Assembly: GCA_947449575.1 (NCBI GenBank)
Contig: CANFRV010000003.1
Span: 1-64,000, forward strand
Origin: Flavobacteriales bacterium
Lineage (GTDB): Bacteria; Bacteroidota; Bacteroidia; Flavobacteriales_D; Crocinitomicaceae
Direction: 5' to 3'
DNA: 64,000 nt
The notes below the pieces were generated by a model, which searched no databases, was not told the origin of the DNA, and was given only the letters and a program-made list of their open reading frames with translations. Below, one piece after another: positions 1 to 64,000 of this stretch. The translations under genes were made by a program, and so were the position numbers. Within the stretch, counting starts at the first letter, position 1. Each line of letters opens with the position of its first letter.

Positions 1-301
1 AAGCATTTAGAAGTCAATTTAGAGGTGTGAAAAACATAGAATTTTTCCTTTTTAGACTTACAAATATTTATGCTTAAATTTTAGCTCCCCACAACAATTC
101 GACTTGATCCATTTTCTCTTCATCAAGGAAAAGTGTGAGAATTATAATCGAAGCAAAATCGATAGTCTTTTTTATAATTTATAATGGAATAATATTTTTA
201 ATTTGTCCACAACATTCGGGTTTGATCCATCACAAGTAGAAAATTGATTATAATTAAAAAAGAGCAACTACTTTCGCACGTTACTCTTTCTTTTTTTTGG
301 G
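1..301. other. Intergenic region with short repeats
   Basis: No credible gene is seen between the window edge and the tRNA. Two imperfect direct copies of a motif built on CCACAACA, TTCG and TTGATCCAT lie at about 87-112 and 207-230. A 25-bp stretch at 111-135 recurs exactly at 33182-33206. The rest is AT-rich. The stretch looks like an interspersed-repeat deposit downstream of the tRNA-His gene, but its function is unknown. Confidence 0.5.
111..135. repeat. Interspersed repeat, copy 1
   Basis: These 25 bases are identical to 33182-33206, and similarity continues more weakly for about 20 bases downstream. Both copies lie in intergenic DNA. This suggests a small non-coding repeat family in the genome. 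Only two clear copies are visible here. Confidence 0.6.
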
Positions 302-376
302 GGAGGCTAGTGGGGATCGAACCCACGACCTACGGTACCACAAACCGTCGCTCTAACCGACTGAGCTATAGCCTCC
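302..376 (-). tRNA. trnH: tRNA-His (anticodon GUG)
   Basis: The reverse strand folds as a full cloverleaf. It has a 7-bp acceptor stem (GAGGCTA/TAGCCTC), D arm, anticodon stem ACGGT/ACCGT around loop TTGTGGT, and T arm GTGGG-TTCGATC-CCCAC. The loop centre reads GTG, which decodes His codons. An extra 5' G (G-1) opposite C73 is encoded, which is the diagnostic identity element of tRNA-His. The 3' end continues CCCAAA, so CCA does not appear to be precisely encoded. A short run of A/T follows. Confidence 0.97.
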
Positions 377-636
377 ATTTTGAAGAGTGCAAATATAGTA
401 TTTCCAAATTTTATTTACGCATTAAATTCGATTTTATTTTAAATATTTTACGAAATGAAATAAAATCCCTCATAATGAGCTCTCAATATTTGGTTGGATA
501 AACAAAAATAATCCAGACTTTAGCGTTAAATAGAAATATGTTAATCGACTTATTTAGTTTTGGTTGTTAATAAAAACTGAAGTAGCTCCATCGCACAAGG
601 AGTTCAGTGACTTATTTTTGTAAAAAAAAGAAACTG

Positions 637-1590
637 ATGCTTAAAATTGGTGTATTAGGAGCTAGTGGTTTGGCGAAAATCCACATTCGTTTGCTTATTG
701 AACTGAATGATCAATTTGAATTAGTCGGATTTTATGAGCCAGATGATCAAAAAGCGCAACAAATATCTGACCTATATGCAGTTAAAAGATTTCAATCTTA
801 CGATGATTTACTAGAAAAAGTGGATTGTGTTGATATAGTATCTTCCACTTTAAAACACTATGAATTAGCAACTATGGCCTTAAGGAAAAGTAAACATATT
901 TTTCTCGAGAAACCTATTACACAAACAATTGAAGAAGCAAAGTCATTAATTAATCTTTCCAGAGAAGCAAGTGTGAAATTTCAAGTAGGTTCCACAAATC
1001 GCTTTAATCCTGCTTTTTTAGCAAGTATTTCTGGAATTAAAAAACCAAAATTAATTGATGCTCAAAATCATCTACAATACAATGCGGAATCTAGCGAAAT
1101 TTCATTGGTGTTGGATCTCATGATGAGTGATATTGATATTGCCTTGAGTATCGTTAAGTCTGGAATACGAAAAATTTCAGCTACTGGAATTTCTGTTTTT
1201 AGTAAGGAAAATGATATTGTAAATGTAAAATTAGAATTTGATAATGGCTGTGTTGCCAATTTATCAGCCAGTAGACTTTCTAAAGTTTACCGAAATGAAA
1301 CGCAGTTTTTTCAAAAAGAAAAATGTGTTACGGTTAATTTTTTAACCAATGAACTGGAAGAAGTTGACCTAAAAAACACCACTGATTCTAAATTAATCGT
1401 TTCTACTTTACCTGAGATTGAAGCACTTAATCCAATTAAGTATGAATTTAAATCTTTTTATGATGTAATAGTAAACGATAAAGAACCAATAGTCTCATTA
1501 GAAGATGGTTATAACTCATTAATTGTTGCTCATAAAATTTTAGATATTCTAAATCATTCAAATGTTCCTGCCGTTGACAATAATTATTGA
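637..1590 (+). CDS. Gfo/Idh/MocA family oxidoreductase
   Basis: Predicted NAD(P)-dependent oxidoreductase of about 318 residues, probably acting on a sugar or sugar-nucleotide derivative in the cytoplasm. The N-terminus has the Rossmann motif GVLGASG. The family EKP signature (FLEKPIT), which carries the catalytic lysine, is near residue 90. An upstream GTG at 607 would add ten Lys-rich residues (TYFCKKKK) ahead of the Rossmann strand, so ATG 637 is preferred. It precedes a lipoprotein and a polyprenyl-phosphate sugar transferase on the same strand, which hints at surface polysaccharide metabolism, but the substrate cannot be read from sequence. Family assignment is firm. Confidence 0.85.
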   Translation: MLKIGVLGASGLAKIHIRLLIELNDQFELVGFYEPDDQKAQQISDLYAVKRFQSYDDLLEKVDCVDIVSSTLKHYELATMALRKSKHIFLEKPITQTIEEAKSLINLSREASVKFQVGSTNRFNPAFLASISGIKKPKLIDAQNHLQYNAESSEISLVLDLMMSDIDIALSIVKSGIRKISATGISVFSKENDIVNVKLEFDNGCVANLSASRLSKVYRNETQFFQKEKCVTVNFLTNELEEVDLKNTTDSKLIVSTLPEIEALNPIKYEFKSFYDVIVNDKEPIVSLEDGYNSLIVAHKILDILNHSNVPAVDNNY

Positions 1591-1600
1591 AAATTTGCGT

Positions 1601-1608
1601 TAAATTTG
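1601..1608 (+). promoter_or_regulatory. Bacteroidetes -7 box (TAAATTTG)
   Basis: TAAATTTG matches the Bacteroidetes -7 consensus TAnnTTTG exactly. It lies just before the lipoprotein gene. Transcription from it would begin at about 1612, which favours ATG 1622 over ATG 1613 as the start. Confidence 0.45.
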
Positions 1609-1621
1609 GGCTATGTACTTT

Positions 1622-2485
1622 ATGAGAACTATATTTTCATTGCTTTTAGTTGGTTTTTTGTTTTCTTCTTGCTTGAAAAACAATCCGGACCCTTCCTGGC
1701 TGGAAGTCAATGCTTGGACTTTGGAAGCGAACTCATCGGCATCCATGTATCAAGGGGAATTAACACATAATTTTACCGATGCCTGGGTGTACATTGATGA
1801 CGAAATAATTGGTGTTTTTGAAGTACCATTTAAAATTCCGCTATTGCTGAAGGGAAATGTAAATATCAAAATTTATCCTGCAATTAAAAATAATGGTATT
1901 TCAGCTACCAAGAAATTATTTCCATTTACTGAAGTGTATGAAGTGAATACGGAGTTAGTTCAAAATAAAACAGTTACCCTAAATCCAGTCACGCGCTATT
2001 ATTCATGGACAAAATTTTGGATCGAGGATTTTGAAGATGCTGCAATGCAAATTGAGAATGATCCTAATTCCTTGACGCAAATTACGTCGGCTAATGATCC
2101 ACTCATTTTGAAATATGGAAATTATTATGGTCACGTTACTCTAACGCCTGCAGATTCAAGTTGGATTGCCTATACTACAGAACATTTGGTTTTGCCAAAA
2201 GGGGGGAAGGAAGTGTATTTAGAAATAGATTATTATAACACGAATTCTTTAACTACCGGCGTTTTAGCGATTTCTCCAACGGATGTGAAGCCTAATCAAA
2301 ATATCCAATTAAACAAACAAGAAACGTCTTCAATCAAGTGGAAGAAAATTTATATTGACATCAAAGAAATTGTGTCGTTCTACACTACTGCTTCCTACTA
2401 TCAGATGAGTTTTCAGGCTTATTTAGAGGCCGGTTTAGGTACTGGCGAAATTTGTATTGACAATATTAAAGTAGTTTATTTCTAA
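1622..2485 (+). CDS. Hypothetical lipoprotein
   Basis: Unknown 287-residue protein. It starts with a lipoprotein signal peptide: MRT, a hydrophobic stretch, then lipobox FSSC with Cys17 as the lipidation site. The mature part has two halves. The first (about 40-130) looks like a beta-rich domain resembling a carboxypeptidase-regulatory or PEGA fold (AWVYIDDEIIG, PFKIPLL). The second (about 140-287) ends with GEICIDNIKVVYF, as in jelly-roll carbohydrate-binding-like domains. It ends 3 bp before the sugar transferase gene, so the two are probably co-transcribed. It is likely anchored to the outer membrane or periplasmic face. No function is assigned. Confidence 0.75.
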   Translation: MRTIFSLLLVGFLFSSCLKNNPDPSWLEVNAWTLEANSSASMYQGELTHNFTDAWVYIDDEIIGVFEVPFKIPLLLKGNVNIKIYPAIKNNGISATKKLFPFTEVYEVNTELVQNKTVTLNPVTRYYSWTKFWIEDFEDAAMQIENDPNSLTQITSANDPLILKYGNYYGHVTLTPADSSWIAYTTEHLVLPKGGKEVYLEIDYYNTNSLTTGVLAISPTDVKPNQNIQLNKQETSSIKWKKIYIDIKEIVSFYTTASYYQMSFQAYLEAGLGTGEICIDNIKVVYF

Positions 2486-2488
2486 TTT

Positions 2489-3883
2489 ATGTTTCGAAGT
2501 TTATTAACGATTATTTTTATTTTAATAGATTGGTTGTCAGCTTCTTTTTCTTGGGGTGTTTTTTATTATTGTCGAAAAACGTACATCGAAAATCAAGAAT
2601 TCACTGTCGATTCTACTTTTTATAGCGGTATTTTCTTTGTGCCATTTATTTGGACAGCAATCTATCTTTTACAAGGTACATATTATGATGTTAGAAGATT
2701 ATACCGGCTAAAAATTTTCAGCTACACTTTTTTCAGTTCAATCGTTGGAACGATAATACTCTTTTTCTTCTTTCTTTTAGATGATAATGTGAAGGATTAT
2801 CAACTGTATTATAAATCGATTCTAATCTTATTTTCAATTTATTTCAGTTTTTCTTTTATTCCTCGTATTTTTTTAATCAGCTTTATTGTGAAAAAAGTAC
2901 ATCATAATAAAAGTGGTTTTAGAACCTTGTTAATCGGTGGAAGTGAAAAAGCGGTGGCTATCTACAATGAAATACTAAACTTACCCAAAGGTATTGGTAA
3001 TCAATTTGTCGGTTTTGTTAATTTAAACGGGGTAGATAAGGCGCTTGAATCCCAGCTGACCTATTTGGGGCACGTGAATAATCTGGATCTTATCTTGCGA
3101 GAAAATAAAATTGAAGAGGTGATTATTGCGCTAGAAATTAGTGATCATGCTCGCCTAAGAAATATTATATCTAGGATTGAAGGAGGAAATATTAAAATAA
3201 AAATATCACCAGATATGTATGATCTTTTATTAGGATCGGTGAAGATGAATAATCTTTTTGGAGCTTTACTTTTTGAGGTAAATTCAGATTCGATGCCTGT
3301 CGGTCAGCAGATTGTAAAACGGATTTTAGATTTTGTGATTTCTGCTGTTTCAATCATTCTTTTATTGCCTTTTTATGTGATAATGGCGATCGCTGTGAAA
3401 ACATCTTCAAAGGGCCCTATATTTTTCAAGCAAGAACGGGTAGGACTAAATGGTATTCCTTTCAATATCATTAAATTTAGAACAATGTACACTGATGCTG
3501 AAAATGCTGGACCACAGTTGTCATTTGAAAATGATCCTAGAATTACAAAAGTAGGACGATATATGCGGAAATTGAGATTTGATGAATTTCCTCAATTTTA
3601 TAATGTTTTAAAGGGAGAAATGTCGCTCGTAGGTCCGAGACCAGAACGCCAATTTTATATCGATCAAATTATAGAAGTGGAGCCACAATTTTTGCAATTA
3701 ACCAACGTTAGACCGGGAATTACATCCTGGGGTCAAGTAAAATATGGCTACGCTGAAAATACACAAGAAATGCTAAAAAGGATGAAATTTGATCTCCTCT
3801 ACATTAAAAACCGAACGCTCGCATTAGATTTTAAAATCATGCTATACACCATTTTAATTGTCATTAAGGCAAAGGGGAAATGA
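2489..3883 (+). CDS. Polyprenyl-phosphate sugar-1-phosphate transferase (WcaJ/PglC superfamily)
   Basis: Membrane enzyme that transfers a sugar-1-phosphate from a UDP-sugar to undecaprenyl phosphate, the first step of an exopolysaccharide, O-antigen or glycan repeat unit. Four hydrophobic N-terminal segments (about 1-130) are followed by a nucleotide-binding-like domain (LLIGGSEKAVAIYNE near 150). From about 270 comes the bacterial sugar transferase domain, with its membrane re-entrant helix and the motifs KFRTM, RFDEFPQ, LKGEMSLVGPRPE and RPGITSWGQV. At 464 residues it is full length for the WcaJ type. It follows the lipoprotein gene by 3 bp. The sugar donor is unknown. Confidence 0.9.
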   Translation: MFRSLLTIIFILIDWLSASFSWGVFYYCRKTYIENQEFTVDSTFYSGIFFVPFIWTAIYLLQGTYYDVRRLYRLKIFSYTFFSSIVGTIILFFFFLLDDNVKDYQLYYKSILILFSIYFSFSFIPRIFLISFIVKKVHHNKSGFRTLLIGGSEKAVAIYNEILNLPKGIGNQFVGFVNLNGVDKALESQLTYLGHVNNLDLILRENKIEEVIIALEISDHARLRNIISRIEGGNIKIKISPDMYDLLLGSVKMNNLFGALLFEVNSDSMPVGQQIVKRILDFVISAVSIILLLPFYVIMAIAVKTSSKGPIFFKQERVGLNGIPFNIIKFRTMYTDAENAGPQLSFENDPRITKVGRYMRKLRFDEFPQFYNVLKGEMSLVGPRPERQFYIDQIIEVEPQFLQLTNVRPGITSWGQVKYGYAENTQEMLKRMKFDLLYIKNRTLALDFKIMLYTILIVIKAKGK

Positions 3884-3894
3884 GCACTGATGGT

Positions 3895-4506
3895 TTATTT
3901 AATATGAACATCAAACATTTTTCTATCCTCAATAAATCCTGTTAATTTATCACCAATTTTTACGGGGCCCACACCAGATGGTGTTCCTGTATAAATTAAA
4001 TCACCCGTTTTTAAGGTCATAAATTGAGATAGATATACAATTAATTGATCGATCGAGAAAATCATATCTTTCACATGTCCAATTTGAACAACTTCTTCAT
4101 TTTTTTGTAGAGAAAATTGAAGGTTTTCCCAATCTAGATCCGCTTTTTTTATGAAGTCTTTTGAAATGGGAGCGCTGTGCTCAAAAGATTTTGCTATTTC
4201 CCAGGGATGCCCTTTTGATTTGCAGATCTCTTGTAAATCTCTTGCTGTAAAGTCGATTCCTAAGCCAATCTCACTGTAATAATTATGTGCAAATTTCTCT
4301 GAAATATTTTTCCCTACTTTACATATTTTCACAACAAGTTCACATTCATAATGCAGATCTTTGGTAAATGAAGGATAGAAAAAAGGATTTCCTGGCTTTA
4401 AATAAGCAGTATCGGGCTTCATAAAGAACATAGGAGTAGTTGGAATCTCTGATTTCATTTCTTTTGCATGATCTGCATAATTTCTTCCAATACAAATTAT
4501 TTTCAT
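3895..4506 (-). CDS. Fumarylacetoacetate hydrolase family protein
   Basis: Cytoplasmic metal-dependent hydrolase, decarboxylase or isomerase of the FAH/YcgM family. At 203 residues it is a single-domain member. Conserved features are the start KIICIGRNYADHAKE, the substrate-binding FFMKPDTA, the metal ligands in HYECELV (E-x-E), the Asp in GIDFTARDLQ, and the C-terminal YTGTPSGVGP. Small members of this family act as oxaloacetate decarboxylases or acylpyruvases; which one this is cannot be decided here. It lies 10 bp downstream of the exonuclease gene and is probably co-transcribed with it. It is convergent with the sugar transferase. Confidence 0.88.
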   Translation of the reverse strand: MKIICIGRNYADHAKEMKSEIPTTPMFFMKPDTAYLKPGNPFFYPSFTKDLHYECELVVKICKVGKNISEKFAHNYYSEIGLGIDFTARDLQEICKSKGHPWEIAKSFEHSAPISKDFIKKADLDWENLQFSLQKNEEVVQIGHVKDMIFSIDQLIVYLSQFMTLKTGDLIYTGTPSGVGPVKIGDKLTGFIEDRKMFDVHIK

Positions 4507-4516
4507 TCCCTCGATT

Positions 4517-5419
4517 TTATTTAAATTTATTCTTTAAGGCAGCTAATTTATCTTCTAGCGATTCAGTTGATTCTTGCTTAATAATAATTGGCTCTTCTCT
4601 TAATTTTTTTCTAACTTTTTCGACTGGTTCTATCGCTGCAGCTGGAATAGTTTTTTTTATTTTTTCCATCTCATTTCGCAAACATTGTTTTGTATACAAA
4701 GGGAAATCAGCATTTAGCATCCATCCATAATAACCAGGCTCGGAAATTGAAATTTCTTTGATTGTTTTCCCTTTATTTTTCCCAAAATTATATACCGCTT
4801 CTCCATCATCATTGATGGCTAATCTTCCGGCAAAGTCAAGTAGATTAAAGTTTCCTGCTTTGGAGAATTCAGATAGAAAATCAATGTTATTTTCTATCGA
4901 TTCATATTTCTCAACTTGCGCTTTTAGCACTTCCCACGTTGCGGATGTATCTGCTAAAGCATTGTGGGCATTTTCTATATTCTTTTTGCAATAAAATAAA
5001 TAGGCTGCAGCTAATGTCCGCTGTTCCATTTTATGAAAAATATTTTGTACATCAACAAACTTTCTATTCGAAACATCAAAGTTATTTCCAACTCTCAATA
5101 GTTCTTCTGACAAAACAGGAATATCAAATTTATTAGAATTATAACCTGCTAAATCTGCGTCTCCAATAAAATCAACCAACTCATCGGCGATTTCAGAAAA
5201 TGTTGGTTCGTTGACAATGTCTTGGTCATATATTCCATGAATTAAACTTGTTTCGTTAGGGATAGCCATTTCTGGATTGATCCTTCTATGAAAATGTTCT
5301 TCACTGCCATCTGGGTTTGCTTTTATTACAGCAATTTCTACTATTCTATCTTGGGTAATATTTAAACCTGTTGTTTCAAGATCAAAAATAGCCAAAGGTC
5401 TTTTTAAAGATAAATTCAT
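4517..5419 (-). CDS. DnaQ-like 3'-5' exonuclease (DEDDh)
   Basis: A 300-residue exonuclease of the DnaQ/RNase T superfamily. Exo I is FDLETTGL (Asp and Glu metal ligands), Exo II is near YNSNKFDIP, and Exo III is HNALADTSAT (His and Asp), which makes it the DEDDh subtype. After the nuclease fold, residues about 200-235 (FGKNKGKTIKEI, then GYYGWML) match the DUF3820-type domain that often follows such nucleases in Bacteroidetes. The C-terminal 60 residues are charged and end LAALKNKFK. It may act in proofreading or general DNA/RNA turnover; the exact substrate is unknown. A -7 box lies at 5440-5447. Confidence 0.85.
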   Translation of the reverse strand: MNLSLKRPLAIFDLETTGLNITQDRIVEIAVIKANPDGSEEHFHRRINPEMAIPNETSLIHGIYDQDIVNEPTFSEIADELVDFIGDADLAGYNSNKFDIPVLSEELLRVGNNFDVSNRKFVDVQNIFHKMEQRTLAAAYLFYCKKNIENAHNALADTSATWEVLKAQVEKYESIENNIDFLSEFSKAGNFNLLDFAGRLAINDDGEAVYNFGKNKGKTIKEISISEPGYYGWMLNADFPLYTKQCLRNEMEKIKKTIPAAAIEPVEKVRKKLREEPIIIKQESTESLEDKLAALKNKFK

Positions 5420-5439
5420 ACGATTATATAATTCTGTTA

Positions 5440-5447
5440 CAAATATA
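5440..5447 (-). promoter_or_regulatory. -7 box (TATATTTG) for the exonuclease gene
   Basis: On the minus strand TATATTTG matches TAnnTTTG exactly and sits about 20 bp before the exonuclease ATG. It probably drives the exonuclease and FAH-family pair. Confidence 0.4.
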
Positions 5448-5514
5448 AAATTAATGTAGCGATGATAAAGTGAAAAATGTAAAAAGACAAGTTTTAAGCC
5501 TGTAATAAGTAAAA

Positions 5515-5543
5515 AAAAGCCTCTTTCATTGAAAGAGGCTTTT
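5515..5543 (-). terminator. Rho-independent terminator after the PD40/OmpA gene
   Basis: A 13-bp perfect stem (AAAAGCCTCTTTC / GAAAGAGGCTTTT) encloses a 3-base loop, with a T run on the minus strand. It lies 6 bp past the stop of the OmpA-family gene. Confidence 0.85.
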
Positions 5544-5548
5544 CAGTT

Positions 5549-7708
5549 TTATTTAAATTTTTTGATCACAAACTCTGTTCGCCTATTCAATTGATGCTCT
5601 TCTTCTGTACAAGTTGAAACGACGGTTCCTTCGCATGCACAACCATTTTTCAACATTGATTCTCCGTATCCTTTTCCATAAATACGGGAACTTCCAACGA
5701 TCCTTTTCTTAATATAAGAGGCTGAGGCTTTTGCTCTTCGGTCAGATAATTTCATATTATATGATTTTGATGCTCTACAATCCGTATGAGATCCTAATTC
5801 AATGACCATAGTAGGATTTTGATTCATGATTTTAATAATCTTGTCCAATTCAATCATTGCGTCAGGTCTGATAGCTGATTTATCTAAGTCAAAATAAATA
5901 GGATTGATTTCAATTAAAGTGGACAAGTCTGTTCCAACTGAAACATTAACAGTTTCTGTTTCTGAAATTTTCACATCAGCAGAAAGTGACTCGCTCTTCA
6001 TAAAGGCATCATAGCTTTTTCCTATCGTGTCTTCTATTTGTACAAATTTCATATTTTCTACATCTAATAGAAGCTCTCTGTAGACTTCAGTGTATTCTGA
6101 AAGACAATCGGTGCTAAATTTTTCAGAGAAAAATTCTTGCGAATCATGTAAATAAGAAACTTCGTATTCCTTACATTTCACCAAAGGATCAAAAAACGAA
6201 CCATCTCTTAATCGAGGAAAAATTTCTGCTACGTCACTATTATCGCAATTCGTACATTTTACCTTCAATGAAATTCCAGTTGGTAATGGTTTATTGTATG
6301 CTGTATTAATGACGCCTCTTAAAGCGGATACACTTTTAATACCCAATTCATCATTTTCAATTTCATAGATGTCTTTTTCACCTACTCCACCTCTTCTAAA
6401 CGATGTGAAATAACCTTTTGTTCCATCAACGGTAGTGGTGTAAAATAAATCATCTCCCGTTCCGTTAATAGGATAACCAAGATTTTTTGGTAAAGACCAA
6501 TTATTAGATTCATCTCTTAGAGAGTAAAATATATCAAATCCACCCATGCTCTCAGCGCCATTGCTCGAATAGTAAAGTGTTTTATTATCTGCTCCAATAA
6601 ATGGAGAATCTTCATCAAAAGGGCTGTTGATGGTTGGTCCAAGGTTTTTTGGCATACTCCAACTTCCATCTGGTAATCTTACAATTCGATATATGTCACG
6701 ACCTCCTAATCCTCCAGGTCTATCAGAAACGAAATAGATGTTTAATCCATCTGTCGTCACAGTACAATGTGTTTCCCAAGATTTAGTGTTTACATTCTTA
6801 ATATCTAAGGGTTGTACTTGCTGAAATGCAGTTGTTTTAAAATCAGAATAGAAAATATCACCTCCTCCTGTATTATCTTGATACACATAGATTCTTCTTT
6901 CGTCAGGACTGATAGCAATGGTAGCTTCGTTTCTTTTTCCTTCACAGAAATCAAGTTTCATCGGCGGATTCCAGAAAAATTCGTTTGTTTTTGGATCACG
7001 ATCTTTGTAACTGATATAAATATCTTCAGGATAGTTATGTAAATATGGATCTCTGTATTGCTTCGTTGATCCGTCTTCCCAAGGTCTTCTCGAGGTGAAA
7101 TACAAAGCTTGACCATCTAAGGAAATGACGGGTGAATACTCAGGATATTCAGTATTAATGGCGCTTCCAATATTATTTATTTTCGACTTTTTAGGCGTCG
7201 ACATCAAATTTTCAGCAACATCACATTGAATTAAATTTAAATTTGCTTGCACAAGTAATGCATTGCTACTTTCACTCAAATTAGAAAATTTAGTGTATAA
7301 TTCTTTTGCTTTCTCTAGTTGCTCGTCCAAATGGTAACAATTACCTAAATAATAATAGATATCAATTGGACAAGTAGTGTCAGTGATTGAAAATAAATCA
7401 TAATCTGAATTTGCCGTTGGAAGCGCAAGATTAAAGTGTTTCATCGCGCCGAGGTAATCAAATTTTGAAGTTAATAGCAAATACCCTTTTCTATAGTTAT
7501 AATTGGCACTTAAGGAATCAAATTGCAGTAATCGATCAACAAGTATGGATGCATAAAATAATTGTCCTTCTTGAACAAAACTTGAACTTTCAATGATTAA
7601 TTGAGGTTCAGGTGCTTCTTTGGCCATTAACCGCACTTGCTTTTCTGTTATCTGCGAGAAAATAGTTACTGGAAGAGAAAATAGAATTAATAATACAATG
7701 TTTTTCAT
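5549..7708 (-). CDS. TPR-PD40-OmpA outer-membrane-associated protein (PorE-like architecture)
   Basis: A 719-residue exported protein with signal peptide MKNIVLLILFSLPVTIFSQ. The domain order is a TPR-like helical region (about 40-170); at least five PD40/WD40-like blades (about 185-460; SPVISLDGQALYF, AISPDERRIYVY, GGRDIYRI, GGFDIFYS); a Cys-containing linker domain (about 470-560); and a C-terminal OmpA peptidoglycan-binding domain (about 600-719; YFDLDKSAIRP, HTDCRAS, NRRTEFVIKK). The order matches the T9SS component PorE and several relatives in Bacteroidetes. T9SS substrates are encoded in this window, but orthology to PorE is not proved because paralogues are common. Confidence 0.8.
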   Translation of the reverse strand: MKNIVLLILFSLPVTIFSQITEKQVRLMAKEAPEPQLIIESSSFVQEGQLFYASILVDRLLQFDSLSANYNYRKGYLLLTSKFDYLGAMKHFNLALPTANSDYDLFSITDTTCPIDIYYYLGNCYHLDEQLEKAKELYTKFSNLSESSNALLVQANLNLIQCDVAENLMSTPKKSKINNIGSAINTEYPEYSPVISLDGQALYFTSRRPWEDGSTKQYRDPYLHNYPEDIYISYKDRDPKTNEFFWNPPMKLDFCEGKRNEATIAISPDERRIYVYQDNTGGGDIFYSDFKTTAFQQVQPLDIKNVNTKSWETHCTVTTDGLNIYFVSDRPGGLGGRDIYRIVRLPDGSWSMPKNLGPTINSPFDEDSPFIGADNKTLYYSSNGAESMGGFDIFYSLRDESNNWSLPKNLGYPINGTGDDLFYTTTVDGTKGYFTSFRRGGVGEKDIYEIENDELGIKSVSALRGVINTAYNKPLPTGISLKVKCTNCDNSDVAEIFPRLRDGSFFDPLVKCKEYEVSYLHDSQEFFSEKFSTDCLSEYTEVYRELLLDVENMKFVQIEDTIGKSYDAFMKSESLSADVKISETETVNVSVGTDLSTLIEINPIYFDLDKSAIRPDAMIELDKIIKIMNQNPTMVIELGSHTDCRASKSYNMKLSDRRAKASASYIKKRIVGSSRIYGKGYGESMLKNGCACEGTVVSTCTEEEHQLNRRTEFVIKKFK

Positions 7709-7735
7709 ATTTACTTTTTTGTTTATTAAAAAAAT

Positions 7736-7768
7736 AAGACCCTCAATAGCAATGATAAAGAGGGTCTT
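7736..7768 (-). terminator. Rho-independent terminator after the E2 gene
   Basis: The stem AAGACCCTC/GAGGGTCTT (9 bp) has a 15-base loop. On the minus strand it is followed by ATTTTTTT. It lies 20 bp beyond the E2 stop codon. Confidence 0.8.
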
Positions 7769-7788
7769 ACGAAATTAGTATTTTTTTC

Positions 7789-9132
7789 TTACAATTCTCT
7801 ATTTATATCAAATTGTTCTAGATAATCAGCTACTCTTCTTACAAATTTACCTCCTAAGGCACCATCAACTACTCGATGATCGTAAGAATGTGATAAGAAC
7901 ATTTTTTGTCGTATTCCAATAAAATCTCCTTCAGGTGTTTCAATAACAGCTGGAACTTTTCGAATTGCTCCCAAAGCTAAAATCGCAACTTGTGGTTGAT
8001 TAATAATTGGAGTTCCCATAATATTCCCAAATGTTCCAACATTCGTCACTGTGAATGTTCCTCCTTGAATATCTTCCGGTTTCAATTTATTTGATCTCGC
8101 TTTATTAGCTAAATTATTTACTTCTTTCGTTAAACCAACTAAGTTCAGTCTATCTGCATTTTTGATGACAGGAACAATTAAATTACCCGTTGGAAGTGCT
8201 GCAGCCATTCCAATATTGATGTTTTTTCTGATAATGATGCTCGTACCACTAACTGAAACATTGATGAGAGGGAAATCTTTGATTGCTTTCACAATCGCCT
8301 CCATGAAAATAGGAGTGAAGGTAATATTTTCATTCTCTCTTTTTTCGAAGTCTTTCTTCACTTTATTTCTCCAATTCACAATATTCGTAACATCTGCTTC
8401 AACATATGACGTAACGTGCGCAGAAGTGTGAACCGACATAACCATATGATCAGAAATCAATTTTCTCATACGATCCATTTCAACGATTTCATCTCCTTCA
8501 TTGATTGTTACTACAGGCTCTTTATGCGCTGCAACGGCTCCTCCTCCCAATTGAGCAGGGGCTATAACTTCACTTTTATTTACTGGTGCAGCAACTGAAT
8601 TAGCAGTTCCTCTGTTTTGTAAATAATCTAATATATCTTTTTTAGTAACTCTACCATCTTGACCAGTACCTAGAAGTGTTTCCAATTCCTGCATCGAAAT
8701 GTTTTCTTTTTCAGCAATACTTCTTACTAATGGAGAATAGAATTTTCCAGATGGACCATTTTTTTCAATACCATCTGCTGTTTTATTAGTTAAAACAACT
8801 ACTTCATCATTTGTTTTAATTATTTCTTGAGCAGAAACTGTGGTAGTAGAAACTTCTTTTTCAGGTTCAGTAGATGCTGACCCACTATCACCATCTGTTG
8901 AAATAATGGCAATTACATCTCCAACTTGAACAACTTGATCTTTTTCAAATAATCGTTTAATCAAAATACCTGCTGCTTCAGAAGGAAGTTCATTATCAAC
9001 TTTATCGGTTGCAACTTCAACTAAAGGTTCATCCATACTGACCGTTTCACCGATTTCTTTTAACCAATTTGTAATGGTTGCTTCCGTTACACTTTCTCCC
9101 ATTTTAGGAAGTCTTATTTCAATTTGCGCCAT
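7789..9132 (-). CDS. Dihydrolipoamide acyltransferase, E2 of a 2-oxoacid dehydrogenase complex
   Basis: Core acyltransferase of a 2-oxoacid dehydrogenase complex, 447 residues, cytoplasmic. The N-terminal lipoyl domain carries the lipoylated lysine in EVATDKVDNE (about residue 43). A peripheral subunit-binding domain (YSPLVRSIAEKENIS to GRVTKKDILDYL) lies at about 130-170. The catalytic domain ends with HRVVDGALGG, where the His and Asp are catalytic. Having one lipoyl domain and TDKVDNE/PSE is more like branched-chain or generic E2s than the pyruvate E2 with KAT. The start is at MAQIEIRLPKMGES; an in-frame ATG six codons upstream is less likely. No E1 or E3 gene is adjacent. Confidence 0.9.
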   Translation of the reverse strand: MAQIEIRLPKMGESVTEATITNWLKEIGETVSMDEPLVEVATDKVDNELPSEAAGILIKRLFEKDQVVQVGDVIAIISTDGDSGSASTEPEKEVSTTTVSAQEIIKTNDEVVVLTNKTADGIEKNGPSGKFYSPLVRSIAEKENISMQELETLLGTGQDGRVTKKDILDYLQNRGTANSVAAPVNKSEVIAPAQLGGGAVAAHKEPVVTINEGDEIVEMDRMRKLISDHMVMSVHTSAHVTSYVEADVTNIVNWRNKVKKDFEKRENENITFTPIFMEAIVKAIKDFPLINVSVSGTSIIIRKNINIGMAAALPTGNLIVPVIKNADRLNLVGLTKEVNNLANKARSNKLKPEDIQGGTFTVTNVGTFGNIMGTPIINQPQVAILALGAIRKVPAVIETPEGDFIGIRQKMFLSHSYDHRVVDGALGGKFVRRVADYLEQFDINREL

Positions 9133-9163
9133 AGCTATTAATGGTATCAATATTTATTATTTG

Positions 9164-9171
9164 CAAAAATA
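9164..9171 (-). promoter_or_regulatory. -7 box (TATTTTTG) for the E2 gene
   Basis: TATTTTTG on the minus strand matches TAnnTTTG exactly. It lies about 32 bp upstream of the chosen E2 start codon. Confidence 0.4.
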
Positions 9172-9336
9172 CTGTAATATTCGTTTAATACAACAAGATA
9201 AACAGTGGAAATGTTATTTAATAATCAAAAAGTTTATTAAAAGGTGAGATTTTGATTTCTTTTTTGATTTTCTGAAGGTTTGGAAATCATTTAAGCTCAA
9301 AGAGTGGTTTTTTCTCTTGAAAATTAAAAAATAATT

Positions 9337-11292
9337 TTAACGATCCAATTTTTTCCACGCTTTCTTTAAAATGGAAAAATCTTTGGTTATACTATAATCT
9401 CTGGCGTAAATAAGGTTTAATTTGTCAACTAAAACTTCTTCGAAAACGGGAACTTTATCAGCAGGTGAAAGAATTCCTAATTTTATTTTGGGTAAATTAT
9501 TATCCGCAGAATATTGAATTGAATGGTAACCAACGATGGACCGTTTGCCAAAAAGAACAAAAAGTATATTTTTCAGAAATCGTTTTTTATTTCTATAGAT
9601 CCAGATAAGCAGTGGTGATAGAATAAATAAACAGAAAGCAGCTAAAAAGTCAAAGGTGCGCTTATTACGTATATTTGCTTTTGTAGTTATTGAATTGATA
9701 TTAAGAATGTATAAATCACCTGCTGTATCTATAGAATTACTTCCTATTAAGTAGAGACTTTCTGGCTGAGCAATTTTAAAATCAATAGTGTCAGAATCAA
9801 TAGTTGACATCCAATGTATGATGGTTTGAGCCGATGTGTCTTTCGCACAAAAAATAATTTCATCTATTGAATGAATGTGCACCACTTGATCTAGTTGATT
9901 AATTGAACCAATATACCCTACTTCTTTCATTTCATTGGGTGACACAAAATCAATAAGTTCAATTCGATCATTTGTTTGTTTAATAATCTGACTCACTCGT
10001 TCGGCTTCGGTCTTGGTTCCTACCACAACGAATTTCTTGTTTTTACTCGTAGAAATAGTAAATCTTTTCTGAAGTGCGAAATGAAGAAATATTCTAGAAA
10101 TCAAAAAATAGATCGTTACCCAGGCAGAACCTAAAAGAATATATAATCGTGAGAATTGCCATTCTTTTGGAAGTAAAGCATAGATTATCAGGATAATTAA
10201 AGTGCCTAAAAGGGTGCCTTTTAAAAAGCGAAATAACTTTATTGGCGTGTCATAGCCAGATGAAAAGAAGATACTTAACATCCAAATTATTGCATATCCT
10301 GGTATGGAGTATTTTAAAACAGATGGAGGGAATTCAATATTAACTTTTTTCCAATAGGTAGTCAAGGCAAGTAATCCACCAAAAATGTAAGCGTAATCCA
10401 CCAATGGCACGATCGTTTTTTTTATAAATCGAAGGGATAAGGCTAGAAATGCTCTGAAATATATGGCGCAATTAATGAGAAAAGAAAATAATTTTGCATT
10501 CTTTTGAGAAAAATGCTTTTGGGCAAAAATAACCATGGCTCGATAAAAAACGAAAACGTAGTTGACGGAACTTTTTTTGGTACTTTCTCCTTTGTAATGA
10601 ATGATTCTGGTATCTGCAAAATAATAGTTTTTAAATCCACCCTTTTGAATTCTATAGGATAAATCAATATCTTCGCCATACATGAAAAAGGATTCGTCTA
10701 ACAATCCAACTTTGTCTAAAGCCGTTTTTCGCATCAACATAAATGCACCACTTAAAATATCGATTTCATGGGTTTCAAATTCACTAAGATGTCCAGCATG
10801 ATACTGTCCGAATCGTTTTGATTTTGGAAATAATTTAGACAATCCAAAAATTTTATAAAAAGCGACAGATGGAGTAGGTAGTCCTCTTTTTGATTCAGGT
10901 AAAAATTTCCCTCGCCCATCTATCATTCGAACGCCTAAACCGCCCGCATTTGGATGGCTATCCATAAACGAAATTACTTTTAGAAAAGTATCTTCTTCAA
11001 CGACAGTGTCTGGATTTAAAAGTAAAACGTATTCCCCTGAAGAAATTTCTATGGCCTGATTATTGGCTTTCGAGAATCCTCGGTTGTCCTTATTTGCTAT
11101 AAGATGTATTTCAGGGAATTTCAATTGAACCATTTCAACGGAACCGTCGATGGAATTATTGTCAACCACAAAAACTTCCCCTGAAACTTTTTCCAACGCT
11201 TTTTTCACTGAATTTAAACATTGTTCCAAGAAGAATTCAACATTGTAATTGACAATGATCACACTAATCTTATATGTATATTCAGTAGACAA
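9337..11292 (-). CDS. GT2 glycosyltransferase fused to a membrane and nucleotide-binding-like module
   Basis: A 651-residue fusion. Residues 1-240 form a GT2 rhamnosyl/galactosyltransferase-like domain: SVIIVNYNVEFFLEQCL, VVDNNSIDGS, a metal-binding NPDT motif, and GEDIDLSYRI. Residues about 265-410 are several membrane segments. Residues about 425-545 resemble the nucleotide-binding domain of polyprenyl-phosphate sugar transferases (FVVVGTKTEAERVSQII). One last hydrophobic segment (FDFLAAFCLFILSPLLIW) aligns with the start of the bacterial sugar transferase domain, but KFRTM and the catalytic motifs are absent. The start is TTG 11292, because an in-frame stop lies two codons upstream. It probably adds a sugar to a membrane-bound glycan. 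A hexamer repeat lies in its leader. Confidence 0.8.
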   Translation of the reverse strand: MSTEYTYKISVIIVNYNVEFFLEQCLNSVKKALEKVSGEVFVVDNNSIDGSVEMVQLKFPEIHLIANKDNRGFSKANNQAIEISSGEYVLLLNPDTVVEEDTFLKVISFMDSHPNAGGLGVRMIDGRGKFLPESKRGLPTPSVAFYKIFGLSKLFPKSKRFGQYHAGHLSEFETHEIDILSGAFMLMRKTALDKVGLLDESFFMYGEDIDLSYRIQKGGFKNYYFADTRIIHYKGESTKKSSVNYVFVFYRAMVIFAQKHFSQKNAKLFSFLINCAIYFRAFLALSLRFIKKTIVPLVDYAYIFGGLLALTTYWKKVNIEFPPSVLKYSIPGYAIIWMLSIFFSSGYDTPIKLFRFLKGTLLGTLIILIIYALLPKEWQFSRLYILLGSAWVTIYFLISRIFLHFALQKRFTISTSKNKKFVVVGTKTEAERVSQIIKQTNDRIELIDFVSPNEMKEVGYIGSINQLDQVVHIHSIDEIIFCAKDTSAQTIIHWMSTIDSDTIDFKIAQPESLYLIGSNSIDTAGDLYILNINSITTKANIRNKRTFDFLAAFCLFILSPLLIWIYRNKKRFLKNILFVLFGKRSIVGYHSIQYSADNNLPKIKLGILSPADKVPVFEEVLVDKLNLIYARDYSITKDFSILKKAWKKLDR

Positions 11293-11302
11293 TTTCTAAA
11301 AC

Positions 11303-11370
11303 CTTACTCTTACTCTTACTCTTACCCTTAATCTCAACCTCAACCTCAACCTCAACCTCAACCTCAACCT
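11303..11370. repeat. Hexanucleotide tandem repeat
   Basis: About eleven hexamers run in one phase: CTTACT three times, CTTACC, CTTAAT, then CTCAAC six times. Related C/T-rich sequence (CCCTAAT repeated) continues to about 11418. It lies between the RidA stop and the glycosyltransferase start, in the 5' leader of the latter. Confidence 0.9.
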
Positions 11371-11405
11371 ATATTCTACAACACCTAACACCCAACACCT
11401 ACCCC

Positions 11406-11786
11406 CTAATCCCTAATCGCAATACAAGAAATTTCAATCGGAACATCCAAAGGAAGTTTTGACACCTGAACAGTTTCTCTAGCTGGAGGATTAGTAGAAA
11501 AGTACGAACCATACGCTTCATTTACTTTAGCGAAATCATTCAGATCTTTTAAGAAAATACTGCATTTTACAATGTTTTCTGCATCCATCTCTGCCTCTTT
11601 TAACAAAGATAAAATATTTTTCATTACCTGATGCGTTGAATTTTCTATAGTATCCAGCACTAAATCGCCACTTAACGGGTTTAATGGAATTTGACCACTT
11701 ACATAAAGTGTTTTATCTACTAATATCGCTGGACTGTATGGTCCAATTGGTGCTGGTGCTCCTGGAGTTTGAATCGTTTTTTTCAT
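11406..11786 (-). CDS. RidA family reactive intermediate/imine deaminase
   Basis: Small cytoplasmic RidA/YjgF protein of 126 residues that hydrolyses reactive enamine/imine intermediates released by PLP enzymes, which limits metabolic damage. Family features are GPYSPA near the N-terminus, LYVSGQIPLNP, NSTHQVMKNI, and the substrate-binding Arg in PPARETVQVSKLP with the C-terminal EISCIA. ATG 11795 would add three residues and is also possible. The divergent pabA/trpG-like gene starts 40-50 bp away, so the promoters overlap. Confidence 0.92.
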   Translation of the reverse strand: MKKTIQTPGAPAPIGPYSPAILVDKTLYVSGQIPLNPLSGDLVLDTIENSTHQVMKNILSLLKEAEMDAENIVKCSIFLKDLNDFAKVNEAYGSYFSTNPPARETVQVSKLPLDVPIEISCIAIRD

Positions 11787-11795
11787 TTCTTTCAT

Positions 11796-11803
11796 TAACT
11801 TTG
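11796..11803 (+). promoter_or_regulatory. -7 box (TAACTTTG) for the amidotransferase gene
   Basis: TAACTTTG matches TAnnTTTG exactly. It lies about 32 bp before the TTG start of the downstream amidotransferase gene. Confidence 0.4.
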
Positions 11804-11834
11804 TGCAAGTTTACTAAAATTAACGCACAATTCA

Positions 11835-12395
11835 TTGAAAGTACTATTAGTTGATAATTATGATTCTTTTACTTTTAACCTTTTTCACTTAGTGGATGGT
11901 TTAGGAGCGGAGGTTGTTGTGAAAAGAAATGATGATATAAATCTCAATGAAATAGCCCAATTTGATAAGATAATTCTTTCTCCTGGTCCCGGTCTTCCAC
12001 AAGAAAGTGAGGGAATGATGCAGCTAATTCGTCATTGGATAGATCAGCGACCCATTTTAGGTGTTTGTTTAGGAATGCAGGCATTAGCGGTTCATTTTGG
12101 TGATGATTTAATTAATCTGAAAGAAGTGAAACATGGTGTGCAAACGATCGCTTGTCAAGTGAATGAGTCAAAATTATTAACCAACATTGATAGCAATTTT
12201 AAAGTTGGATTATACCACAGTTGGGCCATTGAATGTAAAGCGAATTCACCTTTGATCGTCACTTCTAGGTCTGAAAGTGGGATAATAATGTCAGTAGAAC
12301 ATAAAATGTTACCTGTATATGGTGTTCAATTTCATCCGGAATCGATTTTAACAGAAAATGGAAGAGAAATTTTAAATAATTTTTTAGAAATCTAA
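11835..12395 (+). CDS. Anthranilate/aminodeoxychorismate synthase component II (class I glutamine amidotransferase)
   Basis: A 186-residue glutaminase subunit that releases ammonia from glutamine for an anthranilate (TrpE) or aminodeoxychorismate (PabB) synthase. The start VLLVDNYDSFTFNL is typical of TrpG/PabA. The oxyanion motif is SPGPGLP, the nucleophile Cys lies in GVCLGMQAL, and the catalytic His/Glu are in QFHPES. The start codon is TTG. No partner chorismate enzyme is adjacent, so TrpG and PabA cannot be separated; solitary copies often serve folate synthesis or both pathways. Confidence 0.9.
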   Translation: MKVLLVDNYDSFTFNLFHLVDGLGAEVVVKRNDDINLNEIAQFDKIILSPGPGLPQESEGMMQLIRHWIDQRPILGVCLGMQALAVHFGDDLINLKEVKHGVQTIACQVNESKLLTNIDSNFKVGLYHSWAIECKANSPLIVTSRSESGIIMSVEHKMLPVYGVQFHPESILTENGREILNNFLEI

Positions 12396-12427
12396 AGGAT
12401 CTTTTTCGGATTATTTAAATAATTTTT

Positions 12428-13288
12428 TCACGGATTTATTTGAATTATTTTTTTTCCTTCTATGATGATCGCTTTTATTCTCGTTTCACTAATCCCCAGT
12501 TTTCGCAATAATTTTTCATTCTCAATGACTTCTGATACCAATACCAATCCAATAGTGAGAAACTTTTTTTTCTCAATGATAGTAAGGGATGAAAGGCAAG
12601 TCAAAGGATATAATCCAGTTCTTCCGATTTGGTCTTTTAATGAATTTCCGTAGGGGACATCCCAACCCAAAAGTTCAATTTTTTGACATTCCGCATAACA
12701 ACTAGCATCTTCTGTAAAGCGCGAATTTGTTGCAATCCAACCTTTAAATCTTTTGAGAGGTGGAACTAATAAGTGATTATCTAAAAGGTCTTGAAAGCGA
12801 GAATGAATGTAAAGTGGGACTTTGACATCGACAGAAGATCCACCAATATTTTTGTATTTGCATTCAACTAACATGATTAAATCATCTTTTTTACAAATGA
12901 CGTCAATTTCATGGGTAACACATTTTCCTTGCAAAATTCTACCCGTTTCGGTTGAAAATCCTTGTGTCATAAATAATTCACTAATAAATTTTTCAAAAGC
13001 AAAACCAGAAGGACCTAGCTCCATAATTCCTTGTTTTAAATGATAGCGTGAAGCATTTGTCGACGAACTCTTTTTCAGTAGGCGAAATGCCATACTATAT
13101 ATCTTTTTTGTACTAATTCCTTGAAATAACTGTGGTTTTAAAATTTCAATTAATCTATTTGCTTCATCTTCAGTTGAATTTGAGTTGATTAAAGAGTTTT
13201 TTAATTTTTGGAATGAAAAATATTCCTCTTTACCGGATGCTTTTCGAATAATTATTTTTTCATGTTCGTTCATTTGAAATTGGTTCAT
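12428..13288 (-). CDS. ATP-cone domain plus Mrr-like nuclease domain protein
   Basis: Unusual 286-residue protein. Residues 1-95 match an ATP-cone nucleotide-binding domain (IIIRKASGKEEYFSFQKLKNSL, ISTKKIYSMAF). Residues about 100-215 form a restriction-endonuclease-like fold with the active-site pattern E-x-D in HEIDVI followed by ECK in LVECKYKN, as in Mrr_cat nucleases. The C-terminal part is unassigned. It ends 4 bp downstream of the beta-CASP hydrolase gene on the same strand, so the two are probably co-transcribed. This suggests a nucleic-acid processing role that may respond to nucleotides. It is not a classical restriction system because no methylase is present. Confidence 0.75.
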   Translation of the reverse strand: MNQFQMNEHEKIIIRKASGKEEYFSFQKLKNSLINSNSTEDEANRLIEILKPQLFQGISTKKIYSMAFRLLKKSSSTNASRYHLKQGIMELGPSGFAFEKFISELFMTQGFSTETGRILQGKCVTHEIDVICKKDDLIMLVECKYKNIGGSSVDVKVPLYIHSRFQDLLDNHLLVPPLKRFKGWIATNSRFTEDASCYAECQKIELLGWDVPYGNSLKDQIGRTGLYPLTCLSSLTIIEKKKFLTIGLVLVSEVIENEKLLRKLGISETRIKAIIIEGKKIIQINP

Positions 13289-13292
13289 ACAA

Positions 13293-14669
13293 TCAAATTA
13301 ATTCGATTTCTTCATTTAATGTTGGAATGATGCATTGAATTCCTACTTCATCTTTGATCTTCACTCTCCACGTATTTTGAGCTTGAGGTTCACCATGAAC
13401 GAGAAATATTTGCTTTGGTTTTCTTGTAAAGCCTTTTAGCCAGGTCAACATTTCTTGCTGGTCAGCGTGACCGGACATGGTTTCTATTGTAAGGATTTCA
13501 CAATCAATTTGGTAATATTTCCCATGAAGTTTAACTTCTCGAATTCCCTCTTTTAAGGATCTGCCTCTTGTTCCTTCACCTTGATATCCTACCAAAAGGA
13601 TGGTGTTTTTAGGTTCAGTTGAATATTCTTTTAAATAGCCTAAAACTCTCCCTCCAGTTAACATTCCGCTAGCAGCAATAACTATTTTTGACCGATTTTC
13701 TTTCATAATTTTTAGGGAATCGCCATAATCTCGAATGATATTTATATCTCTATAGATTAAATGTGTATCTGCTGTTGAAAGTTTGTGCCAAGAAGGATGA
13801 TTCAAAAACACGTCAGTTGCATTTGCTCCCATGGGACTATCCAGGTAAACGGGGATGTTTTTAAGGATTCGCTTTTCTTCTTTCAAACGGTTTATTAAAA
13901 ACATAATTTCCTGAGCTCTTTCAACTGCGAAACTAGGAATTAGTAGATTTCCTCCTTTTTCAATTGTATGAAGAATAGCGGTTTCTAACGCATCAATCGC
14001 AGAGGTGCTAGGATGGATTCGGTCTCCATATGTGCTTTCCATGACTAAATAATCTGCCTCTTCAATGGTCGTTGGATTACCCATTAAATCATTATTGTAA
14101 CGTCCGATGTCACCTGAAAAAACAATCTTTTTACCATAGCAATCCAATTCAATAAATGCAGAACCAAGGATATGTCCATTTTTCAAAAAACGAAATGAAA
14201 CATTATCTGAAATTTTTACCCATTTTAAATCAAGTCTTGTTTCAAATTGTTTCAAGCATTTTTCCACATCTTTTACTGTGTAAATGGGGGTTGCAGGTTG
14301 ATGAATTGTATAGCCTTCTTCATTTGCTTTTCTCGCATCTTCTTCTTGAATTTTAGCGCTATCCATCAAGATTATTTCTACTAATTCTCTGGTTGGAGGC
14401 GTCATTAATATTTTGCCTTTGAACCCATTTTTCACTAAAACAGGTATATATCCACAGTGATCTAAATGGGCGTGTGTTATCAATAGTAAATCAATCGATT
14501 TTTCATCAATAGGTAATTTCTCTCTATTTTTTAATCGAAGAGCTTTCAAACCTTGATACATGCCGCAATCGACTAAAATAGTTACTTCTGGTGTTTTCAG
14601 CAGGTGTTTTGATCCTGTCACTGTTTCTGCTGCTCCAAGAAATTGGATTGATATTTTTTCTACTTTCAT
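13293..14669 (-). CDS. Beta-CASP metallo-beta-lactamase-fold RNase/hydrolase
   Basis: A 458-residue zinc-dependent hydrolase of the Ysh1/CPSF73-like group. The metal-binding motif is THAHLDHCGYIP (HxHxDH), further ligands are GHILGSA and FSGDIGRY, and the beta-CASP domain contains MGANATDVF, AASGMLTGGRVLGYL, VGYQGEGTRGRSL and the late LVHGEPQA. Family members are RNA endo/exonucleases, and this bacterial type (YSH1 group) is widespread in Bacteroidetes. It is followed within 4 bp by the ATP-cone nuclease gene. The real substrate is not established from sequence. Confidence 0.87.
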   Translation of the reverse strand: MKVEKISIQFLGAAETVTGSKHLLKTPEVTILVDCGMYQGLKALRLKNREKLPIDEKSIDLLLITHAHLDHCGYIPVLVKNGFKGKILMTPPTRELVEIILMDSAKIQEEDARKANEEGYTIHQPATPIYTVKDVEKCLKQFETRLDLKWVKISDNVSFRFLKNGHILGSAFIELDCYGKKIVFSGDIGRYNNDLMGNPTTIEEADYLVMESTYGDRIHPSTSAIDALETAILHTIEKGGNLLIPSFAVERAQEIMFLINRLKEEKRILKNIPVYLDSPMGANATDVFLNHPSWHKLSTADTHLIYRDINIIRDYGDSLKIMKENRSKIVIAASGMLTGGRVLGYLKEYSTEPKNTILLVGYQGEGTRGRSLKEGIREVKLHGKYYQIDCEILTIETMSGHADQQEMLTWLKGFTRKPKQIFLVHGEPQAQNTWRVKIKDEVGIQCIIPTLNEEIELI

Positions 14670-14942
14670 TTTCGATTCTTTGGTGTAAAGAAAGTGATTG
14701 TTAGATCAGATAAAAATGATGAGTGTCATGTAAAAAAGATATACAAAAAAAAGAGGATGTCTCAAAAGCTGTAATTTATCTAAAAATTAACAATGTAAGT
14801 ATATATGAAAAAGTAAACAAATCATTTTTGTTGTTGATTTACAATTTGTTACTTTAATTTATCAAAAAAACTTATATGTCCTTATAATCCTTCCCTTCGG
14901 TCTTCGAAAGTATACTCTCTCTTATCGTTCAAAAAAAATAAA
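14670..14942. other. Intergenic region containing a possible MITE/IS remnant
   Basis: No gene is seen. The stretch from 14755 to 14963 is bounded by 14-base inverted termini matching at 13 of 14 positions (GGATGTCTCAAAAG and, reversed, GGCTGTCTCAAAAG). These resemble the ends of IS elements with a TGTCTCAAAA core. The interior has no ORF. The right end doubles as the terminator of the TonB receptor gene, so the match could be accidental. Confidence 0.35.
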
Positions 14943-14963
14943 GGCTGTCCTTTTGAGACAGCC
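14943..14963 (-). terminator. Rho-independent terminator after the TonB-dependent receptor gene
   Basis: GGCTGTC/GACAGCC (7 bp, 7-base loop) is followed on the minus strand by TTTATTTTTTTT. It lies about 24 bp past the receptor stop codon. Confidence 0.8.
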
Positions 14964-14986
14964 CATTTTAAATTAGAAAAAAGCAA

Positions 14987-17398
14987 TTAGAAATTTCCTC
15001 TCAAAGTGATAATGAAGTTTCTACCTGGTGCTGAAATATTAGAAGCATACTGTCTGTAATTTTGATCAAAAATATTTTCACATGCTGCCTGTACACTAGC
15101 GTATTTGTTGATTTGGTAAGTCAAACGTATGTTGGCAGTATACCAAGCTGGCATTCCATTAATGGTTGCATTAGCCTCGTTATCTTCACCACTTAAAAGA
15201 TTGTAATCTTTCATTTTTTTCCAACCACTATAGTTCACGAAAGCTTCTGCTCTAAACTTTTTCACATGAACATTAAAACTTACTTTTCCAAAAATAGGGG
15301 CAATGTGATCCAATGGGTAATCCGTCGTGTCAGTTACGATTCTTCCATACGTGTAATTAAAGGTTCCTAAAACAGAAAGATATTCATTTAAATTCCCACT
15401 AATACCGCCTTCAAGTCCGTATATATATGCTTTACTTGAATTAACCGTAGAGGTAACTTTACTCATAGCTCCATCATACATTATTGAATCTTGACCATTG
15501 AAAGTACTATTTTGAACGTTTAAACCATTGATATAATTCGTATAGTAACCATTCACAGAAACGTTTACTCTTTTATGAATTGTTTGTGTTATTCCAAGTT
15601 CATAGGTGTAGGTATACTCTGGTTTTAAATTTGGATTTGGAACAACTAGATTTCCAGAGGTAGATTCAAAAACTTTACTCATATCATCAACGTTTGGCGC
15701 TCTAAAACCGGTTGAAATCCCTCCGTTAATTCTGAAAGAAGAACAAGGCATGTAGATCAATCCAATATTTCCATTTAATGCTTTGTTGTTTTGTGTAACA
15801 CTAGAAAATGGGAATGGGAAAAATTGTTGATTCGTAAAATTTGAGTTTAAGTTCACGTTCGAAAAACGAACACCATCATTCAAGATTAATTTTTTATTTA
15901 TTTCCCATGTGTGCGTCAAATACGCTGCAACTGAATACATCTTAGAGCCTCCGTCAGGGTAACGTGTATCAAGAGCACCCGTTGTGTCAGCTAGAATGTC
16001 TTTCACAAAAGCAGAAGAATTTACGTTATTGTAGTAAGCATCTATTCCGTAGCGAAGTTCTTGTTCTCCTAATTTTTTATCAAAATCCGCGTTGAAAGTG
16101 TAAATGTCTAATTTTTCAATTCGATGGTTTTCATATACCTTTTGAAATTTTCTGTCTATTCTGCTCTCTTCAATATTTTGATAACCTGCAATTATTCGCG
16201 CATGATCATACAAGATATTTGAATTAGATAAATTTAAAGTGTAGGACGCAAATACTCTTTTTTGAGGCCCATAATGCCAATCTGCATATTTTGGATTCCC
16301 TCCTGAAGTTTGTGTTAATCTATCGTAGCGATCAACATTGGATGAATTGGAAAGTTGAAAATTTAATACGTGATTTACCTTTTCGGATTGCTTAAATAGA
16401 AATTTTTGTAAAATATCGTATTGAGAATATCCTGATCCAACTTGCAGGTTTGTGTCCCTATTTACAACTTTCGTGTCGATATTATTCGTTGTGCTTACAT
16501 ACCAAAGACGAGATCCTAAATTTCCGTAAAATGGATTTCTTTGCGCTCCTTGTTTTAAATCACCATAATTGGAGAATGTAAAAGAGGTCAAAGATCCAAA
16601 TCGTTTTCCTCCAATGGAAATGTCGGCATGCGCTGCATATCCAGAATTTGCTGAAGTTGATCTTGTATATGCATTGGCTTTTATTTTACTTTTACCAGAA
16701 GTAGAAAGTAATGGGTTTTTGGTGTAAAAATGCATTACTCCGCCCAACGCATCACTTCCGTAAACGACAGAACCAGGACCGTAAACAATCTCCACTTTAT
16801 CCATGATTGCATTGTCCAACGTGATAATGTTCTGAATATGTCCTCCTCTGTAAATAGCATTGTTCATTCGCACTCCATCAACCACCATCAACACTTTGTT
16901 CGTTTCAAAACCACGTATTATTGGACTTCCTCCACCTTGTTGGCTTTTTTGTACGAGTACATTTCCTGAATTAGAAATCACATCTGCCATAGATGTTTGA
17001 TTCATGTTTTGAAGATCAGAATTTCTAATTACTTGAATTTTCTGAACAACGTCTTTTCTCTTTTCTTCAAATTTACTCGCTGAAACAACGACCTCCTCCA
17101 TCGAGTTTGTGTTTTCGTTAAGAGTTATTTTAAAATTCAACTTAATTAGCTGCTCTTGCGAGAAAATGGTTGTTTCATAAAACGTATTGCGGCATACGAT
17201 ATCGCCGCTTGCAATAAGAGAAGTGATATCCACGACTCCAGATTCATTCGTTGTTAGAATAATGGAGGGGTTGCTTTTCGAGAAAACCTCCACATTTTGT
17301 ATTGGCTGCAATAGGTTTCGATCGAGAATTTCTAAAGATTGAGCATTTACTTTTGCAAAGCATAAAAAAGTAAAAAATAGTATACTAAAATTTTTCAT
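14987..17398 (-). CDS. TonB-dependent outer-membrane receptor
   Basis: Outer-membrane active transporter of 803 residues. Its order is signal peptide (MKNFSILFFTFLCFAKVNA), a short carboxypeptidase-regulatory-like domain (about 20-95), the TonB-box/plug region (VVQKIQVIRNSDLQ, PIIRGFETNKVLMVVDGVRMN, VEIVYGPGSVVYGSDALGG) and a 22-strand-type barrel ending in FIITLRGNF with a terminal aromatic residue. The plug sequence is closest in style to haem/haemoglobin or siderophore receptors, but the ligand cannot be assigned. The ATG nine codons further upstream lacks a signal-peptide context, so 17398 is used. Confidence 0.9.
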   Translation of the reverse strand: MKNFSILFFTFLCFAKVNAQSLEILDRNLLQPIQNVEVFSKSNPSIILTTNESGVVDITSLIASGDIVCRNTFYETTIFSQEQLIKLNFKITLNENTNSMEEVVVSASKFEEKRKDVVQKIQVIRNSDLQNMNQTSMADVISNSGNVLVQKSQQGGGSPIIRGFETNKVLMVVDGVRMNNAIYRGGHIQNIITLDNAIMDKVEIVYGPGSVVYGSDALGGVMHFYTKNPLLSTSGKSKIKANAYTRSTSANSGYAAHADISIGGKRFGSLTSFTFSNYGDLKQGAQRNPFYGNLGSRLWYVSTTNNIDTKVVNRDTNLQVGSGYSQYDILQKFLFKQSEKVNHVLNFQLSNSSNVDRYDRLTQTSGGNPKYADWHYGPQKRVFASYTLNLSNSNILYDHARIIAGYQNIEESRIDRKFQKVYENHRIEKLDIYTFNADFDKKLGEQELRYGIDAYYNNVNSSAFVKDILADTTGALDTRYPDGGSKMYSVAAYLTHTWEINKKLILNDGVRFSNVNLNSNFTNQQFFPFPFSSVTQNNKALNGNIGLIYMPCSSFRINGGISTGFRAPNVDDMSKVFESTSGNLVVPNPNLKPEYTYTYELGITQTIHKRVNVSVNGYYTNYINGLNVQNSTFNGQDSIMYDGAMSKVTSTVNSSKAYIYGLEGGISGNLNEYLSVLGTFNYTYGRIVTDTTDYPLDHIAPIFGKVSFNVHVKKFRAEAFVNYSGWKKMKDYNLLSGEDNEANATINGMPAWYTANIRLTYQINKYASVQAACENIFDQNYRQYASNISAPGRNFIITLRGNF

Positions 17399-17627
17399 AT
17401 GTATTTTATTGTTTTTGATGATCATTTTTAATCGTCACTTCAAAATTCATCACTCTTTGTGACGTTTTTCGCTCATGACATATTTAAAAATGAATTCTTT
17501 TATTTACTTAAAAATAAAATAACAAGCACCCTCAGTAATTTACTAAAGCACATACATTGTTCTTGAATTTTTAAAATAGATACGTTTATATTCCAACTGT
17601 AAATAGAAGGAAACGTGTAGAAGATAT

Positions 17628-18161
17628 TTAAACGCTCTGAATTGGAGGTTTAAACGATGTGTCTAAGGAAACTAAATAGTTTTTTGTTGTATATATAAAA
17701 AACTGTTTTTCTTTTAATTCCTGAGGAAATAATAGTGAAATTTTTACTGCTTCTAGGTTTGATATAAATGGTGTTTGAATAATTTTTAATAGAATTGTTT
17801 GACTGTTTTTCTCATTATTTTTTGAAGTAGCTAACCCGAAAACATCTTGCTGAACTTGTAATAATTTATTTTCTTTTGTATCTAAATAACAGGTAATAAC
17901 TGTTTTTTTAGTAGTTCGATGTATCTTTTTTACGTCATATAAATTAGATTGATATCTAAATTCTTTATTATCAATCCATACAATCTTTTTGTATTCATTT
18001 GGCGTGAATGCTAATGTTTGTATTTTCTTCTTATTGTTTTTGGATAGGGCTAATTGCGCTTCTTGTTTAACACGAAAAGTACTAACTCCAAAATAAATAA
18101 ATACACCAATTAATTGCCAAGCAAATAAGAGAATAATTGATATGTTTACTATTTTTTTCAT
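17628..18161 (-). CDS. Small membrane-anchored hypothetical protein
   Basis: A 177-residue protein of unknown function. Residues about 5-27 form one hydrophobic segment (ISIILLFAWQLIGVFIYFGV), so it is probably anchored in the inner membrane with a mainly beta, Lys-rich extracytoplasmic part. It lies downstream of the 1690-residue T9SS gene on the same strand, but a strong terminator (18172-18199) separates them, so it is probably transcribed alone. No family was recognised. Confidence 0.6.
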   Translation of the reverse strand: MKKIVNISIILLFAWQLIGVFIYFGVSTFRVKQEAQLALSKNNKKKIQTLAFTPNEYKKIVWIDNKEFRYQSNLYDVKKIHRTTKKTVITCYLDTKENKLLQVQQDVFGLATSKNNEKNSQTILLKIIQTPFISNLEAVKISLLFPQELKEKQFFIYTTKNYLVSLDTSFKPPIQSV

Positions 18162-18171
18162 TCAAAAAAAA

Positions 18172-18199
18172 AGCGGCTCTCAAGGTATTAAGAGCCGCT
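18172..18199 (-). terminator. Rho-independent terminator after the giant T9SS gene
   Basis: The 9-bp stem AGCGGCTCT/AGAGCCGCT has a 10-base loop. Eight to nine T residues follow on the minus strand. It sits 18 bp beyond the stop codon of the 1690-residue protein. Confidence 0.9.
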
Positions 18200-18216
18200 A
18201 ATATAGTTGTATTAAT

Positions 18217-21200
18217 TTAATAAATAATTACTTTTTCCATTTGATTTTTCTTAGAATCTGTAATTCGTAAGAAATATTCTCCTTTTCCATATTCTGTGAT
18301 ATCAAAATCTTTTGAATAGGCTCCATTGAAATCTTTTATGTCTTCAAAATATACAATCTGTCCTATTGAATTATGAAGTTCAATTTTGTATTTCAAAAGC
18401 TCAGTAGAGGTGAACACGACAGTGAATTTACCGCTGCTTGGATTAGGGTAAATGATGAAGTGAGATCCTACATTTACCACATCATAAAGTCCTGCAGAAG
18501 ATTCTAAGAAGTTTGCCGATGAAAGTGATGGACAACCTGAACCAGTTACTATCACCGTGTAATTACCGTTGGACGTTGCTGTATAATTTTGACTTGTTGC
18601 ACCTGCGATAATCCCTCCGTTTAAATACCATTGGTTTCCTGTAGGTGAACTAGACGTTAAAATCATACCACCACTTGAAGTAATTGTTGGTGTTGCAGGT
18701 ATTGGGTTAACAATCATCGTAGTTGGTGAAGATGTAGCTCCTGAAGTTGTTAAACAGCCCGCATTTGATATCAAAACACATACCACCACATCACCGTTGT
18801 TAAGCGCTGTAGAAGAATATGTTGAACTATTAATTCCTACATTGACTCCATTTACTTGCCATTGATAAAGAGGTGCCGTTCCTCCATTTGTTGCACTCGC
18901 TGTAAAACCAACGTTCGTGCCTTGACATGATGGATTTGATCCTGTTGAAACAGCTATCGAAATAGCAGGAGTAACAGGAGAAGAAATCGATATTGTGATT
19001 CCGTTTGAATTTGCAGTAGGTGTCGTTAAACAACTTGCATTTGATGTTAATACACACGTTACAACATCCAGATTTGATAAAGTTGAACTTGTATACGTTG
19101 TACCTGTGCCAACTGAAGTTCCATTCACTTTCCAGGAATATACGGGTGAAGTTCCTCCATTTGATATAACAGAATTAAAAGTGATAGCTGTTCCTGTGCA
19201 CGCTGATGCAGTGGTAGTGCTAATAGCAATCGCTGGAACAATTGTTCCTACTAAAGACATGGTAATTGAATTAGATGTTACAGTAGTAGTTGTCGCACAA
19301 GTTGCATTTGATGTTAAAACACATGAAACAACATCTAGATTTGATAATGTTGAACTTGTATACGTTGTACCTGTGCCAACTGAAGTTCCATTTACTTTCC
19401 ATTGATATGCCGGTGATGTGCCGCCGTTTACTGCAGATGCCGTAAAAGTTTGTGTTGTACCTGGGCAATCAGGGTTCGATCCTGCAGTGATAGCAATAGT
19501 TAAACTTGGTGTCACAGATGTAGTAATGACCATTGTTATTGCATTTGACGTTGCAGTTGCAGGACTTGCACACAAAGAACTAGAAGTCATAACACAGGTT
19601 ATAATTGATCCAGTAGCTAGTGTTGAACTTGAATATGTTGCTCCTGTTCCAACGTTTGTTCCATTTACTTTCCATTGGTAGGTTGGTGTTGTTCCTCCAT
19701 TCGTTGGCGTAGCTGTAAATGTTTCAGTTATCCCAGAGCAAGCAGGGTTTGTTCCAGTAGTTAAGGCAATGGAAACACTAGGCACAACGATGGCAGAAAT
19801 ACTTACCGTTATTGCATTGGATGTTGCTGTAGTTGGAATAGCACATGGCGAACTTGATGTCATCACGCAGGTCACGATATTTCCTGTTACTAATGTTGAA
19901 CTTGAATAGGTAGTACCAGTTCCAACATTTGTACCATTTACTTTCCATTGATATGTTGGTGTTGTCCCTCCATTTGTCGGAGCAGCCGTATACGTTACTG
20001 TTGATCCTGTGCATGATGGATTTGCACTTGCTGTAATTACCACGGCAGGAGTTACTGAAGTTGTAACAACCATCGTTATTGCATTAGAAGTAGCTGTAGG
20101 TGCGCTAGGACATGTAACATTTGTTGTCATGATACAAGTGATGATTGCACCGTTAGCAATGGTTGCAGGAGTATAACTCACACCCGTTGCTGCATTCACA
20201 CCATTTACTTGCCATTGATACGTAGGTATTGTACCTCCATTCGTAGGCGATGCAGTAAAAGTAACTGATTGAGAAGCACACGTAGGATTGCCACCTGCTG
20301 TAATTGCATTAACAACACTTGGAATAACTGTTGAATTAATAACAACTGTGCTAGTTCCCGCAACACTTGAACATCCTCCAACTGTAACAATTAAGTTATA
20401 TGCTCCTGCATTAAGAGAGGTAGCACCCGTAATCGTAGGGTTTTGTGTTGAATTTGTGTATGAATTTACACCTGTCCATGCATAGGTAGCTCCTGATACT
20501 GTTGGAGTAGTTAAATTTATAGATGATCCTGAACAAACAGGTGAATTAGTAGTTACCACTGGAGTCGTAGGAATAGCATTAACAGTAGTTGTAATTGCAT
20601 TTGATGTCGCTGGACTTCCAGAAACTCCAACTAAAGTTGAGGACATTACACACGTAACAATTTGACCCGTTGTTAAAGTGCTGGTGGTAAAAGTCGGTGA
20701 ATTTGTTCCAGCATTTACACCATTAACTTTCCATTGATAAGAAGGTGTTGTTCCTCCATTTGTGGGTGTAGCTGTGAAAGTGACAGAGCTTCCAGCACAA
20801 ATAATATTATCTGCATCACTAGAAGTAATCGCAACTGAAGCAACTGAAGCAGCACTGTTAATATTGATGTCATCCAGATACAATGTGTTACCATATCTGT
20901 TCCCAAAAGAAAATTTAACTTTTATTGTTTGACCTATATAGGAAGTTAAATTGACAGTATCAATATCCCAATCAGCTGTTACTCCCGGAGTGAAAGAAGT
21001 ATTTAATGTTCCGTTTGTTGCTAATTGTGCACCTTTTTTAAAGTAAACAGCAGATCCCCATGTTGCTCCACAGTCTGAAGAAATAAATACTTTTAATTCA
21101 TCTCTGTAAAATAAAGGTGCCGTTGCGCTAACATACGTTTTATAGGCTCTTTTAAAAGTCAACTTAGGAGACGATGTGCCAACTAAACTTAATGGAATAG

Positions 21201-23289
21201 TAATTAAATCGTCCACTTGATTTGTATCTGAATAATTAAAACAATCAAGTCCGACAGATCCAACAGTAGAACCTGTATTCCCCAATGCGGCTCTTTTCTC
21301 TAATCCCTTTGCACCAGCAGTTCCCCATGCAATTGAGGGAGAATCAGGATTATTGATTGTCCAACCTGTAGGAGGGAAAGTGGTTCCTTCAAAATTTTCA
21401 ACGAGTGGTAAAGCAGCTCCTGATAATGGAGTAATGTAACTCGTTTTTGTATTTGTATTATTTCCATACGCATTTGTAGCTGTTAGCGCTACTGTGTATG
21501 GTCCAGCTGCGTTAAATTGCACTTGTGGATTTTGAGATGTTGCACTTGTACCACCAACGTAAGTGACAGTTGTTGGACTAAAAGTCCACGCCCATCCAGT
21601 TGGTGTATTGGTAGATAAATCTGTAAATGTGACAGTTGAACCAATACATGGTGTGGTTGTGCTGGCTACAAAATCAGCAACGGGTGGCGAGCTGGTTGCT
21701 GGCATTGGTAATTGAAAGGAATAAACACGCGTTGTTGTTCCACCCGTGATCGTATATTCTCCCGTATGCCAAAAGGTGACTCCATCAGGATCCAACGACG
21801 TTTGAGAATAATCACCAAATCGATTTCCAGATGTTTCTGCTGCTGTTCCTGCAGCGGCTAACGTTTCAGCAAAACTCATGGTTCCTAATGGATCAGTTGC
21901 TAGTCTTCCGGTATAACATAAACTAGGATAAACACTTGTACTTGATTTTGCATAACAAAGGGCAATACTTCCATTGTTGTCCATAGCAATTGACCCTAAC
22001 CAACGCGTGTGGGCATCTGGAGTATAAGTTCCTTCTTGATACAGTGACCAAGTCCCAGTTGTTTGATTTTGACGTAATTCAACCCATTTTATACTTCTTT
22101 GTGTTGCACTAAGGTAAACACCCCAATTCATCACCACAGAATTGTATCCTGTCCATTTTCTCCATTGCGCTCTATAGGTAGGCACACCTCCAATTCCATC
22201 GAGTTTTTGACTTGTGCCTGGTTGAGATACATCATTCCAACTTGCATTGTATGAAGCATCAAATGCTGCAGTAGGAACTGTCGTTTTTAAAGTAATTGTA
22301 GCTGCGGGTGTTGTTCCCCATGTTACGGTCATATCCCAAATTTTTACTCCATCAACAGCTCCTGATCCCCAAGCATTATCTGTATAAGTGAAGAAAGGAC
22401 AAGGTGTTCCAGCGGCTGGTAAACCTCCTTCAGCATCAGCAGGAAGGGGTACAAAGAATCCACTTGTTGCACCTGTTGTAAAAGTTTGAGAAATAGCTCT
22501 TGCTGACGCATTTCCTGCTAACATTTGATCTCTCTCAAAACAAAAAACTTTATCGGTAGCTTGGTTAGATGTCATATAATAGCCATTTTCCCATATCCCA
22601 AATTTAAGGTAATCTGGAAATTCTGGAGAGGTAAAAGAATAGGTATAATAAGCTCCTGTTGGATCTGCAGTTTTAGAAACAGCCATGTATATTTTATTAC
22701 CAGTTTGTCCAAATTGAGTTATTAGCCACCTATCCGCGTATTTATCATAAAGTATAACTGGATCTCCGTCGTTAGGTGTTGCCGGTGACCATAATGTTCC
22801 AATGTTAGCAGTTAACATATTGGCACCTGTTGTCTTATTAAACACTTTGAAAGGTGTTCCGTTTATTGCTTGAATGTAGTGGTTTGGTCCAGCTGCTCCA
22901 GAAGGATCTAATGGCCTAAAACCTGTTGCCGATTGTCCTGGCCAGTTTTTTATGGGAGCTTTGCTGGTGTTTGTATTTGTTCCCATTTCAGTTTGAATTG
23001 AAGTAGGATCATTTCCATATAGAATTGGGTTTTCTGCTGCAGTGTGCTCGAAAGTTTGAGGAGAACGATTCTCTCTGTCTTTTGACTCTTTGTACTGCTC
23101 CCATTTTTCAGGTTTTGAATGATAGGGATTTTCCTTCGATAACTCAGATAGTGGTTTAGTTATGTGGAAATCACTGCAGGTGATAACAACTGCTGGGCTA
23201 TTATTTACAGTTACTGGTTTTTGAGAAAAAACGAAGTAGCTGGTAAATAACGTGCACAATAAAAGGCTGTACTTTTTAATCATATTCAT
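18217..23289 (-). CDS. 1690-residue T9SS-secreted protein with PKD and tandem Ig-like repeats
   Basis: Very large secreted or surface protein. It has a signal peptide (SLLLCTLFTSYFVFS) and an N-terminal region (about 80-530) rich in Trp and propeller-like strands. A PKD domain (about 535-625; PVADFVAS, TVTFTDLST) is followed by a jelly-roll/choice-of-anchor-like domain (about 630-815). Seven closely related Ig-like repeats of about 90 residues plus one divergent Ig repeat follow (about 816-1530), each with NGGT, YQWKVNG and a paired Cys. A last Ig-like unit precedes the type A T9SS sorting domain (YPNPSSGKF to the end). It is likely an adhesin or cell-surface structural protein exported by the type IX system. 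ATG 23283 is an alternative start. Confidence 0.9.
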   Translation of the reverse strand: MNMIKKYSLLLCTLFTSYFVFSQKPVTVNNSPAVVITCSDFHITKPLSELSKENPYHSKPEKWEQYKESKDRENRSPQTFEHTAAENPILYGNDPTSIQTEMGTNTNTSKAPIKNWPGQSATGFRPLDPSGAAGPNHYIQAINGTPFKVFNKTTGANMLTANIGTLWSPATPNDGDPVILYDKYADRWLITQFGQTGNKIYMAVSKTADPTGAYYTYSFTSPEFPDYLKFGIWENGYYMTSNQATDKVFCFERDQMLAGNASARAISQTFTTGATSGFFVPLPADAEGGLPAAGTPCPFFTYTDNAWGSGAVDGVKIWDMTVTWGTTPAATITLKTTVPTAAFDASYNASWNDVSQPGTSQKLDGIGGVPTYRAQWRKWTGYNSVVMNWGVYLSATQRSIKWVELRQNQTTGTWSLYQEGTYTPDAHTRWLGSIAMDNNGSIALCYAKSSTSVYPSLCYTGRLATDPLGTMSFAETLAAAGTAAETSGNRFGDYSQTSLDPDGVTFWHTGEYTITGGTTTRVYSFQLPMPATSSPPVADFVASTTTPCIGSTVTFTDLSTNTPTGWAWTFSPTTVTYVGGTSATSQNPQVQFNAAGPYTVALTATNAYGNNTNTKTSYITPLSGAALPLVENFEGTTFPPTGWTINNPDSPSIAWGTAGAKGLEKRAALGNTGSTVGSVGLDCFNYSDTNQVDDLITIPLSLVGTSSPKLTFKRAYKTYVSATAPLFYRDELKVFISSDCGATWGSAVYFKKGAQLATNGTLNTSFTPGVTADWDIDTVNLTSYIGQTIKVKFSFGNRYGNTLYLDDININSAASVASVAITSSDADNIICAGSSVTFTATPTNGGTTPSYQWKVNGVNAGTNSPTFTTSTLTTGQIVTCVMSSTLVGVSGSPATSNAITTTVNAIPTTPVVTTNSPVCSGSSINLTTPTVSGATYAWTGVNSYTNSTQNPTITGATSLNAGAYNLIVTVGGCSSVAGTSTVVINSTVIPSVVNAITAGGNPTCASQSVTFTASPTNGGTIPTYQWQVNGVNAATGVSYTPATIANGAIITCIMTTNVTCPSAPTATSNAITMVVTTSVTPAVVITASANPSCTGSTVTYTAAPTNGGTTPTYQWKVNGTNVGTGTTYSSSTLVTGNIVTCVMTSSSPCAIPTTATSNAITVSISAIVVPSVSIALTTGTNPACSGITETFTATPTNGGTTPTYQWKVNGTNVGTGATYSSSTLATGSIITCVMTSSSLCASPATATSNAITMVITTSVTPSLTIAITAGSNPDCPGTTQTFTASAVNGGTSPAYQWKVNGTSVGTGTTYTSSTLSNLDVVSCVLTSNATCATTTTVTSNSITMSLVGTIVPAIAISTTTASACTGTAITFNSVISNGGTSPVYSWKVNGTSVGTGTTYTSSTLSNLDVVTCVLTSNASCLTTPTANSNGITISISSPVTPAISIAVSTGSNPSCQGTNVGFTASATNGGTAPLYQWQVNGVNVGINSSTYSSTALNNGDVVVCVLISNAGCLTTSGATSSPTTMIVNPIPATPTITSSGGMILTSSSPTGNQWYLNGGIIAGATSQNYTATSNGNYTVIVTGSGCPSLSSANFLESSAGLYDVVNVGSHFIIYPNPSSGKFTVVFTSTELLKYKIELHNSIGQIVYFEDIKDFNGAYSKDFDITEYGKGEYFLRITDSKKNQMEKVIIY
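18700..20845 (-). repeat. Tandem approximately 270-bp repeats encoding Ig-like domains
   Basis: Within the 1690-residue gene, units of about 270 bp recur. On the plus strand the marker CCATTTACTTTCCATTG or a close variant appears near 18845, 19125, 19390, 19663, 19935, 20206 and 20730; the larger last gap holds a divergent Ig unit. The units centred near 19100 and 19370 are almost identical over about 65 bp, which points to recent duplication or gene conversion. Confidence 0.85.
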
Positions 23290-23482
23290 AGTTTTAATTT
23301 ATTTTTTAGCATTGCTAAAGTATGCGTTATTATTTTAACAACAAGAGTAATTAATATATATTTTATTAACAATAAATATTTCAGTTGTTGAAAACTGTTC
23401 AAAGACCTGTTTTAGAGTCTAATTATACTGTTTTAAAGATAATTAACAGCGCAAAATACGTATCATTCAATCTGTTTCATTT

Positions 23483-23920
23483 CTATTTATTTTCAAGAGT
23501 TTCTTTTAGTTTTTTGAGGTCTTTTTTATTTCTTTGCTTCATTATAGCTGAAGCAAAAGGCGATAAAATAGTAGAAAACATTTTTGGTTTACCAATCGTC
23601 GTTATGGTCATAATTGTTGTGTTTTCATCAATAGAGTTCCAAGCGAAAGTGGTCGATAATGGCAATAACCCTTCTTTTATTTTTAGCATTAATTTCTTAT
23701 TCTCTTCAAAAAAAACGACTTCATACGTATAGGAAATCAGTTGACCCAAAAATTTAGATTTGTAGGCAATTTTTGAGTTTAATTGAATGGGTTTAGCTGT
23801 TTTCCATTGAATAGAAATGACTTTTTTGCACCATTTTGTTGAATTATTAGGGTCAGCTGCATAGTTTGAGACCTCCAAAATGGGTTTATTTATTTCTATT
23901 TCATTTCTAATACTAATCAT
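23483..23920 (-). CDS. SRPBCC family protein
   Basis: A 145-residue soluble protein with the helix-grip START/SRPBCC pattern: the start MISIRNEIEINKPILEVSNYAADP and NSTKWCKKV, a central strand set, and the C-terminal amphipathic helix ending KKLKETLENK. Such proteins bind hydrophobic ligands (polyketide cyclase/dehydrase-like). No ligand can be inferred. It is read toward the 1690-residue gene and lies about 190 bp upstream of it. Confidence 0.7.
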   Translation of the reverse strand: MISIRNEIEINKPILEVSNYAADPNNSTKWCKKVISIQWKTAKPIQLNSKIAYKSKFLGQLISYTYEVVFFEENKKLMLKIKEGLLPLSTTFAWNSIDENTTIMTITTIGKPKMFSTILSPFASAIMKQRNKKDLKKLKETLENK

Positions 23921-24244
23921 AAATTTTGCAAAATAATAGGAGCTAAATATATGAATTTTTCAATAGAAAATTGAAAGAATGAGAAAATAATAATTCATAT
24001 ATTTTTTAAAACTATTGATTTTAAAAATTTAAAACCAGTCAGATTTTTGGTATGAATTAGCCTGAATAAAAAAAAACATGCAAAGAATGTAATAATTGTT
24101 AAAATTAAACGTATTAACATTAAATCATTGACGATATGGCATAAATTTACTTTTATACAACTTAAAATAATTAAATTATAAAGTTTTACTCATTCTTATA
24201 GTTAAATTATTATTTTCTTTCTTGTGTAACTTAAATTTATAACT
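23921..24244. other. AT-rich divergent intergenic region
   Basis: This 324-bp region separates the divergent SRPBCC and beta-propeller genes. It is extremely AT-rich, and no ORF, hairpin or clear regulator site was recognised. It must hold both promoters. Confidence 0.5.
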
Positions 24245-25579
24245 ATGAAACGTCTACCTCTCTTATTCTTGCTCGTTCTTGCAATGAGCGCGTCTTTACC
24301 TATCCAAAAATTGGTTTTAAAAACAACACTTAAACAACATTGGAAAACTAAAATTGGTTGCACTAGTTACCGCACAATTCCATTATTGCTAGATGGTAAA
24401 ATCGTAATTGGCTCAAATGGTAGCTATTTTCGAGATTATGCGATGGATTCTGGAAATGGAGTCTATATTTTAAATTCTAAAAATGGCAAAGTCATTAATA
24501 ATTTTGAAAATCAACAATTTGGCGACATGGATGTCAATGGTGTATTGAATTTAAATGGTTTGATCTACTTTGGAAACGATAATGAAGAATTTCTTTGTAT
24601 AGATCAAAAAGGCAATACTAAATGGAGAATTGCAGCGTCAGGCGATATTGAACATCGACCAATTTTATTGCAAAATAATGGGAAACCAATGATTGTTTTC
24701 GCGACTGAAACGGGTCAAATTCAAGCTCTTGATCCAAAAACAGGGAAGGAAATATGGAATTTTTACGATAAAAAATTCTCAGGATGGAAAATGGGTGAAA
24801 ACCGATCTTTGTTTAAAATCAAGATGTATTTTTCGGAGGATTGTATATTTTTTAATGAACCTAGCTTGGCAGATTTAAATGGGGATGGTGTATCTGATCT
24901 GATCTACAACTCGAAAGTGGGTGATTTTACTGCAATTAATGGTAAAACAGGGAAATTATTGTGGGAAATCAATCAAGCAGATAACGATAATTGTTATACA
25001 AATATGGGTAGAGAAAAACCTATGATTATTGGCAAAGGCGAAAAAAGTCAAATCATGGTTTTACTGCAAGAAAAAAATACGGATAAGGAATTCATCGCCT
25101 TGTATAATGCAAAAGGAAAATTAATTAAAAGGATTACCTCCTCCATTTCTCTAGGAACGCCATTACTAAGTCAAACTTCTGGTGTTTTCATGACAGATAA
25201 GGTGATAATAATTCCGTCAGAAGTTCCGAATGAAATGAAAGTAATTCCAATTGAATTTCCTGCTTTCGAAAATGAAAAAGGAGTAAATGTTGTCAAATAT
25301 TATTACCAAGGTCAGGTGGCGGCAAATAAAGTTATTTTTAATGATGAACCTTGCGCTTTAGTTGTCTTGCAAAGTAATGTAGCTTCTGAAATGATGTTAG
25401 TCGGATTGAATTCCGGTAAAGTATGTTACCATACAAACTTGCCAGGAAGCAGCGAATTCCCTCCATATGTAGAAGATGTTACGAACGATGGAAAATTGGA
25501 TTTCATCTTCGGTTGTTACGATGAAAATTTATACTGCTTCGATTTAGATATTGATAATAGTCATTTAATCACCAAATAA
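24245..25579 (+). CDS. Exported PQQ-like beta-propeller / FG-GAP protein
   Basis: A 444-residue exported protein with signal sequence MKRLPLLFLLVLAMSAS. It contains PQQ/BamB-like blades (GNTKWRIAASGDIEHRP, TGQIQALDPKTGKEIW, DFTAINGKTGKLLWE) and FG-GAP-like calcium loops (LADLNGDGVSDLIY, DVTNDGKLDFIFG). This mix suggests an extracytoplasmic propeller, possibly sensing or scaffolding. It is the first of three co-directional genes (spacings 10 and 42 bp) that look like one operon for secreted or cell-wall proteins. Specific function is unknown. Confidence 0.75.
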   Translation: MKRLPLLFLLVLAMSASLPIQKLVLKTTLKQHWKTKIGCTSYRTIPLLLDGKIVIGSNGSYFRDYAMDSGNGVYILNSKNGKVINNFENQQFGDMDVNGVLNLNGLIYFGNDNEEFLCIDQKGNTKWRIAASGDIEHRPILLQNNGKPMIVFATETGQIQALDPKTGKEIWNFYDKKFSGWKMGENRSLFKIKMYFSEDCIFFNEPSLADLNGDGVSDLIYNSKVGDFTAINGKTGKLLWEINQADNDNCYTNMGREKPMIIGKGEKSQIMVLLQEKNTDKEFIALYNAKGKLIKRITSSISLGTPLLSQTSGVFMTDKVIIIPSEVPNEMKVIPIEFPAFENEKGVNVVKYYYQGQVAANKVIFNDEPCALVVLQSNVASEMMLVGLNSGKVCYHTNLPGSSEFPPYVEDVTNDGKLDFIFGCYDENLYCFDLDIDNSHLITK

Positions 25580-25589
25580 AAATAAAGCT

Positions 25590-26987
25590 ATGAAAACGTC
25601 CATGCAAAAACAAACAAAGAAAAGAATTGTATTTTCTTCTCTTCTAGTAGTAGTACTTTCAACGGTAGCTGTTAGTTATTATAATTATTTATCTAGATAC
25701 GATGAAGGAATTATACCTCCATTGCAAAAAAGCACCCCATTTATTTCTCAATCTTTTGATGCTGAAAATGGGATTGTTTTTCACCAACCTACGGGAACCC
25801 ATATTGTAATTCCAAAAAATGCACTTGTAGATGAGAACGGGAAAAAAGTGACAGGCAAAGTGACTCTCAAGTTCCGAGAATTTCAAAATGCGCGTGAAAT
25901 ATTTTTATCTGGTATTCCTATGCAAGTAGGAGAAGATCGCACAGGCTATTTTTCTTCTGGAGGAATGATGGAATTGAGAGTATTTCAAAATAAGAAACCT
26001 TTAAAATTGAGGAAGGATAAAAGTGTCCATGTGGAACTAGCTTCAGCAATTACGCCTACAAAAGAGTATAAATTATATCAATTAAAAAATAATGTGACAT
26101 GGGACAAAGGAATTGAATTTAAAACTACTAAAAATGATCGGAGAGATTCTGCTTTGTTGGCCTTGCCTGCTCGCCCAAATCGACCAGTAGATCCATTATC
26201 CGACACGGCAAAATTTGTTTTTGAATTAATTTCAGATCTCAATCGTATGCCTCATCTGAAAATATGGGAAAATGTTAAATGGAAGTTCGTGAAATCAAAA
26301 GATGAACTTTTACCTCAAGAAGCTTTAAGAATAAGTTGGGATAAAATAACAATTGAACCGTTGAATGACGAAAATAATAATTTCAAATTGAGCTTCACTG
26401 CGTCCTTGTTTGATTACACACACAAAATAATTAAACACAGCTACACTATGATTGCTTCTCCTGTTCTAACAGCAAAGGAGTTAGCTAAAGCCAGGAAAAG
26501 ATATGAAAAAGATTTAGCGGATTACAAAATTGAATTTGCTGAAATAGACAAAGAAGAAGATAGACTGATTTTAGAAGCGGGCGTATTAAATATCTTTCAA
26601 ATGAATGAATTTGGAATATTTAACATCGATTGTCTTACCAATACTTCTATTTTAGCGAAAGTGGATCTTCAATTTGATTTTGAAAAGGATTTAAACCCAG
26701 AACTAAATAAAGTTATGCTCTATGTAGTTCTTGAGAAAAAAAGGTCAGTGATTAAATTCAATGCTTTTGATTGGGATGAAATTCCTTTAACTGATTCTCC
26801 TTGTGAATTAATTGCAGTGCTTCCCAATGGAAAAGTCGCTTACGTTTCAAAAGAAGAGTTTAGAAAAACAATTAATCCATCGGAATTAAAACGCGGAAAT
26901 TCTTTTTTCTTTAAAACGATCAAAAAAGACTTTGACGATATGGCTAGCATCTTGTCGTCACCTGCTAACAAATCGCGCTTCAACTAG
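25590..26987 (+). CDS. Membrane-anchored ZU5-like hypothetical protein
   Basis: A 465-residue protein with an N-terminal membrane anchor (IVFSSLLVVVLSTVAVSYY). Residues about 60-160 resemble the ZU5-like domain common in Bacteroidetes: GTHIVIPKNALVDENGKKV, GKVTLKFREFQNA, FLSGIPMQVGE, GGMMELRVFQ. The middle (about 290-345) is a charged, probably coiled-coil segment (AKARKRYEKDLADY), followed by a beta-rich C-terminal part. It lies between the propeller and the peptidase-like gene, probably in the same operon. ZU5 domains mediate protein interactions elsewhere, so a scaffold role is an inference only. Confidence 0.65.
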   Translation: MKTSMQKQTKKRIVFSSLLVVVLSTVAVSYYNYLSRYDEGIIPPLQKSTPFISQSFDAENGIVFHQPTGTHIVIPKNALVDENGKKVTGKVTLKFREFQNAREIFLSGIPMQVGEDRTGYFSSGGMMELRVFQNKKPLKLRKDKSVHVELASAITPTKEYKLYQLKNNVTWDKGIEFKTTKNDRRDSALLALPARPNRPVDPLSDTAKFVFELISDLNRMPHLKIWENVKWKFVKSKDELLPQEALRISWDKITIEPLNDENNNFKLSFTASLFDYTHKIIKHSYTMIASPVLTAKELAKARKRYEKDLADYKIEFAEIDKEEDRLILEAGVLNIFQMNEFGIFNIDCLTNTSILAKVDLQFDFEKDLNPELNKVMLYVVLEKKRSVIKFNAFDWDEIPLTDSPCELIAVLPNGKVAYVSKEEFRKTINPSELKRGNSFFFKTIKKDFDDMASILSSPANKSRFN

Positions 26988-27029
26988 TCGGAAAGCCCGA
27001 TTATATATGATAATTTAACTCTTTATATT

Positions 27030-28937
27030 ATGGAAAAGATAAAATCTCTTATCATTGCTATTAGCATTTCAACGTCAGCTTTACTAGCAAATGACAATCA
27101 ATGGAAATCTATACATTCTGAGTTAAAACAGGTGTTTATTCCAAATAAGACAGCAAATAAAATAGAAATTATTCGATTATACAAAGATAATTCGTTTGAA
27201 CATCTACTGTATACACCAGATAGAATCTATTCAAAAAGTAAGGAGAAATTGAATTTAGTGCATAAAAGCAAGGTGCAACGAAATACGGGTGTTTTTACCT
27301 CAACAGCCGGGAAAATTATCTTCAATTGTACTAATAAATCTTTCCCTTCAGTGGTCTATGAAAAATCGTATGCTTTTGTCGATAATAAAATTTACAAGAA
27401 TAAATTACAAAGCAAAACGCATAAGAATGATTTTTTATTTAAAACTACCAGCGAAAAGAAATATGATATGCCTTTTTATTTAGATCCTATTTCAAATCTT
27501 GTGGTGACAAATCCAGAAGCATATGAGAAGATTGATCTCGCTGATTTAGTAGGGTATTTAACGAAGAGTCAAACTTCAGATATTGCTAAATTTCAAGCAA
27601 TTCGAGATTATTTGAACAAGGATGTGCTGTACGATGAAGATTTTAACCTTGCAAATTATCAAACAGCGAATGAGCAAATCGTGAGAAATATTTTGAGCGG
27701 GCGACAAAGAACCGTTAATAGTAAGTCACTTGCGAACTCAATTGAAATACTGGGCGGTTTAGTAGGTCTTAAGATTAGAACAATTGGAGGATTCCTAAAA
27801 AAACAAAAAGGGTTTGGGTATCAAAAAGTAGATCATTCTTGGAATGAATTGACATCTGTTAATGATCATTTTCTGTGCGATATTGCATTAGGTGATTCAT
27901 GGATGAAAGTGGATCCTGAAATCATGATTTATTCACATTTCCCGATTAATGAAGCCGATCAATTACTCAAAACACCGATATCTTTGGCAGCTTTTGAGTC
28001 TTTAGTATATATGGAACCAAAAAATAGTGGTGCTAAATTCAGTTCATTTTTACCATTAAAAAACACATTGAATGCAAAGAATAAAATTAATCTACTCTTT
28101 GATCAACAGCTAAACTATGTAACAGTTGAGTTTTTTAATTTTGATCCAATAACTAATACTTGTAGTGAGAAGTCAACAAATATTGTAGATTTCAAGAAAG
28201 AACGACTTGAATCAAAAACATTGTTAACGATTCCTATTACTTCTAAAAGTGGACGATTGTTGATTACGTCATCTAATGGTTTGAAAATTAGTTATTTTAT
28301 TACAAACAACGGTATTGAAGAAGATGAGGTAGCAGCATTTGTTAAAAATATCACGAATAAAAACATTTCCAATAATGTGATGAGGCCTATAAAGACTGGC
28401 CGTGAATTATCAAAAGTAGACGTTACTAAAATTGTATCTTGGGCAAACTCAACGGAACCTTTTTTAAACGACCTTGCTTCACTTGAAGTAGCAGATAATG
28501 CTATTTTGCAGATGCCTTTGATAGCAGAGGCGCGAAAATTATATGGAGTGAAAGAAATCGTAGGGAAAGTGAATAACCCTATCATCGTGAAGTTTTTCAA
28601 AGAAACCGGGAATAGTAAAATGAAAACGGATGAAGATGCTTGGTGTAGTGTTTTTGTGGGGTATTGCGCTAAAAAAGCTGGATTTAATTATAAAATAAAA
28701 CCATTGGCAAAATCATGGTTAGAGTTAGGAAAAAAGGTGCAAGAACCGCAACCTGGCGATGTGGTTATCTTTTGGAGAGAAGATCCCTCTTCGTGGAAAG
28801 GCCATGTTTCTATATTTATTGGAAAAGATACAGAAACAAATGAAATCATCTGCTTGGGAGGAAACCAAGACGATCAAGTTTGTTTTAGACGCTATTCTGC
28901 TGCTTCAGTGGTAGGTTATAGAAGGCTGGTGAAATAA
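27030..28937 (+). CDS. Transglutaminase-like plus TIGR02594/CHAP-type peptidoglycan hydrolase-like protein
   Basis: A 635-residue exported protein (signal KSLIIAISISTSALLA). A transglutaminase-like region lies at about 185-305, with VDHSWNEL and SWMKVDPE supplying the usual His and Asp. The expected nucleophile position reads NSKSLANS with no Cys, so that domain is probably inactive. The C-terminal 130 residues match TIGR02594, an NlpC/P60-CHAP-like amidase fold: AWCSVFVGYCAKKAG has the catalytic Cys, and PQPGDVVIFW and GHVSIFIG supply the His. It likely cleaves or binds cell-wall peptides. It is last in a three-gene run. Confidence 0.75.
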   Translation: MEKIKSLIIAISISTSALLANDNQWKSIHSELKQVFIPNKTANKIEIIRLYKDNSFEHLLYTPDRIYSKSKEKLNLVHKSKVQRNTGVFTSTAGKIIFNCTNKSFPSVVYEKSYAFVDNKIYKNKLQSKTHKNDFLFKTTSEKKYDMPFYLDPISNLVVTNPEAYEKIDLADLVGYLTKSQTSDIAKFQAIRDYLNKDVLYDEDFNLANYQTANEQIVRNILSGRQRTVNSKSLANSIEILGGLVGLKIRTIGGFLKKQKGFGYQKVDHSWNELTSVNDHFLCDIALGDSWMKVDPEIMIYSHFPINEADQLLKTPISLAAFESLVYMEPKNSGAKFSSFLPLKNTLNAKNKINLLFDQQLNYVTVEFFNFDPITNTCSEKSTNIVDFKKERLESKTLLTIPITSKSGRLLITSSNGLKISYFITNNGIEEDEVAAFVKNITNKNISNNVMRPIKTGRELSKVDVTKIVSWANSTEPFLNDLASLEVADNAILQMPLIAEARKLYGVKEIVGKVNNPIIVKFFKETGNSKMKTDEDAWCSVFVGYCAKKAGFNYKIKPLAKSWLELGKKVQEPQPGDVVIFWREDPSSWKGHVSIFIGKDTETNEIICLGGNQDDQVCFRRYSAASVVGYRRLVK

Positions 28938-28977
28938 GGGGGGGGCTTAGGCAATAATAAAGTTAATTTTTTATTAC

Positions 28978-29847
28978 CTATTTATAAATAAATTCAAAAT
29001 CAACTCTTCGGTTGTGTTTTTTTCCGTCTTTGGTTTTGTTGGTGTCTATTGGATTTTTTTCACCTTTAAATTCAATGCTTAGCTTGTCTACTTTAATTCC
29101 ATTTTTAACAAAAAAATCGATGATGGCTTGTGACCTTCTTTTTGAAAGATCTTCATTGTAGATGTCCGATCCGTCAGAATCTGTATGACCAGTTATTTGT
29201 ACTCTCAAATCGGAATGCCCGTTCACAATGCGAATCATTTTTAAGAGGTAAGGTTCGTATTCAGGTTTTATTATAGCCTGATCTACGTCGAAATAAATAG
29301 GTTCAAAAACAAATTCACTTCTTTCTTTAATTCGTATTTCAGGAGCATTTAAGCCCAGTTTAAGATCGTTTTTAAACGTTTCAATCCAGTTTTGGGTCAG
29401 TACAGCTGATTCATTTGCTGAAAATTTAGCATTCGACCTATAAAAGATCATTTTTCCCGTATTTCTGCGGCAATCAGTGCTAGAAAATTTACCTTCCAAG
29501 TAACCTGTGCTGTCATTATAGTGTAAGGTAGATTCAAATAAACACCAGGTGATCGAACTCGCAGTTTTCTTTTTTTCGATGGCAAGTTGCTTGAATTTAA
29601 TTTCATTATTTGTGACTTCTCCTTTTATTTTTTTAACCGCATACAAGTCCGTATTGTAGACTTCTTCTCTTGTTTTTCCCTCTATGTTTTTTCCTGTTAC
29701 AGCGAAGTTTGCAAAAATAATTTTCCCTTGCTCCAATTTTTGACCATCAAGGATGAGGATTCCTTGCCATAATCCATTGAAAACAACTTGAGAATAGGAG
29801 TAAAAAGTGCAGAATACTAAAGCTATTAAGAGAATTTTCTTCATCAT
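28978..29847 (-). CDS. OmpA family protein
   Basis: About 290 residues. The signal peptide starts at MMKKILLIALVFCTFYSYSQ; the upstream in-frame extension of about 34 Lys/Tyr-rich residues is rejected because it would bury this signal. An N-terminal beta-rich domain (about 20-150) is followed by an OmpA/MotB peptidoglycan-binding domain (about 185-290; YFDVDQAIIKPEYEPYL, ITGHTDSDGSDIYNEDLS, NRRVDFEFIYK). It probably tethers the outer membrane to peptidoglycan. It is convergent with the TIGR02594 gene (40 bp) and divergent from glutathione peroxidase. Confidence 0.85.
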   Translation of the reverse strand: MMKKILLIALVFCTFYSYSQVVFNGLWQGILILDGQKLEQGKIIFANFAVTGKNIEGKTREEVYNTDLYAVKKIKGEVTNNEIKFKQLAIEKKKTASSITWCLFESTLHYNDSTGYLEGKFSSTDCRRNTGKMIFYRSNAKFSANESAVLTQNWIETFKNDLKLGLNAPEIRIKERSEFVFEPIYFDVDQAIIKPEYEPYLLKMIRIVNGHSDLRVQITGHTDSDGSDIYNEDLSKRRSQAIIDFFVKNGIKVDKLSIEFKGEKNPIDTNKTKDGKKHNRRVDFEFIYK

Positions 29848-29936
29848 AATTTTATGTATTCGTAAAATAACAAAAAATGTTCCGAAATATGAAAGAAAGA
29901 TGGTTGAGCGGTATTTATATTTATATTTTTTTAGTT

Positions 29937-29944
29937 TATATTTG
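29937..29944 (+). promoter_or_regulatory. -7 box (TATATTTG) for glutathione peroxidase
   Basis: TATATTTG is an exact TAnnTTTG match. It lies 20 bp before the ATG of the peroxidase gene. Confidence 0.45.
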
Positions 29945-29964
29945 AACAATTAAAAATAAAAATT

Positions 29965-30513
29965 ATGACAAAAATTATTTTAGGAGCACTTGCGGCGATT
30001 ACTTTTTCGTGTATTTCCTCAGAAACAACAATTCCCTCGATTCATGTATTTAAAGTGAAAACATTAGAAGGTGAGGTTTTCGATTTTGCCTCCTTAAAAG
30101 GAAAGAAAATAATGATCGTCAATACCGCTTCGAAGTGCGGTTTAACTCCCCAATACGAGCAATTAGAAGCATTGTACAAAAAGTACAAAGACCAAAATTT
30201 CATCATTATTGGTTTTCCGGCAAATGATTTTGCAAAGCAAGAACCAGGTACCAATGCAGAGATCGGTGAGTTTTGCAAAAAGAACTACGGTGTTACTTTT
30301 CCTATGATGGATAAGGTGACTGTGAAAGGAAAAAAGATGTGTGATATCTATAAGTTTCTGACAAGTAAAGCTGAAAATGGAGTAGAAGATAGTAAAGTTC
30401 AGTGGAATTTTCAAAAATATTTATTAAATGAAAAAGGTGAATTAGTGAGCGTTATTTCACCGATGAAGTTACCAAATGATCCTGCCATTGTTGATTGGAT
30501 AGAGAATAAATAA
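29965..30513 (+). CDS. Glutathione peroxidase family thiol peroxidase
   Basis: Reduces hydrogen peroxide and organic hydroperoxides. It is 182 residues with an N-terminal hydrophobic segment containing SC (ALAAITFSCISS), so it may be a lipoprotein or be exported. The catalytic Cys is in NTASKCGLTPQYEQL, the Gln/Trp tetrad motifs are GFPANDF (as in GFPcNqF) and VQWNFQKYLL. The second conserved Cys is in GEFCKKNYG, as in thioredoxin-dependent Cys-GPx enzymes. It stands alone with its own promoter box. Confidence 0.92.
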   Translation: MTKIILGALAAITFSCISSETTIPSIHVFKVKTLEGEVFDFASLKGKKIMIVNTASKCGLTPQYEQLEALYKKYKDQNFIIIGFPANDFAKQEPGTNAEIGEFCKKNYGVTFPMMDKVTVKGKKMCDIYKFLTSKAENGVEDSKVQWNFQKYLLNEKGELVSVISPMKLPNDPAIVDWIENK

Positions 30514-30830
30514 AATAAATTGGGGTACCTTCAGTACGTTTTTTTTAATAAATAAGTATCAAATTTCTATCTTTTCATCCATTGAAATATCATATTTTAG
30601 AAGTACGAAATGGCGACATAGATGCTTATGAAATTAAGTACAATCCAAATCAAAAGGTACGTTTTACGAAGTCATTTACGGGTAAATATCAACCTAAATC
30701 CACGCAAGTTATTCATAAGGAGAATTTTTGGAACTTTCTAATCTAAGGCTATCAACAAATGTGTTACTAGATTGTTAATAAATAGCTATTTCTTTTAAGT
30801 TTTTCAGTATGAAATGCGCCTTTAGTTGTC
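30514..30830. other. Intergenic region with a gene remnant upstream of gyrB
   Basis: No intact gene is seen. It contains a short GTAC-CTTCA-GTAC hairpin followed by eight T residues at about 30524-30546, a plausible terminator for glutathione peroxidase. It also contains an open frame of about 55 codons with no start codon (30582-30746), annotated separately. Confidence 0.4.
30582..30746 (+). pseudogene. Possible C-terminal gene remnant
   Basis: An open frame of about 55 codons lacks any ATG, GTG or TTG start near its 5' end but reads as protein-like sequence (HILEVRNGDIDAYEIKYN, then FTKSFTGKYQPKSTQVIH), ending FWNFLI and TAA. Codon usage looks like neighbouring genes. It may be the tail of a deleted gene. 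No family was recognised. Confidence 0.3.
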
Positions 30831-30838
30831 TATTTTTG
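30831..30838 (+). promoter_or_regulatory. -7 box (TATTTTTG) for gyrB
   Basis: TATTTTTG matches TAnnTTTG exactly. It is 41 bp before the gyrB ATG. An AAAAGGAGA purine run lies about 10 bp before that ATG, an unusually good Shine-Dalgarno for this window. Confidence 0.5.
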
Positions 30839-30846
30839 CGAGTTGA

Positions 30847-32832
<1,986 letters not shown>

Positions 32833-32850
32833 TTTTAGTTTGAAATAATT

Positions 32851-32883
32851 AAAAAACGTTCTTCATTTCGAAGAACGTTTTTT
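32851..32883 (+). terminator. gyrB terminator
   Basis: The 14-bp stem AAAAAACGTTCTTC/GAAGAACGTTTTTT has a 5-base loop and ends in a T run. It starts 19 bp after the gyrB stop. Confidence 0.95.
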
Positions 32884-33302
32884 GTTTGTATTAATTTATG
32901 TCACTCATGAAAGTATTGGGTCAATACCAAAAATTAGGGCACTACTATAAAATATAAAAAAATAAGTCACTAATTAAATGAATTTCGAAGTGAAGTTGAA
33001 ATGGTCTTTCCACAGAATTAGTTGTAAATTTTCCGTAATCGCGTTTCGCTTTTTCGCGAAATATAGCGTGAAGGAAAGTATTTACGTACGGTTTTACGAA
33101 ATGGAATGAAGTAAAAAATTCCTTGGAAAGATCCTTGATTTTTGCTTACCTCCGGCGCTACCGCTTGTCTTCGAAAATTACATTTTCTCTTCATCAAGGA
33201 AAAGTGAGAAAATAATAACAGAAGTAGATTTGAAGGTTAGATGAGAAAAGCTGATTTGAAAGATACATTTTTATATACACAATAAAACGACTTGATTCTC
33301 TA
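32884..33302. other. Intergenic region with repeat and hairpin
   Basis: No gene is seen. It contains a small hairpin TTTCGC/GCGAAA (33044-33061) inside a GC-richer palindromic patch, and the second copy of the 25-bp interspersed repeat (33182-33206). The composition is patchy relative to flanking DNA, which fits accumulated non-coding repeats. Confidence 0.45.
33182..33206. repeat. Interspersed repeat, copy 2
   Basis: The bases are identical to 111-135 for 25 positions. Both copies are intergenic and are followed by a weakly similar purine-rich stretch. Confidence 0.6.
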
Positions 33303-34007
33303 ATGAACCCACTCTTATACAACGATATCAAAGTAATTGAAATTATTTACGAAGATGATTACTGCATTGTTGTCAACAAACCTAATAACTTATTGGTTCA
33401 TCATTCATACTATTCAAGAAATATAGATGAAGATTCGTTGGTGCAGTTATTGAAATTACAAGGGTATGAATCTCCGATTCCTGTTCATCGATTGGATCGA
33501 AAAACTTCAGGAATACTTTTGCTAGCGAAGAATAAGGAGTTTGTTCAACCATTTCAAGAATTATTTGAATCAAAAGAAATTTCAAAAAGATACATTGCTT
33601 TGGTACGCGGTCATATACTTGAATCTGGAATAATAGATTCTCCTGTAAAAAATGAGCGAGGTAATTACAAAGAAGCGCTAACGAATTATAAATGTGTGGA
33701 ACATTTAGAACTATCTATTCCAGTGGAACCCTACGAAACTTCTCGTTATAGTTATGTTGAATTCGAACCAGTAACGGGCAGAATGCACCAATTAAGAATA
33801 CATGCAAATAAAATAAGTCACCCTATTATTGGAGATCATAAATACGGAAATCGGCATCATAATCGAATGTTTGAAGAGCAATTGGGATTGCCAAATTTAT
33901 TTTTACATGCTTTTTTCTTAAAATTCAATCATCCTTTTCTTGACATAGAAATACAATTAGAAGCGGGTAAGCCAAATTTTTGGATACGATTTAGGGAGAT
34001 TGTATGA
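33303..34007 (+). CDS. RluA-family pseudouridine synthase (TruC-like)
   Basis: A 234-residue pseudouridine synthase. The catalytic motif HRLDRKTSGILLLAK contains the essential Asp. Upstream is EDDYCIVVNKPNNLLVH, and the later motifs ISKRYIALVRG and GRMHQLRIHANKISHPIIGD are conserved. There is no S4 domain, and the size and start resemble TruC (tRNA U65) rather than RluC/D, so TruC is the best guess. It ends before a hairpin terminator shared with the convergent T9SS gene. Confidence 0.87.
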   Translation: MNPLLYNDIKVIEIIYEDDYCIVVNKPNNLLVHHSYYSRNIDEDSLVQLLKLQGYESPIPVHRLDRKTSGILLLAKNKEFVQPFQELFESKEISKRYIALVRGHILESGIIDSPVKNERGNYKEALTNYKCVEHLELSIPVEPYETSRYSYVEFEPVTGRMHQLRIHANKISHPIIGDHKYGNRHHNRMFEEQLGLPNLFLHAFFLKFNHPFLDIEIQLEAGKPNFWIRFREIV

Positions 34008-34018
34008 AATAATCATAC

Positions 34019-34050
34019 AAAAAAAAGACCATCTATAGAGATGGCCTTTT
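34019..34050. terminator. Bidirectional terminator between convergent genes
   Basis: The stem GACCATCT/AGATGGCC has one mismatch and a 4-base loop, with A residues before and T residues after it. It can serve both the pseudouridine synthase (plus) and the 1058-residue T9SS gene (minus). A related hairpin follows the paralogous gene at 37400-37430. Confidence 0.75.
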
Positions 34051-34074
34051 CGTTATTTTCCTTTAAATATTATT

Positions 34075-37000
34075 TTAATTTTTTAGAATTCTGTGTGTAC
34101 TTGTGCCTTTTTCATTCGTCACTTTAAAAGTATACATTCCAGATTGAACACTGTCTAATGAAATGCTATCGCCAGAAGTAACTTCCTTCAATGAAAGAAT
34201 TACCTTCCCTTGAATGTCAAATACATCAACCGAAGCACTCATTGATCCAGCTAAAGTAATTAAAACTTTCCCAGATGTAGGATTTGGTGAAAGTTGAACG
34301 TTATATTCAGAAGTCATTGAATTTAAGCCGACTGAATTAACGGTGACACAAGCAGAAGTATCCATGCAGATACCGTTATCAGCAATAACTGAGTACATTC
34401 CATTTACCAATACTTCATACGTTGAAGAGGTTGCTCCAGGAATTATTGTATTACCCGTGGAACAATTCAACCATTGATATGTAGGAGATGCTCCTTCATA
34501 TGTAGCGGTTAAACTTGTGCCACCGACAATTGAAATGCTAGGAATCTCAACCATAGTTAAATCAATAATTACTGTACTATCGCAATCGGCAGTTGTGCTA
34601 GGTATTACGTGATAATACAATCCTGTTGTGTCATATACATCGCCAAAAGGAGAAGTGTAACTTGTTTCACACGTATAGGCAGCAATTGTTCTATTCGGAC
34701 TATTTAAAGTCACGGTAACTATTCCACGAGTAGCACTTGTACATCCTACATTTTCTCCTTGAGCGTAAAAGTTATAAACTCCTAATATTGAAGATGTCGG
34801 CAATACAGATGTACCAATTGTTTCTAAGGTAGAACCAGTTCCAATTTGTGATCCACCTGTTGGCGCTGTCCACCAAGTTACTGAAGCTGGAGTTGGATAA
34901 TCATATGTAATCGTTAAAGTAGCAACGGCTGTTCCAGTAGCAAAAGTGCATTCATCACCTGCGTTATCGTTCCAACTATCCCAATAAAATAAATTAATAG
35001 GTCCTCCAATAATATCTAAAGAGTCTACATTCAGTGAATCAATAAATTCAAAATTACTCGCTCCAAATGGTGTTCCAATTCCGGATTCAGCACTGTGATG
35101 TAAAGCGCCAGTGTATCCAATCTGTACATCGGAGGCCCATGAAGATCCTAATGATGTTAAATTAGGATATGAAAAAGCAACGTTCGTCACAATTGAACCG
35201 GGAGGTAAAGCACTCATTGTTGCCGTAGAAAATTGAGTTCCAGGAGAACTATTCAATTCAACAGGTTGAGCGGACACGTCAAATGTAATAACTTGGGTAC
35301 CTTCAGTATAGGTAGAAAGAGTTGATTGGGCACTTAACAAAGCAGATAGTGTATTAATACAAGTAGAAGTGTCAATTCCAATTGGAGTAGAAATTACAAT
35401 GGATGGCTGAGTAATTAATATCGAAATAGGCGCACTTTGAGGTGAACCGACACCTGTTCCTTGAACAATTACAGAATGCGTCCCAAGGGATAGATTTGTA
35501 GGAATTGAACCAAAAGCTCCACCATCCACTGAATATGTAAATGGAGCTGTGCCGCAGTTTACAGTTCCCAGGGTGAAAGTTCCGTCGTCGGCTCCGTTGC
35601 AGGAAGTGCTGACAGGATTCAAGACAACATTTACTGGGTCAATAGTAATATTTACTTGCGTTCTCGGGCTTTCAGGGCAGGATCCAATTGTTTCTGATAC
35701 CCAATAAGAAGTGTTTGTTGTTAGTAAAGGAGTGGTGTATGTTGAAGTTGTAGCAAGTACGGTACCTCCAGTTGCTGCAGAGTACCACGTTAAGCTACTT
35801 CCAACATACGTGGTGTTTGCAATGGCTGTAGAAGAATTACCTAAGCAAATGGAAACATTTGGCGCCACTGGACCAGTCATTGTAGGGCATATTATATTTA
35901 CCATGTAATCTTCCACTTCGCCATATCCGAATGTGCCACAAACTGGTTCTGAGGCACTGCCAAATTCGTGTAGCGAAATTCTCATTCTTGTTTGACCGGT
36001 CAGAGCTGTTGAAGGCACAAGAATGTTACTAGTTTGGGAAGGTGCAGTTGCATCTGTTAAAATAGTAGATGTAAAAACTTGTTCAGCAGGAACGTCAAAA
36101 GTCCCATTGTGATTAAAGTCAATATAAACATTAAACCATGCTTCATAAAAAGAGGTAGAAGATGTGATTTGACTCAAGCTAATAGGAATTGGTACTCCAA
36201 TCTCTAGTTCCGTAGCTGGTAAAGCTGTATAATCATTATACAATCCGTTTGCTAATGGATTGCTTAATATTGGTGTAGCAACTCCATTGTTAAGTGTTCC
36301 AATGGTTACATTTCCTATATCCGTATCGCCCCCACTAGTTGCTGAAAGTGAACAGTAGCAATCATAAAAATTATTTAAACCTACTTGCACTGAAGTAGAT
36401 GTTGTTGATAAAGAGGAACAAGTAACAGCGCATTTATAATAGGTAGCAGAAGTTTGAGAGATGCTTAATGTAGAAAAAATCGCACCTGGTATATTTGTAA
36501 AAGTTACATTATCATTGGAAGATTTCCATTGGTAGGTTACACCACCTCCAATTGTATTGTTTTGGAGAGATAAATTGAATGGAGTATCTGGGCAAATACT
36601 TACTTCAGATGAGATGGTGTTGCCCGGAGCAGGAGAACCAGCACAAGCTGCAGGGAATGAAGTCCAAGTAAGATCATCAATAAAAATATTATTACCATAA
36701 TCACTTGTACCTTGAAGAATCAAATAATTAGATGTTCCAATAAAGGTATTTGGGATATTAAAAGAATATTGATGCCAACCGATTACCGTTTCAATTGGTT
36801 CCATTGCGTTATTTCGAAAAATTGTACCTAATAAAGTTGCTCCAGTTAAATTAGCAGCTGAATTAATAAACAAATCAAGTTTGTCTGTGGCGGTCGAATA
36901 TCCATCATCTCTATACATCCATACACTTACAACAGCTGTGCTGGTCCCAATGAAGGACAAGTCGAATTGAGGAGTAATTAATGCTTGTACTGCTCCAGAT

Positions 37001-37251
37001 AAAGCACTGTAGGAGTTGAATTTTGCTTCAGCAGCACCCGAATGAGGAGTTTGAGTGGGTGAGGTTCCACTTGTTTCACGTGTCCATGCAGAAGTACCTG
37101 ACACATTGAGGTTTACCCATCCGCTTGGAATAAAAGTTGTTCCATCAAAACTTTCATTGTTTATCACTTGAGAATTGAGTGTAGTAGGTAGCATGAAAGC
37201 TACTCCTAAAAATAGGGATATTATCCCTGTCATAGTATTTTTTTTCTTCAT
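34075..37251 (-). CDS. T9SS-secreted multidomain protein (choice-of-anchor/GEVED)
   Basis: A 1058-residue secreted protein. It has a signal peptide (GIISLFLGVAFMLPTTLNSQ), an N-terminal jelly-roll/choice-of-anchor domain (about 28-205; ESFDGTTFIPSGW to NNIFIDDLTW), and Ig-like units. A GEVED domain ends near 450 (YGEVEDYMVNI), further Ig-like and SprB-like segments follow, and a final Ig-like unit precedes the type A T9SS sorting domain (LSPNPTSGKVLITL to ILKN). It is likely surface-exposed or released. Its two ends are nearly the same as the ends of the shorter neighbour at 37453-38544. Confidence 0.88.
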   Translation of the reverse strand: MKKKNTMTGIISLFLGVAFMLPTTLNSQVINNESFDGTTFIPSGWVNLNVSGTSAWTRETSGTSPTQTPHSGAAEAKFNSYSALSGAVQALITPQFDLSFIGTSTAVVSVWMYRDDGYSTATDKLDLFINSAANLTGATLLGTIFRNNAMEPIETVIGWHQYSFNIPNTFIGTSNYLILQGTSDYGNNIFIDDLTWTSFPAACAGSPAPGNTISSEVSICPDTPFNLSLQNNTIGGGVTYQWKSSNDNVTFTNIPGAIFSTLSISQTSATYYKCAVTCSSLSTTSTSVQVGLNNFYDCYCSLSATSGGDTDIGNVTIGTLNNGVATPILSNPLANGLYNDYTALPATELEIGVPIPISLSQITSSTSFYEAWFNVYIDFNHNGTFDVPAEQVFTSTILTDATAPSQTSNILVPSTALTGQTRMRISLHEFGSASEPVCGTFGYGEVEDYMVNIICPTMTGPVAPNVSICLGNSSTAIANTTYVGSSLTWYSAATGGTVLATTSTYTTPLLTTNTSYWVSETIGSCPESPRTQVNITIDPVNVVLNPVSTSCNGADDGTFTLGTVNCGTAPFTYSVDGGAFGSIPTNLSLGTHSVIVQGTGVGSPQSAPISILITQPSIVISTPIGIDTSTCINTLSALLSAQSTLSTYTEGTQVITFDVSAQPVELNSSPGTQFSTATMSALPPGSIVTNVAFSYPNLTSLGSSWASDVQIGYTGALHHSAESGIGTPFGASNFEFIDSLNVDSLDIIGGPINLFYWDSWNDNAGDECTFATGTAVATLTITYDYPTPASVTWWTAPTGGSQIGTGSTLETIGTSVLPTSSILGVYNFYAQGENVGCTSATRGIVTVTLNSPNRTIAAYTCETSYTSPFGDVYDTTGLYYHVIPSTTADCDSTVIIDLTMVEIPSISIVGGTSLTATYEGASPTYQWLNCSTGNTIIPGATSSTYEVLVNGMYSVIADNGICMDTSACVTVNSVGLNSMTSEYNVQLSPNPTSGKVLITLAGSMSASVDVFDIQGKVILSLKEVTSGDSISLDSVQSGMYTFKVTNEKGTSTHRILKN

Positions 37252-37399
37252 AATGAAAGTAGTAAGTTTATTTAATAGTACATAAATGTAGCAATTTTAT
37301 TTGAATATTTTGAAATAATTTTTTTCTTCATTATATCGGCATAATTTAATAGGGTGTATAATTCGCATGAGTTATTTCTGATAGATGTTTTCTGAAAAA

Positions 37400-37430
37400 A
37401 AAAACGTCCACCTGTGCAGATGGACGTTTC
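37400..37430 (-). terminator. Terminator after the shorter T9SS paralogue
   Basis: AAACGTCCA.C/G.TGGACGTTT forms a stem with a loop of about 10 bases and a run of T on the minus strand. It occupies the same relative place as the hairpin at 34019-34050 and was probably duplicated with the gene. Confidence 0.75.
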
Positions 37431-37452
37431 GTTATGTTCTCTAAAAGATATT

Positions 37453-38544
37453 TTAATTTTTTAGAATTCTATGTGTACTGGTGCCCTCTTCATTTGTCAC
37501 TTTAAAAGTGTACATTCCAGGTTGAACAGTTTCCAAAGAAATGCTATCACCAGAAGAAACGTCCTTCAATGAAAGAATAATTTTTCCTTGGTTATCAAAT
37601 ACATCAACAGAAGTATTTATTGACTTTTCTAATGTAATTAATACTTTTCCAGATGTTGGATTAGGTGAAAGTTGGTGCGTATAATTAGAATTTATTTCAT
37701 TTAAACCTACTGAATTAACAGTTATACACGCAGAAGTATCCATGCAAGTACCGTTATCAGCAATTACTGAATACATTCCATTTGCCACGGCTTCATAGGT
37801 TGAAGAAGTTGCTCCAGAAATAATACTGTTACCAGTGGAACAATCCAACCATTGATAAGTTACAGTGGTTCCTGCATATGCAGCAGTTAAGCTAGTACCA
37901 CCCGCCATTGAAATTGTAGGAACGGGAGAACCAGAACACGCTGTTGGAAAAGAAGTCCATGAAACATCATCAATAAAAATATTATACCCAAAATTACTTA
38001 TCCCTTTTATTATCATGTAATTAGAAGCTCCGGTAAAAGTACTTGGAATATTAAAAGTATATTCGTGCCACCCGACTACAGATTCAATTGGTGCCATTGA
38101 AGTAGTTCTAAAAATTGTCCCAATTAGCGTTGCTCCTGTTAAATCAGCTGCTGAATTTATGAATAGTTCTACTTTATCAGCTTTTGTTGAAGCGCCATCA
38201 TCTCTGTACATCCAAAGACTAACTGTTGCCGTATTTGACCCAATATATGTTAGATCTATTGCAGGTGTAACTAGTGCTTGAGAAGCTAAAGAGATAGCAT
38301 TGAAAGAATTAAATTTTGCTTCTCCAAGACCTGAGTGAGGAGCTTGCGTCGGAAATGTGCCAGCAGTTTGTCTTGTCCATGTTGAACTTCCAGAAACAAA
38401 TAAGTTGATCCATCCGCTTGGAACAAAAGTTGATCCATCAAAACTTTCGGTATTTATTACCTGAGAGTTTAGTCTTGTAGGTAGGATAAAAACGAATCCT
38501 AAAAGAAGGAAAATAATTCTTTTTGTAAGTTGTTTTTTATTCAT
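37453..38544 (-). CDS. Short T9SS-secreted paralogue
   Basis: A 363-residue secreted protein: signal peptide (IIFLLLGFVFILPTRLNSQ), one jelly-roll/choice-of-anchor domain (about 28-207), one Ig-like unit (about 208-280; TYQWLDCSTGNSIISG) and a type A T9SS sorting domain (LSPNPTSGKV to ILKN). It aligns with the first 205 and last 115 residues of the 1058-residue neighbour, skipping the roughly 740-residue centre. It is therefore a tandem paralogue that lost or never gained the central domains. The function is probably surface binding, but the ligand is unknown. Confidence 0.85.
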   Translation of the reverse strand: MNKKQLTKRIIFLLLGFVFILPTRLNSQVINTESFDGSTFVPSGWINLFVSGSSTWTRQTAGTFPTQAPHSGLGEAKFNSFNAISLASQALVTPAIDLTYIGSNTATVSLWMYRDDGASTKADKVELFINSAADLTGATLIGTIFRTTSMAPIESVVGWHEYTFNIPSTFTGASNYMIIKGISNFGYNIFIDDVSWTSFPTACSGSPVPTISMAGGTSLTAAYAGTTVTYQWLDCSTGNSIISGATSSTYEAVANGMYSVIADNGTCMDTSACITVNSVGLNEINSNYTHQLSPNPTSGKVLITLEKSINTSVDVFDNQGKIILSLKDVSSGDSISLETVQPGMYTFKVTNEEGTSTHRILKN

Positions 38545-38650
38545 AATTTAATGTATGAGATGATTTAATTGTATGTACTTATAAACAATAGAGAAATATA
38601 GATATTTTTTATTAATTTAACATGAATTAGGTTATTAGTTGTTTTTTTTA

Positions 38651-38758
38651 TCTGGGACTTATTATCTTGTTTTATCCATGGTTATTGTATGTATATGTTA
38701 ATAATTAAGGCTATCTAAGTTGATTACTTAATTCATAATTCTAGAATCTTTCATTTTT
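38651..38758 (-). pseudogene. Decayed duplicate of the 3' end of the 122-residue gene
   Basis: Read on the minus strand, this stretch gives KDSRIMN, stop, VINLDSLNY, stop, HIHTITMDKTR, stop. The intact neighbour ends QDSRTMNFGINIDNLHHN then HVYIIIMDKNKD. The two also share DNA identity beyond the stop. It is therefore a partial copy that has collected nonsense changes. No upstream part of the copy is left. Confidence 0.75.
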
Positions 38759-38769
38759 TTGTCTAGGAC

Positions 38770-39138
38770 TTAATCCTTATTTTTATCCATAATAATGATA
38801 TATACATGGTTATGATGGAGGTTGTCTATATTTATTCCGAAATTCATTGTTCTAGAATCTTGTAAATACACTAAGTCATTATGATTTGAATCACCATATG
38901 TAAACAAAAAGAAACTTTTATCTCCCACATGATCTAAAATAGTAGACATTAATTGAAAATCATTTTCTTTTATTTCAGATCGTCTTTGTTTAAATAAACT
39001 AAAAGGTATGTGATATTCTTTTTCAAAGATTTCTTTAATTGCCCCATTTCCCTCGAAAAATGCGTCTATATTTTTTACTTCCCAGATTTCGAAATTCGAA
39101 TAGTGAGTCACTGTGTTTTTAAAATCTTGAACGATCAT
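38770..39138 (-). CDS. Hypothetical protein (122 residues)
   Basis: Unknown small cytoplasmic protein with no signal peptide or membrane segment. It is mixed charged and aromatic (MIVQDFKNTVTHYSNFEI, FFEGNGAIKEIFEKEYHI, FLFTYGDSNHNDLV). A decayed copy of its 3' end lies directly downstream, so the locus has been through a duplication. It is divergent from modA with about 165 bp between, and the Fnr-type sites there could in principle act on both. Confidence 0.55.
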   Translation of the reverse strand: MIVQDFKNTVTHYSNFEIWEVKNIDAFFEGNGAIKEIFEKEYHIPFSLFKQRRSEIKENDFQLMSTILDHVGDKSFFLFTYGDSNHNDLVYLQDSRTMNFGINIDNLHHNHVYIIIMDKNKD

Positions 39139-39188
39139 TTGGTATTTATTTGATTACAAAAGTAAAGGTTTAATGATGAAACTTTTTA

Positions 39189-39202
39189 ATGATAGATATC
39201 AC
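39189..39202. promoter_or_regulatory. Fnr-type palindrome upstream of modA (distal)
   Basis: ATGAT-AGAT-ATCAC lies 41 bp, about four helical turns, upstream of the proximal modA site on the same DNA face. It matches the window-wide ATGAT-N4-ATCAT pattern at nine of ten arms. Confidence 0.55.
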
Positions 39203-39229
39203 TATTTATCTTCTTAAAAAGCTTGAAAA

Positions 39230-39243
39230 GTGATGCTAATCAT
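39230..39243 (+). promoter_or_regulatory. Fnr-type palindrome of modABC (proximal)
   Basis: GTGAT-GCTA-ATCAT is centred at 39236.5. The box TTTCTTTG (39266-39273), a near match to TAnnTTTG, begins 29.5 bp downstream. This is the same distance seen before five other genes here and fits class-II activation of modABC. Confidence 0.7.
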
Positions 39244-39303
39244 TTCAAATAATTTGTAAAATATCTTTCTTTGCGTTATATTTATCTAAACATAGCGAAT
39301 TTC

Positions 39304-40038
39304 ATGAATTTTAAAAGTAGCTTAATTGGTGTATTGTTGTTTATTGCTGCCTGCAGTTCTTCCAAAAAAACAGTAAAAATTGCGGTGGCGTCAAATATGG
39401 AAACAGCATTACAAGAAATTTTAATTCATTTTGCAAAGGAAGAACTATCCGTAAAAGTAGATGTTATTGCTTCTTCGTCAGGTAAATTATTTGCGCAAAT
39501 TGCCAATGGAGCTCCTTTCGACGTTTTTATTTCTGCTGACCTAGAGTATCCTCATAAATTAATAAAAGAAAAAAAGGTACAAGGAAAAGTGATTGAATAT
39601 GCACAAGGGACCCTTATTATTTGGTCGAAAAAAAACATCAATCTTTCTGCCATTGATTTTCTTGATTCAAAGTATGAGAAAATCGCAATCGCCAATCCTG
39701 AAACGGCACCTTATGGGAAAGCAGCAGTCGAATATCTAAAAAAGACAGGTGTTTATGAAAAAATAAAGAGTAAACTTGTCTTTGCTGAGAGCATAGGTCA
39801 AGTCAATCATTTTATCGAGTCTCAAGTAGTAGATTTTGGTTTCACAACTTCTTCCGTTGTTGCAGGTAAAAAAGAAAATTGGATGGAGGTTGATCAAAAG
39901 TACTATTCGCCCATTAGACAAGGGATGTGTCAGCTTATCAATGCTAAAAATGATGAGGTTTCGGAAAGATTAATAAAATTTATTCAATCAGATAATGCTA
40001 AAAAAATACTTACCAAATATGGTTACAAAGTAAATTAA
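39304..40038 (+). CDS. modA: Molybdate ABC transporter substrate-binding protein
   Basis: Binds molybdate (and tungstate) and delivers it to ModBC. It is 244 residues with a lipoprotein signal (MNFKSSLIGVLLFIAACSSS, lipobox AAC), so it is tethered to the membrane. Family motifs are VKIAVASNMETALQEIL, SSSGKLFAQIANGAPFDVFISAD, NPETAPYGKAAVEYL and FGFTTSS. The TTG at 39271 would place 11 residues before the lipoprotein signal and overlap the promoter, so ATG 39304 is used. It is first in modABC and has two Fnr-type sites upstream. Confidence 0.95.
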   Translation: MNFKSSLIGVLLFIAACSSSKKTVKIAVASNMETALQEILIHFAKEELSVKVDVIASSSGKLFAQIANGAPFDVFISADLEYPHKLIKEKKVQGKVIEYAQGTLIIWSKKNINLSAIDFLDSKYEKIAIANPETAPYGKAAVEYLKKTGVYEKIKSKLVFAESIGQVNHFIESQVVDFGFTTSSVVAGKKENWMEVDQKYYSPIRQGMCQLINAKNDEVSERLIKFIQSDNAKKILTKYGYKVN

Positions 40039-40039
40039 A

Positions 40040-40705
40040 ATGGATTTTGAGGTGATTTTCTTGACATTAAAATTGGCGTTGATTACGACGTTTATTCTCT
40101 TGTGTATTGGAATTCCTTTAGCATATTGGTTAAATTACAGCTCTAGAAAATGGAAAGTATGGGTGGAGACAATAGTGAGTTTACCAATTGTTTTGCCTCC
40201 CACCGTACTTGGATTTTATTTACTTTTCTTTTTTAGTCCTGAAAATTGGTTGGGAAAATTCTTAGATCAATATTTGGGTATTCGCTTAGTTTTCACATTT
40301 ACTGGACTTGTTATTGGATCCATTATTTACAGTTTTCCTTTTATGATTCAATCGATTCGCACAGGTTTTTCTCAAATCCCAAAATCATATATGCATGAAG
40401 CGTTGGTTCTTGGTAAATCTAAATGGGTGATTATTCGAAGGATATTATTGCCTTCAATGAAAAACTCACTGTTGACAGGCTGTGTTTTGACTTTTTCTCA
40501 TACAATTGGTGAATTTGGTGTGATATTAATGATTGGAGGAAATATTCCAGGTGAAACACGTGTAATTTCAATTGCTTTATTTGATGAGGTTGAAAAATTG
40601 AATTATCACACAGCGCATATGTATTCTGCTTCCTTATTGTTAGTGAGTTTTATTGTTCTTTTTATCGTGTATTCAAAAAGAAATAATCCATTTAGAAAAA
40701 AATGA
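40040..40705 (+). CDS. modB: Molybdate ABC transporter permease
   Basis: Inner-membrane permease of 221 residues with five or six predicted membrane spans. Typical features are LPIVLPPTVLGFYLLFFF and the EAA loop contacting ModC (EALVLGKSKWVIIRRILLPSMKNSL), followed by TIGEFGVILMIGGNIPGETRV. It starts 1 bp after modA and overlaps modC by 4 bp (ATGA), which indicates translational coupling. Confidence 0.95.
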   Translation: MDFEVIFLTLKLALITTFILLCIGIPLAYWLNYSSRKWKVWVETIVSLPIVLPPTVLGFYLLFFFSPENWLGKFLDQYLGIRLVFTFTGLVIGSIIYSFPFMIQSIRTGFSQIPKSYMHEALVLGKSKWVIIRRILLPSMKNSLLTGCVLTFSHTIGEFGVILMIGGNIPGETRVISIALFDEVEKLNYHTAHMYSASLLLVSFIVLFIVYSKRNNPFRKK

Positions 40706-41544
40706 TAAAAATTCAGATCTATAAGGAATTCTTTAAAAGTGCGAATCAATTTTATATTGATGTTGATTTTTCTTTAAAAAAAGGAAGTTTTAATGCTTTA
40801 TTTGGTGATTCAGGTTCTGGTAAAACCACGATTTTAAATGTTATCGCAGGAATTAAATATGCGGATAGAGGCAAGATTTCAGTTTTAGATAATGTTTGGT
40901 TGGATACCGCTGCACAGATTAATCTTGCCATTAATAAACGTAAAATAGGGGTTGTTTTTCAAAATAGTATTTTGTTTCCGCATTTAACAGTCTATGAAAA
41001 TTTAGTTTTTTCAAAAGAAAAAAATGATGCTTTGGAGTTAATGAATGAGCTTATTCAACTATTTTCCATTTCAGATTTGTTGAAACAATTTCCCGAAAAT
41101 CTATCTGGCGGCGAAAAACAAAAGGTTGCTATTGTGCGATCACTTATTCGAAACCCTGATTTATTGCTCTTAGATGAACCTTTTTCAGCGGTTGATTTTC
41201 AGCAAAGAAAAGAACTTCAAGATGCTTTGTTGCAGGTCCATCAAAAGTTAAAATTTACTGCTTTAGTTATTAGTCATGATATTGAAGAAGTGGTGAGACT
41301 TTCAGATAATATTTTCATGCTCGAAAAAGGGAAAGTTATAAAAAATGGTCCTGCACTTGCATTATTTGAAAATAAAGAGGAGGATACTACTATTTCGTTG
41401 ACTGGAATTGTCGTTTCTGTTGAGCAACTTGGGAGAAATCAGAAAATCAGAATCTTAGTGGGGAATGAAATTCATGCGATTGAAAAAGATAATTCAATGC
41501 ATCAAATTGGTGATCGGATTATAGTGGAGATGAAAAAGAAGTGA
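40702..41544 (+). CDS. modC: Molybdate ABC transporter ATP-binding protein
   Basis: ATPase of the molybdate importer, 280 residues. Walker A is GDSGSGKTT, the Q-loop is VVFQNSILFPHLT, the signature is LSGGEKQKVA, Walker B is LLLLDEPFSAVD, and the H-loop is VISHDIEE. The C-terminal tail (about 225-280) is a short TOBE-like segment, less than a full Mop domain. It ends 4 bp before the convergent DUF2490 gene. Confidence 0.95.
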   Translation: MIKIQIYKEFFKSANQFYIDVDFSLKKGSFNALFGDSGSGKTTILNVIAGIKYADRGKISVLDNVWLDTAAQINLAINKRKIGVVFQNSILFPHLTVYENLVFSKEKNDALELMNELIQLFSISDLLKQFPENLSGGEKQKVAIVRSLIRNPDLLLLDEPFSAVDFQQRKELQDALLQVHQKLKFTALVISHDIEEVVRLSDNIFMLEKGKVIKNGPALALFENKEEDTTISLTGIVVSVEQLGRNQKIRILVGNEIHAIEKDNSMHQIGDRIIVEMKKK

Positions 41545-41548
41545 AATT

Positions 41549-42268
41549 TTAGTATTCATTATTTTTCGTAAAATCTATAGTTTGGCGTATTGTAAACCAT
41601 AAAATATTTGTGAAGTTATACGTTTTACTTTCTGCTAGCAGTTTATTAAATTGCGCATTATAAGAGAGTTGGAATGACAGGTTTTTGTTCAAATGAAATG
41701 AACCGCCTATAATTAATCGGAGTTGATCTAAATAACTCGAATTTGATTTGGTATCATTGGTATAGAATAATTCTGTCGTTTCAAAAACCGAAAGCTTTCT
41801 ATCACTTTCTTTATGTCTCCAAATTTCTTTCGTGAAGGAAAGGTTATAACGCAATCGTATTTCCGTGTATTGGTCTGCTGGCGTCTTGAAAAAACGTCCC
41901 TCTATTCTAAATCTATTATCAAGTTTAATGGATTTAAAACTAAATTTATAAGAATATTCGAAGTAAAGTCTATTCTCGTCTTTCGATTCTTTTTTATTGT
42001 AGAAATAGTCAAAATTAGCATAGCCAAGACCCATTTTTGAAATTGGAGAGAAGGAATAATACAAACCACTTCGGATCAATGCCACTTTAATATTCGCGAT
42101 AGATTGGTTGCACCGATATCCTATATCAGATTGGAGAGTGAATTTTTTACTTATTTGTGCGGTATTGTAATATTGAATCCACTGCTGATTTGAGCGCGTA
42201 GGAATAATTTTCACTTGGCTAAAAGCTATATGCATTGTAAGCATGACTAAAGTGAAAATGTACTTCAT
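41549..42268 (-). CDS. DUF2490 family outer-membrane-type protein
   Basis: A 239-residue exported protein (signal MKYIFTLVMLTMHIAFSQ). Alternating aromatic strands (QWIQYYNTAQISKKFTLQSDIGYR, RLYFEYSYKFSFK, SFQLSYNAQFN) and a C-terminal aromatic strand predict a small beta-barrel. DUF2490 proteins are of unknown function. An isolated Fnr-type palindrome lies 88 bp upstream at 42356-42369. It sits between modABC and the nitrate transporters, so a role in the same response is possible. Confidence 0.7.
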   Translation of the reverse strand: MKYIFTLVMLTMHIAFSQVKIIPTRSNQQWIQYYNTAQISKKFTLQSDIGYRCNQSIANIKVALIRSGLYYSFSPISKMGLGYANFDYFYNKKESKDENRLYFEYSYKFSFKSIKLDNRFRIEGRFFKTPADQYTEIRLRYNLSFTKEIWRHKESDRKLSVFETTELFYTNDTKSNSSYLDQLRLIIGGSFHLNKNLSFQLSYNAQFNKLLAESKTYNFTNILWFTIRQTIDFTKNNEY

Positions 42269-42767
42269 TTTTATTCCGTTATATTTTTGCGTAAATATCG
42301 CTTTAATTAAAAAAATAACGATTAAAGATGAATATGATTTATATCCTTTTATTAAGTGATATCCATCACTAAAATATCTTATCTATTTTATCAACTAGTT
42401 AAGGCTTTGATTTCTTCTTATAAAACACTATAGATTTCTGATCTGTTGTAGTGGGAGTATTTCATCCTTTTACTATGATATAAAATAAGAATTTGTGTGG
42501 TAAATACTATATTTAGAGAATAGATTTCTACTATTGATGTTTATTACTTTATTTTACTAAATATTTGATTTTTAGAGTTTTTTATGAAAGAAGTGTAAAA
42601 ATCAAATAGTACCTTCTTTTCCCATGAATAATGACAAAAAACTACCCTATTTTATTTCTTAATTTATTTAAAATCATTGATTTATATTATATTTAATCGA
42701 AATGTTGGAAGTGTATTTTATCAGATTTAATGAATGAAATATAGTTTATTTTGTTTTTTTTCATAGT
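42269..42767. other. Long AT-rich divergent intergenic region before the nitrate transporters
   Basis: No gene is seen. It contains one orphan Fnr-type palindrome (42356-42369) on the DUF2490 side. The middle is highly AT-rich with no clear hairpin. The promoter of the transporter gene is at its right edge. Confidence 0.5.
42356..42369. promoter_or_regulatory. Orphan Fnr-type palindrome
   Basis: GTGAT-ATCC-ATCAC is a perfect inverted repeat, extended by one more pair (A/T) on each side. No TAnnTTTG-like box lies 29.5 bp from its centre in either direction, so it would act differently from the other sites, if at all. Confidence 0.5.
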
Positions 42768-42811
42768 ATGATACTAATCATTTTCTAGGGTATTCCTGCA
42801 CTCTACATTTG
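42768..42811 (+). promoter_or_regulatory. Fnr-type site and -7 box of narK
   Basis: ATGAT-ACTA-ATCAT (42768-42781) is a perfect palindrome centred at 42774.5. TACATTTG (42804-42811), an exact TAnnTTTG box, starts 29.5 bp later. The initiation point would be near 42816 with the site centred around -41, the class-II position. Confidence 0.8.
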
Positions 42812-42834
42812 TCCTGTAATTAACACAATAGATT

Positions 42835-44556
42835 ATGGGAAGTTTTAAAACATTTTTGAAATCGGGGCATCCGCCGACATTGTTTGCTGCATTTATTTAT
42901 TTTGATTTTTGTTTTGCAATTTGGGTTTTAAATGGCGCAATGGCGCCATTTATTAGCGAGGAGTTTCATTTAACTGCAGGTCAAAAAGGGTTTATGATTT
43001 CTGTTCCAATTTTAGCTGGTGCTATTATGAGATTTCCTTTAGGAGTGTTAGCACAGTATATTGGTAGAAAGTATGCTGCAATGACAGAAATGTCATTAAT
43101 AATTGTGGCGCTTCTCTATGGGTATTTTGGTGTGCATACATACAATGATGTCCTAATAATGGGGGTTTTATTAGGTATTGCAGGGGCTAGTTTTGGTGTT
43201 GCTCTCTCGCTAGGATCAGGCTGGTTTCCTCCAAAATATAAAGGGTTAGCAATGGGTATTGCAGGTGCAGGAAATAGCGGAACAGTGTTAGCTGTATTGT
43301 TAGCACCACCTTTAGCAATGCATTATGGTTTTAGATCTGTGTATGGATTTGCAGCTTTATTTATGCTGATTCCAATGATTGTCATGTTGATTTTTGCTAA
43401 AGAACCACCAGACAAAGAGCATCAAACACTAAAGCAACATTTAAGCTGTTTATTTGATCGCGATGGGTGGGTTTTTAATTTAGTGTATATCATAACCTTT
43501 GGAGGATTTATAGGATTAAGTAATTTTTTGCCTACTTATTTTACAGATCAATTTGGGGTAACCAAGGTTGAAGCTGGTCAATTAACCATGTTGGCGGCTT
43601 TAATGGGCAGTGGAATTCGTGTCCTGGGAGGTTGGGCCTCTGATAAGTTAGGAGGATTAAAAATGTTGTCAATTGTTTTTGTGTTAATAATCATCTTGAT
43701 GACTTTAACAGGTTTGCAAACATCACTTTTCATGACCACAGTTTTCTTTATTTTATGTTTTGCTGCTTTAGGTTTGGGGAATGGTTCTTTATTTCAATTA
43801 GTGCCTTTGAGATGGCCGACAACTACCGCTGTAGCAGGCTCTATGATTGGTGAAATTGGTGCAATAGGGGGTAGTGTTATCCCAAATTTAATGGGGTATT
43901 CTAAAGGTCACACGGGCAGTTATTCATCTGGATTTTTCATTTTTTCGGGTATTGCCACCGTTGCTTTTCTGGTTTTGATGATTGCTTCAAGAAAATGGAC
44001 AAAAACGTGGGTGGGAAAAGGAGGAAAAGCTTTGCCAATTAAGGCGATTGAGAATATTGTTGAGGGCGTTTCTGAAATGGGAACATTAGTTATCTCCTCA
44101 TTAGCAAAAACGAAAGATTATTTGAAAAGAATTGTTTATCCCGTTGGAAATTCAGAATTAGCAGAAAAAGCAGCAGAAAATGTAGCGAAGATTTGTTCAG
44201 GAAAGGATACAAAAGTAGTTGTTCTATACGTGGAAGAGCGATGGAGTTCGGCTGGTGCTGAAAACTCTGATTCTACCGACTGGAAGCAAGTAAGAGAGCA
44301 ATGGGTGGAGGAAGGAAAAGCGATTTTACAAACCGAAAAATTGCGACTCAATAAATTAGGTGTTGAAAATATTGAAATTGAAATGAGACACGGAGATATA
44401 GCCTATGAGATCGTTGAGTCAGCAAACGTTCATGAAGCTGATTTAATTGTATTGGCGAGTCATCAATCTTCTCCTGTAGGACAATTGTTGATGGGAAGCA
44501 GAACGTACAGCGTGTTTAAAAAAGCGGCTTGTCCAATTTTAAGGATCATTCGATAA
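42835..44556 (+). CDS. narK: NarK-type nitrate/nitrite transporter fused to a universal stress protein domain
   Basis: A 573-residue fusion. Residues 1-400 are a 12-span major facilitator of the nitrate/nitrite porter family. It has the two substrate Arg residues (AIMRFPLG in span 2, GSGIRVLGGWASDKLGG in span 8) and signatures near GLAMGIAGAGNSG and GLGNGSLFQLVP. Residues about 428-573 are a cytoplasmic UspA domain (KRIVYPVGNSELAEKAAENV, VVVLYVEERW, HEADLIVLASHQ, LLMGSRTYSVFKKAACPIL). It probably imports nitrate or exchanges nitrate and nitrite. The USP half may bind nucleotide or sense energy state. Its promoter has the cleanest Fnr-type site in the window. The second transporter follows 40 bp later. 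Confidence 0.9.
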   Translation: MGSFKTFLKSGHPPTLFAAFIYFDFCFAIWVLNGAMAPFISEEFHLTAGQKGFMISVPILAGAIMRFPLGVLAQYIGRKYAAMTEMSLIIVALLYGYFGVHTYNDVLIMGVLLGIAGASFGVALSLGSGWFPPKYKGLAMGIAGAGNSGTVLAVLLAPPLAMHYGFRSVYGFAALFMLIPMIVMLIFAKEPPDKEHQTLKQHLSCLFDRDGWVFNLVYIITFGGFIGLSNFLPTYFTDQFGVTKVEAGQLTMLAALMGSGIRVLGGWASDKLGGLKMLSIVFVLIIILMTLTGLQTSLFMTTVFFILCFAALGLGNGSLFQLVPLRWPTTTAVAGSMIGEIGAIGGSVIPNLMGYSKGHTGSYSSGFFIFSGIATVAFLVLMIASRKWTKTWVGKGGKALPIKAIENIVEGVSEMGTLVISSLAKTKDYLKRIVYPVGNSELAEKAAENVAKICSGKDTKVVVLYVEERWSSAGAENSDSTDWKQVREQWVEEGKAILQTEKLRLNKLGVENIEIEMRHGDIAYEIVESANVHEADLIVLASHQSSPVGQLLMGSRTYSVFKKAACPILRIIR

Positions 44557-44596
44557 GTTATTATAGAATTTTAGTAGTAATTAAAAACAAAAGAAT

Positions 44597-46195
44597 ATGG
44601 CAACATGGTTAGAAAAATGGGATCCAGAAAATGAACAATTATGGAACTCGGGCGGCAGCAAAAGAGCATGGAAAACATTATGGATCACAACCGGAGCATT
44701 AACGTTTTCATTCTCGACATGGTTTATAATGAGTGCTTTGGTGGTTAAATTACCGGGGATTGGTTTTAAATTTGATCAAGATCAACTGTTTTGGCTCGCA
44801 GCAATGCCGGGATTAGCAGGAGGGATTTTGAGAATTATTCATACTTTTTTGCTTCCGATTTATGGCACAAGGCATGTGGTTTCGATTTCAACGCTATTGA
44901 AAATTATTCCGTGTGTTGGAATTGGATTAGCTGTGATGGATCTATCGACGCCTTTTTGGATGTTTATGGTTCTTGCCTTCTTGACGGGGTTTGGTGGAGG
45001 TGATTTCTCTTCTTATATGCCTAGTACAAACTTATTTTTTCCGAAAAGATTAAAAGGAACTGCTTTAGGAATTCAAGCTGGGATTGGTAATTTTGGTGTC
45101 AGCTTAGTTCAGTTTTTAACTCCAGTTATGATTGGCATTGGAGTATATGGAGCCAGCATGGTGTTTACAAAAGTTGAACCGAAGGAAGTTACTGCGGTGT
45201 TTGAGAAAATAGATAATTCCAAAAGAGTTGAAATTTTTTCTTCCTTAGAAGTGAAAGTTCAAAAAGCAATTATTGGTAAAGTAAACAAAAAAGCACTGAC
45301 TGATTTATTGAAAGGCACATCTCTCAAAGAAACAGATAATGTTGCTGTATTTGAATTGATGCCTATTCCTTTGCAGGCTAAAGCAATTAGTAATATTCCT
45401 CCTAAGGTAGCGGAAAAAGTATTGGCGAAATATCAAGAAAAGGATAATGGTGTTCATAATAAACCTATTTTCCTTCAAACAGCAGCATTTTGGTACATCC
45501 CTTTCTTGATTCTCTTTGGTGTTTTGAGTTGGATTCAATTAAAAAGTGTACCAGTTGTCGCTTCTTTTAAAGAACAGTTGGATATTTTTTCGGATAAACA
45601 TACATGGTATTGCACGATTACGTATTTAATGACATTTGGAGGTTTTGCTGGATTAGCTGCAGCTTTTCCCATGTTGATAAAAACGGTTTATGGTAATTTT
45701 CCAAATGCGCCCGATCCTTTAGTGTATGCTTTTTATGGACCATTAATTGGCTCTGCAAGTAGAGTTCTATTTGGATTTATTGCTGATAAAACGGGCGGTG
45801 GTGTGTTGACAACAATTAGTGGTATTGGTTTAATTATTGGAAGCACTTTGTTGGTAACTTTAGGACTAGTAGCTCCTACAAGTATGGAACAATTTCCTAT
45901 GTTTGTTGGGGTGATGTTAATGTTGTTCTTCTTTACGGGGATTGGTAATGCTGCAACATTCAGACAGTTTCCAATTGTTTTTGGACACAATCCTCGTCAA
46001 GCTGCTGGGGTAATTGGTTGGACTGCAGCAATCGCCGCTTTTGGACCATTTATTTTTGCTATGTCTATTGCTGCCATTATTAAAGCTACTGGGACACCGA
46101 ATGCGTTCTTTATGGGTTTGACGGTTTATGCTGTCTTAGCCACATTTGTTAACTGGTATTTTTATCACAGAAAGGGTTGTGAAAGACCTTGCTAA
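44597..46195 (+). CDS. NarK-type nitrate/nitrite transporter with central insertion
   Basis: A 532-residue nitrate/nitrite porter. It contains the conserved Arg residues (GGILRIIHTF in span 2, GSASRVLFGFIADKTGG in span 8) and signature regions (GTALGIQAGIGNFG, GIGNAATFRQFP, AAGVIGWTAAIAAFGPF). Between spans 6 and 7 it carries a hydrophilic insertion of about 100 residues (about 190-289) made of short charged helices (VTAVFEKIDNSKRVEIF, KVAEKVLAKYQEKD) that standard NarK lacks. Paired NarK1/NarK2-like transporters commonly divide nitrate/proton symport and nitrate/nitrite antiport; the roles here are not assignable. It is probably co-transcribed with narK and the porin. Confidence 0.9.
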   Translation: MATWLEKWDPENEQLWNSGGSKRAWKTLWITTGALTFSFSTWFIMSALVVKLPGIGFKFDQDQLFWLAAMPGLAGGILRIIHTFLLPIYGTRHVVSISTLLKIIPCVGIGLAVMDLSTPFWMFMVLAFLTGFGGGDFSSYMPSTNLFFPKRLKGTALGIQAGIGNFGVSLVQFLTPVMIGIGVYGASMVFTKVEPKEVTAVFEKIDNSKRVEIFSSLEVKVQKAIIGKVNKKALTDLLKGTSLKETDNVAVFELMPIPLQAKAISNIPPKVAEKVLAKYQEKDNGVHNKPIFLQTAAFWYIPFLILFGVLSWIQLKSVPVVASFKEQLDIFSDKHTWYCTITYLMTFGGFAGLAAAFPMLIKTVYGNFPNAPDPLVYAFYGPLIGSASRVLFGFIADKTGGGVLTTISGIGLIIGSTLLVTLGLVAPTSMEQFPMFVGVMLMLFFFTGIGNAATFRQFPIVFGHNPRQAAGVIGWTAAIAAFGPFIFAMSIAAIIKATGTPNAFFMGLTVYAVLATFVNWYFYHRKGCERPC

Positions 46196-46257
46196 TTATA
46201 AAATCATAGTAATCAAATGAACCTAATCACCTAATTTTATTAATTAAAATAGATAAT

Positions 46258-47601
46258 ATGAAAGCGAAAAAAATAAAATCAATTGCTCTAGGGTTAGCTA
46301 CTTTAGCTTTTGGCAGTGTAAATGCTCAAATGACATTCAATGCTCAGTACATGAGCAGAGGAGAAATGAGGCATGGTTATGGAACAATGGCAACGAAAGG
46401 AATGGCTCCAGGAATGTTTATTTCTCAAAGAGCGAGAGTTGGAGGAATGTATACGAGTGAAAAATTTAAAATTAATTTTTCTGTTCAAGATGTAAGAACT
46501 TGGGGTTCTGTTGCTAATAGCGCGATTGATACTAAAAGTTTACTATCGGTGTATGAAGCAAATGTTGAATTGTTCGTGAGCAAAAAACTTACAGTGAAAA
46601 TTGGTCGTCAAGCAATTGCCTATGATGATGAACGTATTTTAGGTGGTTTGGATTGGGCAATGCAAGGTAGAAGGCATGATGCTGTGGTGATTAAATATCA
46701 GGCAGATAGCACTTTAACATTTCATGCTGGATTAGCGTATAATCAATCCTCGGAATCGAATAAATATTCGCAGTATACAGTAACTAGTAATTATCAAAAT
46801 TTCCAATATGCATGGGTTAATAAATTATATAAAAAAAATAATTTTAGTTTTCTTGCCTTAAACAATGGGGTAAGTTATTATAAAATCCCAACTGGCAGCG
46901 CTACCACAATCGATTCGTTAGCGGTTGCTTTTTCTCAAACGATTGGACTAAGGTCAGAGTATAAAGCAGAAAAATTTAATTTCTTGGCGTATGGCTATTA
47001 TCAAATGGGACAAGTTGTAGATAATAAGGTACTTACTTCTCAATCGGCTAAATTTGCGAATGCCTTTGATGTATGTGCGGAAGTTGGATATAAACCAGTG
47101 AAAGGATTGTTGATTACATTAGGTGCCGAAATTTTATCTGGCACAAGTCAATATACTTCAGGAAGTGCAAATAAAACCAATTCATTTAATCCATTGTACG
47201 GAACAAATCACAGATTTAACGGATATATGGATTATTTTTATGTAGGAAATCATAACGCTTCGGTAGGATTATGGGATAATTATTTACGTGTAAGTTATGC
47301 CAAAGGGAAATCAATTTATTCAATAAATGGACATTGTTTCAATACGGCAACGGATGTAAAAAACGGATATGAAGGACCTAAAATGGATGTGAATTTAGGT
47401 AGTGAAATTGATTTTACGCATTTGTTTAATTATTCTGATGGAGTAACAATTCAGACAGGTTACTCTCAGTTTTTTGGCACTTCGACTTTGCAAGCATTAA
47501 GACCTGGTACAAGTTTTAAAGAGATAAATAATTATTTTTATGTTATGCTAATTGTGCGACCAGGATCAGTTAAATTTCCCAAAACAGGATTGAAAATGTA
47601 A
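46258..47601 (+). CDS. Alginate-export-type outer-membrane porin
   Basis: A 447-residue outer-membrane beta-barrel with signal peptide (SIALGLATLAFGSVNAQ). It has many alternating strands (VKIGRQAIAYDDERILGGLDW is characteristic of alginate-export family porins) and a hydrophobic C-terminal strand. It lies 62 bp after the second transporter and before a strong terminator, so it is the last gene of a transporter operon. The likely role is an outer-membrane channel for nitrate/nitrite or another small anion rather than alginate, by context only. Confidence 0.8.
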   Translation: MKAKKIKSIALGLATLAFGSVNAQMTFNAQYMSRGEMRHGYGTMATKGMAPGMFISQRARVGGMYTSEKFKINFSVQDVRTWGSVANSAIDTKSLLSVYEANVELFVSKKLTVKIGRQAIAYDDERILGGLDWAMQGRRHDAVVIKYQADSTLTFHAGLAYNQSSESNKYSQYTVTSNYQNFQYAWVNKLYKKNNFSFLALNNGVSYYKIPTGSATTIDSLAVAFSQTIGLRSEYKAEKFNFLAYGYYQMGQVVDNKVLTSQSAKFANAFDVCAEVGYKPVKGLLITLGAEILSGTSQYTSGSANKTNSFNPLYGTNHRFNGYMDYFYVGNHNASVGLWDNYLRVSYAKGKSIYSINGHCFNTATDVKNGYEGPKMDVNLGSEIDFTHLFNYSDGVTIQTGYSQFFGTSTLQALRPGTSFKEINNYFYVMLIVRPGSVKFPKTGLKM

Positions 47602-47640
47602 GAAATTCATTGACATAAGAAAATTGTACCACTATAGGTT

Positions 47641-47679
47641 AAAAAAAAACTCTAGCATGAAAATGTTAGAGTTTTTTTT
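47641..47679 (+). terminator. Terminator of the nitrate transport operon
   Basis: A stem ACTCTAGCAT/ATGTTAGAGT (one G-T pair) closes a GAAA tetraloop and is flanked by A and T runs. It lies 40 bp after the porin stop. Confidence 0.92.
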
Positions 47680-47714
47680 GATTTCATAAGTGTCATGCCA
47701 AAGGAAAAATATTT

Positions 47715-47728
47715 ATGATGTAAATCAT
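47715..47728 (+). promoter_or_regulatory. Fnr-type palindrome upstream of the hemerythrin-moaA operon
   Basis: ATGAT-GTAA-ATCAT is a perfect palindrome centred at 47721.5. The sequence 29.5 bp on (GTACTTTA, 47751) keeps only the TTT core of the -7 box, so the promoter is weaker or depends more on the activator. Confidence 0.65.
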
Positions 47729-47808
47729 TTTTATTTTACAGGAAAATACCGTACTTTACACAAAGATATAACGTATTCATTTTTGCAGCATTAAAATAAG
47801 AAAGTAGA

Positions 47809-48531
47809 ATGAAAATAATAGATAATGAAACTGGAAAGAGAGTAGGTGCAAAGGATGTTGACGTGAAAGCACATTCTAGGAAATTAAAAGAGGAAGACCC
47901 GATTTTAAGAAATGCAAATAAATCTGAAGAGTCTGAAGAATTATCTGAAGAATATTCTGCTATGGAACCACCAGATGCATATGATAAAGTGAGGGCGATT
48001 GGAGCAGATTACGATGCTATGGATTCTTTTATTCAGGAATTAATGGATGAACATAAGGAAGTTATCCTAAAGACGAATGAATTTGATGCTGCATTGTTGA
48101 AATTTAAGTCAGATTCTTACGTGTTTGATGAGGAGATAAATAATGCGTTCAATGACTTTTTTGTCTATTTCGATAATCATATTTTACCACATAATCGCAA
48201 GGAAGAAAGACATTATTTTCGATTATTGCATGATCGCTTAATTGAGTCTGGAGAGCATGGAAATGGCGAGAATCCAAGTACTGCGGTTGATTTAATGGAA
48301 GATGATCATGTCAAATTTATACAATTAGGTTCGCTGGTTTTTAATTTATTAGGTTTAGGTATTCGATTGAGAGACACTGAATCAAAAATTGTAACCTTTG
48401 ATTTGGCTTTTAATACCGGTAGAGAATTAGCTGAATTATTACGCTTACATATTTTTAGAGAAGATGAAACTTTATTTCCTTTGTCTCAGCAATTATTAAC
48501 GATAGAAGATTTTTTAATTATCCATGAGTAA
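47809..48531 (+). CDS. Hemerythrin-like HHE domain protein
   Basis: A 240-residue cytoplasmic protein. After a charged 60-residue N-terminal region, a four-helix hemerythrin-like domain shows candidate di-iron ligands: MDEHKEV, FDNHILPHNRKEE, MEDDHVKF and LHIFREDETLFP. Such proteins bind O2 or NO or store iron, and relatives accompany denitrification or nitrosative-stress genes. It overlaps moaA by 8 bp, and its promoter carries a perfect Fnr-type palindrome. This fits a role in NO handling or iron-sulfur repair during nitrate use, but the ligand is an inference. Confidence 0.8.
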   Translation: MKIIDNETGKRVGAKDVDVKAHSRKLKEEDPILRNANKSEESEELSEEYSAMEPPDAYDKVRAIGADYDAMDSFIQELMDEHKEVILKTNEFDAALLKFKSDSYVFDEEINNAFNDFFVYFDNHILPHNRKEERHYFRLLHDRLIESGEHGNGENPSTAVDLMEDDHVKFIQLGSLVFNLLGLGIRLRDTESKIVTFDLAFNTGRELAELLRLHIFREDETLFPLSQQLLTIEDFLIIHE

Positions 48532-49522
48532 GCCGAAGAATATTGTTGACACGTTTGGAAGAGTGCATGACTATCTTAGAATTTCATTGACGGAACGCTG
48601 CAATTTACGCTGTTTTTATTGTATGCCCGAAGATGGTATTCAGTTGCGCGATAAGGCTGAATTTATGACCACGGAAGAACTTATTTTTATTGCTAAAAAG
48701 TTCGTTGATTTAGGTGTTAAGAAAATTCGTCTAACGGGCGGTGAGCCATTGGTTAGAAGGGATTTTGGAACCATCATCCGACAATTAGGAGAACTCCCCG
48801 TTGAATTAGCAATCACAACAAATGCAGTTTTGATTGATAAATATATCGATGATATAAAAAGTGCAGGTGTAAAATCCATAAATGTGAGTCTGGATTCACT
48901 GAAAGAGGAGCGTTTTAATATGATCTCTCGAAGAAGTTATTATACCAAAATCAGAGATAATATAGATTTATTGATAAAAAATGATTTTCATGTTAAAATC
49001 AATATTGTCTTAATTAAAGGAACGAATGACGATGAAATAATTGATTTTGTTAACTGGACGGTCAATGAAAAAATTCAAATCCGTTTTATTGAATTCATGC
49101 CTTTTGATGGTAATAATTGGAATTGGGAAAAGAAAATCTCTTTCAAGGAAATTTTAGACAAAGTGGACGCTTTTTTTGGGAAGAAATTAGTTGAAAAACT
49201 GATAGATGGACCAAATGATACCACAAGAAATTATAAAATTACAGGTGGGCTAGGTTCCTTCGGGATTATTAGTTCAGTTACAAATCCATTTTGTGATACG
49301 TGTAATCGTATTCGTTTAACAGCAGATGGGAAAATTAAAAATTGCCTTTTTTCACAATCTGAATTAGATTTGTTAACCGCTCTTCGAAATGGAGTAGAAA
49401 TTGAAGAAATGATTATTGAGAATATTAAAGGGAAAGAAAAAGAACGCGGAGGAAATAAATCTTTTGAGAAATTAGAGGTTTCAAAAATAAAAAACCGAAC
49501 AATGATTTCTATAGGTGGTTAA
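48524..49522 (+). CDS. moaA: GTP 3',8-cyclase, molybdenum cofactor biosynthesis
   Basis: Radical-SAM enzyme that with MoaC converts GTP to cyclic pyranopterin monophosphate. It is 332 residues. The N-terminal cluster motif is CNLRCFYC, RLTGGEPLVRRD is the SAM region, and the C-terminal second cluster lies in FCDTCNRIRLTADGKIKNCLF. The protein ends SIGG, the usual GG tail. It overlaps the hemerythrin gene by 8 bp and is followed 16 bp later by a Crp/Fnr gene, forming one operon. Fnr-type control through the upstream palindrome is likely. Confidence 0.96.
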   Translation: MSKPKNIVDTFGRVHDYLRISLTERCNLRCFYCMPEDGIQLRDKAEFMTTEELIFIAKKFVDLGVKKIRLTGGEPLVRRDFGTIIRQLGELPVELAITTNAVLIDKYIDDIKSAGVKSINVSLDSLKEERFNMISRRSYYTKIRDNIDLLIKNDFHVKINIVLIKGTNDDEIIDFVNWTVNEKIQIRFIEFMPFDGNNWNWEKKISFKEILDKVDAFFGKKLVEKLIDGPNDTTRNYKITGGLGSFGIISSVTNPFCDTCNRIRLTADGKIKNCLFSQSELDLLTALRNGVEIEEMIIENIKGKEKERGGNKSFEKLEVSKIKNRTMISIGG

Positions 49523-49538
49523 TTAGTAGTATTATAGT

Positions 49539-50198
49539 ATGAATGAAATTATTAAAAAGTATTGTACTGAAGAATGGAGTGAATTTATAGCCTTTCATAG
49601 TGACAATGTGAAAGTGGAAGCTGGTGATTATATTTTTAAGGCTGGAGAAGACACCCTAGGGCTTTATATTATTGAATCAGGAAAAGTAAAAGTGGTCATT
49701 AATAATAATGACCAATCCGAACGTATTATTCGGTTAATTTCTACCAAAGATGTGCTAGGTCATAGAGGTTTTGGAGGCGATTGGAAATATTCTGTATCTG
49801 CAATCGCTTTAGAAGATTCTGTCTTAACGTTTATTCCTCTAAAAATATTTAATTATGTCGTCAAAGCTAATCCAGAATTTGGATATTATATGATGATGTT
49901 TTTTGCAGAAGAACTTAGGGAGTCTGAAAGGTTGGCGACTAATTTACCGATCAGGAACGTGATTGCCTCTGTGATATACAATATTTATAAGGTTTTTGGC
50001 CTAGAAAAAGGAAGTGAAACTAAACTTAGTTTTACACTATCAAGAAAGGATATTGCAAATCAAGCGGGTACAAGATATGAAACGGTAGTGCGAGTGCTAG
50101 CTGACCTTAAAAAAGAGGGTGTTATTCAAATTGATGGAAAAGCCATCCATATCTTAAATGTTGAAAAACTTGTAAATATTAAAAATGGAATTGAATAA
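49539..50198 (+). CDS. Crp/Fnr family regulator A
   Basis: A 219-residue regulator with a cyclic-nucleotide-binding-like domain (about 20-125; IFKAGEDTLGLYIIESGKVKV) and a C-terminal winged helix (SFTLSRKDIANQAGTRYETVVRVLADLKKEG). The recognition helix keeps E-x-x-x-R (ETVVR), the pair that in Fnr-type proteins reads the TGAT half-site. There are no cluster-forming cysteines, so it is not an O2-sensing FNR; a haem or NO-sensing DNR-like role is conceivable. It is third in the hemerythrin-moaA operon. Confidence 0.88.
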   Translation: MNEIIKKYCTEEWSEFIAFHSDNVKVEAGDYIFKAGEDTLGLYIIESGKVKVVINNNDQSERIIRLISTKDVLGHRGFGGDWKYSVSAIALEDSVLTFIPLKIFNYVVKANPEFGYYMMMFFAEELRESERLATNLPIRNVIASVIYNIYKVFGLEKGSETKLSFTLSRKDIANQAGTRYETVVRVLADLKKEGVIQIDGKAIHILNVEKLVNIKNGIE

Positions 50199-50216
50199 AA
50201 AAACAGATTAAACATC

Positions 50217-50255
50217 AAAAAAAAGCCGGAAATAATTTTCATTTTCGGCTTTTTT
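50217..50255. terminator. Bidirectional terminator
   Basis: The stem AAAAAGCCGgAAA / TTTTCGGCTTTTT, with flanking A and T runs, lies between the convergent Crp/Fnr regulator A and the 603-residue gene. Confidence 0.85.
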
Positions 50256-50278
50256 ACACTTCATTTTCTGCTGAAAAT

Positions 50279-52090
50279 CTAGGCGATTGCAATTTCAATA
50301 TCTATGGCTTTCAGTAGGAGACTTTGAGTATGCAGTTCCTCTAATAAATCTTTGGAATTTTCAAAAGCACTTGCTTTCCATGTTGAAAATAAAGATCTGT
50401 AATACGTAATTCCTTCTTCCAGATTTGATTTAAATTCTTTCAATTTATTCAATTGCTTTTTATTTAAAGGATCAAAATTTGTACTTACCTCTTTTTTGAA
50501 ATGTTCAATATACATGTTGAGTTCTTTCAAAAACATATGCGGTCGTTTCTTAGTATTTAAAATATTGATTTTACCGTAAATGTGATCCACCATTTCTTTT
50601 AGAGAGAATGTTCTTGAGAAATAAGCGATATTAGGACCAGGACAAACGGCAATTCCTTCTCCTTCTGCTCTTGTTTCAATGTTTTTATCAATTAAGGCAG
50701 ATGTGCCTAAACTGCTGCACAAACAGGTTTTCTCTAATACTTCTTTTTTTTGCCTTTCTAATTCCTTCTCCGGCAAATTAGACGTATCTAAGCTTTGTAT
50801 TTTTAAATGAACATATTGTCTAGAGGCGACGCAGATAGGTTTTTCTGTAAATTCTGTATTGAAAGATAAAAACTTTTTAGGACAAGAGCTTCCAGGTCTG
50901 TTTTTTTCGAATAATTGCTGCATGCTTTTTTCAATGGTTGTTCCTCTGACTGTATTAAAAGGTACTCCAAGTGGTGAAATTGAACTTGTATATAAATCTT
51001 CTTCATTACATCTTTCTAAAAGATTTATTGTGGAAGAATCAATGCTAACTGCTTCGGGGACTAATAAAAAAGGAGTTCCCCAGCCGACACTGTCAATATT
51101 AAAAGAGTTCAAGAGCATTTGATGTTCCTCGAAATTTCCAACACCACCTTGAGCTGAAAATTTCATTGAATAGGGGGATTCAGGGACAAATTTATTTCTC
51201 TCTTTCATGGCTTCTTTATACGTGGAGAAAATTTCCTGAATCAATTCTTCGCGATCTTCATTGAATTTATCAAGTATAGGACCTAGTAAATCTCCTTGGG
51301 TAGCAAATGCGTGACCACCGCAATTTAGACCGGATTCAATTCTGAATTCTGACGTCCAAACACCTTTTTTTGCTAAAAATTTCCCTTGAATTAAAGCGGA
51401 TCTATAATCACTTACTTTTAATATCACTTTCTTTTTAATTTCTCCGTTTTTATCAGGAAGAAAGTCTGGGAAAGATTCGAAATAAGCAAATAAACGAGGG
51501 TTTAATCCTGCTGATATAACAATACTAGAATTGACGTCAGATAACGCGTAACCGCGCAAAGCAGCCATTGCATCATTATATTCGATAGGTAGTTGAGTCT
51601 TGTTTTTTGCGAATGTTGGATTATCTACTTTCGACATAATATTCACGTCAATGTTTCCGCATATCATTTGTGCTTTTAATTCTTGCTGAAATTTCTCTTT
51701 TTTGTCTTTATTTGTTTCCGTTTTCATTGCCTTGTATAGTGCAAATAAGACTGAGTCCGGACTTAATATTTCAAAATATTTAGTCAAATCCGTTCCTGCT
51801 TCAAAAACTTCTTTTTTTAGTTCTGTGAACTTAGTTTCGATGATTTCTTTAGATAAGTTTAAAAAAGAAGTGATTCTGTCTGCTCGATGGTTTTCTTCAT
51901 CACCTTTTATTTCATGATAGTCAAAGTTATACAGCTGACAATAATGCTTACGAATTTTTTCTATTAAAATATCATCACCTATTGAAAGTACAGACGCAAT
52001 GCCAAAATGAGAAACTTTTATTGGTGAATCAATTGTGTACCCTAAACCCATGACAGGAATGTGAAAAGTATGCGGATTTGTGTTATTCAT
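50279..52090 (-). CDS. Unknown 603-residue Cys-rich protein, Fnr-type promoter
   Basis: Cytoplasmic protein without signal peptide or membrane span. The N-terminus (HIPVMGLGYTIDSPIKVSHFGI) and the middle (GLNCGGHAFATQGDLLGPIL near 250, FSAQGGVGNFEEHQML near 310) resemble TIM-barrel flavin or glutamate-synthase-like proteins. The C-terminal half has clustered cysteines: SSCPKK (about 400), ICVAS (about 422), TCLCSS (about 455) and VCPGPN (about 483), a pattern that could ligate an iron-sulfur cluster. No family was recognised with certainty. It is monocistronic, next to three Crp/Fnr genes and moaA, and its promoter has a near-perfect Fnr-type site with an exact TAATTTTG box. Confidence 0.75.
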   Translation of the reverse strand: MNNTNPHTFHIPVMGLGYTIDSPIKVSHFGIASVLSIGDDILIEKIRKHYCQLYNFDYHEIKGDEENHRADRITSFLNLSKEIIETKFTELKKEVFEAGTDLTKYFEILSPDSVLFALYKAMKTETNKDKKEKFQQELKAQMICGNIDVNIMSKVDNPTFAKNKTQLPIEYNDAMAALRGYALSDVNSSIVISAGLNPRLFAYFESFPDFLPDKNGEIKKKVILKVSDYRSALIQGKFLAKKGVWTSEFRIESGLNCGGHAFATQGDLLGPILDKFNEDREELIQEIFSTYKEAMKERNKFVPESPYSMKFSAQGGVGNFEEHQMLLNSFNIDSVGWGTPFLLVPEAVSIDSSTINLLERCNEEDLYTSSISPLGVPFNTVRGTTIEKSMQQLFEKNRPGSSCPKKFLSFNTEFTEKPICVASRQYVHLKIQSLDTSNLPEKELERQKKEVLEKTCLCSSLGTSALIDKNIETRAEGEGIAVCPGPNIAYFSRTFSLKEMVDHIYGKINILNTKKRPHMFLKELNMYIEHFKKEVSTNFDPLNKKQLNKLKEFKSNLEEGITYYRSLFSTWKASAFENSKDLLEELHTQSLLLKAIDIEIAIA

Positions 52091-52119
52091 GAATGGGTTT
52101 TATATAATTAATAAGGACC

Positions 52120-52163
52120 CAAAATTACGTAAGTTGTCTCAAATTTAATATGACATAAATCAT
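52120..52163 (-). promoter_or_regulatory. Fnr-type site and -7 box of the 603-residue gene
   Basis: Read on the minus strand, ATGAT-TTAT-GTCAT (52163-52150) is centred at 52156.5. TAATTTTG (52127-52120), an exact TAnnTTTG box, begins 29.5 bp downstream. The start codon follows about 30 bp later. Confidence 0.8.
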
Positions 52164-52324
52164 AAAAATAGAAAAGAAGATATGATGTATTTGTAGATTT
52201 TTTAGGTGGGAAATAATTTAATTGTGATTATATATTTAATTTTATTAGAGGGAGGATTGTTGTAAAGATTTTACCAATTTTTTTAAATGACTGTTTTATA
52301 GATGTTTTGTAATCAGTTATTGCT

Positions 52325-52963
52325 TTAATTAGGATGGTTTGGTGTTAATAATGCTTTTAATTTTTCGAGATGCGTAATTGTTATCTTTTCATCCTTCATT
52401 TTAATTAGATTTTTTGCGGTTAAATCTTTTATCGTAGTAAGAACTTGTATAGATGAAACGCCTGTTAATTCAGTTAGATCATCAATTGAAAGATAAATTT
52501 TCCTTAAATCGTTTTCAAATAGTACATTGTTTAGTATCTCATTAATAATTCTTTCTGAAGTGGTAAGTTGAGTAAAACTTTTAGTTTTGTTGTCGGTTAT
52601 TTTTATCCGTCGACAAAGTATTTCAATCATTGTTTTGCCAAATTCTGGATTTTCAATCAGTGCTTTTTTGAAAAATGACTTGTCAATTTTAAGTAAGGAA
52701 GAGTTTTCGCAAGCAACTGCTGTGAAGTAAAAATGATCACCATCGCACAAGCAAGAAGTTATTCCAATAAATTCTTTTTCACGTGTAAATCCGATAACAT
52801 TTTCTGTCTTGCTAACCTTTAATTTCCCCGATTTAATAAAGAAAACAAAGTCATTTATTTCGCCTTCTTTAAATAGTATTTCACCTTTAGTTATATCAAT
52901 AATTTCACTTGGGAATAATGTTTTTATATAGTTTAAATTAAAAAATAGATTATCTGTTTTCAT
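52325..52963 (-). CDS. Crp/Fnr family regulator B (atypical recognition helix)
   Basis: A 212-residue regulator. The effector domain (about 20-125) shows ITKGEILFKEGEINDFVFFIKSGKLKV. The C-terminal winged helix (SIDDLTELTGVSSIQVLTTIKDLTAKNLI) lacks the usual E-x-x-x-R in the recognition helix (SSIQVLTTI), so its DNA target probably differs from the ATGAT site or it acts as a partner. Cys residues lie at CLCDGD and in FTAVACENSS, not in an FNR pattern. Its own promoter carries an Fnr-type site, so it is a target of the regulon. Confidence 0.8.
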   Translation of the reverse strand: MKTDNLFFNLNYIKTLFPSEIIDITKGEILFKEGEINDFVFFIKSGKLKVSKTENVIGFTREKEFIGITSCLCDGDHFYFTAVACENSSLLKIDKSFFKKALIENPEFGKTMIEILCRRIKITDNKTKSFTQLTTSERIINEILNNVLFENDLRKIYLSIDDLTELTGVSSIQVLTTIKDLTAKNLIKMKDEKITITHLEKLKALLTPNHPN

Positions 52964-52981
52964 TTCGTAAAGAATTTAGTG

Positions 52982-53025
52982 TAAAAATACTTTACTAAAA
53001 TCAAAAATTATATGATTTAAATCAA
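52982..53025 (-). promoter_or_regulatory. Fnr-type site and -7 box of Crp/Fnr gene B
   Basis: The palindrome on the plus strand is ATGAT-TTAA-ATCAA (53012-53025), centred at 53018.5. On the minus strand TATTTTTA (52989-52982), one base from TAnnTTTG, starts 29.5 bp downstream. Confidence 0.75.
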
Positions 53026-53108
53026 TTAATTAAATAAAAAGAAGTGTTTTCAAAGTTGGTGTAAATAATAAGAATTCAGGTGAAAAAACCTATTGTACAA
53101 TAAACAAA

Positions 53109-53819
53109 TTAATCATAGGTGTTAGAACTTTGAACGAGCTTTTTGAAATTTGTAATTAAAATGTTTTTCCCTTCTAGTTTAATAACGTTATCACTGCTTA
53201 ATTGAGAAAGTGTTCTAATCGTTGTTTCAGTTGAAGTTCCCGCTAAGTCAGCTATTTCTGATCTTGTTAAGTTTACATTTAAAGTGATTTTATCTTCTAA
53301 GTAACCAAACGAGTTGACGAGCAATATTAATGCTTCAGCTATTCTTTCCTTTACGGTTTTTTGCGCTACGTCAATCAAATGTTGTTCGGCACTTTTTAGG
53401 TCTTTAGATAGTAGTTGAATTAAATTCAGGGATAATTTGTAATTATCTTCATTCACTTTTTGAAATACTTCTTTTGAAATGATGCAAATTTCACATTCTA
53501 CCATGGCTGTAGCTGTTCCGTGGTAAGGTTCGTTACTTAATAATGAGCGATATCCTAGAATGTCACCTGACTTAGCGAAACGAACGATCTGTTCTTTTCC
53601 GTCTTTTCCTAGTTTTGAAAGTTTTACTTTTCCTTTGTGAATGCAGAATAAATTATAAGCATTATTTCCTTCTTTAAAAATTATTTCACCTTTTTTAAAG
53701 ATACCATCTAGTTTACCGCATGATAGCTCAGTTTTCTCTTTTATGTTTAACGAACAAAGGATTCCTGCTGAATTTTCGCAGTTTGTACAAGAAGGAATTT
53801 CTATATTATTTTTTTTCAT
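53109..53819 (-). CDS. Crp/Fnr family regulator C with FNR-like N-terminal cysteines
   Basis: A 236-residue regulator. The N-terminus has SCTNC, then LC at 22 and SC at 34 (C-x2-C-x7-C-x11-C), which resembles the [4Fe-4S] ligands of FNR O2 sensors. The effector domain (about 40-150; GEIIFKEGNNAYNLFCIHKGKVKL) and winged helix follow (LTRSEIADLAGTSTETTIRTLSQL), with E-x-x-x-R in TETTIR. It is thus the best candidate reader of the ATGAT-N4-ATCAT sites. It is divergent from moeA. A -7 box TAATTTTG lies at 53849-53842, without a matching Fnr-type site at the standard distance, so it may be expressed constitutively. Confidence 0.87.
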   Translation of the reverse strand: MKKNNIEIPSCTNCENSAGILCSLNIKEKTELSCGKLDGIFKKGEIIFKEGNNAYNLFCIHKGKVKLSKLGKDGKEQIVRFAKSGDILGYRSLLSNEPYHGTATAMVECEICIISKEVFQKVNEDNYKLSLNLIQLLSKDLKSAEQHLIDVAQKTVKERIAEALILLVNSFGYLEDKITLNVNLTRSEIADLAGTSTETTIRTLSQLSSDNVIKLEGKNILITNFKKLVQSSNTYD

Positions 53820-53893
53820 TGTTTAAAATAAATATAATAACCAAAATTAGAGTAAATTTATGTTGTAATTTATGTTTACAATAGTGTATTTAA

Positions 53894-53937
53894 ATGATAT
53901 TCATCATATTTAATGAGGAGTGTTAATAGCAAATTTG
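53894..53937 (+). promoter_or_regulatory. Fnr-type site and -7 box of moeA operon
   Basis: ATGAT-ATTC-ATCAT (53894-53907) is a perfect palindrome centred at 53900.5. CAAATTTG (53930-53937), one base from TAnnTTTG, starts exactly 29.5 bp downstream. Initiation would be near 53942, so the true moeA start is ATG 53963 and not TTG 53942. Confidence 0.8.
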
Positions 53938-53962
53938 TACGTTGAAAAATAAAGGTTTTACT

Positions 53963-55135
53963 ATGGAAAGTTTAAATGGAGCACTAAGTAAAGTTGAAAA
54001 ATATTCTAAAAAGCTTAAAAAAGTGCTTTTGTCGACTGACTTAGCTTTAGGATTTGTTGCTTCGGACAATGTACTTTCTCCCATTTCTTTTCCTCCTTTT
54101 GAGCAGTCGGCGATGGATGGTTATGCAATCAATACAACTGATTCGGAAGATATTTATAGATTGATTAGTGAGATTAAGGCAGGCGATAATGCAAGCGTTA
54201 TTAAGTTAAATCCAGGAGAGGCTATTCGTATTTATACAGGTGCAATGATTCCGGTGAATACGACGATTGTTGTGCGTCAAGAAGATGTTCTTACGTTTAG
54301 TGATCAAGTGAAGATTTTGATAATGCCTAAACAAGGAGCTAATATTCGTAGAATTGGCGAGCAGATTAAAGCGGGTGATCTGGCCATTGAAAAAGGTACA
54401 GTTCTTAATCCTGGTGCAATTGGTTTTTTATCCATGATTGGCGTGAGTGAAGTGTCCGTGTTTTCGAAGCCGAGAATTACTATTATCACCACTGGAAATG
54501 AATTGACCAAATTAGGGGATAAGTTAGAAGTGGGAATGATTTATGAATCTAATTCAAATACTTTATTGGCTGGATTAAAAAGTTTTGGATTTGAAGCTAA
54601 ATCTGTTACTGCCAGAGATACATATGATGAGGTGAAGGATACTTTTGAAAAAGAGATACAAACAAGTGATATTGTGATTTTTACGGGTGGAATTTCTGTG
54701 GGTGATTATGATTTTGTGGGAAGAGTGTTGGCTGATTTAAAGGTAAATACAATTTTTTATAAAGTGAAACAAAAACCTGGTAAACCACTGTTCTTTGGCG
54801 AAATAAATGATAAAATTGTTTTTGGTTTGCCTGGTAATCCTGCCGCAGTTTTGACTTCTTTTTATTTATTTATCTTACCTTGCTTAGCTAAAATGATTGG
54901 TAGAGAAAAAGGTTTTGTCTCGCGTGCTAAAGTGTCTCTCGATATTGATTATTCAAAGTCAGCTGATATTTCTCATTTACTAAAAGGTTTGGCTACAATT
55001 GATACAGTTGAATTGCTGCCTGCTCAAAGTTCTGCCATGTTGAGTTCTTTTGTAAAGGCTAATTGTATTGCTATTTTTGAAGAAGGCAGAGCGCAATGGA
55101 AAAAAGGGGATTTAGTTGAAATTCTTATGATTTAA
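53963..55135 (+). CDS. moeA: Molybdopterin molybdenumtransferase
   Basis: Inserts molybdate into adenylylated molybdopterin. It is 390 residues. Conserved features are FPPFEQSAMDGYAI (substrate loop), IYTGAMIPVNTTIVVRQED, GANIRRIGEQIKAGD, TTGNEL, IYESNSNTLLAGL, FTGGISVGDYDFVG, KVKQKPGKPLFFG and GLPGNPAAVLTSF. It opens a seven-gene cofactor run (moeA, modE-like, mobA, moaD, moeB, moaE, moaCB) and carries the Fnr-type site. Confidence 0.95.
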   Translation: MESLNGALSKVEKYSKKLKKVLLSTDLALGFVASDNVLSPISFPPFEQSAMDGYAINTTDSEDIYRLISEIKAGDNASVIKLNPGEAIRIYTGAMIPVNTTIVVRQEDVLTFSDQVKILIMPKQGANIRRIGEQIKAGDLAIEKGTVLNPGAIGFLSMIGVSEVSVFSKPRITIITTGNELTKLGDKLEVGMIYESNSNTLLAGLKSFGFEAKSVTARDTYDEVKDTFEKEIQTSDIVIFTGGISVGDYDFVGRVLADLKVNTIFYKVKQKPGKPLFFGEINDKIVFGLPGNPAAVLTSFYLFILPCLAKMIGREKGFVSRAKVSLDIDYSKSADISHLLKGLATIDTVELLPAQSSAMLSSFVKANCIAIFEEGRAQWKKGDLVEILMI

Positions 55136-55181
55136 TTGGGTCTACTTTTTTTTTGTTCGATATATATAAAATGATACAACG

Positions 55182-55532
55182 ATGAGTGCTGAAATTGAAT
55201 ATAAAGTAAAAAGTAGAATTTGGATCTTAACGGATAATGGTACTTTTTTAGGCGAAGGTCGTATTGATTTGTTGAATAAAATTGATGAGTTTGGATCGAT
55301 ATCAAAAGCAGCAAAAGCAATGAAAATGTCTTATAAAAAAGCGTGGGAATTGGTTAATTCTATGAATTCGCAGTGTTTAGAACCGATTGTGGTTGGTAAA
55401 ATTGGAGGGAAAGATGGTGGAGGCTCCATTTTAAGCGCTTCTGGAAAGAAAATGGTTGTACAATTTGATAAATTAAACAAAGAAACAATCGAATATCTAA
55501 ATAAAAAAGTGAGTAAAATTAAATGGGGATGA
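55182..55532 (+). CDS. ModE-type winged-helix protein without molybdate-binding domain
   Basis: A 116-residue DNA-binding protein matching the N-terminal domain of ModE (ILTDNGTFLGEGRIDLLNKI, GSISKAAKAMKMSYKKAWELV). It stops before any Mop/TOBE molybdate-binding domain, so it cannot sense molybdate in the way E. coli ModE does. It sits 46 bp after moeA and overlaps mobA by 10 bp. It probably regulates molybdenum genes or has lost the sensor half. Confidence 0.85.
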   Translation: MSAEIEYKVKSRIWILTDNGTFLGEGRIDLLNKIDEFGSISKAAKAMKMSYKKAWELVNSMNSQCLEPIVVGKIGGKDGGGSILSASGKKMVVQFDKLNKETIEYLNKKVSKIKWG

Positions 55533-56104
55533 CGTATACTGCAATTATATTAGCGGGTGGTAAAAGTTCTCGAATGGGTTCTGATAAGGGTTTATTACTT
55601 TTAAAAGGGAGGCCAATGATTGACTATCTTCTGACTATCTTTGCGGTACTGAAAATAAAAGTGATAATTGTTGCTAATAATTCGGGATATGAGCGGTTTA
55701 ATGTGCCTGTTTTTAAGGATGTTATTGAAGGAAAAGGTCCTCTAGTTGGGATTTATACGGGGCTTTTACAGGTTAAAACTGAAAAAAATATTATTGTAAG
55801 TTGCGACGTTCCATGCGTTTCAAAAGAAATGATTGAAACGTTGATCGATAATTCTGGGGATGAGAAAATTACAGTTGTAGCTTATAAAGATAAAATACAT
55901 CCCTTAATTGGGATTTATTCTAAAAGTATTGCAGAAAAAATTTTAGAAAAAATTGAAAGTGAGCAGTTGAAAGTGAGGTTATTGATCGATGAAGTAGATT
56001 CCAAAGTAATTCAATTGGAAGATTATCAATTGGTGGGTATTGAAAATCAGTTGATGAACATAAATACAAAAGAGGAGTTAAAATGGATAGAAGATGGAAA
56101 ATGA
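55523..56104 (+). CDS. mobA: Molybdenum cofactor guanylyltransferase
   Basis: Attaches GMP to Moco to form the bis-MGD type cofactor used by DMSO-reductase family enzymes, including respiratory and periplasmic nitrate reductases. It is 193 residues, with AIILAGGKSSRMGSDKGLLLLKG at the start, ISCDVP-type SCDVPCV, and a DEGPLVGI-like motif (GKGPLVGIYTGL). It overlaps the ModE-like gene and moaD (11 bp), showing tight coupling. Confidence 0.92.
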   Translation: MGMTYTAIILAGGKSSRMGSDKGLLLLKGRPMIDYLLTIFAVLKIKVIIVANNSGYERFNVPVFKDVIEGKGPLVGIYTGLLQVKTEKNIIVSCDVPCVSKEMIETLIDNSGDEKITVVAYKDKIHPLIGIYSKSIAEKILEKIESEQLKVRLLIDEVDSKVIQLEDYQLVGIENQLMNINTKEELKWIEDGK

Positions 56105-56333
56105 AGTTCAGTTTTATGGCATGATTGCTGAAAAATTAGGTATCTCAAAAACATCTATTTTAATCGATTTTAAAGTAGAAGATGTGAATGTGAGAGATCT
56201 AATTATGGATAGCTATCCTTTGTTAAAGGCAATGACTTTTCAGATTGCTATAAATAATGTGATAAAAGAAAATATATCCAGTGCTGAAGTGGGGGAAATA
56301 ATTGCAATTCTGCCTCCATTTGCTGGTGGTTAA
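56094..56333 (+). CDS. moaD: Molybdopterin synthase small subunit
   Basis: Ubiquitin-like sulfur carrier of 79 residues. The C-terminal Gly-Gly (PPFAGG) is adenylated by MoeB and thiocarboxylated. It starts within the end of mobA and is followed 2 bp later by moeB. The small size and GG tail fit MoaD; the N-terminal part is less conserved. Confidence 0.9.
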   Translation: MENEVQFYGMIAEKLGISKTSILIDFKVEDVNVRDLIMDSYPLLKAMTFQIAINNVIKENISSAEVGEIIAILPPFAGG

Positions 56334-56335
56334 AA

Positions 56336-57445
56336 ATGAATGAAATGCTGACAAAAGAAGAGTTACAATATTATGATAGGCAAATGCTACTGGAGCCAAT
56401 TGGTGTCGTTGGGCAGGAGAAATTAAAGCAGTCAAAAGTGTTAATTATTGGAGCGGGTGGTTTAGGTTGTCCTGCGCTTAGGTATTTGGCCTCTGCGGGT
56501 GTTGGAACACTTGGTGTGGTGGATTTTGATCAAGTTTCGGTTTCTAATTTACATCGTCAAATATTATTTGATTTTGATGATGTGAAAAAGAATAAAGCTG
56601 AAGTGGCGATTACTAAGTTGAAGAAAGTTAACCCTTTTATAGAGTATGTGGCTTATCCTGTTCGTCTTTCTGCTGAAAATAGTATTGATATTTTTGAGGG
56701 TTTTGATGTTGTTGTAGATTGTACAGATAATTATGAATCTCGATTTTTGATTAATGATGTCTGTGTATTATTAAATAAGCCTTTAGTATATGGGTCGATT
56801 TTTAAATTTGAAGCGCAAATCAGTGTTTTTAATTGGCAAAATGGTCCAACGTACAGGTGTTTATTCAAAGATTTTCCATCAAGTGAATCTACGGCTGATT
56901 GCAATTCTTCAGGGGTAGTGGGTGTTTTGCCAGGAATTGTAGGTTTGTATCAGGCGAATGAAGTGATAAAAATGATTCTAGGAATAGGTGAGGTTTTAAG
57001 TGGTAAATTAATGATTTTTAATAGTTTAAATAATAAAGTTACCTATTTTAATCTCTCTAAAAGTCAAGAAAACTTATACGATGATTTGTTAGGGGAGAAA
57101 AAATTAAATCCAGAAAAATACATTAGACCTTGTACTTTAAGTGATTCTATTTATGAAGTTGACTATGAGTTAATTGATTTAAGTAATTTTCAAATTATTG
57201 ATGTGCGCGAACCGTTTGAATTACCTGTTTTGGAGAGTGATATGGTAGTAAATGTCCCTCTTAGTGAATTGACCGAATTATATTCTCAGATAAATAGGCA
57301 TGGTAATGTTTTGCTTCTATGTAAATCAGGGGCTAGAAGTATGAAAGCGCTAGATATACTGAGAGATCAGTTTGGATATTCGAATGTAAAAAGTGTAAGG
57401 GGAGGAATTACGGATGAACTGATTTCTAAATTATTGGAAGTTTAA
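56336..57445 (+). CDS. moeB: MoeB/ThiF-type adenylyltransferase fused to rhodanese domain
   Basis: A 369-residue E1-like enzyme. The N-terminal adenylation domain has VLIIGAGGLGCPALRYLASAG and the Arg/Lys-rich VSVSNLHRQILF, with the catalytic Cys region YRCLF and DCNSSGVVGVLPGI. Residues about 275-369 form a rhodanese domain with active-site Cys in LLCKSGARSM. It adenylates MoaD and also supplies the persulfide sulfur, so no separate sulfurtransferase is needed. This two-domain form resembles eukaryotic MOCS3. Confidence 0.93.
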   Translation: MNEMLTKEELQYYDRQMLLEPIGVVGQEKLKQSKVLIIGAGGLGCPALRYLASAGVGTLGVVDFDQVSVSNLHRQILFDFDDVKKNKAEVAITKLKKVNPFIEYVAYPVRLSAENSIDIFEGFDVVVDCTDNYESRFLINDVCVLLNKPLVYGSIFKFEAQISVFNWQNGPTYRCLFKDFPSSESTADCNSSGVVGVLPGIVGLYQANEVIKMILGIGEVLSGKLMIFNSLNNKVTYFNLSKSQENLYDDLLGEKKLNPEKYIRPCTLSDSIYEVDYELIDLSNFQIIDVREPFELPVLESDMVVNVPLSELTELYSQINRHGNVLLLCKSGARSMKALDILRDQFGYSNVKSVRGGITDELISKLLEV

Positions 57446-57480
57446 CGGGTGATTAGAAAATACAAGAAAAAACATATACA

Positions 57481-57924
57481 ATGGAAGCAAAAAAAATAAA
57501 AAATTGTTTTATTGAAGGACCAATAGCGTCGACTTTTATAGGGGAATCAATCGGGAAACACCAATCGAAAACAACAATTGGAGCGCACCAACTATTTTTA
57601 GGGCAAGTTCGTAAAGATATAATTGATTCAAAAAGTGTTATTTCGATTGAGTATACAAGTCATGTTGATATGGCAAATAAAGTATTTGAAGAAATCAGAG
57701 AAGAAGCATTTTCAAAGTTCGATTTAACTTGCATGCATATTTATCATAGTTTAGGAGAGGTGAAGATAGGTGAAATTTGTTTATTTGTTTTTGTTTCATC
57801 TGCTCATAGAAAAGCGGCTCAAAAGGCAGTCGAATTTATTGTGGAAGAAATAAAATTAAAATCTCCTATTTTCGGAAAAGAAAATTTAGAAGATGAATCA
57901 CATGTTTGGAAAGTAAATCAATAG
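57481..57924 (+). CDS. moaE: Molybdopterin synthase large subunit
   Basis: Catalytic subunit converting precursor Z (cPMP) to molybdopterin with MoaD thiocarboxylate. It is 147 residues. The conserved GAHQLFLGQVR, the SLGEVKIGE region, HRKAAQKAVEFIV and the active-site Lys in KSPIFGKE are present. It is read 35 bp after moeB and overlaps a possible upstream TTG of moaCB. Confidence 0.94.
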   Translation: MEAKKIKNCFIEGPIASTFIGESIGKHQSKTTIGAHQLFLGQVRKDIIDSKSVISIEYTSHVDMANKVFEEIREEAFSKFDLTCMHIYHSLGEVKIGEICLFVFVSSAHRKAAQKAVEFIVEEIKLKSPIFGKENLEDESHVWKVNQ

Positions 57925-57926
57925 TT

Positions 57927-58838
57927 ATGGTAGAAATAACGCATAAAAGTAGTTCGTTGAGAATAGCAACTGCTGAAGCAATTGTTTTAGTTAGTAAACA
58001 AGAAACCATTGATGCAGTGGTAAATAAAACGGTTCCAAAAGGTGATGTTTTTGAGATGGCTAAAACTGCAGGATTATTCGCTGTGAAAAAAACGTCAGAT
58101 ATGATTCCGGATTGTCATCCTTTACCAGTTGAATATACGAAAGTAAGTTATCGAATTGAGGGATTGAAAATTTTTATTGAGGTGGATGTAAAATGTATTT
58201 ACAGAACAGGTGTGGAAGTGGAGGCGATGCACGGAGCAAGCGTTGTTGCTCTGACAATGTATGACATGTTGAAGCCGATTGATAAAGGAATTGAGATTCA
58301 AAATATTCGACTACTCAATAAGAAAGGAGGTAAATCAGATTGGAAAGATAAATTCCCTAAAGGTTTAAAAGCGACAGTAGTTGTTTGTTCAGATACAATA
58401 AGCAAAGGTTTAAAAGAGGATAAAGCAGGGAAAGCGATCATTGAAAAATTAGTTTCATGTGGTGTTGAAATAAAAGACTACATAATAGTTGCGGACGAAA
58501 AAGAGGAGATTCAACACGTTTTATTGAATGAAGTACAATTAAAAACGGATTTATTGATTTATACGGGAGGAACAGGATTGTCAGTAAGAGATGTGACTCC
58601 AGAATCAATTCGCCCATTATTAGACAGAGAAATCCCTGGAATAGCAGAAGCTATGCGGAATTATGGGCAAGAAAGAACTCCTTTGTCTATGTTGTCTAGA
58701 AGTTTGGCGGGAGTGAAGGAAAATACATTAGTTCTTGCTTTACCTGGTTCAACGAAGGGAGCGTCAGAATCTATGGATGCTATTTTTCCGTATGTATTGC
58801 ACTTGTATAAAATTTTCAAAGGAGCAACGCACGATTGA
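57927..58838 (+). CDS. moaCB: MoaC-MoaB/MogA bifunctional fusion
   Basis: A 304-residue fusion. Residues about 1-145 are MoaC (cyclic pyranopterin monophosphate synthase; PDCHPLPVEYTKVSY, VEAMHGASVVALTMYDM). Residues about 155-304 are MoaB/MogA, which adenylates molybdopterin (SDTISKGLKEDKAGKAI, YTGGTGLSVRDVTPESI, LPGSTKGASESM). The ATG follows the moaE stop by 2 bp; an in-frame TTG at 57906 lies inside moaE. It joins two cofactor steps that are not consecutive, and this fusion is common in Bacteroidetes. Confidence 0.93.
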   Translation: MVEITHKSSSLRIATAEAIVLVSKQETIDAVVNKTVPKGDVFEMAKTAGLFAVKKTSDMIPDCHPLPVEYTKVSYRIEGLKIFIEVDVKCIYRTGVEVEAMHGASVVALTMYDMLKPIDKGIEIQNIRLLNKKGGKSDWKDKFPKGLKATVVVCSDTISKGLKEDKAGKAIIEKLVSCGVEIKDYIIVADEKEEIQHVLLNEVQLKTDLLIYTGGTGLSVRDVTPESIRPLLDREIPGIAEAMRNYGQERTPLSMLSRSLAGVKENTLVLALPGSTKGASESMDAIFPYVLHLYKIFKGATHD

Positions 58839-58839
58839 G

Positions 58840-59214
58840 ATGAATAATCACAATAGTTTTCATAAATTAATTGTTGTTGCGATTATAGTAATTTGGACCA
58901 TGTTTAATTTTCAATCGAGAAAAAAAGATAATCTAAATTACGAGAATGGTGCATATATTCGAACGGGTGAAACTAAAAATGGACAAAATGATGGGCCCTG
59001 GATTTGGTATTATAAAAATGGTATCACTCAATTATCTGGAAATTTTGTGAAGGGTAAAAGAGAGGGTGTTTGGAAAACGTATGATTCTTCAGGTGTGTTA
59101 ACGACAGAATCAAATTACAAGGATAATAAGTTAAGTGGAAATCTGATTTTATATACTGAAGCAGGAGAGGTGAAAAGTGTAAAACGATTTATCGATGACA
59201 AGGAAGTTAAGTGA
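58840..59214 (+). CDS. Short MORN-repeat protein with membrane anchor
   Basis: A 124-residue protein with an N-terminal membrane segment (FHKLIVVAIIVIWTMFNF) and MORN/YwqK-like repeats: GPWIWYYKNG, LSGNFVKGKREGVWKTYDSSG, LSGNLILYTEAGEV. The role is unknown. The start ATG overlaps the end of moaCB by context (1 bp gap), so it is probably translated from the same transcript. Confidence 0.75.
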   Translation: MNNHNSFHKLIVVAIIVIWTMFNFQSRKKDNLNYENGAYIRTGETKNGQNDGPWIWYYKNGITQLSGNFVKGKREGVWKTYDSSGVLTTESNYKDNKLSGNLILYTEAGEVKSVKRFIDDKEVK

Positions 59215-59258
59215 TTTCGAAATGAAAGTAGTTCGAAAGTAAATATTTGTGAAAGCAT

Positions 59259-60518
59259 TTAACACTTAATCACAATAATATCACTCAATCTGGTTGTATA
59301 CCTCGGTGATAATTTTTCTTGTTTCATTTTCCACACTCGTTTCTGGTCTTGACTAGCCAATTTGATTTTTTGTTGTCCAAAAGAAGCATTGATTCTATCT
59401 ATCACTTTCATCAATGGAAGATGTTTTGGATTGCTATTGTCAAATAAATTCAACTGAATCTCATCTTGTGGTTTAAAGTCCATGATTATAACACCAGCCT
59501 TTTTGTATTGGTATCCTTTTCGAAATATTCTATCAAACCCATCACATGCAAACTTTGCTATCTCAATGCTTGAATTGGTAGGAAAAGGGAATTTGACCAC
59601 GACACTATTATTGTATTGTTCAAGCTCTGCTCGGTGGCTGTTGGTTCGAATGAACACCATTACGCTAGTACAACAAGAATTTTGCCGACGTAGCTTTTCA
59701 GAACAACTGACAGCAAATGTTGTGATTCGTTCTTTAATATCATTATACTCTGTTAAGTTCCGTTCAAAAGAACGTGTGGTAGCAATGTTTTTTCTTGGTT
59801 TAATATCCTCCAAATCTAATGTTGGTATACCTTGTAGGTCGTGTTTCAAGCGTAATCCAACTACAGATAAATTACGTCTTACCCAAGCATCATTGATTTG
59901 TGTGAAATCATAAGCGGTATGAACACCAACTTCTTTTAGTCTAATAGAATGCTTTCTACCAATACCCCACACATCTTCTATTTTGAGCCATTTAAGAGCC
60001 TTGATTCTTTTTTCTTCATTATCTATAACATAAGAATTGTTAGTGTGTTGTGGGTACTTCTTTGCTATTTTGTTAGCTACTTTAGCTAGTGCCTTTGTTG
60101 GTGCAATTCCAATACACACTGGAATGCCAGACCAAGTTCTAACATGCTTTTGAATATCGAATCCGTATTGATTCAAATCGAAATACTCAAAACCTACCAA
60201 CTTTAAAAAGGCTTCATCAATACTGTAAATCTCGAGTTCTGGTGTGTACTCTTGAAGTATGGTCATAACACGACTACTCATGTCGCCATAAAGAGCAAAA
60301 TTGGCAGAGAAGACGCTGACACCATTCTCAATGAAAAACTTTTCATACTGATAAGCAACAGCGCCCATTGGTATACCTAGAGCTTTGGCTTCGTTGCTAC
60401 GAGCAATAACAGCACCATCATTATTGGACAAAACTACGATTGGTTTACCAATCAAAGAAGGGTTAAATAACCTCTCACACGATGCGTAGAAGTTGTTGCA
60501 ATCAACAAGACCAAACAT
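59259..60518 (-). CDS. umuC: Y-family translesion DNA polymerase, UmuC
   Basis: A 419-residue polymerase of the UmuC type. It starts FGLVDCNNFYASCERLFNP and has the catalytic SIDEAFL (about residue 100), KVANKIAKKYP and KALKWLKIEDVWGIGRKHSIRL helix-hairpin-helix. It is followed by the little finger region and the UmuC-specific C-terminus (LPLMKVIDRIN, WKMKQEKLSPRYTT). It begins 1 bp after umuD. Together these form polymerase V for mutagenic bypass. Confidence 0.94.
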   Translation of the reverse strand: MFGLVDCNNFYASCERLFNPSLIGKPIVVLSNNDGAVIARSNEAKALGIPMGAVAYQYEKFFIENGVSVFSANFALYGDMSSRVMTILQEYTPELEIYSIDEAFLKLVGFEYFDLNQYGFDIQKHVRTWSGIPVCIGIAPTKALAKVANKIAKKYPQHTNNSYVIDNEEKRIKALKWLKIEDVWGIGRKHSIRLKEVGVHTAYDFTQINDAWVRRNLSVVGLRLKHDLQGIPTLDLEDIKPRKNIATTRSFERNLTEYNDIKERITTFAVSCSEKLRRQNSCCTSVMVFIRTNSHRAELEQYNNSVVVKFPFPTNSSIEIAKFACDGFDRIFRKGYQYKKAGVIIMDFKPQDEIQLNLFDNSNPKHLPLMKVIDRINASFGQQKIKLASQDQKRVWKMKQEKLSPRYTTRLSDIIVIKC

Positions 60519-60519
60519 A

Positions 60520-60969
60520 TTAAAATGCTTTGATTACATGTGTTACGATACCCCAAATGATAAAATCATTATCGCTAGTTACTTTGATTGGTTTATAAGT
60601 TTCATTCTCTGGTACAAGCCAAATACAATCATTTTCAATCTTGATTCTTTTCACTGTAAAATCGCCGTCAATATAGCAAACAGCAATCTTGTCATTGGTA
60701 GGTTGGATACTTTTATCAATGACTAGTAAATCACCATCACCGATACCAGCATCTTTCATTGATACACCTTTAACACGACCATAGAACGTTGCTGATGGGT
60801 GTTTGATAAGATGCTTGTTCATATCAATTGTCAAATCGATAAAATCCATTGCTGGAGAAGGGAAGCCAGCAGAAATACCAGCAGAAACTAATGGTAGAGG
60901 TAGTGTTGATTCGGATAGTGCTGAATAGATTTCTAATGATTTTGTTGAATGTAATTGTAGAGCACACAT
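60520..60969 (-). CDS. umuD: UmuD S24-type self-cleaving protease
   Basis: A 149-residue LexA-like protein without a DNA-binding domain. A cleavage bond is likely in SAGFPSPA (Ala-Gly). The catalytic Ser is in GRVKGVSMKDAGI and the Lys in GDFTVKRIKI. Cleavage would yield UmuD', the partner of UmuC. A palindrome overlapping its promoter suggests a LexA-like operator. Confidence 0.92.
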   Translation of the reverse strand: MCALQLHSTKSLEIYSALSESTLPLPLVSAGISAGFPSPAMDFIDLTIDMNKHLIKHPSATFYGRVKGVSMKDAGIGDGDLLVIDKSIQPTNDKIAVCYIDGDFTVKRIKIENDCIWLVPENETYKPIKVTSDNDFIIWGIVTHVIKAF

Positions 60970-60993
60970 ATCTTTGTATTTTTAACAAAGATA
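60970..60993 (-). promoter_or_regulatory. Palindrome and -7 box at the umuDC promoter
   Basis: ATCTTTGT-N7-ACAAAGAT (60970-60992) is a perfect 8-bp inverted repeat abutting the umuD start. On the minus strand TATCTTTG (60993-60986), an exact TAnnTTTG box, falls inside the distal arm. Binding would block transcription, as an SOS operator would. Confidence 0.6.
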
Positions 60994-61058
60994 AATATTA
61001 GATTATAAAATAATCAATATTTAGATTAATTTATAATCAATTTAATGTTTTTAGTTAA

Positions 61059-61826
61059 TTAAAACCCTTCAAAAATACCCAATCCAAATAATGCAAAATC
61101 ATATTTCACTGGGTCATTAGGGTCTAATTTTCTTAAGTTTAAGTCAAGTTCAGCAAGTGCTTTTAAATCATTTTGAGGTCTTGAAATAAGTCCAAGTTTA
61201 CGAGCAATATTACCACTATGAACATCTAGGGGGCATGAAAGTTTTGAAGGTGAAATATCCCAAATTCCAAAATCAACTCCAGTATTATCTTTACGACATA
61301 ACCATCTCAAATTCATATTAATTCTCTTCGCGACACTACCTTTTAAAGGGTCAGCAACATGTTTTCTGGTTCGTTGTGGGTGTTCAATCTCAAAGAAGAT
61401 TTGATTTAAAGCATGAATTGCTGGTTGAATTGAATCTTCAGTTTGATGTTTAATAAAGATTGATTCTAGTCCACCATGATTCGTGTAGATATGGTTTAAT
61501 GCTTTGATAAAATATTTGAAGTCTTCACCATTAAATGTACGATGAACAAATCCCTCAAGTCTTTCAAGTTGGTGTTCTTCGTGGGACATTACAAAGTCAA
61601 AAGGAGACTCACCCAGAAGATCCATCATTTTATGACCATTCTTGGTAATTATTTTGCGATTTCCCCATGCAATCGTTGAAGCTAAAAAGCCAGAAATTTC
61701 GATGTCTTCTTTTAGGGAGAAACGATGTGGTATGCTTATTGGGTCAGGTTCAATAAAAGAAGCGGTATTAAATTCTGTCACTTTTACATCGAGAAAATCT
61801 TTTAATTCGGTTTTTGACAAGCTCAT
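61059..61826 (-). CDS. TIGR02757 family protein
   Basis: A 255-residue cytoplasmic protein of the DUF2400/TIGR02757 family. Diagnostic segments are PHRFSLKEDIEISGFLAST, AWGNRKIITKN, FMKALNHIY-like FIKALNHIYTNHGGL and KDNTGVDFGIWDIS. The C-terminal helix-hairpin-like part (PLDVHSGNIARKLGLI) suggests a DNA glycosylase-related fold. The biochemical role is not established. It is not clearly in an operon with umuDC, as about 90 bp separate the two. Confidence 0.87.
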   Translation of the reverse strand: MSLSKTELKDFLDVKVTEFNTASFIEPDPISIPHRFSLKEDIEISGFLASTIAWGNRKIITKNGHKMMDLLGESPFDFVMSHEEHQLERLEGFVHRTFNGEDFKYFIKALNHIYTNHGGLESIFIKHQTEDSIQPAIHALNQIFFEIEHPQRTRKHVADPLKGSVAKRINMNLRWLCRKDNTGVDFGIWDISPSKLSCPLDVHSGNIARKLGLISRPQNDLKALAELDLNLRKLDPNDPVKYDFALFGLGIFEGF

Positions 61827-61884
61827 TATTTGAATACTATAAATGTCATTAAATAAATAAAAGTACTTAAAAATTACTCAATAA

Positions 61885-61917
61885 AAAAAGCCGTTTCAGG
61901 GGGAATGAAACGGCTTA
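61885..61917 (-). terminator. Rho-independent terminator after the 149-residue gene
   Basis: AAGCCGTTTC/GAAACGGCTT forms a 10-bp stem with a 9-base loop. Seven T residues follow on the minus strand. It lies 34 bp past the 149-residue gene stop. Confidence 0.92.
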
Positions 61918-61950
61918 AACAAACAAGCGAAATAACCAATAACTTGTTTG

Positions 61951-62400
61951 TCAAACAGGTAGTTCAAATGAGGTGATCCATTCTTCTTTAGTGGATTTAT
62001 TTATACATTTGATTTCCAAAAACTTATCATCTCCATCTTCTTTCAGGAAACGGCTAATAATTATATTTTCGATTTGTTTATCATCTTTTATTTTATCAGA
62101 AACTCTTGGTAGAAAAGGATAGAGGATGGTTAATCGTTCATCTTCTGTTTGGATAAGTGTTAATCCTGTTTCAAACAAAATTTCTTCGAATTTTTCCGCG
62201 ATCATTTCATCATTGAATTCATCTTTTGCATCCTCATGTATATTCGCTAGCCATTCTTCAAATTTCTCAATTGCTGCAGGTTTTAATGCTGAGTGTGTAT
62301 AGGTAGGAAAAGGAGATCGGATGTGTTTTTGATCAGTAAACCAGAAGGAGAAAGCTTGTTCTATAAACTCACTATCGATAATTGTTAATTTTTCAGACAT
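61951..62400 (-). CDS. Unknown 149-residue protein under an Fnr-type promoter
   Basis: Acidic, cytoplasmic protein with no signal peptide, membrane span or cysteine cluster. It opens MSEKLTIIDSEFIEQAFSFWF, has a helical centre (FEEWLANIHEDAKDEFNDEM) and ends KSTKEEWITSFELPV. No family was recognised. It is monocistronic (own promoter and terminator) and has the best combined promoter in the window after narK: an Fnr-type site and an exact TAATTTTG box. It is therefore probably made when nitrate or low oxygen activates the regulon. Confidence 0.75.
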   Translation of the reverse strand: MSEKLTIIDSEFIEQAFSFWFTDQKHIRSPFPTYTHSALKPAAIEKFEEWLANIHEDAKDEFNDEMIAEKFEEILFETGLTLIQTEDERLTILYPFLPRVSDKIKDDKQIENIIISRFLKEDGDDKFLEIKCINKSTKEEWITSFELPV

Positions 62401-62420
62401 TGTTTTGTATTTATATGTAG

Positions 62421-62464
62421 CAAAATTAAATGTATTATGTCAGTATTAATATGATGTATATCAC
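62421..62464 (-). promoter_or_regulatory. Fnr-type site and -7 box of the 149-residue gene
   Basis: On the plus strand the palindrome is ATGAT-GTAT-ATCAC (62451-62464), centred at 62457.5. On the minus strand TAATTTTG (62428-62421), an exact box, begins 29.5 bp downstream. Confidence 0.8.
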
Positions 62465-62879
62465 TTATATATTTATTTAGTCATCTTTAAATCGTACAAT
62501 TTAACCCTTTTTTATTTTTTTTATCTTCGACAAATAGCAACTCGTTTATTGTGAATGTATGTGTTATTTATAGTTGTGAATGTGTATTTGTTTATTAAGA
62601 TTCATTCTTGATAAACAAACCTTTAGGTGTCATTTTAATTCTATGATTTAAATCATTTTTATATGTAGTAACAAATAGGAATTTTACCACATAAATAAAC
62701 GAGGTGTGTAGGTCATTTCTAGTTGAAATGAAAATATACATGGTTGGTTTAAAAAAATATACACAATGAAAAGAAAAGGAGTAAGAAAAGAAGTTGGCGA
62801 TTTCGGACTCGAAAACTGTCTGCCACTGCCGCACTTGCAATGCAGCACAACGCTTCTTTTTCTTTGTTGGTTTTAATTC
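62465..62879. other. Intergenic region with orphan Fnr site and compositional patch
   Basis: It contains a perfect Fnr-type palindrome (62643-62656), then a 13-codon ORF (62727; MKIYMVGLKK) that ends at once, followed by a GC-richer patch at about 62795-62855 rich in TGC, CACT and GCA motifs. The patch directly abuts the DinB-like gene. No full gene is seen. It may be the junction of an inserted segment. Confidence 0.45.
62643..62656 (+). promoter_or_regulatory. Orphan Fnr-type palindrome with a weak box
   Basis: ATGAT-TTAA-ATCAT is perfect. On the plus strand the sequence 29.5 bp on (GAATTTTA) keeps the A and TTT of TAnnTTTG. Downstream there is only a 13-codon open frame, so the regulated gene seems lost or truncated. 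Confidence 0.5.
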
Positions 62880-63416
62880 TTAGTTCCAATTGTTTCTTTT
62901 TATTGTTTCACTTATATGAGCAAGATGGTGGTTACAATGCCACGCATAAACTCCTATATTTTCGTCAACTCTAAAATTTTTTCTATGTTCAGGATGAATA
63001 AAAATTCTTCCATATTGTTCGTCTGTCAAATTGTTTAATAACACTGTCCATCTTTCGTGTATCCCTTCTATCATTTTCATCGAAGGCTCAATAGGCATAC
63101 TTTTAGTGTCAAGAAGTTCTGCCCAACGTTCTTCAAAATAGGGTTTTATAGTTGGCTGGTCTTCTGTCAATGCAAGTTTTAAACGAGTTAAACTGTTCAT
63201 ATGACTGTCAGCACAATGATGAACTACTTGCCTAATTGTCCAGCCATCAGTTCTATATTGAGTATCAAGTTGCTCGTCAGTCAACTTATATACTTCAGCC
63301 ATTAACCTTGTTGGAAATGTTGAAATATCTGAAACCCATTTTAATAAAATGTCTTTTGTAATTATCTCAGGTTTCTCAAACTTCCCAATCGGATATTTCA
63401 ATTGTTCTAAAGTCAT
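62880..63416 (-). CDS. DinB/YfiT-type putative metal-dependent hydrolase or thiol transferase
   Basis: A 178-residue DinB-fold protein of the YfiT/BstA group. It has LKYPIGKFEKP near the start and the metal-ligand His residues in WTIRQVVHHCADSHMN and YAWHCNHHLAHI. Relatives bind zinc or nickel and some transfer bacillithiol; the thiol used in Bacteroidetes makes this family plausible but the reaction is unproved. ATG 63425 would add three residues. It is flanked on its 3' side by an odd GC-rich patch, and the 5' side has a CTGACTGCTAAC motif, so it may sit on a small mobile cassette. Confidence 0.82.
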   Translation of the reverse strand: MTLEQLKYPIGKFEKPEIITKDILLKWVSDISTFPTRLMAEVYKLTDEQLDTQYRTDGWTIRQVVHHCADSHMNSLTRLKLALTEDQPTIKPYFEERWAELLDTKSMPIEPSMKMIEGIHERWTVLLNNLTDEQYGRIFIHPEHRKNFRVDENIGVYAWHCNHHLAHISETIKRNNWN

Positions 63417-63509
63417 AAAGTTCAAATTTGTTTATGATGTAAGTGTCGTCTTTTAGCCTGACTGCTAACAATTCGAGTTGATCACTTCTATTCAATAACG
63501 AACAATTAA

Positions 63510-63959
63510 TTAGCATCCTTCTATTTCAGTTTTTAGAAATGTCATTCCACCTTCTAATCCCAACGTTAATTGATGAAGATTGGTCGTGTCTAACATTTCT
63601 TTTAAACCATTTTTGATGATCTTGAATTGATTATGGATCGGACACGGTTTTACCTCAGAGCATTCTTTCATGCCTAAACCACAATTCTTATAAATATCTG
63701 GACCATCGATGGAGAAAACAATATCTCGCAAAATAATTTTACTTATATTTTCTGTATTAATAAAAAATCCTCCCGAAGGACCTTTTGCAGATTCTATGAT
63801 GTTGTTTTTTACTAATTTTTGTAATATTTTAGCTGTAAAAGGTTCTGGCGATCCAACTTCCTTGGCAATTTCCTTAATGCTCGGTCGCTTTGAGTTTAAC
63901 GACTGTGTCGCGATATATATGCAAGATCGTATTCCGTATTCACATGCTTTTGAAAACAT
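63510..63959 (-). CDS. Rrf2 family iron-sulfur regulator (NsrR/IscR/RirA-like)
   Basis: A 149-residue Rrf2 regulator. A winged helix (SKACEYGIRSCIYIATQS, SIKEIAKEVGSPEPFTAKILQKL, SAKGPSGGFF) is followed by the three-Cys ligand set CGLGMKECSEVKPC, which in NsrR, IscR and RirA holds a cluster sensing NO, iron or iron-sulfur status. At 150 residues it is complete. The upstream extension to 63983 is rejected since the -7 box lies there. Near a nitrate island an NO-sensing role is attractive but not shown. Confidence 0.9.
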   Translation of the reverse strand: MFSKACEYGIRSCIYIATQSLNSKRPSIKEIAKEVGSPEPFTAKILQKLVKNNIIESAKGPSGGFFINTENISKIILRDIVFSIDGPDIYKNCGLGMKECSEVKPCPIHNQFKIIKNGLKEMLDTTNLHQLTLGLEGGMTFLKTEIEGC

Positions 63960-63972
63960 TCTCTTTTTTGTG

Positions 63973-63980
63973 CAAATATA
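63973..63980 (-). promoter_or_regulatory. -7 box (TATATTTG) for the Rrf2 gene
   Basis: TATATTTG on the minus strand matches TAnnTTTG exactly, 14 bp before ATG 63959. This fixes the start of the Rrf2 gene. Confidence 0.5.
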
Positions 63981-64000
63981 CACTTTATAAAATAATGGGG

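Follow-up and report, generated by a model that had tools for sequence, protein, structure and literature searches.

FabX of Helicobacter pylori, a flavin and iron-sulfur enzyme through which bacterial membrane fatty acids acquire their double bond, is an acyl-ACP dehydrogenase/isomerase (PMC8626469; PDB 7e1q). The enzyme hands its electrons to O2, and its [4Fe-4S] cluster is held by C300, C304, C308 and C320, in the arrangement C-x3-C-x3-C-x11-C (PMC8626469). UfaA/NGO1024, the gonococcal homologue of FabX, is cited in PMC11300592 as needed for anaerobic unsaturated acyl synthesis, with an acceptor given there as unknown; NGO1024 of Neisseria gonorrhoeae is anaerobically induced (PMC3032703). 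Here, we describe a gene (P0001; 50279..52090, minus strand) that codes, from an ATG, for a 603-residue FabX-like flavoprotein, and that lies within the window, i.e., the whole stretch of 64,000 nucleotides analyzed.

An unannotated protein family in the Bacteroidota

In line with the initial annotation, which recognized no family with certainty, neither Pfam nor NCBIfam gave a match for the protein. The nitronate monooxygenase (NMO) family PF03060 did not match it at E<=1, did not appear in the list of 25 families obtained for 45 relatives, and, when run against the genome, did not have 50279-52090 among its listed matches; scanning the 45 relatives for families returned coiled-coil noise alone. 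A sequence search of the PDB, with the protein itself or with a 45-row profile, gave only noise, namely one weak chance match and coiled-coil hits to the C-terminal helices. No relative was found in plasmid and phage collections, and we found no paper describing the family. However, the protein is no orphan: a scan of species genomes gave 49 relatives, 44-70% identical to it. Taken together, the relatives are 42-70% identical over nearly the full length, which points to a genuine and strongly constrained protein. Most of the 49 are from Bacteroidota; the labels Ignavibacteria, Calditrichota, Deltaproteobacteria, Desulfocapsa and Nitrospirae each occur once (labels of metagenome-assembled genomes can err). 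By profile search, 134 of the 396 Bacteroidia genomes sampled carry the family, representing 72 of 199 genera. Thus, the protein is a member of an unannotated, widespread and strongly conserved family. A few copies of the gene are broken or split by a frameshift or stops (L045:7983-9732, G389:C26:73826-75557 and G306:C1), and one of the genomes concerned carries several partial copies.

Predicted fold, active site and cysteine region

An AlphaFold2 model of the protein, built with 45 homologues, had a mean pLDDT of 90.4 and a pTM of 0.90. When the model was compared with known structures using VIA-align, five H. pylori FabX entries ranked first (Z 22.9-24.4, rmsd of about 3.0, up to 336 aligned residues); in a superposition at Z 24.3, 333 of about 366 FabX residues were aligned, a number that has to include most of the C-terminal iron-sulfur subdomain of FabX (97 residues), so that, by this count, the subdomain would be largely covered in the model. 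FabX also occupied the top rows in Foldseek (E 7.6e-11), followed, in both searches, by PfaD, FabK and nitronate monooxygenases. The predicted fold is an FMN-type TIM barrel with a GGH catalytic loop and a GG phosphate strand, as in the NMO/FabK/FabX superfamily; this fold class is well supported by the model, and bears out the flavin-like, TIM-barrel start that had been read from the sequence. The model further shows a helical insert (residues ~40-145) and C-terminal helices (519-602) that are absent from FabX. The glutamate-synthase-like fold suggested along with the barrel was not among the fold matches listed; an FMN-binding enzyme of that type, for which the earlier suggestion is the only argument and which gave no Pfam Glu_synthase match, is given practically no weight.

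For a comparison of sequence profiles, a canonical FabX encoded in an environmental genome (L151; matched to 7e1q by phmmer at 6e-67) was used as the anchor and aligned with eight further canonical FabX proteins, from Bacteroidia (n=9). Using hhalign, the family matched this canonical set (93%, E 3.4e-7), and did so again in a repeat with our own alignments (87%, 5e-7), whereas nothing was found against FabK, class I NMO, a second NMO-like group or reversed decoys. FabX is thus the closest match in both sequence profile and fold, at an identity of about 20%. The second NMO-like group (L058, L126, L130, L131, L133, L135), with a conserved motif of the K-L-S-G-T-P-C type, is separate and is also represented in this genome. 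PfaD and FabK being the next-best fold matches (Z ~20-22), the protein could be an enoyl-ACP reductase, or a trans-acting reductase like PfaD, working in the reductive direction. This reading is improbable, since FabX outranks both in the fold search, the FabK profiles give no match, no NAD(P)H-binding part was recognized in the protein, and the genome already encodes a FabK-like protein (L057).

Residue conservation was counted over 81 family sequences and set against the functional residues of FabX (PMC8626469). The catalytic loop, E-S-G-L-N-C-G-G-H (codons 252-260; 51311..51337, minus strand), contains the motif singled out in the initial annotation and is the most conserved loop of the family, with R250, E252-S-G254 and N256-C-G-G-H260 identical in 81/81 sequences. 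In the hhalign alignment H260 corresponds to the catalytic H182 of FabX, and N99, S149 and S273 of FabX correspond to N150 (51641..51643, minus strand; N99 contacts FMN), S227 and S372 (50975..50977, minus strand; within S-P-L-G-V), all four residues being invariant (81/81). T243 is represented by T or S at position 339, and E175 by E252, an assignment that depends on an insertion of one residue, which L151 has as well. Equivalents of the catalytic His and of four FMN-site residues of FabX (N99, E175, T243 and S273) are thus present in the family. The FMN phosphate-site strands, QGG...GWGTPF, are encoded by codons 314-341 (51068..51151, minus strand; hhalign and conservation). In the loop of the first barrel strand, P-V-M-G, which we placed on Q-G-G-M-G of FabX, an FMN contact, by our own positional alignment (FabX residues from PMC8626469), M14 (52049..52051, minus strand) is found in 76/81 sequences and G15 in 80/81. 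Two positions depart from FabX: Q240, an FMN contact, is replaced by G336 (81/81), and Y277 by V or I. The segment KVSDYRSALIQGKFLAKK (codons 225-242; 51365..51418, minus strand) corresponds, by hhalign and conservation, to helix alpha7, the ACP-docking helix of FabX, with K152, I156, K159 and R164 represented by R230, I234, K237 and K242. Its basic residues are kept in most sequences (R230 in 79/81, K237 in 74/81 and K242 in 77/81), so that the family retains a basic docking helix.

The cluster of cysteines first noted at about 400-485 also stood up to closer inspection: C403, C420, C456, C458 and C483 (codons 403-483; 50642..50884, minus strand) are invariant in 81/81 sequences, as is C257 in the catalytic loop. 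The five are spread across 81 residues, in the region of the FabX [4Fe-4S] subdomain, and are proposed, from their conservation, as an iron-sulfur site. The C-x3-C-x3-C-x11-C ligand pattern of FabX is absent from the family, and the spacing differs because a helical segment is inserted. By hhalign, C403 aligns with C300 of FabX, and C420 with the last of its four ligand cysteines, whereas a local BLAST segment favored C456. Folded alone, the cysteine subdomain (residues 362-510) gave a pLDDT of 82 and no structural match; its likeness to the FabX subdomain therefore comes from the whole-chain alignment only. We propose that the invariant cysteines are positioned like the iron-sulfur subdomain and may hold a cluster. 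The cysteine spacing and Q240 were both checked, and, since both differ, the family was not filed as FabX; it is best named FabX-like, and in the best reading works like FabX.

Proposed low-oxygen regulation and genomic setting

The gene is flanked, as originally described, by Crp/Fnr and moaA genes: a convergent Crp/Fnr regulator gene (49539..50198, plus strand) is followed, one gene further, by moaA (48524-49522). On the upstream side, after a gap of 234 bp, lie two genes for Crp/Fnr-family regulators (52325..52963 and 53109..53819, both minus strand). This layout fits a monocistronic gene. Upstream of the start codon, a TAATTTTG box of the Bacteroidota TAnnTTTG -7 type is found at 52120..52127 (minus strand), an exact copy as had been claimed; but with 16 copies of this octamer across the window, the box is weak on its own, and it was dropped as evidence. 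The argument for a regulon is instead borne by a palindromic Crp/Fnr-type dyad, ATGA-N6-TCAT (52150..52163, minus strand), with 35 bp from the dyad TGA to the TAnnTTTG box, because this dyad is conserved upstream of orthologues. TGA-N6-TCA was found upstream of 36/67 orthologues (5.3 expected from shuffling), against 83 of 369 other genes of the same loci (22%; p 8e-7); ATGA-N6-TCAT was found upstream of 17/67 orthologues (0.6 expected). The spacing between dyad and TAnnTTTG box clusters at 34-35 and 56-57 bp (14/24 pairs), although the 57-bp group includes several closely related sequences; such spacings would suit activator sites at around -41 and -62. Within the window, ATGA-N6-TCAT was found six times, against 2.6 expected, and four of the dyads lie ahead of start codons belonging to the low-oxygen set: those of an MFS gene (42835), of a hemerythrin-moaA-crp operon (47809), of the FabX-like gene and of moeA/crp (53942/53819). 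As the dyad is conserved and stands at a distance from the box that would suit an activator, membership of the gene in a low-oxygen regulon of the Crp/Fnr type, as first suggested, is well supported. The MFS gene (42835-44556), which is NarK-like, has its own ATGA-N6-TCAT at 42768, and its product, as read from the sequence, seems to bear a C-terminal universal-stress-like extension; further dyads are at 62643-62656 and 14716-14729.

The neighbors of the orthologues are variable, but enriched in low-oxygen functions (some names being read from the sequence): Nos proteins, Rrf2 and Crp/Fnr regulators, hemerythrin/ScdA, ribonucleotide reductases, HemN-like proteins and ETF. No fatty-acid gene was recognized among the recurrent neighbors. 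In two Saprospiraceae (L004, L006), the family gene lies next to, and divergent from, genes for ETF subunits and an acyl-CoA-dehydrogenase-like protein (the latter name read from the sequence), which is possibly a hint at the electron acceptor. The commonest neighbor family is 6-pyruvoyl-tetrahydropterin synthase, at 6 of the 104 neighbors scanned; a gene of this kind (cluster c4) was seen adjacent or next but one in eight loci (L012, L016, L033, L034, L040, L044, L046 and L056). This neighbor, the low identity to FabX, and the helical insert and C-terminal helices beyond FabX would suit a low-oxygen enzyme that has the same FMN and Fe-S scaffold but, in place of acyl-ACP, acts on a small molecule such as a pterin, a quinone or an aldehyde. 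We consider this doubtful, though a serious alternative: pterin genes lie next to few loci, profile comparison detects FabX only, and the protein retains the basic ACP-docking helix together with the catalytic positions of FabX.

Across the sampled Bacteroidia, NosZ was found in 88 of the 134 family-bearing genomes and in 52 of the 262 others (odds ratio 7.7, counted without a tree); the association persists when genera are counted (57/72 against 27/127; odds ratio 14). This lineage-wide association is with nitrous-oxide reductase, and the tie to nitrate drawn in the initial annotation did not hold in this genome: the sole molybdopterin oxidoreductase that the PF00384 search found there (E<=1e-15) is the alpha subunit of formate dehydrogenase (L209; G000:C1:174890-176158), no molybdopterin nitrate reductase was found, and a congener that also bears the family (G005) gave no PF00384 match. 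The window nevertheless holds a pair of NarK-like genes as well as a molybdenum-cofactor cluster. A nitronate monooxygenase, or an enzyme of a denitrification regulon that detoxifies nitro or NO products, would agree with the superfamily fold, with the co-occurrence of NosZ and with the hemerythrin/ScdA and Nos genes among the neighbors. Yet NosZ is absent from this genome, the class I NMO profile gives no match, and NMO chemistry requires O2, while relatives occur in lineages of obligate anaerobes such as Desulfocapsa (L036); this assignment is very unlikely.

Canonical FabX was found in 8 of the 396 Bacteroidia genomes, none of which has the 603-residue family (P = 0.035), and FabA in none of the 396, whereas the search did detect it in the E. 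coli and Caulobacter controls. Oxygen-dependent desaturases number four in this genome and were present in 18 of the 20 family-bearing genomes of the class that were checked; none was found in the four canonical-FabX genomes that were checked.

Proposed reaction and comparison with known systems

A facultative bacterium that has desaturases, but neither FabA nor FabX, must have a way of obtaining unsaturated fatty acids without oxygen, and a FabX-like flavoenzyme made at low oxygen fits this need. We consider it somewhat probable that the protein, as an FMN-dependent member of the NMO/FabK/FabX flavoprotein superfamily, acts as a FabX-like acyl-ACP dehydrogenase/isomerase and gives rise to unsaturated fatty acids under anoxia. 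The enzyme would be expressed at low oxygen from the Crp/Fnr-type promoter. Its substrate would be a saturated acyl-ACP of medium chain length, drawn from fatty-acid synthesis and oxidized at C2-C3 with the invariant His260 and FMN, and the 2-enoyl product would isomerize to the cis-3 form, to be elongated into unsaturated fatty acids. Electrons would leave through an iron-sulfur center on the invariant C-terminal cysteines, toward an acceptor other than O2. In this way, the enzyme may replace the oxygen-dependent desaturases under anoxia in bacteria that lack FabA. Of this, the analysis shows the predicted fold, the position of FabX as nearest relative, the conservation of the catalytic residues, the cysteines and the dyad, and the co-occurrence pattern; we infer the FMN occupancy, the cluster, the ACP substrate, the isomerization and the electron acceptor. 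The initial annotation had named kinship with a characterized family of unrelated function as telling against its reading of a nitrate- or low-oxygen-induced redox enzyme, and this applies in part, the nearest characterized protein, FabX, being a fatty-acid enzyme.

Because FabX of H. pylori needs O2, the acceptor of an anaerobic FabX-like enzyme must differ. A bolder and more tentative idea is that the family represents a second, independent design for the FabX reaction, with new iron-sulfur ligands and a non-O2 acceptor (e.g., ETF or a quinone), and that it is the general missing route to unsaturated fatty acids in anoxic Bacteroidota. Among the Bacteroidota sampled, FabA is absent and FabX rare, although many of these bacteria are denitrifiers or inhabit anoxic settings, where desaturases cannot work. 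A conserved FabX-like family under low-oxygen control, present in a third of the sampled Bacteroidia, offers a concrete and testable answer to how unsaturated membrane lipids are made in anoxia, and reopens the question of which electron acceptor serves the FabX/UfaA enzymes in the absence of O2.

The family shares with FabX the FMN TIM barrel, the equivalents of His182, N99, S149 and S273, the basic ACP helix and, at the same place, a cysteine-bearing C-terminal region. It differs from FabX in size (603 residues against 363), with the helical insert and C-terminal helices found only in the family, in the spacing of the cysteines, in the replacement of Q240 and Y277, in sharing only about 20% identity with it, and in occurring mainly in denitrifying or facultative Bacteroidota. 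UfaA/NGO1024 is a FabX homologue and is expressed at low oxygen, as is inferred for the family, but it belongs with canonical FabX, sharing about 36% identity with the Bacteroidales FabX described in PMC11300592. PfaD and FabK, which are FMN enoyl reductases, belong to the same barrel superfamily, but have lower fold scores and work in the reductive direction, and FabK has no profile match. FabA has the role proposed here for the family, the oxygen-independent formation of unsaturated fatty acids, but has a hot-dog fold, unrelated to the FMN barrel.
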